The translations under genes and the position numbers were made by a program. From NCBI GenBank assembly GCA_014763765.1, contig JACXUT010000007.1, forward strand, positions 1-40,646: 40,646 nucleotides of DNA. The letters are read 5' to 3'. The DNA comes from Micrococcales bacterium (GTDB lineage: Bacteria > Actinomycetota > Actinomycetes > Actinomycetales > Cellulomonadaceae). This document shows, piece after piece, positions 1 to 40,646 of this stretch. Each line of letters starts with the position of its first letter. The first letter of the stretch is position 1. The notes under the pieces were generated by a model. The model did no database searches. It had not been told where the DNA came from and was given only the letters and a program-made list of their open reading frames with translations.

Positions 1-86
1 GATCGGTCATCCCCCCATGGTGACGCACGCCGGCGCGGGGGCGTGATCGCGCGCCGGCGTGCGTCACCATGGGGGGATGACCGATC
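1..86. repeat. Perfect 37-bp inverted repeat spanning the murA start
   Basis: Bases 1-37 are the exact reverse complement of 50-86, separated by a 12-base loop (38-49). The right arm contains the G-run before murA, its ATG at 77-79 and the first ten coding bases. The left arm reaches the first base of the window, so the repeat may be longer. As RNA it would bury the murA start in a hairpin. Such a repeat exactly at a sequence edge can also be a fold-back assembly artefact, and the sequence alone cannot separate the two. Confidence 0.9.
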
Positions 87-1393
87 TGCTGTACGTCCAC
101 GGCGGCACGCCCCTGTCGGGCGAGATCACCGTCCGGGGCGCCAAGAACTTCGTCTCGAAGGCGATGGTCGCCTCGCTGCTCGGGGAGACGCCGAGCGAGC
201 TGCGCAACGTCCCGCAGATCCGCGACGTCGCCGTCGTGACCGGCCTGCTGGAGCTGCACGGCGTGCGGGTCGGCGCGGACGCCGAGGCCGGCGTGCTGCG
301 GCTCGACCCGACGGACGTGGAGTCCGCGCACGTCGCCGACATCGACGCGCACGCGGGCTCCAGCCGCATCCCGATCCTGTTCTGCGGGCCGCTGCTGCAC
401 CGCCTCGGCGAGGCGTTCATCCCGGACCTGGGCGGCTGCCGGATCGGCGACCGGCCGATCAACTACCACCTCGACATCCTGCGCCAGTTCGGGGCCGTGG
501 TGGACAAGCGCGACAACGGCATCCACATCCGCGCGCCGCGCCGCCTCCAGGGCACGAAGATCACGCTGCCGTACCCCAGCGTCGGGGCCACCGAGCAGCT
601 GCTGCTGACCGCCGTGCGCGCCGAGGGCATCACCGAGCTGACGAACGCCGCCATCGAGCCCGAGATCATGGACCTCATCAACGTCCTGCAGAAGATGGGC
701 GCGATCATCTCGGTCGACACGGACCGGGTCATCCGGATCGAGGGCGTCGACCGGCTCGTCGGGTTCCGGCACACCGCGCTCGCGGACCGGATCGAGGCCG
801 CGTCCTGGGCCTCGGCGGCGCTCGCCACGGGTGGCGACATCCTGGTCCGCGGCGCCACCCAGCCCGAGATGACCATGTTCCTCAACACGTTCCGCAAGGT
901 CGGCGGCGAGTTCACGGTCGACGACGACGGCATCCGGTTCTTCCACCCCGGCGGCGACCTGTCCTCGATCGTGCTCGAGACCGACGTCCACCCCGGCTTC
1001 ATGACCGACTGGCAGCAGCCGCTGGTCGTCGCGCTGACGCAGGCCAAGGGCCTGTCGATCGTGCACGAGACCGTGTACGAGAACCGGTTCGGGTTCACGG
1101 ACGCGCTGCGGGGCATGGGCGCGACGATCCAGGTCTACAAGGAGTGCCTGGGCGGCCGGCCGTGCCGGTTCGGGCAGCGCAACTTCTACCACTCGGCCGT
1201 CGTCTCGGGCCCGACGCCGCTGGCCGCCGCGGACATCGAGGTGCCGGACCTGCGGGGCGGGTTCAGCCACCTGATCGCGGCGCTGGCCGCGAAGGGCACG
1301 TCGGCGGTGCGCGGCATCAGCCTGATCGACCGGGGCTACGAGCGCTTCACGGACAAGCTCGCGGCGCTCGGTGCGGAGTTCGACCGGGGCTGA
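77..1393 (+). CDS. murA: UDP-N-acetylglucosamine 1-carboxyvinyltransferase
   Basis: Cytoplasmic enzyme of the first committed step of peptidoglycan synthesis: it transfers enolpyruvate from phosphoenolpyruvate to UDP-GlcNAc. The 438-residue product has the EPSP-synthase-type repeat fold. GAKN (21-24) carries the conserved Lys, here K23. GGCRIGDRP places a cysteine at 121, matching the PEP-binding, fosfomycin-reactive Cys115 of E. coli MurA, so the enzyme should be of the fosfomycin-sensitive type. The TDWQQP segment holds the conserved Asp. ATG 77 is chosen because a G-run lies just upstream and the homologous N-terminus begins there; an in-frame GTG at 59 would add six residues. The start lies inside the 1-86 inverted repeat. 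Confidence 0.93.
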   Translation: MTDLLYVHGGTPLSGEITVRGAKNFVSKAMVASLLGETPSELRNVPQIRDVAVVTGLLELHGVRVGADAEAGVLRLDPTDVESAHVADIDAHAGSSRIPILFCGPLLHRLGEAFIPDLGGCRIGDRPINYHLDILRQFGAVVDKRDNGIHIRAPRRLQGTKITLPYPSVGATEQLLLTAVRAEGITELTNAAIEPEIMDLINVLQKMGAIISVDTDRVIRIEGVDRLVGFRHTALADRIEAASWASAALATGGDILVRGATQPEMTMFLNTFRKVGGEFTVDDDGIRFFHPGGDLSSIVLETDVHPGFMTDWQQPLVVALTQAKGLSIVHETVYENRFGFTDALRGMGATIQVYKECLGGRPCRFGQRNFYHSAVVSGPTPLAAADIEVPDLRGGFSHLIAALAAKGTSAVRGISLIDRGYERFTDKLAALGAEFDRG

Positions 1394-1422
1394 CGCCCGG
1401 CCGGCGCAGCTCCGGGGCCGGC

Positions 1423-2232
1423 TCAGCTCCGCGGCCGGTCGCGGAACTCGTGCGGGCTGTGCGCCTGCGTCCCGGACACCTGCGCGACGATCTCGCCGGC
1501 GACGTCCCGCATCTTGCTGTTCCGGTGCTGCGACGCCCGCCGCAGGATCGCGAACGCCTCCTCCGGGCCGCAGCGGTTCTGCGCCATCACCACGCCGAGG
1601 GCCTGGTCGATGACCGCGCGCGACGCCATCGCCTGGCGCAGGTCGGTGTTGAGGCGGGCCTGCTCCTCGGCGCGCGCGGCGACCACCACGGCCCGCGCGG
1701 CGTCGTCGGCGAGGCGCGCGACGTCGTCCAGGACGTCCTCGTCCCACTCGCCGGGCGTGGTCCGGTACAGGTCGATCGCGAGCTCGAGCGCGCTGCGGGG
1801 CACGACGGTCGCCGGGAGCGCGGCCGCGGCGAGGAAGCCCACGCGCACCGTCTCGGCGCGCCACGCCGGCCACCGCTGCTCCCCGGCGACGTCCGGGACG
1901 GTGATGCGCCGCCCGACGCGCGCGGCCTCCAGGCACGGGCCGTCGCCCGCGGCCTGCTCCGCCCGGTCGCACGCCGCCGCACGCTCGTCGGCGGCCGCGG
2001 CCACGGTCGACTGCCCCTCGAGCCGCACGGTGATCGCGGCGGACGACCCGGGGCCGCCGCGGTCCGCCGCGCGCCGCACGATCGCGTCGAGCAGCGCGTC
2101 CACCGGGACCGTGGCGACGAGCAGGCCGTGGAGCTCGTCGAGGATCCCGGTCCGCCACGCCTCGGCGTCCGCGGCCGGGGCGTGCGCGAGCGACCCGCCG
2201 GGCGTCGGGACGGTCGGCTCGGCCACCGTCAC
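1423..2232 (-). CDS. GAF-ANTAR domain regulator
   Basis: Predicted cytoplasmic sensor and RNA-binding antiterminator of 269 residues. A GAF-type sensory domain covers about 32-186. An ANTAR domain follows at about 196-252, with the typical core ASRAVIDQALGVVMAQNRC and the helical end AFAILRRASQHRN. ANTAR domains are known to bind paired hairpins in nascent RNA and prevent termination; the GAF ligand is unknown. It is the last gene of a minus-strand operon and its GTG start overlaps the stop of the 53-residue gene by four bases, so the two are probably translationally coupled. No phospho-acceptor receiver domain is present, so signalling probably goes through the GAF domain. Confidence 0.88.
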   Translation of the reverse strand: MTVAEPTVPTPGGSLAHAPAADAEAWRTGILDELHGLLVATVPVDALLDAIVRRAADRGGPGSSAAITVRLEGQSTVAAAADERAAACDRAEQAAGDGPCLEAARVGRRITVPDVAGEQRWPAWRAETVRVGFLAAAALPATVVPRSALELAIDLYRTTPGEWDEDVLDDVARLADDAARAVVVAARAEEQARLNTDLRQAMASRAVIDQALGVVMAQNRCGPEEAFAILRRASQHRNSKMRDVAGEIVAQVSGTQAHSPHEFRDRPRS

Positions 2233-2390
2233 TCGCCGTCCGGCTCGTCCCCGCCCGTCCGGCCGGGTTCTGCCTCGTAGGCGGCCTCGGGTCCGTCGCC
2301 CTCCGAGCCGGGGGTGCTCGCCTCGGCCACGTCGTCCGGGTCCCCGTCGGGCAGCACGCCCTCGGGGCGGTCCGTCGGCTGGTCGCTCAC
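2229..2390 (-). CDS. Small acidic hypothetical protein (53 aa)
   Basis: I do not recognise this protein. It starts at a GTG at 2390 preceded seven bases upstream by a strong ribosome binding site, GAGGAGGA. It ends in a four-base overlap with the GAF-ANTAR gene. The product is rich in Asp, Glu, Gly and Pro, with only two basic residues, no membrane segment and no cysteine, so it is probably disordered and very acidic. Its position between two ANTAR genes, 26 bases after the first, suggests an accessory or decoy partner, or merely a coupling cistron. The good RBS and both junctions argue that it is translated; no function can be assigned. Confidence 0.7.
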   Translation of the reverse strand: MSDQPTDRPEGVLPDGDPDDVAEASTPGSEGDGPEAAYEAEPGRTGGDEPDGE

Positions 2391-2416
2391 GTCGGTCCTC
2401 CTCGGGTGCGGGTGCC

Positions 2417-3553
2417 TCACATGCTGCTGCGTGCGGCGGGTCCCCGCATCTCGGGACGGCCCCCGGCGGGCGGCAGGATCCGCAGCGCGACGCCCGCGTT
2501 GTCGCAGCGCCGGCGCAGGCGCGCCAGGTGCAGGGCGGCGACCGGGCCGAGCCGGCGCAGGTGCGACGCGTCGACGACGAGCATGCCGCGGGGCGGCACG
2601 GCCCGCAGGGCGTCCGCGAACCCGGCGACGAGCGCCGGCGCGGTCGCGGCGTCGGCCTCCCCGTCGAGCGCCACGAGCACGGACCGGCCGTCCAGGCGGT
2701 GCCGCACGACCAGGGGCGCCGGCGCGTCGGCCGTGCGTCCCGCGCCGTCGGAGTGCGCGCCCGCGTCGACGAGGCTCGCGAGGGCGCCGTCCAGCAGGTC
2801 CCGCGGGTCGGTGTCGGGCCGGCGGCCGGGCAGCGCGCTGAGCATCCGCTCCGCCACGGTGCGCACCTTGACGTTCAGGTGCTCGGAGTGCCACCGCAGC
2901 AGCTCGAACGCCGCCGGGCCGTCGAGCCCGTAGGCGAGCATCGCGGCGCCCTTGGCCTGGTCGATGACCTCGCGCGACGCGATCGCCGCGGTGAGCATCT
3001 CGTCCGCCCGCCGCGCGGCCGTCGCGCCGATCTCGGCGCCCAGGTCGACGAGCAGGCCCAGCAGCTGGAGGCCGCGTCCCTCGCCGGCGGGCGGGCACTC
3101 CACCGCGGGCGAGCCGTCGACGCGGGAGTGGTCCTCGGTCCGGACCCCGGCTGCGGCCCGGTGCTCCGCGGGTGCCGCGGACCCGTCGGTCCGCGTCCTG
3201 CCGGCCGCGGGGCGGGACCCGCGCGCGTGCCGCTCGTCCAGACCGGGCGCCAGCACCGCCAGCACCACGCGCTCCGTGCCCGACGCGTCGACGAGGCGGT
3301 ACCGGACGCTGCGTCCCTCGCCGGGCGCGGGGGGCGCGGCGCGCAGCACCGCCTCCAGGGCGGGACGGTCGTCGCGGTGGCAGTGCGCCAGCATCAGCGA
3401 CGTCGACGGGACCACGTCACCCGGTTCGAACCCGTGGAGGCGGAAGACGGGCTCGGACCAGACGAGGGCGTCGTCGCCGAGCAGGTGGAAGGTGCCGGGT
3501 GCCGTGGTGGTGCGGCGCTCCGCGGGGGACGAGGCGCGGGTGGTGAGGGACAT
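2417..3553 (-). CDS. PAS-ANTAR-STAS domain regulator
   Basis: A 378-residue three-domain regulator. Residues 20-105 resemble a PAS fold of the kind fused to ANTAR in actinobacteria (VWSEPVFRLHGFEPGDV). A disordered linker runs from about 106 to 160. The ANTAR domain lies at about 185-242 (SREVIDQAKGAAMLAYGLD). The C-terminus (283-362) is a STAS-like domain of the anti-sigma antagonist type, but where such antagonists carry the phosphorylated Ser this one reads RRLGPVAALHL, so regulation by Ser phosphorylation is unlikely. ATG 3553 is chosen because GGAG precedes it and homology begins soon after; the frame stays open further upstream without domain content. It is the first gene of the ANTAR operon. 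Confidence 0.85.
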   Translation of the reverse strand: MSLTTRASSPAERRTTTAPGTFHLLGDDALVWSEPVFRLHGFEPGDVVPSTSLMLAHCHRDDRPALEAVLRAAPPAPGEGRSVRYRLVDASGTERVVLAVLAPGLDERHARGSRPAAGRTRTDGSAAPAEHRAAAGVRTEDHSRVDGSPAVECPPAGEGRGLQLLGLLVDLGAEIGATAARRADEMLTAAIASREVIDQAKGAAMLAYGLDGPAAFELLRWHSEHLNVKVRTVAERMLSALPGRRPDTDPRDLLDGALASLVDAGAHSDGAGRTADAPAPLVVRHRLDGRSVLVALDGEADAATAPALVAGFADALRAVPPRGMLVVDASHLRRLGPVAALHLARLRRRCDNAGVALRILPPAGGRPEMRGPAARSSM

Positions 3554-3808
3554 GCGTGCTCCGGAGCCGGGGCGCGACGTGCGTGAGGGCGCGACGCGCT
3601 GGTGTCCCGTGCGGCTCGCTTCGTCCCAACGACGCCCGGGCGCCCCGCGGCTCGGCCGCGAGGACGGTCCGATAGTGCCAAATGCGCCCGCCGATCGCAC
3701 GCCGACGCTCCTGCCAGCGGTTGCGCGGTTCGCGGGCGGGCCTACGCTGTGCTGCCGCGTCGGCCACCCGGAGGGGCGCGTCCGGCCGCCCGGGTAGCAT
3801 CGGCTCCC
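3554..3808. other. Divergent intergenic region, ANTAR operon / plsC
   Basis: A 255-base divergent spacer. Its AT-richest part is around 3671-3685, which probably lies in the promoter of the ANTAR operon, though I could not settle on clear hexamers. The plsC -10 element lies at its right end. I found no gene here. Confidence 0.5.
3795..3800 (+). promoter_or_regulatory. -10 element TAGCAT for plsC, probably leaderless
   Basis: TAGCAT ends eight bases before the GTG at 3809. Transcription would begin at or next to the start codon, and no Shine-Dalgarno sequence lies between. Confidence 0.55.
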
Positions 3809-4564
3809 GTGCACCCGCCCCGCGCCAACCGCGCCTACCGCAACGTCGCCCGTGTGCTGCGACCCGTGCTGTACGCGATCACGCGTCGCGACTGGCGCGG
3901 CGCCGAGCACCTCCCGGCGGGCGGGTTCATCGCCGCGGGCAACCACATGACGAACGTCGACCCCGTCACCTTCGCGCACTTCCTGTACGACAACGGGGTC
4001 GCGCCGAAGATCCTCGCGAAGTCGTCGCTGTTCTCGGTGCCGGTGGTGGGCTGGGTGCTGCGGACCAGCGGCCAGATCCCGGTGTACCGGAACACCTCCC
4101 AGGCCGGCGACTCCCTGCGGGCCGCCGAGCAGGCGCTGCGGGAGGGGGAGTGCGTCGCGGTCTTCCCCGAGGGCACGCTCACGCGCGACCCGGACCTGTG
4201 GCCGATGGTGGCGAAGACCGGCGTCGCCCGCCTCGCGCTGACGACCCGCGTCCCCGTCGTGCCGATCGCGCAGTGGGGGCCGCAGCTGCTGCTCGGCCGC
4301 TACGCGAAGGTGTTCAAGCCGATCCCCCCGAAGCGCGTGACGGTGCTGGCCGGACCGCCCGTCGACCTCGCGGACCTGTACGACCGCCCGCTGGACGCCG
4401 CGACGCTGCGCGAGGCGACCGCCCGGGTGATGGCGGCGATCACCGCGCTGCTGGCCGACGTGCGCGGCGAGACGCCCCCCGAGCGGCCGTACGACATGCG
4501 CCGCGCCGGGGGCGGTGCCGGGGCGGCCGGGCCTGCCGCCCCCACGGCGGACGGGGCCGCGTGA
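3809..4564 (+). CDS. plsC: 1-acyl-sn-glycerol-3-phosphate acyltransferase
   Basis: Membrane-associated acyltransferase that converts lysophosphatidate to phosphatidate in phospholipid synthesis. The 251-residue product has the HX4D motif in NHMTNVD (His46, Asp51) and the FPEGT block at 119-123, both diagnostic of the PlsC family. The C-terminal 25 residues are Gly/Ala-rich and probably disordered. GTG 3809 is preferred because homology starts there and a -10 hexamer lies eight bases upstream. Its stop overlaps the gpsA start by four bases, so phosphatidate synthesis and supply of glycerol 3-phosphate are coupled in one transcript. Confidence 0.92.
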   Translation: MHPPRANRAYRNVARVLRPVLYAITRRDWRGAEHLPAGGFIAAGNHMTNVDPVTFAHFLYDNGVAPKILAKSSLFSVPVVGWVLRTSGQIPVYRNTSQAGDSLRAAEQALREGECVAVFPEGTLTRDPDLWPMVAKTGVARLALTTRVPVVPIAQWGPQLLLGRYAKVFKPIPPKRVTVLAGPPVDLADLYDRPLDAATLREATARVMAAITALLADVRGETPPERPYDMRRAGGGAGAAGPAAPTADGAA

Positions 4565-5562
4565 CGCGCGCTGCCGTCCTCGGCGCCGGCGCGTGGGGCA
4601 CGACGTTCGCGGCCGTGCTCGCCGACGCGGGCTGCGACGTCACCGTCTGGGGGCGCGACGCCGCCGTGTGCGCCGAGATCGCCGGGTCGCGCCGCAACGA
4701 GCGGTACCTGCCGGGGGTCGACCTGCCCGCGCGCGTGACGGCCGACCCGGACCCGGTCGCCGCGGTGGCGGGCGCGGACGTCGTCGCCGTCGCGGTGCCG
4801 TCGCAGTCCGCCCGGGCGACGCTCGCCCCGCTGGCCGGCCGGCTCGACCCGGGCGCCGTCGCGGTGTCCCTCATGAAGGGGGTCGAGCTCGCGACGGACC
4901 GTCGGATGAGCGAGGTCGTGGCCGAGGCTCTCGACCTGGAGCCGGCCCGGGTGGCGGTGCTGTCGGGCCCGAACCTCGCCTCGGAGATCGCCGCCCGCCA
5001 GCCGACGGCCACCGTCGTCGCGTCGTCGGACGCCGGCACCGCCGAGCGCGTCGCCGCCGCGTGCGCGTCCGGGTACTTCCGGCCCTACACCAACGACGAC
5101 GTGGTGGGCGTCGAGCTGTGCGGGGCGGTGAAGAACGTCATCGCGCTCGCGGTCGGGATCTCCCAGGGCCGCGGCCTGGGCTACAACACGATGGCGACCG
5201 TCATCACGCGCGGCCTCGTGGAGATCACGCGTCTCGGCCTGGCGCTCGGTGCGAGGGCGGAGACGTTCCCGGGCCTCGCGGGCATGGGTGACCTCATGGC
5301 GACGTGCGCGTCGCCGGACTCCCGCAACCACCGCCTGGGCCTGCGCATCGGCCAGGGGATGACGCTCGACGAGGCGGTCACGGCCACCGGCGGCACCGCG
5401 GAGGGCGTGAAGTCCTCGCGTTCGGTGCTGGACCTCGCGGAGCGCGCGGGCGTCGAGATGCCGATCACCGCGGCCGTCGTGCAGGTGCTGCACGAGGGCC
5501 TGCCGGTGGACGCGCTCGCGCCGCTGCTGCTGGGGCGCCCGCGCAAGGCGGAGGGCCTCTAG
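4561..5562 (+). CDS. gpsA: NAD(P)-dependent glycerol-3-phosphate dehydrogenase
   Basis: Reduces dihydroxyacetone phosphate to sn-glycerol 3-phosphate for phospholipid head groups. The 333-residue length is typical. The N-terminal Rossmann motif is VLGAGAWGTTFA, and the conserved catalytic-lysine region GAVKNVIALAVG is present, followed by the family block GMGDLMATC. GTG 4561 overlaps the plsC stop as GTGA. The gene faces the TetR gene tail to tail with 22 bases between them. Confidence 0.96.
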   Translation: MTRAAVLGAGAWGTTFAAVLADAGCDVTVWGRDAAVCAEIAGSRRNERYLPGVDLPARVTADPDPVAAVAGADVVAVAVPSQSARATLAPLAGRLDPGAVAVSLMKGVELATDRRMSEVVAEALDLEPARVAVLSGPNLASEIAARQPTATVVASSDAGTAERVAAACASGYFRPYTNDDVVGVELCGAVKNVIALAVGISQGRGLGYNTMATVITRGLVEITRLGLALGARAETFPGLAGMGDLMATCASPDSRNHRLGLRIGQGMTLDEAVTATGGTAEGVKSSRSVLDLAERAGVEMPITAAVVQVLHEGLPVDALAPLLLGRPRKAEGL

Positions 5563-5584
5563 GCCGCGCGTCGGCGGGCGCCCC

Positions 5585-6229
5585 TCAGCCGCGCCCGGTG
5601 CCGACGACGGGCTCCTGCGGCTGCACGACGGCCGCGACCAGCGCCTCGATCGCGAACTCGCTGGTCCGCGCCAGCTCCACGTCGTCGCGGGCCAGCAGCC
5701 ACTGCACCTGGAGCCCGTCCATGACCGCGAGGATGGCGGCGGCGGCACGGCCGACCGTGCCGGGCTCGGTCACGCCGCGCTCGGCGCAGACCTCCCGGAA
5801 CGCGTCGGCGATCTCGGCGCGCAGCGTGCGGTAGCGCTCCTCGAAGTACGCGCGCGCGGGGTGGTCGTCGGTCACGGACTCGGCGGACAGCACCGCGTAG
5901 GCCTGGACGATGCCCGGCCGCTCCTCGTTGGCGAACGCGGTCCGCACGAGGTGGCGGAACAGCTCGATGCCGCCGGGGATGTGCTGCTCGGCGAGCCCCT
6001 CGACGTCGGACTGGTCGCGGAAGCGCAGCACCTCGACGAGGAGCTGGTCCTTGGACCCGAAGTGGTGGAGGATCCCCGCGTGCGTCATGCCGACCTGCTC
6101 GGCGATCTCCGTGAGCGGGCCGTTGTTGTAGCCCTTGCTGCCGAACGTCGTCATGGCGGCGGTCAGGATGCGCCGCCGGCGCTCCAGGGTCTCCGGGCGC
6201 GGCCGGACGGGCCGCTTCGCCGAGCTCAT
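5585..6229 (-). CDS. TetR-family transcriptional regulator
   Basis: A 214-residue TetR-type repressor. The N-terminal helix-turn-helix lies at about 38-60 (LTEIAEQVGMTHAGILHHFG); the rest is an all-helical ligand and dimerisation domain with no recognisable ligand signature. ATG 6229 has a GAGGAAG ribosome binding site upstream. It is divergent from the ABC-GH3 operon, and a TetR-like palindrome at 6358-6375 lies between them, so it probably controls that operon and perhaps itself. TetR control of a glycoside uptake locus is less usual than LacI control, which leaves the inducer open. Confidence 0.93.
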   Translation of the reverse strand: MSSAKRPVRPRPETLERRRRILTAAMTTFGSKGYNNGPLTEIAEQVGMTHAGILHHFGSKDQLLVEVLRFRDQSDVEGLAEQHIPGGIELFRHLVRTAFANEERPGIVQAYAVLSAESVTDDHPARAYFEERYRTLRAEIADAFREVCAERGVTEPGTVGRAAAAILAVMDGLQVQWLLARDDVELARTSEFAIEALVAAVVQPQEPVVGTGRG

Positions 6230-6357
6230 GGCTGTCTCACTTCCTCTGCCGCCGCGCCCGCCGGCGTGGTCGCGCGCCGATCGTAGCGGCCGGGGCTGCT
6301 GCCGACCGGGACCCGCCTGCCGTGACCAACTCGTGATCTCCGGGGCCTGGCGGACAC

Positions 6358-6375
6358 TTACTGACAGTGTAGTAA
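6358..6375. promoter_or_regulatory. Candidate TetR operator TTACTGACAGTGTAGTAA
   Basis: An 18-base imperfect palindrome with outer arms TTACT/AGTAA and an inner ACTGACAGT, in the TetR/SBP divergent spacer. It is AT-rich against its surroundings and similar in layout to known TetR-family operators. It lies 82 bases before the SBP start, where a bound repressor could block transcription. Confidence 0.65.
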
Positions 6376-6456
6376 CGTTCCGCGCAGCACGACCGCGAGG
6401 ACGCGGCGTGACCTCAGACGCCGGCTGCGTCCCGGCGCCGTTTCGAAGGAGAAACC

Positions 6457-8127
6457 ATGAGGGTGAAGTACCCGGCGGTCGCGCTCGGCGTGGCCGCCGC
6501 CCTGGCACTGACGGCCTGCTCCGGCGGGTCGGGCGGGGCGGGCGACGAGGGCAGCAGCACCGGCGGCACCGGGGCCCCGCTGACCATCGCCAAGCCGGAC
6601 GGCGCCATCGCCACCGAGTCGAACAACCCGTGGGTCGGCGACGCCTCGGGCATGAAGCTCGGCTACATCAACGCGATCCTGGAGCCGCTGGGGTTCGTCA
6701 ACCTCATCGACCCCAGCGACGACGTCACGCCGTGGCTCGCCCAGGAGATCACCTGGAACGACGACTACACCGCGGTCACGCTCGTGGCCCGCGACGGCGT
6801 CACCTGGAACGACGGCGAGGACTTCACCGCCGACGACATCGCGTACACGTTCACGCTGCTCAAGGACAAGCCGGAGCTCGACAACGCGGCGCTCGGCATC
6901 GAGGACGTCGCGCTCGACGGGGACACCGTCACGATCTCCTTCGCCGCGTCGATGTTCGCCAAGCAGGACAAGGTCCTGCACAAGCTCATCGTCCCGAAGC
7001 ACATCTGGGAGGACGTCGCCGACCCGGCCACGGACCCGAACCTCGAGCCCGTCGGCACCGGCCCCTACGTGCTGTCGCAGTTCTCCTCGCAGAGCGTCGA
7101 GCTCACCGCGCGGGACGACTACTGGGGCGGGGAGCTCGCCGCGCCGACGCTCTACTACGTGTCGTACAACGACAACACCGCGCTCACCACGGCGCTGGCC
7201 AACGGCGAGGCCGACTGGGCGCAGGCGTTCATCCCCAACGTGCAGTCCGCGTACCTCGACAAGGACGACGCGAACGTCTACTGGGCGGCCGCGGGCCTCG
7301 GCATCGACGCGATGTTCGTCAACACGCAGACCAAGCCGTTCAGCGACGTCGCGTTCCGCCAGGCGATGAACCTCGTCGTCGACCGCACCAAGCACCAGGC
7401 GATCGCGCGGGAGGGCGGCGTGCCGGAGCTCACCTCGGTGACCGGCCTGCCCACCCCCGCGGGCGACCCGTTCATCGCCGACGACTTCGCCGGCGAGACG
7501 TACGGCGTCGACGTCGACGGCGCCAAGGAGATCCTCACGGACGCCGGCTACACCTGGGACGGCGACGCCCTCGTCGACCCCGACGGCGAGCCCGTCACGT
7601 TCGAGCTGAGCGTCCCGCAGGGCTGGAGCGACTACGTCACCGGCATCTCGCTGATCGCCGACTCGGCCAAGGAGCTGGGCGTCGAGGCCACGGTCGACAC
7701 CCCGGACGCCGACACCTGGTGGGCCATGAAGAGCGAGGGCGACTTCCAGGCGATCCTGCACTGGACCGACACCGGCGCCACGCCGTACGACCTGTACAGC
7801 GACATCATGGACGGCCGGTGGCTGAAGCCGCTCGGCGAGGCCGCGGACTACAACTTCGGGCGGTTCGACAGCCCGGAGGCCACGGCCGCGCTCGACACCT
7901 ACGCCACCGCGACGGACGACGCCGCGCGCGCCGAGGCCCTGGCGGAGGTCCAGGAGATCTTCGTCGAGCAGGTGCCCGCGCTGCCGATCGGCACCCGCCC
8001 GTTCATCGGCGAGTACAACACGCGCAGCTACGTCGGCTGGCCGGGCGAGGACGACCCGTACGCCAACCCCGACCCGACGCAGCCCACCGCCGCGCTGATC
8101 CTCACCAGCCTGGAGCCGGCGAGCTGA
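6457..8127 (+). CDS. ABC transporter substrate-binding lipoprotein, family 5
   Basis: Extracellular solute-binding lipoprotein of 556 residues, the size usual for the oligopeptide/dipeptide type (SBP family 5). The signal peptide ends in the lipobox LTAC, giving lipidated Cys21. A low-complexity Gly/Ser linker follows, then the two-lobed domain with family features such as WNDGEDFTADDIAYTF and PVGTGPYVL. An AAGGAG-type site precedes ATG 6457. It is the first gene of an operon that ends with a cytoplasmic GH3 enzyme. Some family 5 binding proteins carry beta-linked oligosaccharides instead of peptides, so a glycoside ligand is inferred from context; binding residues cannot be read here. Confidence 0.9.
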   Translation: MRVKYPAVALGVAAALALTACSGGSGGAGDEGSSTGGTGAPLTIAKPDGAIATESNNPWVGDASGMKLGYINAILEPLGFVNLIDPSDDVTPWLAQEITWNDDYTAVTLVARDGVTWNDGEDFTADDIAYTFTLLKDKPELDNAALGIEDVALDGDTVTISFAASMFAKQDKVLHKLIVPKHIWEDVADPATDPNLEPVGTGPYVLSQFSSQSVELTARDDYWGGELAAPTLYYVSYNDNTALTTALANGEADWAQAFIPNVQSAYLDKDDANVYWAAAGLGIDAMFVNTQTKPFSDVAFRQAMNLVVDRTKHQAIAREGGVPELTSVTGLPTPAGDPFIADDFAGETYGVDVDGAKEILTDAGYTWDGDALVDPDGEPVTFELSVPQGWSDYVTGISLIADSAKELGVEATVDTPDADTWWAMKSEGDFQAILHWTDTGATPYDLYSDIMDGRWLKPLGEAADYNFGRFDSPEATAALDTYATATDDAARAEALAEVQEIFVEQVPALPIGTRPFIGEYNTRSYVGWPGEDDPYANPDPTQPTAALILTSLEPAS

Positions 8128-8133
8128 CGCGCC

Positions 8134-8185
8134 GCTGCGGCCGGCCGGCGACGGGACCTCGTCCCCGCCGCCGGCCGGCCGCAGC
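8134..8185 (+). other. Intra-operon stem-loop between SBP and ATPase genes
   Basis: A perfect 17-bp stem (8134-8150 with 8169-8185) encloses a smaller 5-bp hairpin, GGGAC/GTCCC. No T-tract follows. Placed just after the binding-protein gene, it could stabilise the upstream message or stop part of transcription, giving more binding protein than transporter, as is common in ABC operons. Confidence 0.75.
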
Positions 8186-8237
8186 CGTGCCGGGCAGACG
8201 GGCGGGCCACGGGTCCGCGGGAAGACGGGAAGGTGCA

Positions 8238-9091
8238 GTGACGACGACCAACGACGTGCTGACGGTGTCGGACTTCAGCGTCGTGTACGACGTGGACCCG
8301 CCGGTGGAGGCGGTCCGGGAGGTCTCGCTCAGCGTCCGCCGGGGCGAGATCCTCGGCCTCGCGGGCGAGTCCGGGTGCGGCAAGACCACGCTGGCGTACG
8401 GCGTGCAGCGCCTGCTCAAGGCGCCCGCGGTGATCGCGGGCGGCTCGGCGACGTTCCACGACGCCTCCGGGGCGGACATCGACCTCGGGGCGCTCAGCGA
8501 CGCCGAGATGCGGGCGTTCCGGTGGGACAAGGCCTCGATGGTGTTCCAGGGCGCGATGAACGCGCTCAACCCCGTCGTGGCGATCGGCAAGCAGCTCGAC
8601 GACGTGTTCCGCACCCACCGGCCCGCGATGCCGAAGGCCGAGCGCCGGCGCGAGTGCGGCGACCTGCTCGACATGGTCGGCGTCGGCCGCGAGCGGCTGC
8701 GGTCCTTCCCGCACGAGCTCTCCGGCGGCATGCGCCAGCGCGTCATGATCGCGATGGCGCTCGCCCTGCGGCCGCAGCTCATGATCATGGACGAGCCGAC
8801 CACCGCCCTCGACGTGCTCGTGCAGCGCGAGATCCTGCAGCAGATCTCGGACCTGCGCCGCGAGCTCGGGTTCTCGGTCGTGTTCATCACGCACGACCTG
8901 CCGCTGCTGCTCGAGATCAGCGACCGGATCGCCGTCATGCGCGAGGGCCGCATCGTCGAGCTCGACACCGCCGAGAACATCTACCGCCACGCGCAGCACC
9001 CCTACACGCAGCGGCTGCTCGGGTCGTTCCCGAGCCTGACCGGCGAGCGCGGGGACTTCGTGCGGACGGGCAGCGCCGAGGAGGCCGCACG

Positions 9092-9095
<4 letters not shown>
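8238..9095 (+). CDS. Oligopeptide-type ABC transporter ATP-binding protein (DppD-like)
   Basis: One of two cytoplasmic ATPases that power the importer; 285 residues. Walker A is GESGCGKTT (43-51), the signature is LSGGMRQ (161-167), and Walker B is LMIMDEP (181-187), followed by the switch His in ITHD. The C-terminal HPYTQRLL block is typical of the Opp/Dpp ATPase family. GTG 8238 is supported by GGGAAGG upstream. Its stop overlaps the next ATPase gene as ATGA, giving coupled translation of the heterodimer. Confidence 0.93.
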
Positions 9096-9904
<809 letters not shown>

Positions 9905-9909
9905 CCGCC

Positions 9910-10893
9910 GTGAGATTCGCCGTGCGCCGCGCCGTGTTCTACCTGTTCACGGCCTGGGCGGCCATCACCATCAACTTCTTCCTGCCCCGCATGATGAAGG
10001 GCGACCCCGTCTCGGCCTACCTCCAGAAGAACCAGGGCCGCATCAGCCCGGACGCCGCCGACTCGCTGCGGACGCTGTTCGGGCTCGACGACGGGAAGTC
10101 GCTGCTGCAGCAGTACGCCGACTACTGGGGGCTGCTGCTGCGCGGGGACCTCGGCCGGTCGTTCTCCAAGGGGCTCGCGCCCGTCACCGACGTCATCGCG
10201 ACCGCCCTGCCGTGGACCGTCGGGCTGGTGGGCATCGCCACCGTCCTGAGCTTCTTCCTCGGCACCGGGCTGGGGTCGTGGATCGGGTGGCGCCGCGGCA
10301 GCCGCGCGGACGCCCTCGTCCCCGTCGCCACGTTCTTCTCGACCGTGCCGTACTTCTGGATGGGCCTCATCGCCATCGCGGTGTTCTCCACCACGCTCGG
10401 CTGGTTCCCCGCGTCGCACGCCTACGACAAGGGCAGCACCCCCGCCCTCACGCTCGACTTCGTCGGGCAGGTGGTCCAGCACGGCACCCTGCCGGCGCTG
10501 ACGATCGTGCTCGCGTCGCTGGGCGGCTGGATCCTCGGGATGCGCAACATGATGGTCACCGTCCTCGACGAGGACTACGTGACGGTCGCCGAGGCCAAGG
10601 GCCTGTCCCCGCGGCGCGTGATGGTGAACTACGCCGCCCGCAACGCGGTGCTCCCGCAGCTGTCGTCGTTCGCGCTGTCGCTCGGGTTCATCGTCGGCGG
10701 CACGCTCGTCATGGAGCTGGTGTTCTCCTACCCCGGCGTGGGCAAGCTGCTGCTCGACGCCACGACCGCGAAGGACTACCCGCTCATGCAGGGGCTGTTC
10801 CTCGTCATCACGCTGACCGTGCTGGTCGCGAACATCCTGGCGGACGTCGCGTACGCCGTCCTCGACCCGCGCACCCGCCAGACGGAGGGCTGA
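9910..10893 (+). CDS. ABC transporter permease (DppB-like)
   Basis: Integral membrane subunit of 327 residues of the oligopeptide-type importer. It has an N-terminal membrane segment, a periplasmic-side region with the usual FGLDDGKSLLQQYADYW block, then five further helices. The EAA coupling motif appears as VAEAKGLSPRRVMVNYAARN, which docks on an ATPase. GTG 9910 has AGGAG eight bases upstream, inside the end of the ATPase gene. The next permease starts three bases after its stop. Confidence 0.92.
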   Translation: MRFAVRRAVFYLFTAWAAITINFFLPRMMKGDPVSAYLQKNQGRISPDAADSLRTLFGLDDGKSLLQQYADYWGLLLRGDLGRSFSKGLAPVTDVIATALPWTVGLVGIATVLSFFLGTGLGSWIGWRRGSRADALVPVATFFSTVPYFWMGLIAIAVFSTTLGWFPASHAYDKGSTPALTLDFVGQVVQHGTLPALTIVLASLGGWILGMRNMMVTVLDEDYVTVAEAKGLSPRRVMVNYAARNAVLPQLSSFALSLGFIVGGTLVMELVFSYPGVGKLLLDATTAKDYPLMQGLFLVITLTVLVANILADVAYAVLDPRTRQTEG

Positions 10894-10896
10894 GCC

Positions 10897-11955
10897 ATGA
10901 CGTTCCCCACCACCACCGCCACCGAGGAGGCCGCGGCCCCCGTCGCCCCCGGGCCGGCCGGACCGGCGTCCCGCGGCACGGGCGCCGCGGCGCGGCTCGG
11001 CCGGGCGTTCGCGATGTTCCGCAACGGCAAGTCCCTGACCGGGCTCGCGATCCTCGGGTTCTTCGTCCTGCTGGCCGTCTTCGGTGACCTCATCGCCCCG
11101 TACGGCCCGCTCGACAAGGACTTCGACGCGCTCCGGCAGCCGCCGTCCGCCCAGCACTGGCTGGGCACCACGCACATGGGCGAGGACGTCTTCAGCCAGA
11201 TCGTCCTGGGCACCCGCGGCGTGCTCGTCGTCGGGTTCAGCGCCGGCGTCATCGCGACCCTCGTCGCGGTGGCCGTGGGCGTGACCGCCGGCTACGTCGC
11301 CGGGTGGCGCAGCGAGTCGCTGTCCGCGCTGACCAACGTGTTCCTCGTGCTGCCCGGCCTGCCGCTGATGATCATCGTGGCCTCCCAGTACGACAACCCG
11401 AGCCTGCTGCTCATCTCCGCGGTGCTCGCCATCACCGGCTGGGCGTGGGGCGGGCGCGTGCTGCGCGCGCAGACGATGTCGCTGCGCAACCGGGACTTCG
11501 TGCAGGCCGCGCGGGCCAACGGCGAGCCGCTCCACCGCATCATCGCGGTCGAGATGCTCCCGAACCTGACGGCGATCATCGCCTCGTCGTTCGTCGGGAC
11601 CGTGACCGCCGCGGTGCTGGGCCTCACGACGCTGGCGTTCATCGGGGTCATCCCCATCACGAACCTCAACTGGGGCACGATCCTGTACTGGGCGCAGCAG
11701 AACGGCGCGTTCCCCGACTTCTGGTGGTGGTACGTGCCGGCCGGGCTGTGCATCGCGCTGCTCGGCATGGCGCTGTCGCTCATCAACTTCGGCATCGACG
11801 AGTACGTGAACCCGCGGCTGCGGTCCGCCGGGGAGCGGGCCCGCGCGATGCGCAAGCGCGGCCTGCGCCCCACCAGCGGCGTCACCGCCGTGCGCCCCGC
11901 CCCGCACCACCCGCCGCACCCGCGGCAGCACTCCGAGCAGAAGGACCCCTCGTGA
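10897..11955 (+). CDS. ABC transporter permease (DppC-like)
   Basis: Second permease, 352 residues. A polar N-terminal stretch of about 25 Ala/Pro/Gly-rich residues precedes the first helix. The family block FGDLIAPYGP and HWLGTTHMGEDVFS are present, as is the coupling motif AARANGEPLHRIIAVEMLP. The C-terminal 50 residues are basic and His/Pro-rich, longer than usual. ATG 10897 has GGAGGGC just upstream. The stop overlaps the start of the glycosidase gene as GTGA, tying enzyme synthesis to the transporter. Confidence 0.92.
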   Translation: MTFPTTTATEEAAAPVAPGPAGPASRGTGAAARLGRAFAMFRNGKSLTGLAILGFFVLLAVFGDLIAPYGPLDKDFDALRQPPSAQHWLGTTHMGEDVFSQIVLGTRGVLVVGFSAGVIATLVAVAVGVTAGYVAGWRSESLSALTNVFLVLPGLPLMIIVASQYDNPSLLLISAVLAITGWAWGGRVLRAQTMSLRNRDFVQAARANGEPLHRIIAVEMLPNLTAIIASSFVGTVTAAVLGLTTLAFIGVIPITNLNWGTILYWAQQNGAFPDFWWWYVPAGLCIALLGMALSLINFGIDEYVNPRLRSAGERARAMRKRGLRPTSGVTAVRPAPHHPPHPRQHSEQKDPS

Positions 11956-14291
11956 CCGAGACCACCACCGCCGCCTACCTCGACGCCGCCCTGCCCGTGG
12001 CCGACCGGGTCCGGGACCTGCTGGACCGCATGACCGTCGAGGAGAAGGTCGGGCAGATGCTGCAGCTCGACGCCCGCGACGACGTGGCCGACCACGTGCT
12101 GCGGCGGCTCGCCGGGTCGCTGCTGCACGCCTCGCCGGAGCGGCTGGCGCTCGCGCACGAGCTCGTCGACTCCACGCGGCTGCGCATCCCGCTGCTGGTC
12201 GGCGAGGACTGCATCCACGGGCACTCGTTCTGGGTGGGGGCGACGATCTTCCCCACGCAGCTCGGGATGGCCGCGAGCTGGGACCCGGCTCTGGTCGAGC
12301 AGGTCGCCCGGGCCACCGCGCGCGAGGTCGCCCCCACCGGCGTGCACTGGACGTTCAGCCCGGTGCTCTGCATCACCCGCGACCTGCGCTGGGGCCGCGT
12401 CGACGAGACGTTCGGCGAGGACCCGCACCTCATCGGGGAGCTCGCCTCCGCGATGGTCCGCGGCTACCAGGGCGACGGCCTGGCCGACCCGACCGCGATC
12501 CTCGCCACCGCGAAGCACTTCGCCGGGTACTCCGAGACGCAGGGCGGCCGGGACGCCTCCGAGGCGGACATCTCGCGGCGCAAGCTGCGGTCGTGGTTCC
12601 TGCCCCCGTTCGAGCGGGTGGCCCGGGAGGGCTGCGCGACGTTCATGCTCGGCTACCAGACCACCGACGGCGTGCCGATCACCGTCAACGACTGGCTGCT
12701 CAACGAGGTGCTGCGCGGCGAGTGGGGCTACACCGGCACGCTCGTCACCGACTGGGACAACGTCGGGCGCATGGTCTGGGAGCAGAAGGTGCAGCCCGAC
12801 TACGCGCACGCCGCCGCCGCCGCGGTGAAGGCCGGCAACGACATGGTCATGACGACGCCGCGGTTCTTCGAGGGCGCGCTGGAGGCGATCGAGCGGGGCC
12901 TGCTGACGGAGGCGGACCTCGAGCCCGCGGTCGCCCGCATCCTCACGCTGAAGTTCCGGCTCGGGCTGTTCGAGGACCCGCGCCGCCCCGACCCGGCCAC
13001 CCAGGCCGCCGTCATCGGGAGCGCCGACCACGCCGCGCTCAACCTCGAGGTGGCGCGGCGCTCGCTGGTGCTGCTGCGCAACGAGGGCGCCGTGCTGCCG
13101 TTGGCCGGCGGCTGCACGCCCGGGACCGCTGCGGCGCCCGGAGCGCCCGTCCCGCCGGGCGGCGCCGCCGCGGTCCGTTCGGAGGCTCCGACGGGCGCCG
13201 GCAGCCGGCGGATCGCCGTCGTCGGGCCGCTCGCCGACGACGCGCAGACGCAGCTCGGCGACTGGGCGGGCTCGTCCGGCCAGGCCGACTGGCTGCCCGA
13301 CGGCCAGCCGCGCGACATGATCACGACGGTGCTGGACGGCCTGCGGGCCGCCGTCCCCGAGGGCTGGGTGGTCGACCACGCCCGCGGTGCGGAGATCCTC
13401 ACGCTGGAGCCCGACCCGGAGGGGGCGACGTTCCCCGACGGGCAGCCGCGCCCGCCGGTCGTCGTGCCCGCCGAGCCGGACGACGCGATGATCGCCGAGG
13501 CGGTCGCGGCGGCGCGCGACGCGGACTACGTGGTCGCCGTCGTGGGGGACCGCATCGAGCTGGTCGGGGAGGGGCGCTCCACCGCGACCCTGGAGCTCGT
13601 CGGCGGGCAGGTCGCGCTGCTCGACGCGCTCGCCGCGACCGGGACGCCGCTCGTCGTGGTGCTGCTGGCCTCGAAGCCGCTGGTGCTGCCCGAGTCGGCG
13701 CTCGGCGCGGACGCCCTCGTGTGGGCCGCGAACCCCGGCATGCAGGGCGGCCGGGCGCTCGCGGAGCTGCTGCTCGGGCTCGCCGAGCCGTCCGGCCGCC
13801 TGCCCGTGTCGTTCGCGCGGCACGTCGGCCAGCAGCCGACGTACTACAACCAGATCCGCGGCCAGCACGGCGACCGCTACGCCGACCTCACCCAGCGGCC
13901 GGCGTTCGCGTTCGGGGAGGGGCTCTCCTACTCGACGGTCGAGTACGCCGACCTGGCGCTCGCGGCCACGGAGCTCGGCACCGGCGACGCGGTCCGGGCC
14001 GAGGTCACCGTCCGCAACACCGGCGCGCGGCCCGTGCGGGAGACCGTGCAGGTCTACGTGTCGGACCGCGTGACGTCGGTCTCGTGGGCCGACAAGGAGC
14101 TCAAGGCGTTCCGGCAGGTCGACGTCGCCCCCGGCGAGTCGGTGCGCGTCGCGCTGGAGGTGCCGGTCGGGGACTGCACGATCGTCGACGCCGCCGGCCG
14201 CCGCGTCGTCGAGCCCGGCGAGTTCGACCTCCTGGTCGGCCCGAGCTCCCGCGACGCCGCGCTCCTGCGCGCCCCCTTCACGATCCGCTGA
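11952..14291 (+). CDS. Glycoside hydrolase family 3 (beta-glucosidase-like), cytoplasmic
   Basis: Retaining exo-acting beta-glycosidase, 779 residues. The N-terminal TIM-barrel domain contains RWGRVDETFGEDP and the KH motif (Lys188, His189); the nucleophile is Asp267 in LVTDWDNVG. The alpha/beta sandwich domain follows, and the C-terminus carries a fibronectin-III-like domain (VQVYVSD...KELKAF). There is no signal peptide, so the enzyme should cleave glycosides after import by the transporter encoded just upstream, whose last gene it overlaps by four bases. A low-complexity insertion at about 390-415 lies between the first two domains. The sugar specificity (glucoside, xyloside or other) cannot be read from the sequence. 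Confidence 0.93.
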   Translation: MTETTTAAYLDAALPVADRVRDLLDRMTVEEKVGQMLQLDARDDVADHVLRRLAGSLLHASPERLALAHELVDSTRLRIPLLVGEDCIHGHSFWVGATIFPTQLGMAASWDPALVEQVARATAREVAPTGVHWTFSPVLCITRDLRWGRVDETFGEDPHLIGELASAMVRGYQGDGLADPTAILATAKHFAGYSETQGGRDASEADISRRKLRSWFLPPFERVAREGCATFMLGYQTTDGVPITVNDWLLNEVLRGEWGYTGTLVTDWDNVGRMVWEQKVQPDYAHAAAAAVKAGNDMVMTTPRFFEGALEAIERGLLTEADLEPAVARILTLKFRLGLFEDPRRPDPATQAAVIGSADHAALNLEVARRSLVLLRNEGAVLPLAGGCTPGTAAAPGAPVPPGGAAAVRSEAPTGAGSRRIAVVGPLADDAQTQLGDWAGSSGQADWLPDGQPRDMITTVLDGLRAAVPEGWVVDHARGAEILTLEPDPEGATFPDGQPRPPVVVPAEPDDAMIAEAVAAARDADYVVAVVGDRIELVGEGRSTATLELVGGQVALLDALAATGTPLVVVLLASKPLVLPESALGADALVWAANPGMQGGRALAELLLGLAEPSGRLPVSFARHVGQQPTYYNQIRGQHGDRYADLTQRPAFAFGEGLSYSTVEYADLALAATELGTGDAVRAEVTVRNTGARPVRETVQVYVSDRVTSVSWADKELKAFRQVDVAPGESVRVALEVPVGDCTIVDAAGRRVVEPGEFDLLVGPSSRDAALLRAPFTIR

Positions 14292-14295
14292 CGCG

Positions 14296-14363
14296 CGAGG
14301 TCGTCAGCTCGAGCCGAGGTCGTCAGGCCGGGCTGACGACCTCGGCCGGACGTGACGACCTCG
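14296..14363. terminator. Four-copy CGAGGTCGTCA repeat forming a bidirectional hairpin
   Basis: The inner pair is a perfect 14-bp stem (14313-14326 with 14333-14346) with a six-base loop. An outer pair repeats the same core (14296-14306 with 14353-14363). Two copies are direct and two inverted, between convergent genes, so it can terminate both. No T-tract is present. Confidence 0.7.
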
Positions 14364-14401
14364 CAGGTCCGCAGGTCGCACAGGAGGACCGGGCGGGAGG
14401 G

Positions 14402-15565
14402 TCAGGAGGGGAGCGCCTGGGCGAGGTCGCGCCAGAGGTCCTCGACGTCCTCGATGCCGACCGAGAGGCGCAGCAGGTCCTCCGGGACCGTGGGGGACTC
14501 CGTCGCGAACCGGCGGCGGCGCTCGATGCTGGACTCCACCCCGCCGAGGCTGGTGGCCGGCACCCACAGCCGCAGCCGCTCGACGACCGCGTCCGCCCCG
14601 GCCGCGCCGCCCGCCGGGCGCAGCCCGATGATCGAGCCGTAGCCGGCCATCTGCGCGGTCGCGCGGGCGTGGCCCGGGTCGCCCGGCAGGCCCGGGTGGC
14701 GCACCTCGACGACGCCGGGGTGGGCGGCGAGGCGGTGCGCGAGGTCGAGCGCGGTGCGCTGCGAGCGCTCGACCCGCAGCGCGAGCGTCCGGACGCCGCG
14801 CAGCGCCAGGTACACCTCGAACGGGCCGGCGATCGCGCCGTGCACCGTCCGGTAGGTGTGCAGCCGCTCCCGCAGCGCCGCGTCGTCCGTGAGCACCGCG
14901 CCGAGCACGACGTCGCTGTGGCCCGCGAGGTACTTCGTCACGGAGTGCACGACGACGTCGGCCCCGTGCTCGAGCGGCCGCTGCACGAGCGGCGTCGCGA
15001 ACGTGTTGTCGACCGCGACCAGCGCGCCGGCGGCGTGGCCGGCCGCGACCAGGGCCGGGAGGTCCGCCACCTCGAGCATCGGGTTCGTGGGGGACTCGAC
15101 CCACAGCAGCGACGTCGGCCTGCCCGTGGGGGAGGTGGACGGGTCGAGGGCCGCGACGACCGCCGCGGTGTCCGCGACGTCGACGTGGTCCACCTCGACG
15201 TCCGAGCGCTCGGCGAGGTCGCGCGCGTACCCCAGCGTCACCTGGTAGGCGTGCCGCGGCAGCACCAGGCGCCCGCCGTGCGGGACCAGCGAGAGCGCCG
15301 CGGCGATCGCCGCCATGCCGGAGCCGTACACGAGCGCCGGGTGGGTCGAGCCCTCCAGCGCGCCGAGCGTCTGCTCGAACGGCCCCCACGTCTCGGTGTC
15401 GCCGCGCGCGTACATCAGCTCGCCCGGCTGCGGCACGCCCTGCGACACGTACGTCGAGGACAGCACGACGGGCGGGTTGACCGGGGCGCCCTGGGCGCGC
15501 GGCGGGCGTCCGGCGGTCACGGCGAGCGTCTCGCGGGCGAGGGCGGTGGGGTCGGGGTGCGTCAC
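14402..15565 (-). CDS. Cys/Met-metabolism PLP-dependent enzyme (cystathionine gamma-synthase/lyase type)
   Basis: Cytoplasmic trans-sulfuration-type enzyme, 387 residues, fold type I. The PLP lysine is Lys211 in [11 protein letters not shown]. Asp186 ([10 protein letters not shown]) would contact the pyridine nitrogen, and Tyr52/Arg54 match the phosphate-binding pair supplied by the neighbouring subunit. ESPTNP and SLGGVESS are family blocks. Synthase, lyase or another gamma-elimination activity cannot be told apart by motif. GTG 15565 lies seven bases after a TACCCT hexamer, so the message is probably leaderless. It is divergent from ddl and convergent with the GH3 gene; no functional link to either is evident. 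Confidence 0.9.
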
Positions 15566-15572
15566 GCAGCGC

Positions 15573-15578
15573 AGGGTA
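15573..15578 (-). promoter_or_regulatory. -10 element TACCCT for the PLP enzyme gene, probably leaderless
   Basis: On the minus strand TACCCT is followed by seven bases and then the GTG at 15565, with no Shine-Dalgarno sequence between them. Confidence 0.55.
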
Positions 15579-15620
15579 CGCCGCGACCGCGTGCCGCCCT
15601 CGCGCGTCCCACGCTGCGAC

Positions 15621-15626
15621 TAGGCT
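15621..15626 (+). promoter_or_regulatory. -10 element TAGGCT for ddl, probably leaderless
   Basis: TAGGCT ends eight bases before the ATG at 15635. Transcription would start at or beside the ATG. Confidence 0.6.
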
Positions 15627-15634
15627 CGCGGGCG

Positions 15635-16768
15635 ATGTCCAGCACCGAGCAGTCCCCGTCCGCCCGTCCGCGCGTCCTCGTCCTGTTCGGCGGGCGCTCC
15701 AGCGAGCACGCGATCTCGTGCGCCACCGCCGGCGCCGTGCTGCGTGCGATCGACCGCGACCGGTACGACGTGCTGCCCATCGGCATCACCCCGCAGGGCC
15801 GCTGGGTGCGCGTCGCCGACGACCCGGAGCGGTGGGCGATCGTCGACGGGCGGCTGCCGGAGGTCGAGGCGGTGCCGGAGCAGGTGCTGCTGCCGCAGGA
15901 GGCCGGCTCGCGCGAGCTCCAGGTCATCGAGCCGGGCGTGCCCGCGGCCGCCCTGGGCGCCGTCGACGTGGTGCTCCCGCTGCTGCACGGGCCGTTCGGC
16001 GAGGACGGCACGCTCCAGGGCATGCTCGAGCTCGCGGACGTGCGCTACGTCGGCGCCGGCGTCCTCGCGTCGGCGGTCGGCATGGACAAGCACTTCATGA
16101 AGGTCGTGCTCGCGGGCGCGGGCCTGCCCGTGGGCCCCTACGTCACGCTGCGGGGCGACGACCTGGCCACCGACCGCGACGGCGTGCGGGCGCGCGTCGA
16201 GGCGCTCGGGCTGCCGCTGTTCGTCAAGCCCGCCCGCGCCGGCTCCAGCATCGGCATCACCCGCGTGACCGACCTGGCCGACCTGCCCGCCGCCGTCGCG
16301 GAGGCGCAGCGGCACGACCCGAAGGTCGTCGTCGAGGCCGCGATCGTCGGGCGCGAGATCGAGTGCGCCGTGCTCGGGGGCCGCGGCGGCTCCCGACCGC
16401 GCGCGTCGCTGCCGGGCGAGATCGTCGTCACCGACGACCGCCACGGGTTCTACGACTTCGAGGCGAAGTACCTCGACGAGGCCGCCGTCGAGCTGTCCTG
16501 CCCCGCCGACCTGCCGGCGGACGTGATCGCGCGGGTGCAGGACGTCGCCGTCCGCACGTTCGAGGCGGTGGACGGCGAGGGCCTGGCCCGCGTCGACGTG
16601 TTCGTCACGCCCGACGGCGACGTGGTGGTGAACGAGATCAACACCATGCCGGGGTTCACGCCGTTCTCGATGTACCCGCGCATGTGGCAGCAGAGCGGCC
16701 TGTCCTACCCCGACCTGCTGGACGAGCTGCTGCGGCTGGCGCTCGAGCGCCCCACCGGGCTGCGCTGA
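15635..16768 (+). CDS. ddl: D-alanine--D-alanine ligase
   Basis: ATP-grasp ligase that makes the D-Ala-D-Ala dipeptide for peptidoglycan precursors; 377 residues, usual for actinobacteria. GGRSSEH (19-25) is the N-terminal substrate block and HGPFGEDGT (118-126) the second. KPARAGSSIGI is the nucleotide loop, and VNEINTMPGFT holds the metal-binding residues at the C-terminal end. ATG 15635 fits homology and the close -10 hexamer. The stop codon shares a 12-bp palindrome with the stop of the convergent DUF3515 gene. Confidence 0.96.
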   Translation: MSSTEQSPSARPRVLVLFGGRSSEHAISCATAGAVLRAIDRDRYDVLPIGITPQGRWVRVADDPERWAIVDGRLPEVEAVPEQVLLPQEAGSRELQVIEPGVPAAALGAVDVVLPLLHGPFGEDGTLQGMLELADVRYVGAGVLASAVGMDKHFMKVVLAGAGLPVGPYVTLRGDDLATDRDGVRARVEALGLPLFVKPARAGSSIGITRVTDLADLPAAVAEAQRHDPKVVVEAAIVGREIECAVLGGRGGSRPRASLPGEIVVTDDRHGFYDFEAKYLDEAAVELSCPADLPADVIARVQDVAVRTFEAVDGEGLARVDVFVTPDGDVVVNEINTMPGFTPFSMYPRMWQQSGLSYPDLLDELLRLALERPTGLR

Positions 16769-16776
16769 CCGGTCAG
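16765..16776. other. Palindrome CTGACCGGTCAG holding both convergent stop codons
   Basis: The TGA of ddl (16766-16768) and, on the other strand, the TGA of the DUF3515 gene lie symmetrically in a 12-bp perfect palindrome, with four bases between the stops. No larger hairpin is seen here, so termination probably happens inside the opposing gene. Confidence 0.8.
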
Positions 16777-17375
16777 ACGCAGGAGCGCGTCGCCTCGACC
16801 TGCGCGATCGCCGGGCTGAGGGCGTCGAGGAACGACGTCGACCGCTCCGCCACGACGGCGGCGGGCACGTGGACCTCCACCGCGGGGTCGCGCCCGTAGG
16901 TCACGAAGGTCCAGTCGGACGAGCCCGGGTCCTCCGCGGGGTCCGCGGGCGCGGTCGCGCCGTCCGCCGCCTCCGCCTCGGCGCGCACGAGCCAGTCGAT
17001 GCCCGGCCCGCTCGCGGTCTCCATCGTCACGCACTGCTCGGTGGTCGGGCCGGGCACGTCGACGCCGCAGCGCAGCGTCACCGGGTCGGACGGGTCGCCC
17101 CACGCCGCGGTCGCCTGGCTGGTGGTGCGGACCTCGTCCAGGCCGTCGCCGAGCGAGTCGGGCAGCGTGAGCACGACGCGGGCGCAGTCGGGGTCCGTCG
17201 CGTGCGGGGCGACGGCGACGCCGACCTGCGGTGCGCACCCCGCCAGCGCGGCCCCGGCGAGGGCGACGGCCGCGACCACACCCGCCCGGGCCGCCGCGCG
17301 GTGCCGCGGCGCCGCGCCGGGGCGGGAGCCCGCGGGGTGCGGGCCGGCGGGCGCGGACGTGGTGCGAGCGGTCAC
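16773..17375 (-). CDS. DUF3515 family lipoprotein
   Basis: Predicted exported lipoprotein of 200 residues, function unknown. A 30-residue polar and basic N-terminus leads into a hydrophobic segment and the lipobox LAGC, giving lipidated Cys47. The mature part has the DUF3515 features: DPDCARVVLTLPDSL, a Trp-containing AAWGDP, RCGVDVPGPT with a paired cysteine, and a final Cys two residues from the end. The family is regularly found between ddl and thiL in actinobacteria, as here. GTG 17375 is the only good start after the mirrored -10 element. The link to cell-wall genes suggests an envelope role, but that is inference. Confidence 0.85.
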   Translation of the reverse strand: MTARTTSAPAGPHPAGSRPGAAPRHRAAARAGVVAAVALAGAALAGCAPQVGVAVAPHATDPDCARVVLTLPDSLGDGLDEVRTTSQATAAWGDPSDPVTLRCGVDVPGPTTEQCVTMETASGPGIDWLVRAEAEAADGATAPADPAEDPGSSDWTFVTYGRDPAVEVHVPAAVVAERSTSFLDALSPAIAQVEATRSCV

Positions 17376-17381
17376 CCCGTC

Positions 17382-17387
17382 ACGGTA
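17382..17387 (-). promoter_or_regulatory. -10 element TACCGT for the DUF3515 gene, mirrored with thiL
   Basis: On the minus strand TACCGT is followed by GACGGG and the GTG at 17375. The same module appears on the plus strand at 17406-17424, making an inverted repeat. Confidence 0.55.
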
Positions 17388-17405
17388 ACCCGGCCGGCGG
17401 GGCGC

Positions 17406-17411
17406 TACCGT
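17406..17411 (+). promoter_or_regulatory. -10 element TACCGT for thiL, mirrored with the DUF3515 gene
   Basis: TACCGT is followed by GACGGGC and the GTG at 17419. The two divergent -10 elements are 18 bases apart, so polymerases would compete for the spacer. Confidence 0.55.
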
Positions 17412-17418
17412 GACGGGC

Positions 17419-18444
17419 GTGACCGACGCCGCAGCCCCCGACGCCGCCGTGACCCCGGGGGACGGCGGCCGCGCCCCGGTGGTCGCCGACGTGTCCGAGG
17501 ACGACCTGCTGGCCCGGATCTTCCCGCACCTGCCCGCGGGCGACCGCACCCTGCTCGGCCCGGGCGACGACGCCGCCGTGCTGGGGGCGCCCGACGGCCG
17601 GTTCGTGGTCTCCACGGACGTCCTGGTGGAGGACCGGCACTTCCGGCTCGGGTGGTCGAGCGGCGAGGACGTCGGCTGGCGGGCGGCGATGCAGAACCTG
17701 GCCGACGTCGCCGCGATGGGCGCGCGTCCCACGGCGCTCGTCGTGTCCCTCGTCGCACCGGGGGACCTGCCGGTGGCGTGGGTCGAGGGGCTCGCGCGCG
17801 GGCTCGGCGAGGCCTGCCGCACGGTCGGCGCGGGCGTCGTCGGCGGCGACCTGTCGGGCGGCGGCGCCGTGGTCGTCGCGGTCACCGTGCACGGGGACCT
17901 GGGCGGCCGTGAGCCGGTGCTGCGCTCGGGTGCGCGGCCCGGCGACGTGCTCGCGCTCGCGGGCACGGTCGGCAGGTCCGCCGCGGGGCTCGCGCTGCTG
18001 GACGCCGGGCGCCCGGAGGCGGGGCCCGACGCGGTCCGGGTCTACCGACGCCCGCAGCCGCCGCTCGCCGCCGGCCCCGAGGCCGCGCGCGCGGGTGCCA
18101 CCGCGATGCTCGACGTCTCCGACGGGCTGCTGCGCGACGCCGCCCGGATCGCCGCGGCGAGCCGGGTCGTGCTCGACCTCGACGACCCGCGGAGCGCGCT
18201 GGCGGACGACCTGGCGGCGCTCCGGGGCGCGGCCGCGGCGCTCGGCGCCGACCCGGTCGCGTGGGCGCTCGGCGGCGGGGAGGACCACGGGCTGCTCGCG
18301 TCGTTCCCGCCCGGCGCGGTGCCGGCGGGCTTCCGGGTGGTCGGCCGTGTCCGGGCGCCCGACGCGGGTGCTCCCGCCGGCACCGTCCTCGTCGCCGGCC
18401 GGCCGCCGCACGCCGTGCCCGGCTGGGAGCACTTCCACCGCTGA
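17419..18444 (+). CDS. thiL: Thiamine-monophosphate kinase
   Basis: Phosphorylates thiamine monophosphate to the cofactor thiamine diphosphate, the last step of thiamine synthesis. 341 residues, with the AIRS/ThiL-type ATP fold: GPGDDAAVL, the metal site STDVLVEDRHF, NLADVAAMGARP, VGGDLSGG, and the C-terminal LDVSDGLLRDAARIA and GGGEDHGLL. GTG 17419 is preferred over the in-frame GTG at 17410, which would overlap the -10 hexamer. It converges on a GNAT gene with a bidirectional hairpin between them. Confidence 0.95.
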   Translation: MTDAAAPDAAVTPGDGGRAPVVADVSEDDLLARIFPHLPAGDRTLLGPGDDAAVLGAPDGRFVVSTDVLVEDRHFRLGWSSGEDVGWRAAMQNLADVAAMGARPTALVVSLVAPGDLPVAWVEGLARGLGEACRTVGAGVVGGDLSGGGAVVVAVTVHGDLGGREPVLRSGARPGDVLALAGTVGRSAAGLALLDAGRPEAGPDAVRVYRRPQPPLAAGPEAARAGATAMLDVSDGLLRDAARIAAASRVVLDLDDPRSALADDLAALRGAAAALGADPVAWALGGGEDHGLLASFPPGAVPAGFRVVGRVRAPDAGAPAGTVLVAGRPPHAVPGWEHFHR

Positions 18445-18446
18445 CG

Positions 18447-18485
18447 GGCCGGCGGGGCCGGACCCCGGGGAGGTCCGCGCCGGCC
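18447..18485. terminator. Bulged 14-bp hairpin between thiL and the GNAT gene
   Basis: An outer stem GGCCGGCG/CGCCGGCC (18447-18454 with 18478-18485) and an inner stem CGGACC/GGTCCG (18459-18464 with 18472-18477) are joined with a four-base bulge. It could end both converging transcripts. Confidence 0.6.
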
Positions 18486-18509
18486 GAGGGGGTCGGCGCC
18501 GGGCGGGGG

Positions 18510-19028
18510 TCAGCGCCGGCGGTACCGGACCTCCAGCAGGTCCGTCCCGCCCAGCTCCTCGGTGCGCTCGGTGCCGTCCGGCTGGAACCCGTGCCGCCGG
18601 TAGAAGTGCCGGGCGCGCTCGTTCTCCGCGAACACCCACAGCGTCACGGCCGTGCGCGGGGGCACGTCGGCGAGCGCGGTCCGCAGCAGCTCGCGGGCGG
18701 CGCCCGAGCCCCACAGGCCCGGTTCGAGGTAGATCGCGTAGACCTGCAGCGTGCCCCGCTCGGCGTCCTCGTCCTGCGACGGGCCCAGCGAGATGAAGCC
18801 GACCACCTCGTCGTCCACCGTCGCGACCCACGCGCGGACGCGGCTGCCGGGTGCGAGGTACCGCTTCCAGGCTTCGGTGCGGCTGTCGACGTCGAGCGAC
18901 GCCAGGTAGGAGCCCGGCACCATGCCCGCGTACGCGTGGCGCCACGTCTCGACGTGCACCCGCGCGATGCCCGCGGCGTCGGCGGGCTCCGCGGGACGGA
19001 CCGAGTGCTCGCGACGCTGCTCGCTCAT
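18510..19028 (-). CDS. GNAT family N-acetyltransferase
   Basis: Predicted acetyl-CoA-dependent acetyltransferase of 172 residues; substrate unknown. It has the GNAT order: N-terminal RPAEPADAAGIARVHVETWRHA, central beta strands GFISLG and LQVYAIYLEP, the acetyl-CoA pyrophosphate loop as GLWGSGAARELL, and the C-terminal NERARHFYRRHGF block. ATG 19028 is chosen; an in-frame GTG at 19046 would add six residues. It lies downstream of the rpmB terminator, so it probably has its own promoter. Nothing in the neighbourhood indicates the substrate. Confidence 0.88.
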   Translation of the reverse strand: MSEQRREHSVRPAEPADAAGIARVHVETWRHAYAGMVPGSYLASLDVDSRTEAWKRYLAPGSRVRAWVATVDDEVVGFISLGPSQDEDAERGTLQVYAIYLEPGLWGSGAARELLRTALADVPPRTAVTLWVFAENERARHFYRRHGFQPDGTERTEELGGTDLLEVRYRRR

Positions 19029-19091
19029 GCGACCAGCGTGCCACACGGCCCGGGGCGCCGGGGGCCGTCCGTCGCGACGTCCCCGGGCAGC

Positions 19092-19129
19092 ACGAGGGCC
19101 CGCGCGGATCGCTCCGCGCGGGCCCTCGT
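19092..19129 (-). terminator. Rho-independent-like terminator after rpmB
   Basis: A perfect 17-bp GC-rich stem (19092-19108 with 19113-19129) closes a TCGC tetraloop, 15 bases beyond the rpmB stop. The lack of a long T-tract is usual in high-GC actinobacteria. Confidence 0.85.
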
Positions 19130-19143
19130 CGAGCCTGGTGCGC

Positions 19144-19335
19144 TCAGACGGCGCGCTGCACCTTGCCGGCCTTGAGGCACGAGGTGCAGACGTTCATCCG
19201 CTTCGGGGTGCCCGCCACGACGACGCGCACACGCTGGATGTTCGGGTTCCAGCGACGCTTCGTGCGCACGTGCGAGTGCGAGATGCTGTGCCCGAAGCTC
19301 GGGCCCTTGGCGCAGACGTCGCAGTTGGCAGCCAC
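19144..19335 (-). CDS. rpmB: 50S ribosomal protein L28
   Basis: Large-subunit ribosomal protein of 63 residues. The sequence begins MAANCDVCAKGP and contains SHSHVRTKRRWNPN and the C-terminal VCTSCLKAGKV. The two CxxC pairs make this the zinc-binding form; many actinobacteria also carry a zinc-free copy under Zur control. The ATG is preceded by AGGAGA. It is transcribed alone, with a promoter about 150 bases upstream and a strong hairpin after the stop. Confidence 0.96.
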   Translation of the reverse strand: MAANCDVCAKGPSFGHSISHSHVRTKRRWNPNIQRVRVVVAGTPKRMNVCTSCLKAGKVQRAV

Positions 19336-19638
19336 GGTCTTCTCCTGATCCGGTCATTGCACGCCGCTCGGGGGGTGCCCCGGGCGGCAAGTCCTGGTGG
19401 GTCGGCGGGCCCGCACCAGCGGTCCGAGGACCGGCCGGGGGGCGCACCCGTGCCCGGCAGAGGCCAGGCAACCGGACAAGACTAGCCCACGAGCGCCGTG
19501 CGCCTCAAAACGACGTCCGTCACACCGGGCCCCGGCGCGTGCCGCGCGTCCCCGGTCCGGTGCTCCCGGCGGGTGCACGGGCGCGGGGTGCCCGGGGACG
19601 ACGCGTGGGCTGTCACCGCGGTGGGGCAGAGTAAGGGG
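19336..19638. other. Intergenic region with rpmB leader and two hairpins
   Basis: A 303-base divergent spacer between rpmB and the DAK2 gene. If the promoter at 19479-19508 is right, rpmB has a leader of about 137 bases. Within it two adjacent hairpins can form: CTGGTG/CACCAG (19394-19419, with GGGCCC in its loop) and CGGTCC/GGACCG (19420-19433). They could be an autoregulatory r-protein leader. No further gene is seen. Confidence 0.5.
19479..19508 (-). promoter_or_regulatory. Candidate rpmB promoter (TTGAGG - 18 - TAGTCT)
   Basis: On the minus strand, -35 TTGAGG (19508-19503) and -10 TAGTCT (19484-19479) are 18 bases apart in the AT-richest part of the spacer, a good vegetative-sigma match. 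Confidence 0.6.
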
Positions 19639-20946
19639 GTGCGGGTCAGCGGGTCCGCACGGACGACGGAAGGACTGCGCGCGGACGTGGCTGGGCGACC
19701 CGGGACCGGACGGCTGGACGACGGCGCCGTGCTGCGCGACTGGCTCGACCGCGCGGTACCCGCCCTCGAGGCGGCGCAGCAGCGGATCGACTCGGTGAAC
19801 GTCTTCCCGGTCCCCGACGGCGACACCGGCACCAACGTGCTGCTCACGGTGCGCGGCGCCGCCGAGGAGGTGGCGGCCGTCCCCGCCGGGGCCGGCGACG
19901 GGCCGCAGGTGCTGCGGGCGCTCGCCCGGGGCGCGCTGCTGTCCGCCCGCGGCAACTCCGGGGTGATCCTCAGCCGCTACCTGGGCGGCCTGGCCGGCGC
20001 GGCGTCCGGCACGCTGCCCGAGGCGCTCCGCGTGGCGGCGCAGGCCGCCCGGGAGGCGGTGCCGGTGCCCGAGGACGGGACGGTGCTGACCGTCGCGGCG
20101 GGCGTCGCGGACGCCGCCCGTGAGGCCGCGGACGCCGGGGCGGACGACGCCTCGGCGCTCGCCGCCGGAGTGGCGACGGGACGGGACGGGCTGGCACGGG
20201 TGAGCGCCACGCACCCGGTGCTGCGCTCCGCGCGGGTCGTCGACGCCGGCGCGTGCGCGCTGCTGGTGCTGCTCGACGTCCTGGCGGCGGCGCTGGCCGG
20301 CCGCGCCGGGGCGGTCGACGTCGGCTGGCTGACCGAGCACGCGCGCCCGGCCGGGCCGGCGCCGGAGGTCGACGGCCCGGAGCGCGCCCGGCCGGGCGGT
20401 GGCGTCCCCGCCGGCCCGGCCGCCTACGAGGTGGTCGCGCTGCTCGGCACCGCCGACGCGGTGGCCGTGGCCGGCGCGCTGGCCGGGGCGCTCGGGTCCG
20501 CGGGCGACGCCGTGGCGGTGGTCCCGGGCGACGGGCTGGTCACGGCCCACGTGCACACGCCCGCGCCCGTCGGGGCGGCCGCCGTGCTCGACGCGTCGGG
20601 CGCGGCCTGGACCGCCACGGTGCGCGCGCTGCTCGGCGGGGTCCGGCCGGTCGTCGCGTGCACGGCGTCGGCGACCGCGTCCGCGTCCCTCGCGGACGCC
20701 GGCGCGGTGGTGGCGCTGCTGCCTGCCGGGACCGCCCCCGCGGACGCGCGCGACGCCGTGCGCCGGGCGGCGGGCGACGCCGCGGCCGGCGGGGGCCCGG
20801 TGACGGTCCTGCCGGGGGGGCTGCTCGCGCCGGGCGACCTGGACCCCTCGTGGGCGGTCGTCGCGGGCGTGGTGGACGACCGCGCGGTGCGGGCCGCGAC
20901 GCGCGGGGAGCCTGCGGAGGCCCGGACGACGGGGGCCCGCGCGTGA
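19639..20946 (+). CDS. DAK2 domain protein (FakA/YloV-like)
   Basis: Predicted phosphotransfer protein of 435 residues. The N-terminal DAK2 domain (about 30-222) has the Mg-ATP motif PVPDGDTGTN (Asp60, Asp62, Asn66) and GNSGVIL. The middle domain has PGDGLVTAHVHTPAP, which in FakA-type proteins supplies a key His/Cys site. FakA phosphorylates fatty acids bound to FakB; this product is about 100 residues shorter than typical FakA, mainly at the C-terminus, and no FakB gene is in the window, so that role is only inferred. GTG 19639 is the likely start, with further in-frame GTGs upstream. It overlaps recG by four bases, its usual neighbour. Confidence 0.85.
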   Translation: MRVSGSARTTEGLRADVAGRPGTGRLDDGAVLRDWLDRAVPALEAAQQRIDSVNVFPVPDGDTGTNVLLTVRGAAEEVAAVPAGAGDGPQVLRALARGALLSARGNSGVILSRYLGGLAGAASGTLPEALRVAAQAAREAVPVPEDGTVLTVAAGVADAAREAADAGADDASALAAGVATGRDGLARVSATHPVLRSARVVDAGACALLVLLDVLAAALAGRAGAVDVGWLTEHARPAGPAPEVDGPERARPGGGVPAGPAAYEVVALLGTADAVAVAGALAGALGSAGDAVAVVPGDGLVTAHVHTPAPVGAAAVLDASGAAWTATVRALLGGVRPVVACTASATASASLADAGAVVALLPAGTAPADARDAVRRAAGDAAAGGGPVTVLPGGLLAPGDLDPSWAVVAGVVDDRAVRAATRGEPAEARTTGARA

Positions 20947-23192
20947 CGGCCCCGGACGACGCGGTCGTGCGGCCGCTGCCCTACCTGGAGCAGGACCTCG
21001 GCAGGGTGGTGCCGGGTGTCGCGAAGAAGCTGGCGAAGCTCGACGTGCTCACGGTCGGCGACCTGCTGCGCTACTACCCGCGGCGCTACCACCGCTGGGG
21101 CCACCCGACCTCGATCGGCGAGCTGCGCGTCGGCGAGCACGTCACGGTGGACGCCGAGGTCGAGCAGGCCACGATGCGCACGATGCGCTCCCGCGGCGGC
21201 GTCATCCTCGAGGCGGTGGTGCGCAACGGGCGCGACCGGCTGCACCTCACCTGGTTCGCCAAGCACCAGGGCGCGCTGCGCCGGTTCGAGCAGGAGCTGC
21301 GGCCGGGAGCGGTCGGGCTGTTCTCGGGGACGGTCAAGGACTACCGCGGGCAGATGCAGCTCCTGCACCCCGAGTACGAGCTGCGGGAGACCGACGACGT
21401 CGCCGACGAGGCCACCCGGCTGGCGGAGAGCGAGCGGCCCCGGCCGGTCTACGGGCTGACGTCCGGGCTGAAGAACCAGACCGTCGTCGAGGCCGTCAAG
21501 GTCGTGCTCACCTCCATGACGGACCGGGACCTGCCCGACCCGCTGCCGGACGACGTGCGCGGCGCGATGCCCGGGCTGCGGGAGGCGCTGCTCGGCGTGC
21601 ACCGGCCGCAGGACCAGGCCGAGCTCGACGGGGCGCTCGAGCGGCTGCGGTTCGAGGAGGCGTTCGTCCTGCAGGCGGAGCTCGCGCGGCGCAAGGCGCG
21701 GTTCGCCGCCCAGGGCGCCGTCGCCCGTCCGCGGCGGGCCGGGGGCCTGCTGGACGCGTTCGACGCGCGGCTGCCGTTCGCGCTCACCGCGGGGCAGCGC
21801 GCGACCGGGGAGGAGATCGCCCGGCAGCTCGCCGCGGACAGCCCGATGCAGCGCCTGCTGCAGGGCGAGGTGGGCTCCGGCAAGACCGTGGTCGCCGCCC
21901 GGGCGATGCTCCAGGTGATCGACGCCGGCGGTCAGGCGGCGCTGCTGGCGCCGACCGAGGTGCTGGCCGCCCAGCACGCCCGGACGCTCCAGGCCCTGCT
22001 CGGCGACCTCGCGGAGGGCGGCATGCTCGGCGGCGCGGACGGGGCGACCCGGGTGGCGCTGCTGACCGGCTCGCAGGGCTCGGCGGCCCGCCGGCGCGCG
22101 CTCGCGGACATCGCGGGCGGCGCGGCGGGGATCGTGGTCGGCACCCACGCGCTGCTGTCCGAGCACGTGCAGTTCGCGGACCTCGGCCTGGTCGTCGTGG
22201 ACGAGCAGCACCGGTTCGGCGTCGAGCAGCGCGACGTGCTGCGCGCCAAGGCCGGCGGGGTGCCGCACCTGCTGGTCATGACCGCGACGCCCATCCCGCG
22301 CACGGTCGCGATGACGGTGTTCGGGGACCTCGAGACGTCGACGCTGCGCGAGGTGCCGGCGGGTCGCGCGGAGGTCGTCACGCACCTGGTCCCGGCCGCG
22401 CGGCCGGCCTGGCTGGACCGCGCCTGGCAGCGGGTGCGCGAGGAGGTCGAGCGCGGCGGGCGGGCGTACGTGGTGTGCGCGCGCATCGACGGGGACGCGA
22501 AGCGCGAGGACGTCGACGGCGCGGACCTCGTGACGGACCTGCCGGACGGGCCCGGGGACGACGCCCCCGCGCCGCGGCCGCTGCGCGCCGTCACCGAGGT
22601 CGCGGCCGAGCTGCGCGGGACGCCGGCCCTGCGGGGCGTCCGGGTCGGCGAGCTGCACGGCCGGATGGGCCCGGAGGACAAGGACCGGGCGCTCGCCGAC
22701 TTCGCCTCGGGCGCGGTGCCGGTGCTCGTCTCGACCACGGTGATCGAGGTCGGCGTGGACGTGCCCGACGCGACCGTCATGGTGGTGCTCGACGCCGACC
22801 GGTTCGGGATCTCCCAGCTCCACCAGCTCCGCGGGCGCATCGGCCGGGGGAGCCGGCCCGGGGTGTGCCTGCTGGTGGCGGACGTCGCCGAGGGCACGCC
22901 CGCCGCCGTCCGGCTCGGTCGGCTCGCGGCCACGCGGGACGGCTTCGAGCTCGCGGACGTCGACCTGGAGCTGCGGCGCGAGGGCGACGTGCTGGGGGCG
23001 GCCCAGTCCGGCCGGGGGTCCTCGCTGCGGCTGCTGCAGGTCACGCGGCACGCGGACGTGATCGAGCGCGCCCGGGTCGCCGCGCGCGCCCTGGTGGAGG
23101 GCGACCCGGACCTCGCGGGCCACCCGGCGCTCGCGGCCGCGATCCAGGGCGTGCTGGCGGGCGAGCGCGAGGAGTTCCTCGACCGCACGTGA
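20943..23192 (+). CDS. recG: ATP-dependent DNA helicase RecG
   Basis: Branch-migrating helicase that regresses stalled replication forks and processes Holliday junctions; 749 residues. The N-terminal wedge/OB part contains LRYYPRRYHRWG and HLTWFAKHQGALRRF. Motif I is GEVGSGKTVVA (about 308-318), motif II the DEQH box in VVDEQHRFG (about 419), motif III MTATPIPRT, and motif VI QLRGRIGRG. The helical C-terminal hook is present. GTG 20943 overlaps the DAK2 stop, so the two are coupled. It ends 63 bases before the next gene, which has its own -10. Confidence 0.96.
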   Translation: MTAPDDAVVRPLPYLEQDLGRVVPGVAKKLAKLDVLTVGDLLRYYPRRYHRWGHPTSIGELRVGEHVTVDAEVEQATMRTMRSRGGVILEAVVRNGRDRLHLTWFAKHQGALRRFEQELRPGAVGLFSGTVKDYRGQMQLLHPEYELRETDDVADEATRLAESERPRPVYGLTSGLKNQTVVEAVKVVLTSMTDRDLPDPLPDDVRGAMPGLREALLGVHRPQDQAELDGALERLRFEEAFVLQAELARRKARFAAQGAVARPRRAGGLLDAFDARLPFALTAGQRATGEEIARQLAADSPMQRLLQGEVGSGKTVVAARAMLQVIDAGGQAALLAPTEVLAAQHARTLQALLGDLAEGGMLGGADGATRVALLTGSQGSAARRRALADIAGGAAGIVVGTHALLSEHVQFADLGLVVVDEQHRFGVEQRDVLRAKAGGVPHLLVMTATPIPRTVAMTVFGDLETSTLREVPAGRAEVVTHLVPAARPAWLDRAWQRVREEVERGGRAYVVCARIDGDAKREDVDGADLVTDLPDGPGDDAPAPRPLRAVTEVAAELRGTPALRGVRVGELHGRMGPEDKDRALADFASGAVPVLVSTTVIEVGVDVPDATVMVVLDADRFGISQLHQLRGRIGRGSRPGVCLLVADVAEGTPAAVRLGRLAATRDGFELADVDLELRREGDVLGAAQSGRGSSLRLLQVTRHADVIERARVAARALVEGDPDLAGHPALAAAIQGVLAGEREEFLDRT

Positions 23193-23243
23193 CCGGACCG
23201 GGCGCGGGCCGACGGTCCCGCCGGGACGCCCCGTGGCGGTGCG

Positions 23244-23249
23244 TACGCT
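23244..23249 (+). promoter_or_regulatory. -10 element TACGCT for the ABC ATPase gene, probably leaderless
   Basis: TACGCT ends six bases before the GTG at 23256, with no Shine-Dalgarno sequence between. Confidence 0.55.
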
Positions 23250-23255
23250 GCTGCC

Positions 23256-23948
23256 GTGTCGAAGCAGCCCGTGATCCGTGCCGTCGACCTGCTCGTCGGC
23301 TACGGCGGGGAGCCCGTGTGCGCCCCCGTGTCCTTCACCCTCCCAGCGGGCCGCGCGCTCGCCCTCGTCGGCGCGAACGGCTCCGGCAAGTCGACCGTCC
23401 TGCGCGCCGTGCTCGGTCTGCTCGAGCCCGTCGGCGGCCGGGTGGAGGTGCTGGGACGACCGGTCGACGAGCGCGAGGTCGGCTTCCGGACGCGGGTGGC
23501 GAGCGTGCTGGACGACGACGCGTACTTCCCGGCGCTGACCGTCGCCGAGCACCTGTACCTCACGGCCCGGGCGCACGGCGTCCAGGGCGCGGACGCCGTG
23601 GTGGACGGGCTGCTGGACGAGTTCGGGCTGACCGAGCACGCGGCGGCGCTGCCGGTCGCCCTGTCGTCGGGCCAGCGGCGGCGCCTGCTGCTGGCCGCCG
23701 GGCTCGTGCGTCCGCGGTCGCTGCTCGTGCTGGACGAGCCCGAGCAGCGCCTGGACGTCGCGATGCGCGACCACCTGGCGGAGCGCCTGGTCGCCGAGAA
23801 GCGCGCGGGCGGCTCGGTGCTGCTCGCGACGCACGACCCGGAGCTGCTGCGCGCCGTCGCGGACCGCGCGGTGCTCGTGGGCGACGAGAGCTCCCGGCTG
23901 CTCGGCGTCGCGGACGCCGTCGAGGCGCTGCGCCCGGGCGTGCTGTGA
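23256..23948 (+). CDS. ABC transporter ATP-binding protein
   Basis: ATPase of 230 residues. Walker A is GANGSGKST, the signature is the atypical LSSGQRRR in place of LSGGQ, and Walker B is LLVLDEPEQRLD with the switch His in ATHD. The signature variation and the small size resemble ATPases paired with exporter-type membrane proteins. It overlaps the DUF6297 gene as GTGA, so the membrane partner is almost certainly that protein. The substrate and direction of transport are unknown. The pair is embedded between recG and rsmD. Confidence 0.92.
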   Translation: MSKQPVIRAVDLLVGYGGEPVCAPVSFTLPAGRALALVGANGSGKSTVLRAVLGLLEPVGGRVEVLGRPVDEREVGFRTRVASVLDDDAYFPALTVAEHLYLTARAHGVQGADAVVDGLLDEFGLTEHAAALPVALSSGQRRRLLLAAGLVRPRSLLVLDEPEQRLDVAMRDHLAERLVAEKRAGGSVLLATHDPELLRAVADRAVLVGDESSRLLGVADAVEALRPGVL

Positions 23949-25627
23949 CCGCGCAGCGGCCCGGCGCGGAGTCGGTCGACGAGTTCGCCACGCGGGACGG
24001 TGCGACGGGCGACGCCACCTGGGAGGACGCGCCCGCGCCGGCGGTGTCGCCGAGCGAGGGGGTGACCCCGGTCCCCGCCGCGCGGTCCATCCGCCGGTAC
24101 ACCGCGCAGGTCGCGCGCCGCCGGTCGGGGGCGGGCCTCGGCGAGGTGCTGGGCGACGTGTACTACGCCGCAGTCACGACGGCGATCGGCCTCGGTGTCG
24201 CGCTCGGGGTCGCCGGGCAGCTCCGCACCGCGCTGCCCCACGTCCCCGACCAGGCGCTGTCCACCGGCATCAGCCTGCCCACCGTGGTCGCCGTCGTGGC
24301 GGTGCTGGTGGGCGGGGCCGTGCTCTCCCTCGGCGCGCGGCTCGGGCCGGTCGGTGCGGGCGGCGCCGAGGCCACGTGGTGGCTCGGGTCCCCGGTGGAC
24401 CGCCGCGGGCTGCTGCGGCCGACGGCCCGGCGCCTCCCGGTCGCCGCCGGCGTGGTGGGCGCGGTCGTGGTGGCCCTGCTCGACGGAGGCCTGCTCGCGG
24501 ACCACGGCGTCGGGCACGTGCTGCGCATCGGCGCGGCCGCCGGGCTGTCCTGCGCGGCGCTGGTGCTGCTCGCGGGCCTCGCGCAGTCCCGCGGGGTGCC
24601 GCGCCGGACCACGGCGGTCGTGGGGGACCTCGTCGTCGCCGCCGCCCCGGTGCTGGCGCTGGTCGCCGCGCTCGCGGGCTGGCGGGTGACGGCGCTGCCG
24701 GACGTCCCGGCGGCGGTCCTCGGCGTCCTCCTCCTGGCCGTCGGCGGCCTGGCCTGGTGGCTGGACACCCGGCTCGGCCGGATCCGCGGCCGGCACCTGC
24801 GGGAGAGCGGCTCCGTCGCGACCCAGGCGGCCGGCGCGGTGGTGTCGCTCGACTCGCGCGAGCTCGGCCGCGCGCTGTCCGACTCGGCGGCCCGGCCCCG
24901 CCGGCGCTCCGTGCGGCGCATGCGGCTGGTGCGCGGACCGGTGTCCGCGGTCGTGGTCGCCGACACCACGGTGCTGCTGCGCTCTCCGCGGCACCTCGTG
25001 CAGCTCGTGGTGTCCGCGCTCGTGCCCGTGGTCGTCGTCGTCACGCCGCAGCTCGCCGGGGTGCTGGGAGTCGTGGTCGCGGTGCTGGTCAGCGGCTACG
25101 TCGGCATGCTCGCGACCGCCGAGGGCTCGCGCCGCGCGGAGATGGCACCCGTGGTGGACCGGCTGCTGCCGCTGTCCGCCGCGCGGGTCCGGCGGGCGCG
25201 GCTCGTCGTGCCCGGTGTGGCGATGCTGCTGTGGTCGGGGGTCGCGTTCGCCGCGATCGGCCGCTGGGAGGGGGACCTCGTGGCCTGGCTGCTGCTCGGC
25301 GTCGTCTCGGCACCCGTGTGGGCGGGCGCGGCCGTGCGCGGCGCGTACCGCCCGGCGCCGAACTGGCAGGGGCCGCTGGTCTCGACCCCGATGGGTGCGC
25401 TGCCCGGCGGCGTGGCCGGCGTGCTGTCGCGGGGCCCGGACGTCGCCGTGCTCGGCATGGTCCCGGTCGTCATCTGCGTGGCGCTCGGCACCGTCGTGCC
25501 GACGCTCGTGGTGGTGCAGGCGGTGGCCTCGGCGATCGCGCTGGCGTTCGGGTCCAGCACCAGCACGAAGACGATGATGGACCGGCTGGCGGAGGCGACG
25601 GAGCCGGAGAAGGGCGGTGGGCGGTGA
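23945..25627 (+). CDS. DUF6297 family membrane protein (putative ABC permease)
   Basis: Polytopic membrane protein of 560 residues. The first 50 residues are polar; then come roughly ten to twelve hydrophobic segments, with a long soluble loop at about 270-335 (DTRLGRIRGRHL to RRRSVRRM) splitting them into two halves. I recognise the overall type as DUF6297, which sits beside an ABC ATPase in actinobacteria, but the function is not known. It overlaps the ATPase gene upstream and rsmD downstream, each by GTGA. By architecture it may be the membrane part of a small exporter; that is inference from size and pairing. Confidence 0.8.
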   Translation: MTAQRPGAESVDEFATRDGATGDATWEDAPAPAVSPSEGVTPVPAARSIRRYTAQVARRRSGAGLGEVLGDVYYAAVTTAIGLGVALGVAGQLRTALPHVPDQALSTGISLPTVVAVVAVLVGGAVLSLGARLGPVGAGGAEATWWLGSPVDRRGLLRPTARRLPVAAGVVGAVVVALLDGGLLADHGVGHVLRIGAAAGLSCAALVLLAGLAQSRGVPRRTTAVVGDLVVAAAPVLALVAALAGWRVTALPDVPAAVLGVLLLAVGGLAWWLDTRLGRIRGRHLRESGSVATQAAGAVVSLDSRELGRALSDSAARPRRRSVRRMRLVRGPVSAVVVADTTVLLRSPRHLVQLVVSALVPVVVVVTPQLAGVLGVVVAVLVSGYVGMLATAEGSRRAEMAPVVDRLLPLSAARVRRARLVVPGVAMLLWSGVAFAAIGRWEGDLVAWLLLGVVSAPVWAGAAVRGAYRPAPNWQGPLVSTPMGALPGGVAGVLSRGPDVAVLGMVPVVICVALGTVVPTLVVVQAVASAIALAFGSSTSTKTMMDRLAEATEPEKGGGR

Positions 25628-26205
25628 CGCGGATCGTGGCGGGCTCGGTCGGCGGGCGGACGCTGGCCGTGCCGCCCCGGGGCACGCGCCCCACGAGCGA
25701 GCGCGTCCGCGAGGCGCTGTTCTCGCGGCTCGAGCACCTCGACGCGGTCGAGGGCGCCCGGGTGCTCGACGGCTACGCCGGCTCCGGGGCGCTCGGCCTG
25801 GAGGCGGCGAGCCGCGGGGCCGCGCGCGTGGTGCTGGTCGAGTGGGGCCGCGCCGCGGCGGACGTCTGCCGCCGCAACGCCGCCGCGCTGGGCCTCGCGG
25901 ACCGCGTCACCGTGGTCCGCGACCGTGTCGAGGCGTACACCGCCCGCCCGCCGGCCGAGCCGTGGGACCTGGTGCTGCTCGACCCGCCGTACGACGTGCC
26001 CGACGCGACGCTGGCCGAGGTCCTCGCCGCGCTGGTGCCGGCCCTGACGGTCGAGTCCGTGGTGGTGGTCGAGCGGTCCGCCCGGAGCGCGGCGCCCCCG
26101 TGGCCCGCGGGGATGCACGGCTTCGACACCCGGACCTACGGCGAGACGGCCGTGCACCTCGGCGCGCGCAGCCCCGTCCCGGACGACGAGCCGGCCCGGA
26201 GGTAG
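25624..26205 (+). CDS. rsmD: 16S rRNA (guanine(966)-N2)-methyltransferase
   Basis: Methylates G966 of 16S rRNA with S-adenosylmethionine; 193 residues. RIVAGSVGGRTL is the family N-terminus, RPTSERVREALFS the RNA-binding block, DGYAGSGALGLEAASRG motif I for SAM, and DPPY (120-123) the catalytic amino-methyltransferase motif. GTG 25624 overlaps the DUF6297 stop. Its own stop TAG forms the first three bases of the -10 hexamer for coaD. Confidence 0.94.
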   Translation: MTRIVAGSVGGRTLAVPPRGTRPTSERVREALFSRLEHLDAVEGARVLDGYAGSGALGLEAASRGAARVVLVEWGRAAADVCRRNAAALGLADRVTVVRDRVEAYTARPPAEPWDLVLLDPPYDVPDATLAEVLAALVPALTVESVVVVERSARSAAPPWPAGMHGFDTRTYGETAVHLGARSPVPDDEPARR

Positions 26206-26208
26206 ATT
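26203..26208 (+). promoter_or_regulatory. -10 element TAGATT for coaD, overlapping the rsmD stop
   Basis: TAGATT begins with the rsmD stop codon and ends seven bases before the coaD GTG at 26216, with no Shine-Dalgarno sequence between them, so a leaderless coaD transcript is likely besides read-through. Confidence 0.6.
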
Positions 26209-26215
26209 CGCTGGC

Positions 26216-26719
26216 GTGACGCTCGCGGTCTGCCCCGGCTCGTTCGACCCGTTCACGCTCGGCCACCTCGACGTGGTGCGCCGCGCGGCGCGGCTCGCCG
26301 ACGAGGTCGTCGTGCTCGTCGCCCACAACGCCGCGAAGCGCCCGCTGCTGGACGTCGGCACCCGGGTCGCGCTGATCGAGGACGCCGTGGCGGACCTGCC
26401 GGGTGTCCGCGTGGCGTCGTCGGACGGCCTGCTCGCCGACGAGCTGCGCGCCCTCGGCGCCACGGTCGTGGTCAAGGGCCTGCGGGGCGGCGCGGACTTC
26501 GACGCGGAGCTGCCGATGGCGCTGATGAACCGGCACCTGTCGGGGGTCGAGACCGCGTTCGTCGTCGGCGACCCGGCGCTGTCCCACGTCGCGTCGTCGC
26601 TCGTCAAGGACGTCGCCCGGCACGGCGGACCGGTGGACGACCTGGTGACGCCCGCCGTCGCGGCCGCCGTGCGTGCCGCGCTGGCCCCTGCGCCCGGACC
26701 CGAGGGGAGCCCCGCATGA
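26216..26719 (+). CDS. coaD: Pantetheine-phosphate adenylyltransferase
   Basis: Makes dephospho-CoA from phosphopantetheine and ATP, the penultimate step of coenzyme A synthesis. 167 residues. The nucleotidyltransferase motif is GSFDPFTLGHLDV, with the T/HxGH signature. VVKGLRGGADFD and the C-terminal SSLVKDVA are the other family blocks; the usual ISSS is VASS here. GTG 26216 follows a -10 hexamer. The stop overlaps the coiled-coil gene as ATGA. Confidence 0.96.
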   Translation: MTLAVCPGSFDPFTLGHLDVVRRAARLADEVVVLVAHNAAKRPLLDVGTRVALIEDAVADLPGVRVASSDGLLADELRALGATVVVKGLRGGADFDAELPMALMNRHLSGVETAFVVGDPALSHVASSLVKDVARHGGPVDDLVTPAVAAAVRAALAPAPGPEGSPA

Positions 26720-27204
26720 CCGAGCCGACCGCCGCCGCCCGCCACGGCCTCACCGCCGTCCTCGACGCGCTCGAGGAGGCGCTCCAGGCCGCGCGCGCGA
26801 TGCCGATGTCGTCGTCCGTCCTCGTCAGCCGCGCGGAGCTGCTGGACCTCGTCGCGCAGGCCCGCGAGGCCCTGCCGACCCAGCTCGGCCGGGCGGACGA
26901 GGTGCTGTCCGCCGCGGACGCCGAGCGGGCGGCCGCGCGCGCCGACGCGGAGCGGATCGAGGCGGCCGCGCGGCGCCGTGCCGCGGAGCTCGTCGAGCAG
27001 GAGGCGGTCGTGGCGCAGGCCGGCGAGCGCGCCGCCGAGATCGTGCGCGAGGCGGAGGAGACCGCCCGCGCCCTGCGCCGTGACGCCGACGACTACTGCG
27101 ACCGCCGGCTGGCGGAGTTCGAGATCGACCTGGGCAAGGTGCTGAGCCAGGTCCAGGCCGGGCGGGCGAAGCTCGCGGGACGGCTCGAGGACGACCCGGC
27201 GTAG
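26716..27204 (+). CDS. Coiled-coil protein, DivIVA-like (hypothetical)
   Basis: A 162-residue soluble protein of unknown function, coupled to coaD by a four-base overlap. Residues 1-60 are helical with an MPMSSSVLVSRAELLDLV block seen in actinobacterial relatives at this locus. From about 60 to 150 the sequence is a charged, Ala/Glu/Arg-rich coiled coil (AERAAARADAERIEAAARRR) like the stalk regions of DivIVA or ATP-synthase b subunits. No membrane segment and no enzyme motif are seen. A scaffold or cell-pole role is possible, but only by resemblance. Confidence 0.82.
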   Translation: MTEPTAAARHGLTAVLDALEEALQAARAMPMSSSVLVSRAELLDLVAQAREALPTQLGRADEVLSAADAERAAARADAERIEAAARRRAAELVEQEAVVAQAGERAAEIVREAEETARALRRDADDYCDRRLAEFEIDLGKVLSQVQAGRAKLAGRLEDDPA

Positions 27205-27256
27205 CGCGCCCGGGCGCCGGCAGCGGCCGGATTGGGCGCACGCCCCCGCCGTGCCG

Positions 27257-27262
27257 TAGGAT
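27257..27262 (+). promoter_or_regulatory. -10 element TAGGAT of the DUF177-rpmF operon
   Basis: TAGGAT, with TTGGGC (27232-27237) nineteen bases upstream as a possible -35. The leader to the DUF177 GTG would be about 55 bases and contains AGGAA. Confidence 0.5.
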
Positions 27263-27323
27263 CGACCGTTGGTCCTGCCGGTCACCGCAGGCACCGAGAC
27301 CCCTCACGACAGGAACGTGGACC

Positions 27324-27902
27324 GTGGAGCGCCCGACTCACCTCGATCCCCGCTCGCCGCTCGTGCTCGACACCCACGAGCTCGGGCGACGTCCGGGATC
27401 GATGCGGCGGGTGCAGCGCACGGTTCCCGCGCCCGAGGACCTCGGTACCGACGTGATCGGCGTCCCCACCGGCGACGACCTCGAGCTGGATCTGCGGCTC
27501 GAGGCGGTCATGGAGGGGGTCCTGGTCTCCGGAACCGTTGGTGCCCGGGTGGTCGGGGAGTGCGTCCGCTGCCTGGACGAGGTCGTCGACCACGTCGACG
27601 TCCCGGTGCAGGAGCTGTACGTGTATCCCGGTCGCGCCGAGGTGGCGGCGGAGAACGGCGACGACGAGGAGGACGTGCGCGAGCTGGACGGCGACCTGGC
27701 CGACGTCGAGCCCGCGCTGCGGGACGCGCTGGTGACTGCGCTACCGTTCCAGCCGTTGTGCCGGGACGACTGCCCGGGTCTGTGCTCCGAGTGCGGAGCG
27801 CGCCTGGCGGACGAGCCGGGACACTCGCATGACACCATTGACCCTCGGTGGGCGGCCCTCGGCGGCCTGCAGAGCACGCTTGACGAGAAGAGAGAGAGCT
27901 AG
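27324..27902 (+). CDS. DUF177 (YceD) family protein
   Basis: 192-residue protein of the YceD/DUF177 family, almost always found directly before rpmF and implicated in rRNA processing or 23S rRNA metabolism. RSPLVLDTHELGRRPGSMRR is the conserved start. ECVRCLDEV and the later CRDDCPGLCSECG provide clustered cysteines, typical of the family and possibly metal-binding. An acidic stretch (ENGDDEEDVRELDGD) separates the halves. The rpmF GTG starts two bases after its stop, so the two genes form one operon. GTG 27324 has AGGAA upstream. Confidence 0.92.
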   Translation: MERPTHLDPRSPLVLDTHELGRRPGSMRRVQRTVPAPEDLGTDVIGVPTGDDLELDLRLEAVMEGVLVSGTVGARVVGECVRCLDEVVDHVDVPVQELYVYPGRAEVAAENGDDEEDVRELDGDLADVEPALRDALVTALPFQPLCRDDCPGLCSECGARLADEPGHSHDTIDPRWAALGGLQSTLDEKRES

Positions 27903-27904
27903 CC

Positions 27905-28099
27905 GTGGCTGTTCCGAAGCGCAAGATGTCGCGCAGCAACACCCGTGCGCGTCGGTCGCAGTGGAAGACCACTGCCACGACGCTCAGCACCTGCCCGCAG
28001 TGCAAGTCGGACATGCGCCCGCACCAGGCGTGCCCGACCTGCGGTGCCTACGCCGGTCGCCGCTACGCCGAGGCGATGCGGACCGAGCACGCCGGCTGA
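27905..28099 (+). CDS. rpmF: 50S ribosomal protein L32
   Basis: Large-subunit protein, 64 residues. AVPKRKMSRSNTRARRSQWK is the family N-terminus. Four cysteines (30, 33, 43, 46) form a zinc ribbon (CPQC, CPTC), so this is the zinc-binding form, like the L28 in this window. A GAGAGAG site near the end of DUF177 serves as ribosome binding site. The 60-base gap to rnc holds a weak TCCGCCCG/CGGGCGGA hairpin that might attenuate. Confidence 0.96.
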   Translation: MAVPKRKMSRSNTRARRSQWKTTATTLSTCPQCKSDMRPHQACPTCGAYAGRRYAEAMRTEHAG

Positions 28100-28159
28100 G
28101 CCGACGCGCCACCCGTCCGCCCGAGCCGCCGACGCGCCGCCCGGGCGGATGACCGCACC

Positions 28160-28876
28160 ATGAGCACAGCAGCAGCAGAGCTCGCCCAGCAGCTCGGGGT
28201 CCACCTGGACCCCGAGCTGCTGGTGCTGGCACTCACCCACCGGTCGTTCGCCCACGAGGCGGGCGGCATCCCGACGAACGAGCGCCTGGAGTTCCTGGGG
28301 GACACCGTGCTCGGGCTCGTCGTCACCGAGGAGCTCTACCGGCGGCACCCCGCGCAGTCGGAGGGCGAGCTCGCGAAGATGCGGGCCGCGACCGTGTCCC
28401 AGCGGGCGCTGGCGGAGGTCGCGCGGACGCTCGACCTCGGCTCGTACGTGCTGCTCGGCAAGGGCGAGCTCGCGACGGGCGGCCGGGACAAGGACTCGAT
28501 CCTGTCCGACACGCTCGAGGCCCTGTTCGGCGCGGTGTACCTGTCGCACGGGCTCGAGGTCTCGCGCGGGGTCGTCATGGGGCTGGTCGGTCCCACGCTC
28601 ACCGCCGCGGCGGACCTCGGCGCCGGCCTGGACTGGAAGACCAGCCTCCAGGAGCTCACCGCCACGCTCGGCCTCGGTGCGCCCGCCTACGCGGTGACGA
28701 GCGACGGGCCGGACCACGCGCGGACGTTCACCGCCGAGGCGGTCGTGGCCGGCGTCGTGCGCGGCACCGGGACGGGCACCGCGAAGAAGCTCGCCGAGCA
28801 GCGGGCCGCCGCCCTGGCGTACGCCGCGCTCGAGGGCGAGGCCGGGGCCGGCGACGACGGCCGCTCGGCCGGCTGA
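28160..28876 (+). CDS. rnc: Ribonuclease III
   Basis: Double-strand-specific endoribonuclease that processes rRNA precursors; 238 residues. The signature ERLEFLGDT lies at 41-49 with the catalytic Glu and Asp, and the second catalytic block is [14 protein letters not shown] double-stranded-RNA-binding domain covers about 165-230 (DWKTSLQEL to [16 protein letters not shown]). It follows rpmF and precedes mutM by eight bases, the usual actinobacterial order. The normal next genes of this locus (smc, ftsY) are absent after mutM. Confidence 0.96.
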
Positions 28877-28883
28877 CGGCCCC

Positions 28884-29792
28884 GTGCCCGAGCTCCCCGA
28901 GGTCGAGACCGTCCGCGACGGCCTCGAGCGGCACGTCGTCGGGCGCACGGTGCGCGCCGTCGAGGTGCGTCGCCCGTACAGCGTCCGCCGGCACGTCGCG
29001 GGTCCGGACGACCTCGCGGGACGGCTCGTCGGGCGCACCCCGGTGGCGGCCGTCCGGCGCGGCAAGTTCCTGTGGCTGCCGCTGGACCGCCCCGCCGGCG
29101 AGCACCCGGACGACGCCCTGCTGGCGCACCTCGGGATGAGCGGGCAGCTGCTCGTGCGCGGGTCCGCGGCCGACGTCGAGTCGGGGGCCTCCCACCCGCA
29201 CCTGCGCGTGCGGCTGCTGCTGGAGGACGGCGGCGCGCTGGACTTCGTCGACCAGCGGACCTTCGGGCACGTGTCGGTCGCCGACCTGGTGCCCACCGCC
29301 GACGGCGGTCCGGGCGGCGCGGGCTCCGCGCTGTCGCTGCTGCCCGCCCCGGTCGCGCACATCGGGCGCGACCTCCTGGACCCGGCCCTCGACGCGGAGG
29401 CCGTCGCCCGCGCGGTGCGGCGCCGGCGCACGGAGGTCAAGCGCGCGCTGCTCGACCAGGGCCTGGTGTCGGGCGTGGGCAACATCTACGCCGACGAGGG
29501 GCTGTGGCGGGCGCGGGTGCACCCCGCGGCGCCGACGTCGTCGCTCGACCAGGGCACGGCGCTGCGCGTGCTCGACGGGGCCGCCTCCGTGATGCGGGAC
29601 GCGCTCGCGCAGGGCGGCACGAGCTTCGACGCGCTGTACGTGAACGTCAACGGGGCGTCCGGGTACTTCGACCGCTCGCTGGCGGTCTACGGGCAGCAGG
29701 GCCGGCCGTGCCCGCGGTGCGGGGCCCCCGTGGTGCGGGTCGCGTTCGCGAACCGGTCGTCGCACTACTGCCCGGTCTGCCAGACGCCCTGA
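28884..29792 (+). CDS. mutM: Formamidopyrimidine-DNA glycosylase
   Basis: Base-excision repair enzyme that removes 8-oxoguanine and nicks the strand. 302 residues. The N-terminus [14 protein letters not shown] provides the catalytic Pro and Glu after removal of Met. GKFLW carries the catalytic Lys. The helix-two-turn-helix is [14 protein letters not shown], and the C-terminal zinc finger is CPRCGAPVV...HYCPVC. It is slightly longer than the E. coli enzyme, with insertions typical of actinobacteria. GTG 28884 gives the expected N-terminus. A GC palindrome follows the stop. Confidence 0.95.
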
Positions 29793-29799
29793 CCCCGGC

Positions 29800-29815
29800 G
29801 GGCCCCGCGGGGCCC
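29800..29815. terminator. GC palindrome between mutM and the dehydrogenase gene
   Basis: A 16-bp perfect palindrome, GGGCCCCGCGGGGCCC, fills the 29-base convergent gap. With only G and C and no loop it may act as a bidirectional pause or terminator. Confidence 0.5.
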
Positions 29816-29821
29816 CGGCGG

Positions 29822-30772
29822 TCAGCGGCGCACGAGGTTGCGCAGCGGCTCGTCCCGGACGAACGCCGCGATGTTGTCGGTGAGCAGGGTGTCCGCGCCG
29901 ACCGGCCGGCCGCCGGCGGCGTGCGGCGTGATGAGGATGCGGGGCTCGTCCCACAGCGGTGACGACGCGGGCAGCGGCTCGGTCTCGAAGACGTCGAGCG
30001 CGGCCCCGGCGAGGCGCCCCTCCCGGACGGCGGTCAGCAGGGCCTCCTCGTCGAGCGTGGACCCGCGGCCCACGTTCACCACCCAGGCGTGCCGGGGCAG
30101 GCGCCCGAGCACCCGCGCGTCGAGCACCCGGCGGGTGGCGGGCGTCGAGGGCAGGATGCCGATGAGCACGTCCGTGCCGGGCAGCGCCTCGTGCACCTCG
30201 GCCGCGGTGATCACCGGGTAGCCCGCCCGGGTCCCCGCCGTCGACGCGACCCCGACGACCTGGGCGCCCAGGACGGTCAGCAGCGGTGCCAGCCGGGTCG
30301 CGATGGACCCGAAGCCCCACACGAGCACCCGTGCGCCCGCGAGCGAGCGGAAGTCCCCGCCCTCGTGCGGGAGGCGCTGGACGCCGCCGAGCTCGGCGGC
30401 CCACCGGTGCTCGTCCTGCGCGCGCACCAGCTCCGGCAGCCGGCGTGCGACCGCGAGCACCAGGGCCAGCGTGTGCTCGGCGACCGGCCCGTCGTGCAGG
30501 CCGCGCCCCGAGGTCACCCGGACGTGCGGCGCGAACCCGGCGGACAGCACGGAGTCGGGGCCGGCGGCCAGCGTCTGCACCCAGCGCAGCCGTCCCATGC
30601 GGCGGGCGGCGTCCGCGAGCTGGTCGGTCGGGTTCCCCCACGCCACGAGGGCGTCGGCGTCCAGCAGCGCGTCGGGCAGCGGCTCCCGCACGTCGTACGC
30701 GGCGGTGCGCACGCCGTCCGGCAGCGTGGGGGAGAGCGCGATCGAGGAGGGCAGCAGGACGGTGGTCGTCAT
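29822..30772 (-). CDS. D-isomer-specific 2-hydroxyacid dehydrogenase
   Basis: NAD(P)-dependent dehydrogenase of 316 residues; substrate not readable. The nucleotide loop is VLVWGFGSIATRLAPLL, with GxGxxA. The catalytic Arg is in VNVGRGSTLDEEAL, the Glu in FETEPLP and the His in ITPHAAG, a complete triad. The N-terminal substrate domain is short and divergent, resembling the glyoxylate/phosphoglycerate-dehydrogenase-like subgroup. It is divergent from the response regulator gene and shares with it a spacer containing two perfect hairpins. Confidence 0.91.
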   Translation of the reverse strand: MTTTVLLPSSIALSPTLPDGVRTAAYDVREPLPDALLDADALVAWGNPTDQLADAARRMGRLRWVQTLAAGPDSVLSAGFAPHVRVTSGRGLHDGPVAEHTLALVLAVARRLPELVRAQDEHRWAAELGGVQRLPHEGGDFRSLAGARVLVWGFGSIATRLAPLLTVLGAQVVGVASTAGTRAGYPVITAAEVHEALPGTDVLIGILPSTPATRRVLDARVLGRLPRHAWVVNVGRGSTLDEEALLTAVREGRLAGAALDVFETEPLPASSPLWDEPRILITPHAAGGRPVGADTLLTDNIAAFVRDEPLRNLVRR

Positions 30773-30781
30773 GCGGGCAGG

Positions 30782-30800
30782 CTCCCGTACCGGACGGGAG
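30782..30800. repeat. Small hairpin CTCCCGT/ACGGGAG
   Basis: A perfect 7-bp stem with a five-base loop directly upstream of the dehydrogenase gene; its last base is the first base of the large repeat at 30800. Confidence 0.6.
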
Positions 30801-30856
30801 GGCGCCAGGCGACGCACCGGCGGGGCGTCGGAGCGCCGGTGCGTCGCCTGGCGCCC
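30800..30856. repeat. Perfect 23-bp inverted repeat upstream of the response regulator
   Basis: Bases 30800-30822 are the exact reverse complement of 30834-30856, with an 11-base loop. The right arm covers the expected -35 region of the response regulator gene, whose -10 is at 30866. It could be a regulator binding site, or a terminator against transcription entering from either side. Confidence 0.9.
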
Positions 30857-30865
30857 GCGTGTCGT

Positions 30866-30871
30866 TACGAT
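30866..30871 (+). promoter_or_regulatory. -10 element TACGAT for the response regulator, probably leaderless
   Basis: TACGAT ends six bases before the GTG at 30878, with no ribosome binding site in between. Confidence 0.6.
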
Positions 30872-30877
30872 GCCATC

Positions 30878-31561
30878 GTGTCCGCCACGAACAGCGCAGT
30901 CCCGCCGGCCCGCACCGGGCCGATCTCGGTCATGATCGTCGACGACCACGAGGTCGTCCGGCGCGGCATCGCCGAGGTCGTCGAGCGAGCCGACGGCATG
31001 AAGGTCGTCGCCGAGGCGGGGTCGGTCGCCGACGGCGTCCGGCGCGCGGGCCTCGTGCACCCGGACGTGCTCCTGGTCGACCTCCAGCTCCCCGACGGCA
31101 CGGGCATCGACCTCATGACCCAGGTCAAGGTCACCCTGCCGACGGCGCGGGCGATCGTGCTCACGTCGTTCGACGACGACGACGCCCTGGCCGCGGCCCT
31201 GGACGCCGGGGCCGCCGCCTACCTCCTCAAGAGCGTGCGCGGTGCCGAGATCACGGACGTCATCCGTGCCGTCGCCGCGGGCCGGACGCTGCTGGACGAG
31301 CGGACGGTCACCCGGCGCCGGGCCGGGCACGAGGACCCGACCGAGAACCTCACGCCGAGCGAGCTGAAGGTGCTCGACCTCATCGGCGACGGCCTGTCGA
31401 ACCGGGAGATCGCCGAGCGCCTGGGCGTCGCGGAGAAGACGGTCAAGAACCACATCACGTCGCTGCTCGCCAAGATGGGCCTGCAGCGCCGCACGCAGGT
31501 CGCGGCCTGGGTGGCCGCGCGGCGTCACAGCGGGTGGCGCGCGGAGACCGGCCACTCCTGA
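30878..31561 (+). CDS. NarL/DevR-type response regulator
   Basis: Two-component response regulator of 227 residues. The receiver domain has the acidic pair in VDDHE, phospho-acceptor Asp68 in LVDLQLPDGTG, Thr/Ser in VLTSFDDDD and Lys in AYLLKSV. The LuxR-type helix-turn-helix lies at about 155-215 (LTPSELKVLDLIGDGLSNRE, then KTVKNHITSLLAKMG), close in wording to mycobacterial DevR/DosR. GTG 30878 is chosen from the close -10 and the start of homology. The gene faces the DevS-like kinase tail to tail with six bases between the stops, so the likely cognate pair is not co-transcribed. Confidence 0.92.
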   Translation: MSATNSAVPPARTGPISVMIVDDHEVVRRGIAEVVERADGMKVVAEAGSVADGVRRAGLVHPDVLLVDLQLPDGTGIDLMTQVKVTLPTARAIVLTSFDDDDALAAALDAGAAAYLLKSVRGAEITDVIRAVAAGRTLLDERTVTRRRAGHEDPTENLTPSELKVLDLIGDGLSNREIAERLGVAEKTVKNHITSLLAKMGLQRRTQVAAWVAARRHSGWRAETGHS

Positions 31562-31567
31562 TCCGGC

Positions 31568-33364
31568 TCAGCCGAGCGGGACCTCCCACGACAGCAGCGT
31601 CCCCGTCCCCCCGGGCGCGACGCCGAGCGAGAACGTCCCGCCGTGCTGGCGCGCGCGGGCGGCGAGGTTGCCGGTGCCGGACCGGCGGTCCCGCGTCGCC
31701 GGCAGACCCGCGCCGTCGTCCTCCACCTCCACGCGCACCGCGCCCGTCGGGCCCGCGCCGCGCACCCCGATGCGCACGCTGACCGAGGACGCGTGGGCGT
31801 GCCGGGCGGCGTTCGCGAGCCCCTCGCGGACCACCGCCACGACGTCGTCCGTCCGGTCGGGACCGATGCGCTCGTCCACGAGGTCCGCGACGATGTAGTC
31901 GCCGTCCGGCACGGCCTCCCCGTCGAGCAGCACCACCAGCGAGGGCGCGAACCCCAGGCCCGTGCGCGCGAGCGACGCCTCGCGCCGCAGCCGCTCGACG
32001 ATGCCGGTCGCGGCGTCCGGGTCCCGCAGCGCGTACACGATCTGGCGGATCTGCCGCACGGAGGCGTCGACGTTGTCGAGGGCCTCCTCGACGATGCTCG
32101 TCAGCTCGGAGGGGTCGACGCCGCGGGATGACCGCCGCCGGACGGTCTCGAGCTGCATGCCCGTGGCGAAGAGCTGCTGGATCGCGAGGTCGTGCAGGTC
32201 GCGTGCGATGCGCTCCCGCTCGTCGAGCAGCGCGGCCTGGTCCTGGGCGTGGCGCGCCTCCGCGAGCACGAAGGCCAGGGCCGCCTGGGAGGCGAACGAC
32301 TCGGCCGTGGCGAGGTCGTTCGCGTCGAACGCGGGGGAGCCGATGCGGCGCAGCAGGATGAGCACCCCGACGCCGCGCCCCGAGGTCTGCAGCGGGGCGA
32401 ACAGGGCGGACCCGAACGACCGCATCGCGGGCACGGTGATGCGCCGCGACTTGGCGAGCGAGTCGATGACGAGCCCGGTGCCCTCCTGCATGACCGACCA
32501 GGTCGGCCCGCCGGGGGTGAGCTGGGCGCCGACCAGGGTCTCGGCGTTGTGCCCGTCCGCCAGCTCGATGAGCAGCTCGCCGCCGACGCCCGGCAGCGCC
32601 AGCGCGGCGGCGTCCGCGTCGGCGACGTCCCGCGCGGTCGCGGCGATGTGGGCGAGCGCCTCCTCCTCGTCCGCGCCGGACAGCAGCATCGTCGTGATGT
32701 CCTGGCCGGCGCGCAGCCAGTGCTCGCGGCGGGCCGCGTCCGCGTAGAGCTGGGCGTTGGAGACGGCCACGCCCGCGGTCGCGGCGAGCGCGATGACGGT
32801 GGTGGCGTCCTTGTCGGTGAACCCGCCGTCCTTCTCGGACAGGTACAGGTACCCGTACACCTGGTCGCGCACCCGGACGGACGCGCCGAGGAACGAGCCC
32901 ATCGGCGGGTGGCCGGCGGGCCACCCGCGGAACGCGGGGTGCTGCGTGAGGTCGTCGAGCTTGAGCACGCCCTGCGCGGGGATCCGGCCGAGCACGCCCT
33001 GCGCGTGCGGCGGGTGGCCCATGAGCGCCGCGGTCGCCGCGGGGACGCCGGTCTGGACGAACGTGGTCGACTCGCCGCGGGAGTCCAGCACGTTGATCGC
33101 GCCGTAGCGGGCGCCGGTCAGCTCCACGGACACCCGCACGAACCGCTCGAGCACCCCGGGCAGCTCCAGCCCGGACGCCACGGACAGGACCGCGTCGAGC
33201 AGGTCGGCGAGCTCGTCACCGGTCTCGGCGGCGGTGCCGAGCTCCAGGTGGGAGCGGCCACCGGGCTCGCGGACGTGGATCGTGGTCGTCACGCCCGGGC
33301 CGGACCCGGGCGCGCCGGCACCGGGACCGGGGGTGGTGTCCGGTGCCCTCAGGTGGTCCGCCAT
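31568..33364 (-). CDS. GAF-GAF sensor histidine kinase, DevS/DosS-like
   Basis: Soluble sensor kinase of 598 residues. GAF-A (about 66-207) contains GWPAGHPPMGSFLGA; His152 aligns by pattern with the haem-ligand His149 of mycobacterial DevS, so it may sense oxygen, nitric oxide or carbon monoxide, or redox state. GAF-B spans about 228-370. The HisKA_3 phospho-acceptor is His391 in RIARDLHDLAIQQLF, and the HATPase_c part has NAARHAHA and DDGAGLP. There is no membrane segment. Its ATG lies 16 bases inside the 3' end of cydC, so it is probably made from the cyd message. The likely partner is the convergent DevR-like regulator. Confidence 0.92.
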   Translation of the reverse strand: MADHLRAPDTTPGPGAGAPGSGPGVTTTIHVREPGGRSHLELGTAAETGDELADLLDAVLSVASGLELPGVLERFVRVSVELTGARYGAINVLDSRGESTTFVQTGVPAATAALMGHPPHAQGVLGRIPAQGVLKLDDLTQHPAFRGWPAGHPPMGSFLGASVRVRDQVYGYLYLSEKDGGFTDKDATTVIALAATAGVAVSNAQLYADAARREHWLRAGQDITTMLLSGADEEEALAHIAATARDVADADAAALALPGVGGELLIELADGHNAETLVGAQLTPGGPTWSVMQEGTGLVIDSLAKSRRITVPAMRSFGSALFAPLQTSGRGVGVLILLRRIGSPAFDANDLATAESFASQAALAFVLAEARHAQDQAALLDERERIARDLHDLAIQQLFATGMQLETVRRRSSRGVDPSELTSIVEEALDNVDASVRQIRQIVYALRDPDAATGIVERLRREASLARTGLGFAPSLVVLLDGEAVPDGDYIVADLVDERIGPDRTDDVVAVVREGLANAARHAHASSVSVRIGVRGAGPTGAVRVEVEDDGAGLPATRDRRSGTGNLAARARQHGGTFSLGVAPGGTGTLLSWEVPLG

Positions 33365-35310
33365 GTCTGTGCCCCACTGTCGTGCTGCTCGGTCGCGTGG
33401 GCCACACGGTAGTCGGCGTCCGTGTCCAGCAGGTGCGCGTGCGTCCCGCGCGCCGCGACCCGGCCGTCCCGGAGGACGACGACCTCGTCCGCGGCACCCA
33501 GGGGCGCGAGCCGGTGCGTGACGACCAGCACGCCGCGACCGCCGCCGGCCGTGCGCGGCGTGCCGAGCAGGTCGCCGACCAGCCGGTCCGCCGTCACGGG
33601 ATCGAGGTGCTCCGCGGGCTCGTCCACGAGCAGCAGCGGGGCGGTCGCCAGCAGGGAGCGGGCCAGCAGGAGCCGGCGCCGCTCGCCGCCGGAGACGCTG
33701 CGCGCGTCGGGCCCCAGCGCGGTGTCGACGCCGTCCGGCAGGCCCGCGAGCCAGTCGCCGAGCCCGGCCCGCTCCAGCGCCGCGACGGCGTCCTGCGCGG
33801 TGGCGTCCCCGCGGGCGACGCGCAGGTTCTCCAGCACGGTGGTCTCGAAGACGTGGGCGTCCTCGGTGGTGAGCGCCAGGCGCGAGAGCCGCAGGGCCGG
33901 GTCGACGGCGGCCAGCGGCACCCCGTCGAGCAGGAGCTCGCCGCCGCGGACCGGCAGCATCCCGGCGAGCGTCAGCAGCAGCGTCGTCTTGCCGACGCCG
34001 GACGGCCCGACCACGGCGACGCTGCGCCCGGGGGCCAGGTCGAGGTCCAGACCGGTCACCACCGGCTCCCGCCCGGGCCAGCCGACGGCGAGGCCGCGCG
34101 CGGCGAGGTGGGGGCCGCCGGCGGAGGGCGACGCGGAGCGGGGGGACGCCGCCACCGGCGCCGGAGCGGCACCCGCCCCGTCCGCGGCGGGATCCGGCTG
34201 CGCCGCGTCGTCCAGCAGCGCGACGAGCCGCTGCGCGGCCGCCCGCGAGCGGTGCACCTGGATCGCGGCCGCCGGGAGCACGCTCGTCGCCTCGAACGCG
34301 GCGAGCGGGGTGAGGACCACCACCGCGAGCTCCACGGGGGCGAGCGTCCCCGCCGTCACGGCCGGCACGCCGACCAGCAGGGCGGCGACGACGGCGAGCC
34401 CGACGGCGAGCGTGCCGAGGGCGGCGGCGAGCGCCGCGGGACCGGCGCCGGAGTCCGTGGCCGCCGCGAGGTCGGCGTCGGCGGCGCGGAGCCGGGACAG
34501 CTCGGCACCGGTGCGGCCCTGGACGGCGAGCGGCCCGGCGTCCTCGAGCAGACCCAGGGCGGTGGCGGCCATCTCGGCCCGGGCCGCGGCGGCGCGCTGC
34601 TCGGTGGTCCGGGCGGCGCGCTGGGCCAGCCAGGGGGCGACGACGCCCGCGAGGAGGAGGCACACGGCGAGCGTGAGGCCTGCGGCCGGGAGGAGCAGGC
34701 CCATCGCGACGACCGTCCCGAGGCCCAGGACCGCCGCGACGGCGGCCGGCAGGAGCCCCCGGACGACGACGTCGCCCACGGCGTCGACGTCCGCGCCCAC
34801 CCGGGCGAGCAGGTCGCCGCGACGCAGGCCCAGGGTGGCCTCCGCGCGCCCCTCCGCGAGGCGGCGGTAGAGCGTCGTCCGCAGCCGGCTCATGCCGCGC
34901 AGCGCGACGTCGTGCGACACCAGCCGCTCGAGGTAGCGGAACAGGCCGCGGCCGATGCCGAAGGCGCGCACCGCCACCGTGGCGACCGAGAGCTCGAGCA
35001 CCGGCGGCATCTGCGCGGCGCGCGTGATGAGCCAGGCGGACACCGCGGCGAGCGCGACCGCCGACCCGAGCGCCGCCACCCCGAGCAGCACCGCGAGCGC
35101 GGCGCGCCGGGGGTTCACGTCCAGCAGCCGCACGGCGCGCCACAGCGGGTCGCCGGCGAGGCGGGGCTGGAGCCCGCGCGGGCGGCGGTCCGGGCCGGAG
35201 TCAGCAGACGCGGCACCGATGGGCGCGTCACCGATGGGCGCGGCGCCCGGGGGGCGCGCGGCCGGGAGGCGGCCTGCCGCTGCTCCCGGAGGCGTCGGCG
35301 AGGTGCTCAT
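33349..35310 (-). CDS. cydC: Thiol reductant ABC exporter subunit CydC
   Basis: Half of the CydDC exporter, which sends glutathione/cysteine-type reductants or haem-related compounds across the membrane and is needed to assemble cytochrome bd. 653 residues: six membrane helices, then an ATPase domain with GPSGVGKTT, VSGGERRRLLLARSLL and LLLVDEPAEHLDP. The first 50 residues are a Pro/Ala-rich extension not usual for CydC, containing the repeat APIGDAPIGA, which comes from a 15-base tandem duplication. The ATG overlaps the cydD stop by four bases, and the 3' end overlaps the kinase gene by 16 bases. Confidence 0.92.
   Translation of the reverse strand: MSTSPTPPGAAAGRLPAARPPGAAPIGDAPIGAASADSGPDRRPRGLQPRLAGDPLWRAVRLLDVNPRRAALAVLLGVAALGSAVALAAVSAWLITRAAQMPPVLELSVATVAVRAFGIGRGLFRYLERLVSHDVALRGMSRLRTTLYRRLAEGRAEATLGLRRGDLLARVGADVDAVGDVVVRGLLPAAVAAVLGLGTVVAMGLLLPAAGLTLAVCLLLAGVVAPWLAQRAARTTEQRAAAARAEMAATALGLLEDAGPLAVQGRTGAELSRLRAADADLAAATDSGAGPAALAAALGTLAVGLAVVAALLVGVPAVTAGTLAPVELAVVVLTPLAAFEATSVLPAAAIQVHRSRAAAQRLVALLDDAAQPDPAADGAGAAPAPVAASPRSASPSAGGPHLAARGLAVGWPGREPVVTGLDLDLAPGRSVAVVGPSGVGKTTLLLTLAGMLPVRGGELLLDGVPLAAVDPALRLSRLALTTEDAHVFETTVLENLRVARGDATAQDAVAALERAGLGDWLAGLPDGVDTALGPDARSVSGGERRRLLLARSLLATAPLLLVDEPAEHLDPVTADRLVGDLLGTPRTAGGGRGVLVVTHRLAPLGAADEVVVLRDGRVAARGTHAHLLDTDADYRVAHATEQHDSGAQTWRTT
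35214..35242. repeat. 15-bp tandem duplication within cydC
   Basis: CACCGATGGGCGCG occurs at 35214-35227 and again at 35229-35242, a period of 15. It adds five residues in frame to the disordered N-terminus of CydC. Confidence 0.85.
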
Positions 35311-37085
35311 CGCGCGCCCTCCGCCCGTCCGGAGGCTCCGGTGCCGCCTGCCGCGACGCCGCCGCCCGCGACCCCGGCGCCCGCGACGACGCCGTCAGGG
35401 GCGGACGCGGGAAGCGGCGCGGACCGCACGGTCACGACCTCGTCGGCGAGCGCGACCAGCGACGGCCGGTGCGCCACCAGCACCACGGTCCGGTTCGCGG
35501 CGCGCAGGGCGCGGACCGTGTCGAGGACCACCTGCTCCCCGGCGGCGTCGAGGTGCGCCGTCGGCTCGTCCAGGACGACGAGCGGCGCCTCGGACAGCAG
35601 CGCCCGGGTGAGCGCCACCCGCTGCCGCTGCCCGACGGACAGCCCCGCCCCGCCCCGTCCGAGCTCCGTGCGCCACCCGTCCGGCAGGCCCGCGACGACG
35701 GCGTCGAGCCCCGTCAGGGCGGCAGCCCGGTCGCGGTCCGCGCGGGCGGCGGGCGTGAGCTCCGCGTCCTCGGCGCCGGCGACGAGGCGGCCCACCGAGC
35801 CGGGCTCCAGGACGGGCCGCTGGGGGAGCCAGGCGACCTGCCGCCAGTAGGTCTGCGGGTCGAGGTCTGCGAGCGGCGTCGCGCGGCCGTCGGGGTCGAC
35901 CACCTCCACCGCGCCCCGGTCGGGACGCAGGAGGCCGAGCAGCAGGTCCACGGTGGTCGACTTGCCGGCGCCGCTCGGGCCGGTCACGGCGACGGTGCGC
36001 CCCGGGGCGACGGTCAGGTCCAGCCCGGCGGGCGCGAGCAGGTCGCGTCCGGGTGCCCGCACGCTCACGTCCCGGAGGCGCACCGCGGCGGCGCGCAGGT
36101 CCGGAGCGGGCTGCTCGCCACGCCCGGGGGCGGGCGTCTCGAGCACGGCGAAGACCTGGTCGGCGGCGGCGACGCCGTCCGTGGACGCGTGGAACTGCGC
36201 CCCGACCTGCCGCAGGGGCAGGTAGACCTCGGGAGCGAGCACGAGGACGGCCAGACCTGTCTCGAGGTCGAGCTGGCCGTAGACGAGCCGCAGGCCGATG
36301 CCCACGGCGATCAGCGCGACGGACAGGGTGGTGAGCAGCTCCAGCACCATGCCGGACAGGAACGCGATCCGCAGGGTGCCCATCGTGGCGCGGCGGTGCG
36401 CGTCGCCCAGCGCCTGCACGCGGGCCGCCGGGCCGCGCTCGCGCCCGAAGGCACGCAGCGTGGTCAGGCCCGCGACCAGGTCGAGCACCTGCGACCCGAG
36501 GCGCTGCATCACGCGCAGCCCGCGGTCGGAGCGCCCCTGCGTCAGCTGGCCGATCAGCACCATGAAGATCGGGATCAGCGGCAGCGTGCCGGCGGCGATC
36601 GCGGCGGAGACCCAGTCGAGCCCGAGGATCACCACGAGCGTCGCCGGGGTGACGGTCGCGGAGAGCACGAGCTGGGGGAGGTACCGCACGAAGTACGGCT
36701 CGAGCGCCTCGAGCCCGCGGGTGGCGAGGGTGACGACGCGCGCGCCCTCACCCTCCGCCAGCCACCGCGGGCCGAGCTCGGCGGCCCGCGCGACGACCTG
36801 CTCGCGCAGCTCCGCGACGGCCCGGGTCGCCGCGCGGTGCGCGAAGCGCTCCTGCACGGCCGTCACGACCGTGCGCGCCGCGACGACGGCCGCCAGCCAC
36901 CCGACCCGCGGGAGCAGGTCGGGCAGGCCGGCGCCGTCGTGCGCGGCCGCCGCGAGCACCTGCGCCAGCAGCACCGCCTGGGCGATGACGAGCCCTGCCG
37001 TGACGATCCCCAGGGAGGCCGTCAGGGCCAGGTACCCCCGGGCGGCACGGGCGTGGCGGAGCAGGCGCGGGTCGAGCGGCTTCAC
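35307..37085 (-). CDS. cydD: Thiol reductant ABC exporter subunit CydD
   Basis: Partner of CydC; 592 residues. The membrane domain of six helices is followed by an ATPase with Walker A GPSGAGKST (369-377), signature LSVGQRQR (GG replaced by VG) and Walker B LVVLDEPTAHLDA. CydDC is needed for a functional cytochrome bd oxidase, and it follows cydB by 15 bases in the order ABDC, as in many actinobacteria. The C-terminal 40 residues are Gly/Ala-rich and probably disordered. Confidence 0.93.
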   Translation of the reverse strand: MKPLDPRLLRHARAARGYLALTASLGIVTAGLVIAQAVLLAQVLAAAAHDGAGLPDLLPRVGWLAAVVAARTVVTAVQERFAHRAATRAVAELREQVVARAAELGPRWLAEGEGARVVTLATRGLEALEPYFVRYLPQLVLSATVTPATLVVILGLDWVSAAIAAGTLPLIPIFMVLIGQLTQGRSDRGLRVMQRLGSQVLDLVAGLTTLRAFGRERGPAARVQALGDAHRRATMGTLRIAFLSGMVLELLTTLSVALIAVGIGLRLVYGQLDLETGLAVLVLAPEVYLPLRQVGAQFHASTDGVAAADQVFAVLETPAPGRGEQPAPDLRAAAVRLRDVSVRAPGRDLLAPAGLDLTVAPGRTVAVTGPSGAGKSTTVDLLLGLLRPDRGAVEVVDPDGRATPLADLDPQTYWRQVAWLPQRPVLEPGSVGRLVAGAEDAELTPAARADRDRAAALTGLDAVVAGLPDGWRTELGRGGAGLSVGQRQRVALTRALLSEAPLVVLDEPTAHLDAAGEQVVLDTVRALRAANRTVVLVAHRPSLVALADEVVTVRSAPLPASAPDGVVAGAGVAGGGVAAGGTGASGRAEGAR

Positions 37086-37100
37086 GCGGCTGGGCGGTCC

Positions 37101-38183
37101 TCAGGCCCGGGTCGAGCCGTCGGGGGAGGTGCCGCCGTGACCGGTGCCGGCACCGACCTTCGACGTCACCTCGGCGAACGTCAGCCCGGTGTGCTCCGGG
37201 ATGTGGTCCGTCGAGATCCGCTTGCGGAACACCCAGTACGTCCAGCCCTGGTAGAGCAGCACGATCGGGGTGAGGATCACGGCGACCCACGTCATGACGG
37301 TGAGCGTGTAGTGCGTGGACGACGCGTTGTCGACGGTCAGCGAGTTCGCCGGGTCGAACGCCGGCATCACGTCCGGGTACATCGACCCGAAGATCAGCAC
37401 GACGGCCGCGACGATCGCCACGGCGGAGGCGATGAACGCCCAGCCCTCGCGCCGCGCGCGGGTCGTCAGGACCAGGGCCACGAGCGCGCCGGCCGCGACG
37501 ACGACCGCCGCCCACGTCCAGGCCACCGAGTAGGCGAGCTGCGCCCACACGGCCCAGCCGCCCGCGACCACGAGGGTGACGACCGAGAGCCGGGCGGCCA
37601 CCGCGCCGGCCCGCTCGCGGATGTCGCCGGAGGTCTTGAGCGCCAGGAACACGGCGCCGTGCGTGAGGAAGATCAGCAGCGTCGTGGCGCCGCCCAGCAG
37701 GGCGAACGGGTTCAGGAGCGCGAAGAACCCGCCGACGTACTGGTGGTTCGCGTCGAGCTCGACGCCGCGCACCAGGTTGCCGAACGCCACGCCCCACAGC
37801 AGGGCCGGGACGTAGGAGCCGATGATGATGCCGCGGTCGGACCACGCCCGCCACGCGTCCGTGTTGATCTTCCCGCGCCACTCGAACGCCACGATCCGCA
37901 TGATCAGCGCGAGCAGGATCAGTAGCAGGGCGAGGTAGAACCCGGAGAACATCGTGGCGTACCACTCGGGGAACGCCGCGAACGTCGCGCCGCCGGCGGT
38001 GAGCAGCCACACCTCGTTGCCGTCCCAGACCGGGCCGATCGTGTTGATCATCACCCGGCGGTCCTTGTCCTTGCGGCCGAGGAACGGCAGCAGCATGCCG
38101 ACGCCGAAGTCGAACCCCTCGAGGACCAGGTAACCGGTCCACAGGACGGCGATGAGCAGGAACCAGAGAGTCGAGAGCTCCAT
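37101..38183 (-). CDS. cydB: Cytochrome bd ubiquinol/menaquinol oxidase subunit II
   Basis: Membrane subunit of cytochrome bd, the high-affinity terminal oxidase; 360 residues with about nine helices. The N-terminal block GYLVLEGFDFGVGMLLPF and the WDGNEVWLL motif are diagnostic. CydB lies 21 bases after cydA. The C-terminal tail of about 25 residues is polar. The ATG is preceded by GGGACTGA, a weak ribosome binding site. Confidence 0.95.
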   Translation of the reverse strand: MELSTLWFLLIAVLWTGYLVLEGFDFGVGMLLPFLGRKDKDRRVMINTIGPVWDGNEVWLLTAGGATFAAFPEWYATMFSGFYLALLLILLALIMRIVAFEWRGKINTDAWRAWSDRGIIIGSYVPALLWGVAFGNLVRGVELDANHQYVGGFFALLNPFALLGGATTLLIFLTHGAVFLALKTSGDIRERAGAVAARLSVVTLVVAGGWAVWAQLAYSVAWTWAAVVVAAGALVALVLTTRARREGWAFIASAVAIVAAVVLIFGSMYPDVMPAFDPANSLTVDNASSTHYTLTVMTWVAVILTPIVLLYQGWTYWVFRKRISTDHIPEHTGLTFAEVTSKVGAGTGHGGTSPDGSTRA

Positions 38184-38204
38184 GTCGGTCAGTCCCTCCG
38201 TCCG

Positions 38205-39686
38205 TCAGTAGGCGAACGACAGCGGGCGGTCCGCGGCGTCCGGGGAGTTGTCGGGCTTGTTGTCCGGGTTGTCGGGGCTGACGTCCTTCTCGGTGTCCGC
38301 GACGCCCTCGACGGCGTAGCGCTTCATGAGCTTGAACCAGACCACGGCGAGCGCCCCGTACAGCAGGGTGAACGCGGCCATCGAGATGACCACCGTGGTG
38401 GGGGAGACCACCTCGGAGACGCCGCGCTGCGTGAGCAGCCAGACGCCGTCGACGCCCGTCGGGTTCGGGTAGACGACCCAGGGCTGGCGGCCCATCTCGG
38501 TGAAGATCCACCCGAACGCGGACGCGAGGAACGGGGTCGGGATCGCGATGAGCGCGATGCGGGCGAGCCACGTGTTGTCCGAGACCCGGCCCTTGCGGGT
38601 GAGCCACAGCGCCGACAGCGCGAGCGCGACGGAGCCGAGCGCGAAGCCGATCATGAGGCGGAACGACCAGTACGTCACCGTGAGGTCGGGGATGTAGTTC
38701 ACGCCCTCGCCGAACTGCTCCTCGTACCGCGCCTGGAGGTCGTCCACGCCCTCGATCGTCGAGTTGAAGTCGTTGTTCGCGAGGAACGACAGCAGGCCCG
38801 GGATCTGCAGGTAGTGCGTGACGCCCTCGCAGTTGTTGGTGAGGTCGCCCACCGCGAACAGCGAGAACGCCGCGCCGTCCTCGGTGACGCACACGGCCTC
38901 GGCCGCCGCCATCTTGGTGGGCTGCTGCTCGAACATGAGCTGGCCCTGAGCGTGGCCGGTGATCGCGAGGCCGACGCCCGAGATGAGCATGGTCACGACG
39001 CCGAGCATCACGGCCGGGCGGTAGACGGTGCGCGCCTTCTCGGCGTGGCCCTGGCGCACCAGGCGCACCATCCACCAGGCGGCGATGCCGGCGACGAAGG
39101 TGCCCGCGGTGAGGAACGCCGCGGTGATGGTGTGCGGGAAGGCCGCGAGCAGCGTGTTGTTGGTGAGGACGGCCCCGATGTCGTTCATCTCGGCGCGCCC
39201 GGTCTCGGTGTTGAAGATCGCGCCCACGGGGTGCTGCATCCACGAGTTGGCCGCGAGGATGAAGTAGGCCGACAGGTTCGTCGCGATCGCGACCGCCCAG
39301 ATGCACGCCAGGTGGATCTTCTTGGGGAGCTTGTCCCAGCCGAAGATCCACAGGCCGAGGAACGTGGACTCCACGAAGAAGGCGGCGAGGGCCTCCATGG
39401 CGAGCGGCGCGCCGAACACGTCGCCGACGAAGCGGGAGTACTCGGACCAGTTCATCCCGAACTGGAACTCCTGCACGATGCCCGTCGCCACGCCGATGGC
39501 GAAGTTGATGAGCAGGAGCTTGCCGAAGAACTTGGTCAGGCGCAGCCAGGCCTCGTTGCCGGTGCGCACCCAGATGGTCTGCATGATCGCGACGAGCGGC
39601 GCGAGCCCGATCGTCAGCGGGACGAAGATGAAGTGGTAGACGGTGGTGACACCGAACTGCCAGCGAGCCAGATCGAGGGCTTCCAT
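38205..39686 (-). CDS. cydA: Cytochrome bd oxidase subunit I
   Basis: Catalytic subunit that oxidises menaquinol and reduces oxygen to water. 493 residues. Haem ligands match E. coli: His18 (His19), His185 (His186) and Met345 (Met393); Glu99 and Glu106 match the proton-path acids. GRQPW (399-403) is the conserved quinol-site block. The Q-loop is the short type and holds Cys266 and Cys286, placed like the disulfide pair reported for the mycobacterial enzyme. The tail carries PDN repeats. ATG 39686 gives the expected N-terminus. It begins the cydABDC-kinase operon. Confidence 0.96.
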   Translation of the reverse strand: MEALDLARWQFGVTTVYHFIFVPLTIGLAPLVAIMQTIWVRTGNEAWLRLTKFFGKLLLINFAIGVATGIVQEFQFGMNWSEYSRFVGDVFGAPLAMEALAAFFVESTFLGLWIFGWDKLPKKIHLACIWAVAIATNLSAYFILAANSWMQHPVGAIFNTETGRAEMNDIGAVLTNNTLLAAFPHTITAAFLTAGTFVAGIAAWWMVRLVRQGHAEKARTVYRPAVMLGVVTMLISGVGLAITGHAQGQLMFEQQPTKMAAAEAVCVTEDGAAFSLFAVGDLTNNCEGVTHYLQIPGLLSFLANNDFNSTIEGVDDLQARYEEQFGEGVNYIPDLTVTYWSFRLMIGFALGSVALALSALWLTRKGRVSDNTWLARIALIAIPTPFLASAFGWIFTEMGRQPWVVYPNPTGVDGVWLLTQRGVSEVVSPTTVVISMAAFTLLYGALAVVWFKLMKRYAVEGVADTEKDVSPDNPDNKPDNSPDAADRPLSFAY

Positions 39687-39757
39687 GGGCGATCCGTCCA
39701 GGAGCAGGTGCGAGTGGGGGGCCGTACGGCCTAGGTGCCGGCCGCTCTCCGAAGGTA

Positions 39758-39775
39758 TTGCGCGCGGCTTCACAA
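39758..39775. promoter_or_regulatory. Degenerate Rex-like half site
   Basis: TTGCGCGCGGCTTCACAA has a complete right half TTCACAA of the Rex consensus TTGTGAA-N4-TTCACAA and a poor left half. It lies 72-89 bases before cydA. Confidence 0.35.
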
Positions 39776-39817
39776 GGGTAGGACGAAGGTCCCGCGATCT
39801 GACGCCGCGTCGTCTCA

Positions 39818-39835
39818 TCGTGACGCGCTTCACGA
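39818..39835. promoter_or_regulatory. Candidate Rex or CRP/GlxR operator for cydA
   Basis: TCGTGACGCGCTTCACGA has perfect six-base arms TCGTGA/TCACGA six bases apart. It fits CRP-type GTGA-N6-TCAC exactly and Rex TTGTGAA-N4-TTCACAA at 11 of 14 positions. A second palindrome, TCACGAGCGTGA (39830-39841), overlaps it. Confidence 0.6.
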
Positions 39836-40114
39836 GCGTGATCTAGGGCACTGTGCGATACTGACGGCGGACTCCCGGGATCCACACACCCCGGGCGCCC
39901 ACCGTGCTCGCCGCACCAGCGCATCGCGCTCGCCAGGCGCCGCCGGCCGCGGACGGTCCACCCGGACTGCCGCGCCAGGCAGGCGATGGCGCCGAACGCC
40001 CGTGCAGCGGCCGACACCGACGACTTCCGTCGCCGCGGGGACGCGAGCGACGACCGACCGCCCGAGGGCGCCGCGCGTGTGGCCGGCGTACCCGGGCTTG
40101 CAGGAGCACCACGC

Positions 40115-40646
40115 GTGACGCTCGACAACACCTCGGACACCACCCCCGCAGCAGCACCGGGGGGTGAGCAGGCCGAGGCGACCGCCCGGCCGCGCCGCAC
40201 CCCCCGCAAGCGCGTGACGAAGGCCGCCGGGTCGCCCGGCGCCCCGGCCGCCGAGCCCGCCGCCGACGCGCCCGCCGTGGCCGCGCCGTCCGCGGACGCC
40301 GCGCCGGCCGCCGACGAGGCGCCCGCGAAGCCCGTCCGGCGCCGCACGCCCCGCAAGACCAAGGCGCAGCTCGCCGCCGAGGCCGCCGCGCAGGACGAGG
40401 ACCAGGCGGACGAGTCCGCCGCCGGCGCAACGGCCCAGGCGGAGCCCGTGGCCGTCGCCGAGCCGGAGCCCGCCCCGCGCCGGCGCCGGTCCACCCGCAA
40501 GGCCGCGCCTGCCGCGGACGCCCCCGCCGTCGAGGCCGCGCAGGCCGCCGACGCCCAGCCCGCCGTCGATGCCGTGCCGCCCGCTGCCGCGCCGCCCGCC
40601 GCCGAGCAGCCCGCCCCCGCGGCGGAGCAGCCCGCCGAGCCGGCCG
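40115..40646 (+). CDS. N-terminal part of a disordered protein, possibly RNase E/G (truncated by window edge)
   Basis: The frame is open from GTG 40115, with AGGAG ten bases upstream, to the last base: 177 residues visible. The segment is Ala/Pro/Glu/Asp-rich and disordered. Three basic blocks recur about 48 residues apart: RRTPRK (27-32), RRRTPRK (75-81) and RRRRSTRK (122-129). Actinobacterial RNase E/G proteins start with such Ala/Pro/Glu-rich extensions carrying basic RNA-contact patches, and that is my best guess. Other possibilities are a histone-H1-like DNA-binding protein or another RNA-binding factor. The catalytic part would lie beyond the window. Confidence 0.6.
   Translation, partial: MTLDNTSDTTPAAAPGGEQAEATARPRRTPRKRVTKAAGSPGAPAAEPAADAPAVAAPSADAAPAADEAPAKPVRRRTPRKTKAQLAAEAAAQDEDQADESAAGATAQAEPVAVAEPEPAPRRRRSTRKAAPAADAPAVEAAQAADAQPAVDAVPPAAAPPAAEQPAPAAEQPAEPA

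Follow-up and report, generated by a model that had tools for sequence, protein, structure and literature searches.

The presence of a sensor kinase gene at the end of a cytochrome bd operon raises the question of whether the oxidase and its own control are encoded together, and through which signal and promoter element such control would act. In the window (the whole stretch of 40,646 nucleotides analysed, from a Micrococcales bacterium of the Cellulomonadaceae), cydA (38205–39686, oxidase subunit I), cydB (37101–38183, subunit II) and the genes of the ABC exporter subunits, cydD (35307–37085) and cydC (33349–35310), follow one another on the minus strand with gaps of 21, 15 and -4 nt. Profile searches identified their products, all scoring above the respective cut-offs: PF01654 for CydA (E 1.4e-161), PF02322 (E 1.1e-111) and TIGR00203 for CydB, TIGR02857 for CydD (597 bits, cut-off 435) and TIGR02868 for CydC (583 bits, cut-off 329). 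The last gene in the row, on the same strand, encodes a 598-residue sensor kinase (31568–33364) whose ATG sits 16 nt within cydC. Order, strand, gaps and overlap agree with those given in a first-pass annotation of this DNA. The overlap is consistent with a single cydABDC-kinase transcription unit; a promoter and terminator scan returned zero sites over the whole of 30500–40100 and hence was uninformative on transcription units. Two further features were absent from that annotation. One is the gene of a DevR/NarL-type response regulator on the plus strand (30878–31561), convergent with the kinase gene and with the two stop codons 6 nt apart. The other is a DevR-like box, GGGACCTTCGTCCT, on the minus strand (39780–39793), the first base of which lies 107 bp upstream of the cydA ATG.

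The kinase comprises two GAF domains, residues 68–201 (GAF-A) and 232–364 (GAF-B), followed by HisKA_3 (382–450, with His391 as its histidine) and HATPase (506–596) domains. This is the architecture of M. tuberculosis DevS (DosS) and DosT, and GAF-A matches the solved DevS/DosT GAF-A domains 2w3d, 4ynr and 2vzw with E values of 1e-29 to 1e-30, in keeping with the DevS-type GAF-GAF kinase first proposed for this gene. The same proposal likened a GHPPM block to the haem-ligand region of DevS; its histidine, His152, indeed aligns with the HPPM histidine of GAF-A in both proteins, the proximal ligand His149 of DevS and His147 of DosT. Tyr174 aligns with the distal tyrosine of DevS, Tyr171 of the LYL motif. 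Among the two-GAF kinases of the family, 42 of 43 have the ligand histidine and all 43 the distal tyrosine, and both residues are present in all 80 named kinase rows, as would be expected from selection on a haem pocket in the kinases that have GAF-A. The haem-channel position, Glu87 in DevS and Gly85 in DosT, differs from both in being Asn91 in the window kinase. Asparagine, the residue of Cellulomonas and close genera, occupies it in 42 of the 43 two-GAF family rows. All 36 of the more distant kinases (30 outside the family and 6 unlinked ones inside it) have glycine there, and the kinase paralogue of the window's own genome has alanine. Since this position already varies between DevS and DosT, it is taken as a tuning feature and not as a defining one.

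The closest solved match of the response regulator is M. tuberculosis DevR (DosR; 3c3w, E 8e-49). The protein combines a receiver domain (PF00072), in which Asp68 is the receiver aspartate, with a GerE domain (PF00196) bearing the same recognition helix as DevR, AEKTVKN. The best DevR-like match upstream of the regulator gene itself reaches 7/10, below a box, and autoregulation of this gene was set aside on that account.

The pairing of these genes with cyd was surveyed in 121 genomes of the family. Orthologues of the kinase (at least 55% identity over at least GAF-B to the C-terminus; one is split in two frames) and of the regulator (at least 73% identity) occur in the identical 57 genomes and are both absent from the other 64. 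The kinase gene directly follows cydC in 53 of the 57, across genera, so that the arrangement is more than chance. In 23 of 52 linked loci the kinase could start at an ATG or GTG that shares a 4-nt overlap with the cydC stop codon; wherever a family genome carries kinase and regulator on one contig (53 genomes), the two genes converge. A neighbourhood survey of this kind had been suggested along with the first-pass annotation, and its outcome favours a conserved cydC-kinase linkage. Outside the family, groups f27, f39 and f42 show the same order (7 loci, selected for linkage), with a convergent regulator in 7 of 7; these loci and the named ones that follow contradict the idea, drawn from scoring three candidates per genome, that the linked kinase is confined to one family. 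The 80 named loci, which include Actinotalea, Sanguibacter, Flavimobilis, Georgenia, Oceanitalea, Bowdeniella and Flaviflexus, divide into 72 linked, 5 on contigs too short and 3 not linked. Kinase and regulator lie away from cyd in group g6, where the box is found at only 1 of 4 cydA promoters.

The box was defined as the palindrome GGGAC-N4-GTCCC, with a hit being a match of at least 9/10 in the 300 bp that precede cydA. The window's own box scores 9/10; a single match of this quality is by itself not unusual in 300 bp, arising in 3 of 100 shuffles. Hits were obtained in 9 of the 10 close loci used for discovery and in 25/26, 14/14 and 6/6 further loci with kinase and regulator (45/46 in all), against a background of 1.9% among 3,820 other 300-bp segments from the same loci. 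The lone exception among the 46, L102, is of the same genus and encodes a kinase without the haem-ligand histidine; its best match, 8/10, is at shuffle level. It was considered as a natural experiment and is not relied upon, because loci with an intact histidine (L070, L353, L403 and L408) also reach just 8. A hit is also seen in 8 of the 19 family loci that lack a linked kinase (at the usual distance in 3), and in none of the 13 Streptomyces-like loci in which a linked kinase has no adjoining regulator; thus, the kinase alone is no predictor of the box. Mapped on the CydA tree, linkage and box shift in the same sense in a mean of 3.9 out of 6 independent pairs and in opposite senses in 0.1 (median p 0.125). 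The predicted box in front of cydA would close the regulatory loop.

Upstream of cydA, the Rex operator was sought as TGTGAAN4TTCACA with at least 10/12 matches. The window cydA gave a best score of 9/12, below this threshold, and the operator is found in 1 of 56 linked loci with the regulator, as against 17 of the 19 family loci lacking the kinase and all 14 Streptomyces-like loci. A clear Rex protein is still encoded in 43 of the 57 kinase-bearing family genomes, and the window's genome encodes a Rex-type domain. The operator changes only 3 times on the CydA tree, and few independent events therefore lie behind the pattern. The best reading of these sequence comparisons is that a DevS/DosT-like two-component system has displaced Rex at cytochrome bd, with the sensor inside its own target operon.

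We consider it probable that kinase and regulator, encoded by the convergent genes, are partners in a single DevS/DosT-DevR-like two-component system whose dedicated target is cytochrome bd and which works through a haem-gated kinase and the cydA box. In haem kinases of the DevS/DosT type, autokinase activity is off with O2 and on with NO or CO or in the deoxy state. In the proposed circuit, a putative GAF-A haem with His152 as proximal and Tyr174 as distal residue would, in its O2-bound form, keep the kinase inactive, and falling O2, or the binding of NO or CO, would release it. The kinase would then autophosphorylate at His391 and phosphorylate Asp68 of the regulator, which in this form may bind GGGACCTTCGTCCT and raise transcription of cydABDC together with the kinase gene at the end of the same operon. 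Positive feedback is predicted, as the oxidase made would use up O2 and the sensor would stay on. The arrangement suggests a self-controlling oxygen circuit in Cellulomonas and its relatives.

A rather unlikely alternative accepts this control of cyd and places the signal elsewhere than in a gas at the GAF-A haem: GAF-B or the kinase core would sense another respiratory signal (the quinone pool or a metabolite), and GAF-A would be a dispensable modulator. Fourteen family genomes encode, directly after cydC, single-GAF kinases that have no GAF-A, and linkage and box are both kept in 14 of 14, so haem sensing is not universal. On a kinase tree of 65 rows, from which 28 near-duplicates were left out and which holds no full-length M. 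tuberculosis kinase, one change suffices for the single-GAF kinases; the cyd-linked kinases group apart from the sampled unlinked DevS-like ones (94% SH-aLRT), and a single long unlinked row falls among them. Extracts of a study of M. smegmatis DosS likewise favour a signal outside GAF-A, since a construct of GAF-B and kinase was active and had lost its gas response (PMC4082495). Against this alternative, the kinases that bear GAF-A retain the ligand histidine and distal tyrosine with the near-invariance given above. The feedback unit of oxidase and sensor put forward in the first-pass annotation is supported in part, by the DevS-like kinase, the conserved neighbourhood, the histidine and tyrosine in place and, beyond that annotation, the DevR-like box before cydA; against haem as a general rule stand the 14 linked kinases without GAF-A and L102 without the histidine. 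On a wider scale, the chances appear evenly balanced that in a wide range of Micrococcales and relatives the control of cytochrome bd moved from the NADH sensor Rex, its protein mostly kept and its operator gone, to a DevSR-type system with the sensor embedded in its own target operon, and that one lineage then discarded the haem domain, leaving a natural series in which one oxidase circuit exists in haem-sensing, haem-ligand-lost and haem-domain-lost versions.

It is also unlikely that kinase and regulator mainly serve a wider, dormancy- or ArcA-like regulon in which cyd is one target among many and the gene order is kept for co-expression. In the window's own genome, box matches precede genes for pyruvate kinase, acetate-CoA ligase, succinate dehydrogenase, glycerol-3-phosphate dehydrogenase, fumarase/aspartase and a pyridine-nucleotide oxidoreductase, as well as a menaquinone reductase-like gene followed by nuoA-nuoB. 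These belong to 18 sites picked from 93 strand-rows, mostly for an A/T centre and not as a full survey, several of which fall inside genes or before nothing identified; the 20 stretches examined comprised these 18, the paralogue contig C356 and an additional stretch of C287. Conservation was checked in 30 genomes, 15 with and 15 without the regulator. The succinate dehydrogenase box was present in 4/15 versus 2/15, that of the oxidoreductase in 4/15 versus 2/15 and that of the menaquinone reductase in 4/13 versus 1/15 (pooled 12/43 versus 5/45, p 0.06), whereas nearly every locus with a linked regulator has the cydA box. Because of this weak conservation, a wider respiratory regulon is kept as a lead only. 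That an ordinary DevS/DevR pair lies beside cyd by chance, without a functional link, is highly improbable: DevS-type convergent pairs without cyd do exist (7 loci, L208, L212, L213, L214, L216, L217 and L219), but the linkage in 53/57 genomes across genera, the gene overlap, the exact co-occurrence, the conserved box and the missing Rex operator all stand against it.

A dedicated two-component system at cytochrome bd can be compared with several known systems. The putative GGGAC-N4-GTCCC box has its counterpart in the DevS/DosT-DevR system, as presented in extracts of PMC4082495 and PMC6448022; in contrast to that system, the kinase gene here closes the cyd operon and the regulator gene runs towards it. 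A described actinobacterial relative of DevSR is OsdK/OsdR of Streptomyces coelicolor, for which SCO3948 is named as the kinase most like OsdK in part of a paper whose main text on OsdKR mentions neither cyd nor cytochrome (PMC5069765). Streptomyces-like genomes carry such a kinase after a fused cydDC in 13 of 14 loci (12 of the 14 selected for linkage), but these loci differ in having no regulator beside the kinase, no box and a retained Rex operator. SCO3948 itself presumably lies at the cyd locus of S. coelicolor. Control of cydABCD by Rex in Streptomyces and Bacillus, with cytochrome bd induced at low O2 (PMC5355995, in part), serves the same end through a one-component NADH sensor and repressor, whereas the system proposed for the window is of the two-component type and the Rex operator was not found there. 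The cioRAB operon of Chromobacterium violaceum, according to extracts of PMC11837568, also joins cytochrome bd genes to a regulator gene of their own; that regulator is a MarR-type repressor and not a two-component sensor.

If the proposed circuit is correct, an O2/NO-sensing circuit with high-affinity oxidase, sensor and regulator would be available as one conserved module in easily handled bacteria, and would allow the setting of respiratory oxidase levels by a DevS-type kinase to be tested cleanly. It would also be a case of an operon whose control passed between a redox sensor, Rex, and a sensor of the gas type. The natural variants (Asn91, histidine lost, GAF-A lost) would be useful for asking about the role of GAF-B. 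The second DevR-type pair of the window's genome, on contig C356, could also use the cydA box. A second close kinase copy (54–60%), not beside cydC, is present in 8 of the 57 genomes (G013, G047, G050, G053, G063, G099, G102 and G115).

The cydA, cydB, cydD, cydC and DevS/DosT-like kinase genes lie in this order on the minus strand of the window, separated by 21, 15, −4 and −16 nt, and positions 31568–39686 are the full extent of the five genes, as the first-pass annotation had claimed. Profile searches with each gene bore out their identities, and the histidine of the kinase GHPPM block is His152, also as claimed. The earlier observation is confirmed, yet it is larger: it comprises a two-component system and a promoter site, conserved with cyd. 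The two additional features had been overlooked. One is a response regulator gene (30878–31561, plus strand) that is convergent with the kinase gene (31568–33364), the stop codons being 6 nt apart. Among solved structures the regulator is closest to M. tuberculosis DevR (3c3w, E 8e-49), with which it shares the AEKTVKN stretch of the DNA-reading helix. The other is a palindromic box, GGGACCTTCGTCCT, 107–94 bp upstream of the cydA ATG (39780–39793, minus strand).

The kinase GAF-A domain (residues 68–201) aligns to the DosT and DevS haem domains with E ~1e-30. The proximal haem ligand is His149 in DevS and His147 in DosT, the distal gas-discriminating residue is Tyr171 of DevS, and Glu87 (DevS) or Gly85 (DosT) is the proposed haem-channel gate (PMC4082495). 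The aligned counterparts in the window kinase are His152, Tyr174 and Asn91. Among the 43 two-GAF kinases of the family, the window included, the His, Tyr and Asn occur in 42, 43 and 42, respectively, the sole exception for both His and Asn being that of locus L102 from a same-genus genome. Of 36 more distant kinases, some linked to cydC and others unlinked, 30 come from other families and 6 are unlinked members of this one; all 36 have the His and Tyr, with Gly at the channel position. The best 80 loci from named genomes likewise retain His and Tyr (80/80), with Asn (62), Gly (10), Ala (7) or Ser (1) in the channel. Because of this retention across family, distant and named kinases, haem binding by GAF-A is sound as a prediction, and the channel Asn seems to be a derived state that characterizes Cellulomonas and close genera. 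The kinase carries the defining sequence features of the DevS/DosT group, with haem binding and gas response predicted, and we infer that the system operates like DevSR. The channel residue of the paralogue in the same genome is Ala; this second DevS/DevR-like pair (contig C356; loci L003 and L242) is divergent, and its neighbours resemble universal stress protein genes by eye.

A search of 121 family genomes with the kinase, CydC and regulator yielded kinase orthologues in 57, of which 43 have two GAF domains and 14 a single one (one of these split in two frames). A set check placed regulator orthologues (≥73% identity) in exactly those 57 genomes; the remaining 64 have neither orthologue, with only regulators of ≤50% identity among the matches listed. 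The kinase follows cydC directly in 53 of the 57, which upholds the proposed neighbourhood in relatives, and the unlinked exceptions are the four genomes of the family group g6 that have the kinase. Kinase and regulator share a contig in 53/57 genomes and are convergent in 53/53, with gaps up to ~230 nt in most and 1.4–5 kb in others. A second close kinase copy (54–60% identity), away from cydC, occurs in 8/57 genomes, one in tandem. Locus L117 (genome G063, 5570–8933), which is not near cyd, has two kinase copies in tandem (67% and 60% identity) and a single convergent regulator, and genomes G013, G047, G050, G053, G099, G102 and G115 have an extra copy (54–59%) besides the cyd-linked one. 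Genomes G023, G049, G104 and others encode DevS-like kinases whose GAF-A is 46–49% identical to that of the window and which lack a GAF-B match, opposite to the pattern in the single-GAF kinases linked to cyd.

A quick kinase tree was built from 65 rows, after omission of 28 near-duplicates, on the part of the protein that starts with GAF-B and ends at the C-terminus. One branch (SH-aLRT 94) sets apart all cyd-linked kinases, with the long unlinked L218 and the g6 rows inside it. The single-GAF kinases require one change (support 99) and the two-GAF kinases diverge earlier (83); thus GAF-A was most likely lost a single time. Since M. smegmatis DosS lacking the haem domain is reported to stay active while being blind to gas (PMC4082495), kinases of the single-GAF lineage may be constitutively active or may use GAF-B for sensing.

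Beyond the family, the search for the kinase and CydC covered 345 genomes of the class, and positions among the matches listed were compared by eye; the loci fetched were chosen as linked among those matches and represent neither a census nor a rate. Groups f27, f39 and f42 contain at least seven linked loci, with a convergent regulator in 7/7 fetched; kinase and CydC are on separate contigs in G180 (f27) and G358 (f39). The 14 loci fetched from f25/g57 (12 linked and two others) have the kinase in 13 and a regulator beside it in none. They are termed Streptomyces-like because their CydDC frames are fused and their Rex operator is identical to the published one of S. avermitilis cydA1 (PMC5355995). 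Of the best 80 named loci, 72 are linked to cydC, 5 have too little upstream contig and 3 are unlinked; a convergent regulator lies within 6 kb in 72, flanks are short in 6, and it is absent in two, L379 (opposite direction) and L408 (none). These loci span Cellulomonas hominis, C. pakistanensis, C. fimi, C. gelida, C. uda, Actinotalea, Sanguibacter hominis, Flavimobilis, Georgenia, Oceanitalea, Bowdeniella and Flaviflexus, and are not independent of the genome survey because several contigs are common to both. The record of L408, with a 49% kinase after cydC, is titled Tissierella sp. Marseille-P2918, an odd label for such genes. SCO3948 is presumably located at the S. coelicolor cyd locus. 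The OsdR paper names it as the kinase most similar to OsdK (PMC5069765), and its main text does not mention cyd or cytochrome. No description of a cyd-linked DevS-like kinase or of this cydA box was found among the titles and abstract openings listed from the open-licence PMC literature.

The window box is close to the printed DosR motifs GGGACTTNNGNCCCT (stringent) and RRGNCYWNNGNMM (weak) (PMC6448022). It was found by alignment of 10 close loci and scored in all loci as GGGAC-N4-GTCCC within 300 bp upstream of cydA, with a threshold of ≥9/10 positions. It is present in 9/10 discovery loci, 25/26 other two-GAF linked loci (the sole miss being L102), 14/14 single-GAF linked loci, 6/6 loci of f27, f39 and f42, and 54/58 of the named set. 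Among Streptomyces-like loci it occurs in 0/13 linked loci without a regulator and 0/1 without a kinase. The counts are 1/4 in g6, 8/19 in family loci without a linked kinase (only 3 at the usual distance) and 1/3 in other loci; the background rate is 1.9% of 3,820 300-bp segments from the same loci. The one positive among the others, L209 (genome G147), has the kinase and convergent regulator, then cydA-cydB with a perfect box, so that kinase and regulator are on the other side of cydAB, an alternative linkage of the same components. L102 has lost the ligand His and its box scores just 8/10, a pairing that is only suggestive because the His-bearing L070 and, in the named set, L353, L403 and L408 also score 8.

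Regions upstream of cydA were also scanned for the Rex operator TGTGAAN4TTCACA (≥10/12 positions; shuffled rate 0.24%). It occurs in 1/36 two-GAF linked, 0/14 single-GAF linked, 0/6 f27, f39 and f42, and 0/4 g6 loci, in 17/19 family loci without the kinase, 14/14 Streptomyces-like and 0/3 other loci. For a pooled comparison, 109 loci having 301 bp or more ahead of cydA were used; the window was not among them, and 14 were named loci added to represent other genera. Loci with kinase and regulator have the box in 65/68 and the Rex operator in 1/68; those without have them in 10/41 and 31/41, respectively. In six independent pairs, linkage and box were concordant in a mean of 3.9 and opposed in 0.1, with a median p of 0.125; just three changes of the Rex operator are needed on the tree. 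As the loci are related, the exchange of Rex operator for box is a strong pattern built on few events. The two-component system has apparently replaced Rex at cyd; a clear Rex-type domain (PF06971) is found in 43/57 genomes with the system and 58/64 without.

The genome of the window has 93 strand-rows for GGGACNNNNGTCCY versus 12 for a reversed-pattern control. Some matches precede sdhC-sdhA or the pyruvate kinase, acetate-CoA ligase and glycerol-3-phosphate dehydrogenase genes, and others precede a menaquinone reductase-like gene that has nuoA-nuoB after it, or genes for a pyridine-nucleotide oxidoreductase and a fumarase/aspartase. Across 30 genomes, the box precedes sdh in 4/15 with the regulator versus 2/15 without, the oxidoreductase in 4/15 versus 2/15, and the menaquinone reductase-like gene in 4/13 versus 1/15; pooled, it is weakly commoner with the regulator (p 0.06). 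A wider, ArcA-like regulon of respiratory and central-carbon genes, with weakly conserved boxes, is possible rather than established.

Two further elements lie upstream of cydA. A CRP-like GTGAN6TCAC palindrome, CGTGAAGCGCGTCACG, is located at 39819–39834, and L067/L335 (C. pakistanensis) and L341 have comparable sites; M. smegmatis cydAB has been reported to be controlled by a cAMP receptor protein (PMC7739888). The sequence AGTATCGCACA (39852–39862), between cydA and the divergent gene, is conserved in the 10 box-discovery loci and present in others, and is perhaps the promoter of the divergent gene.
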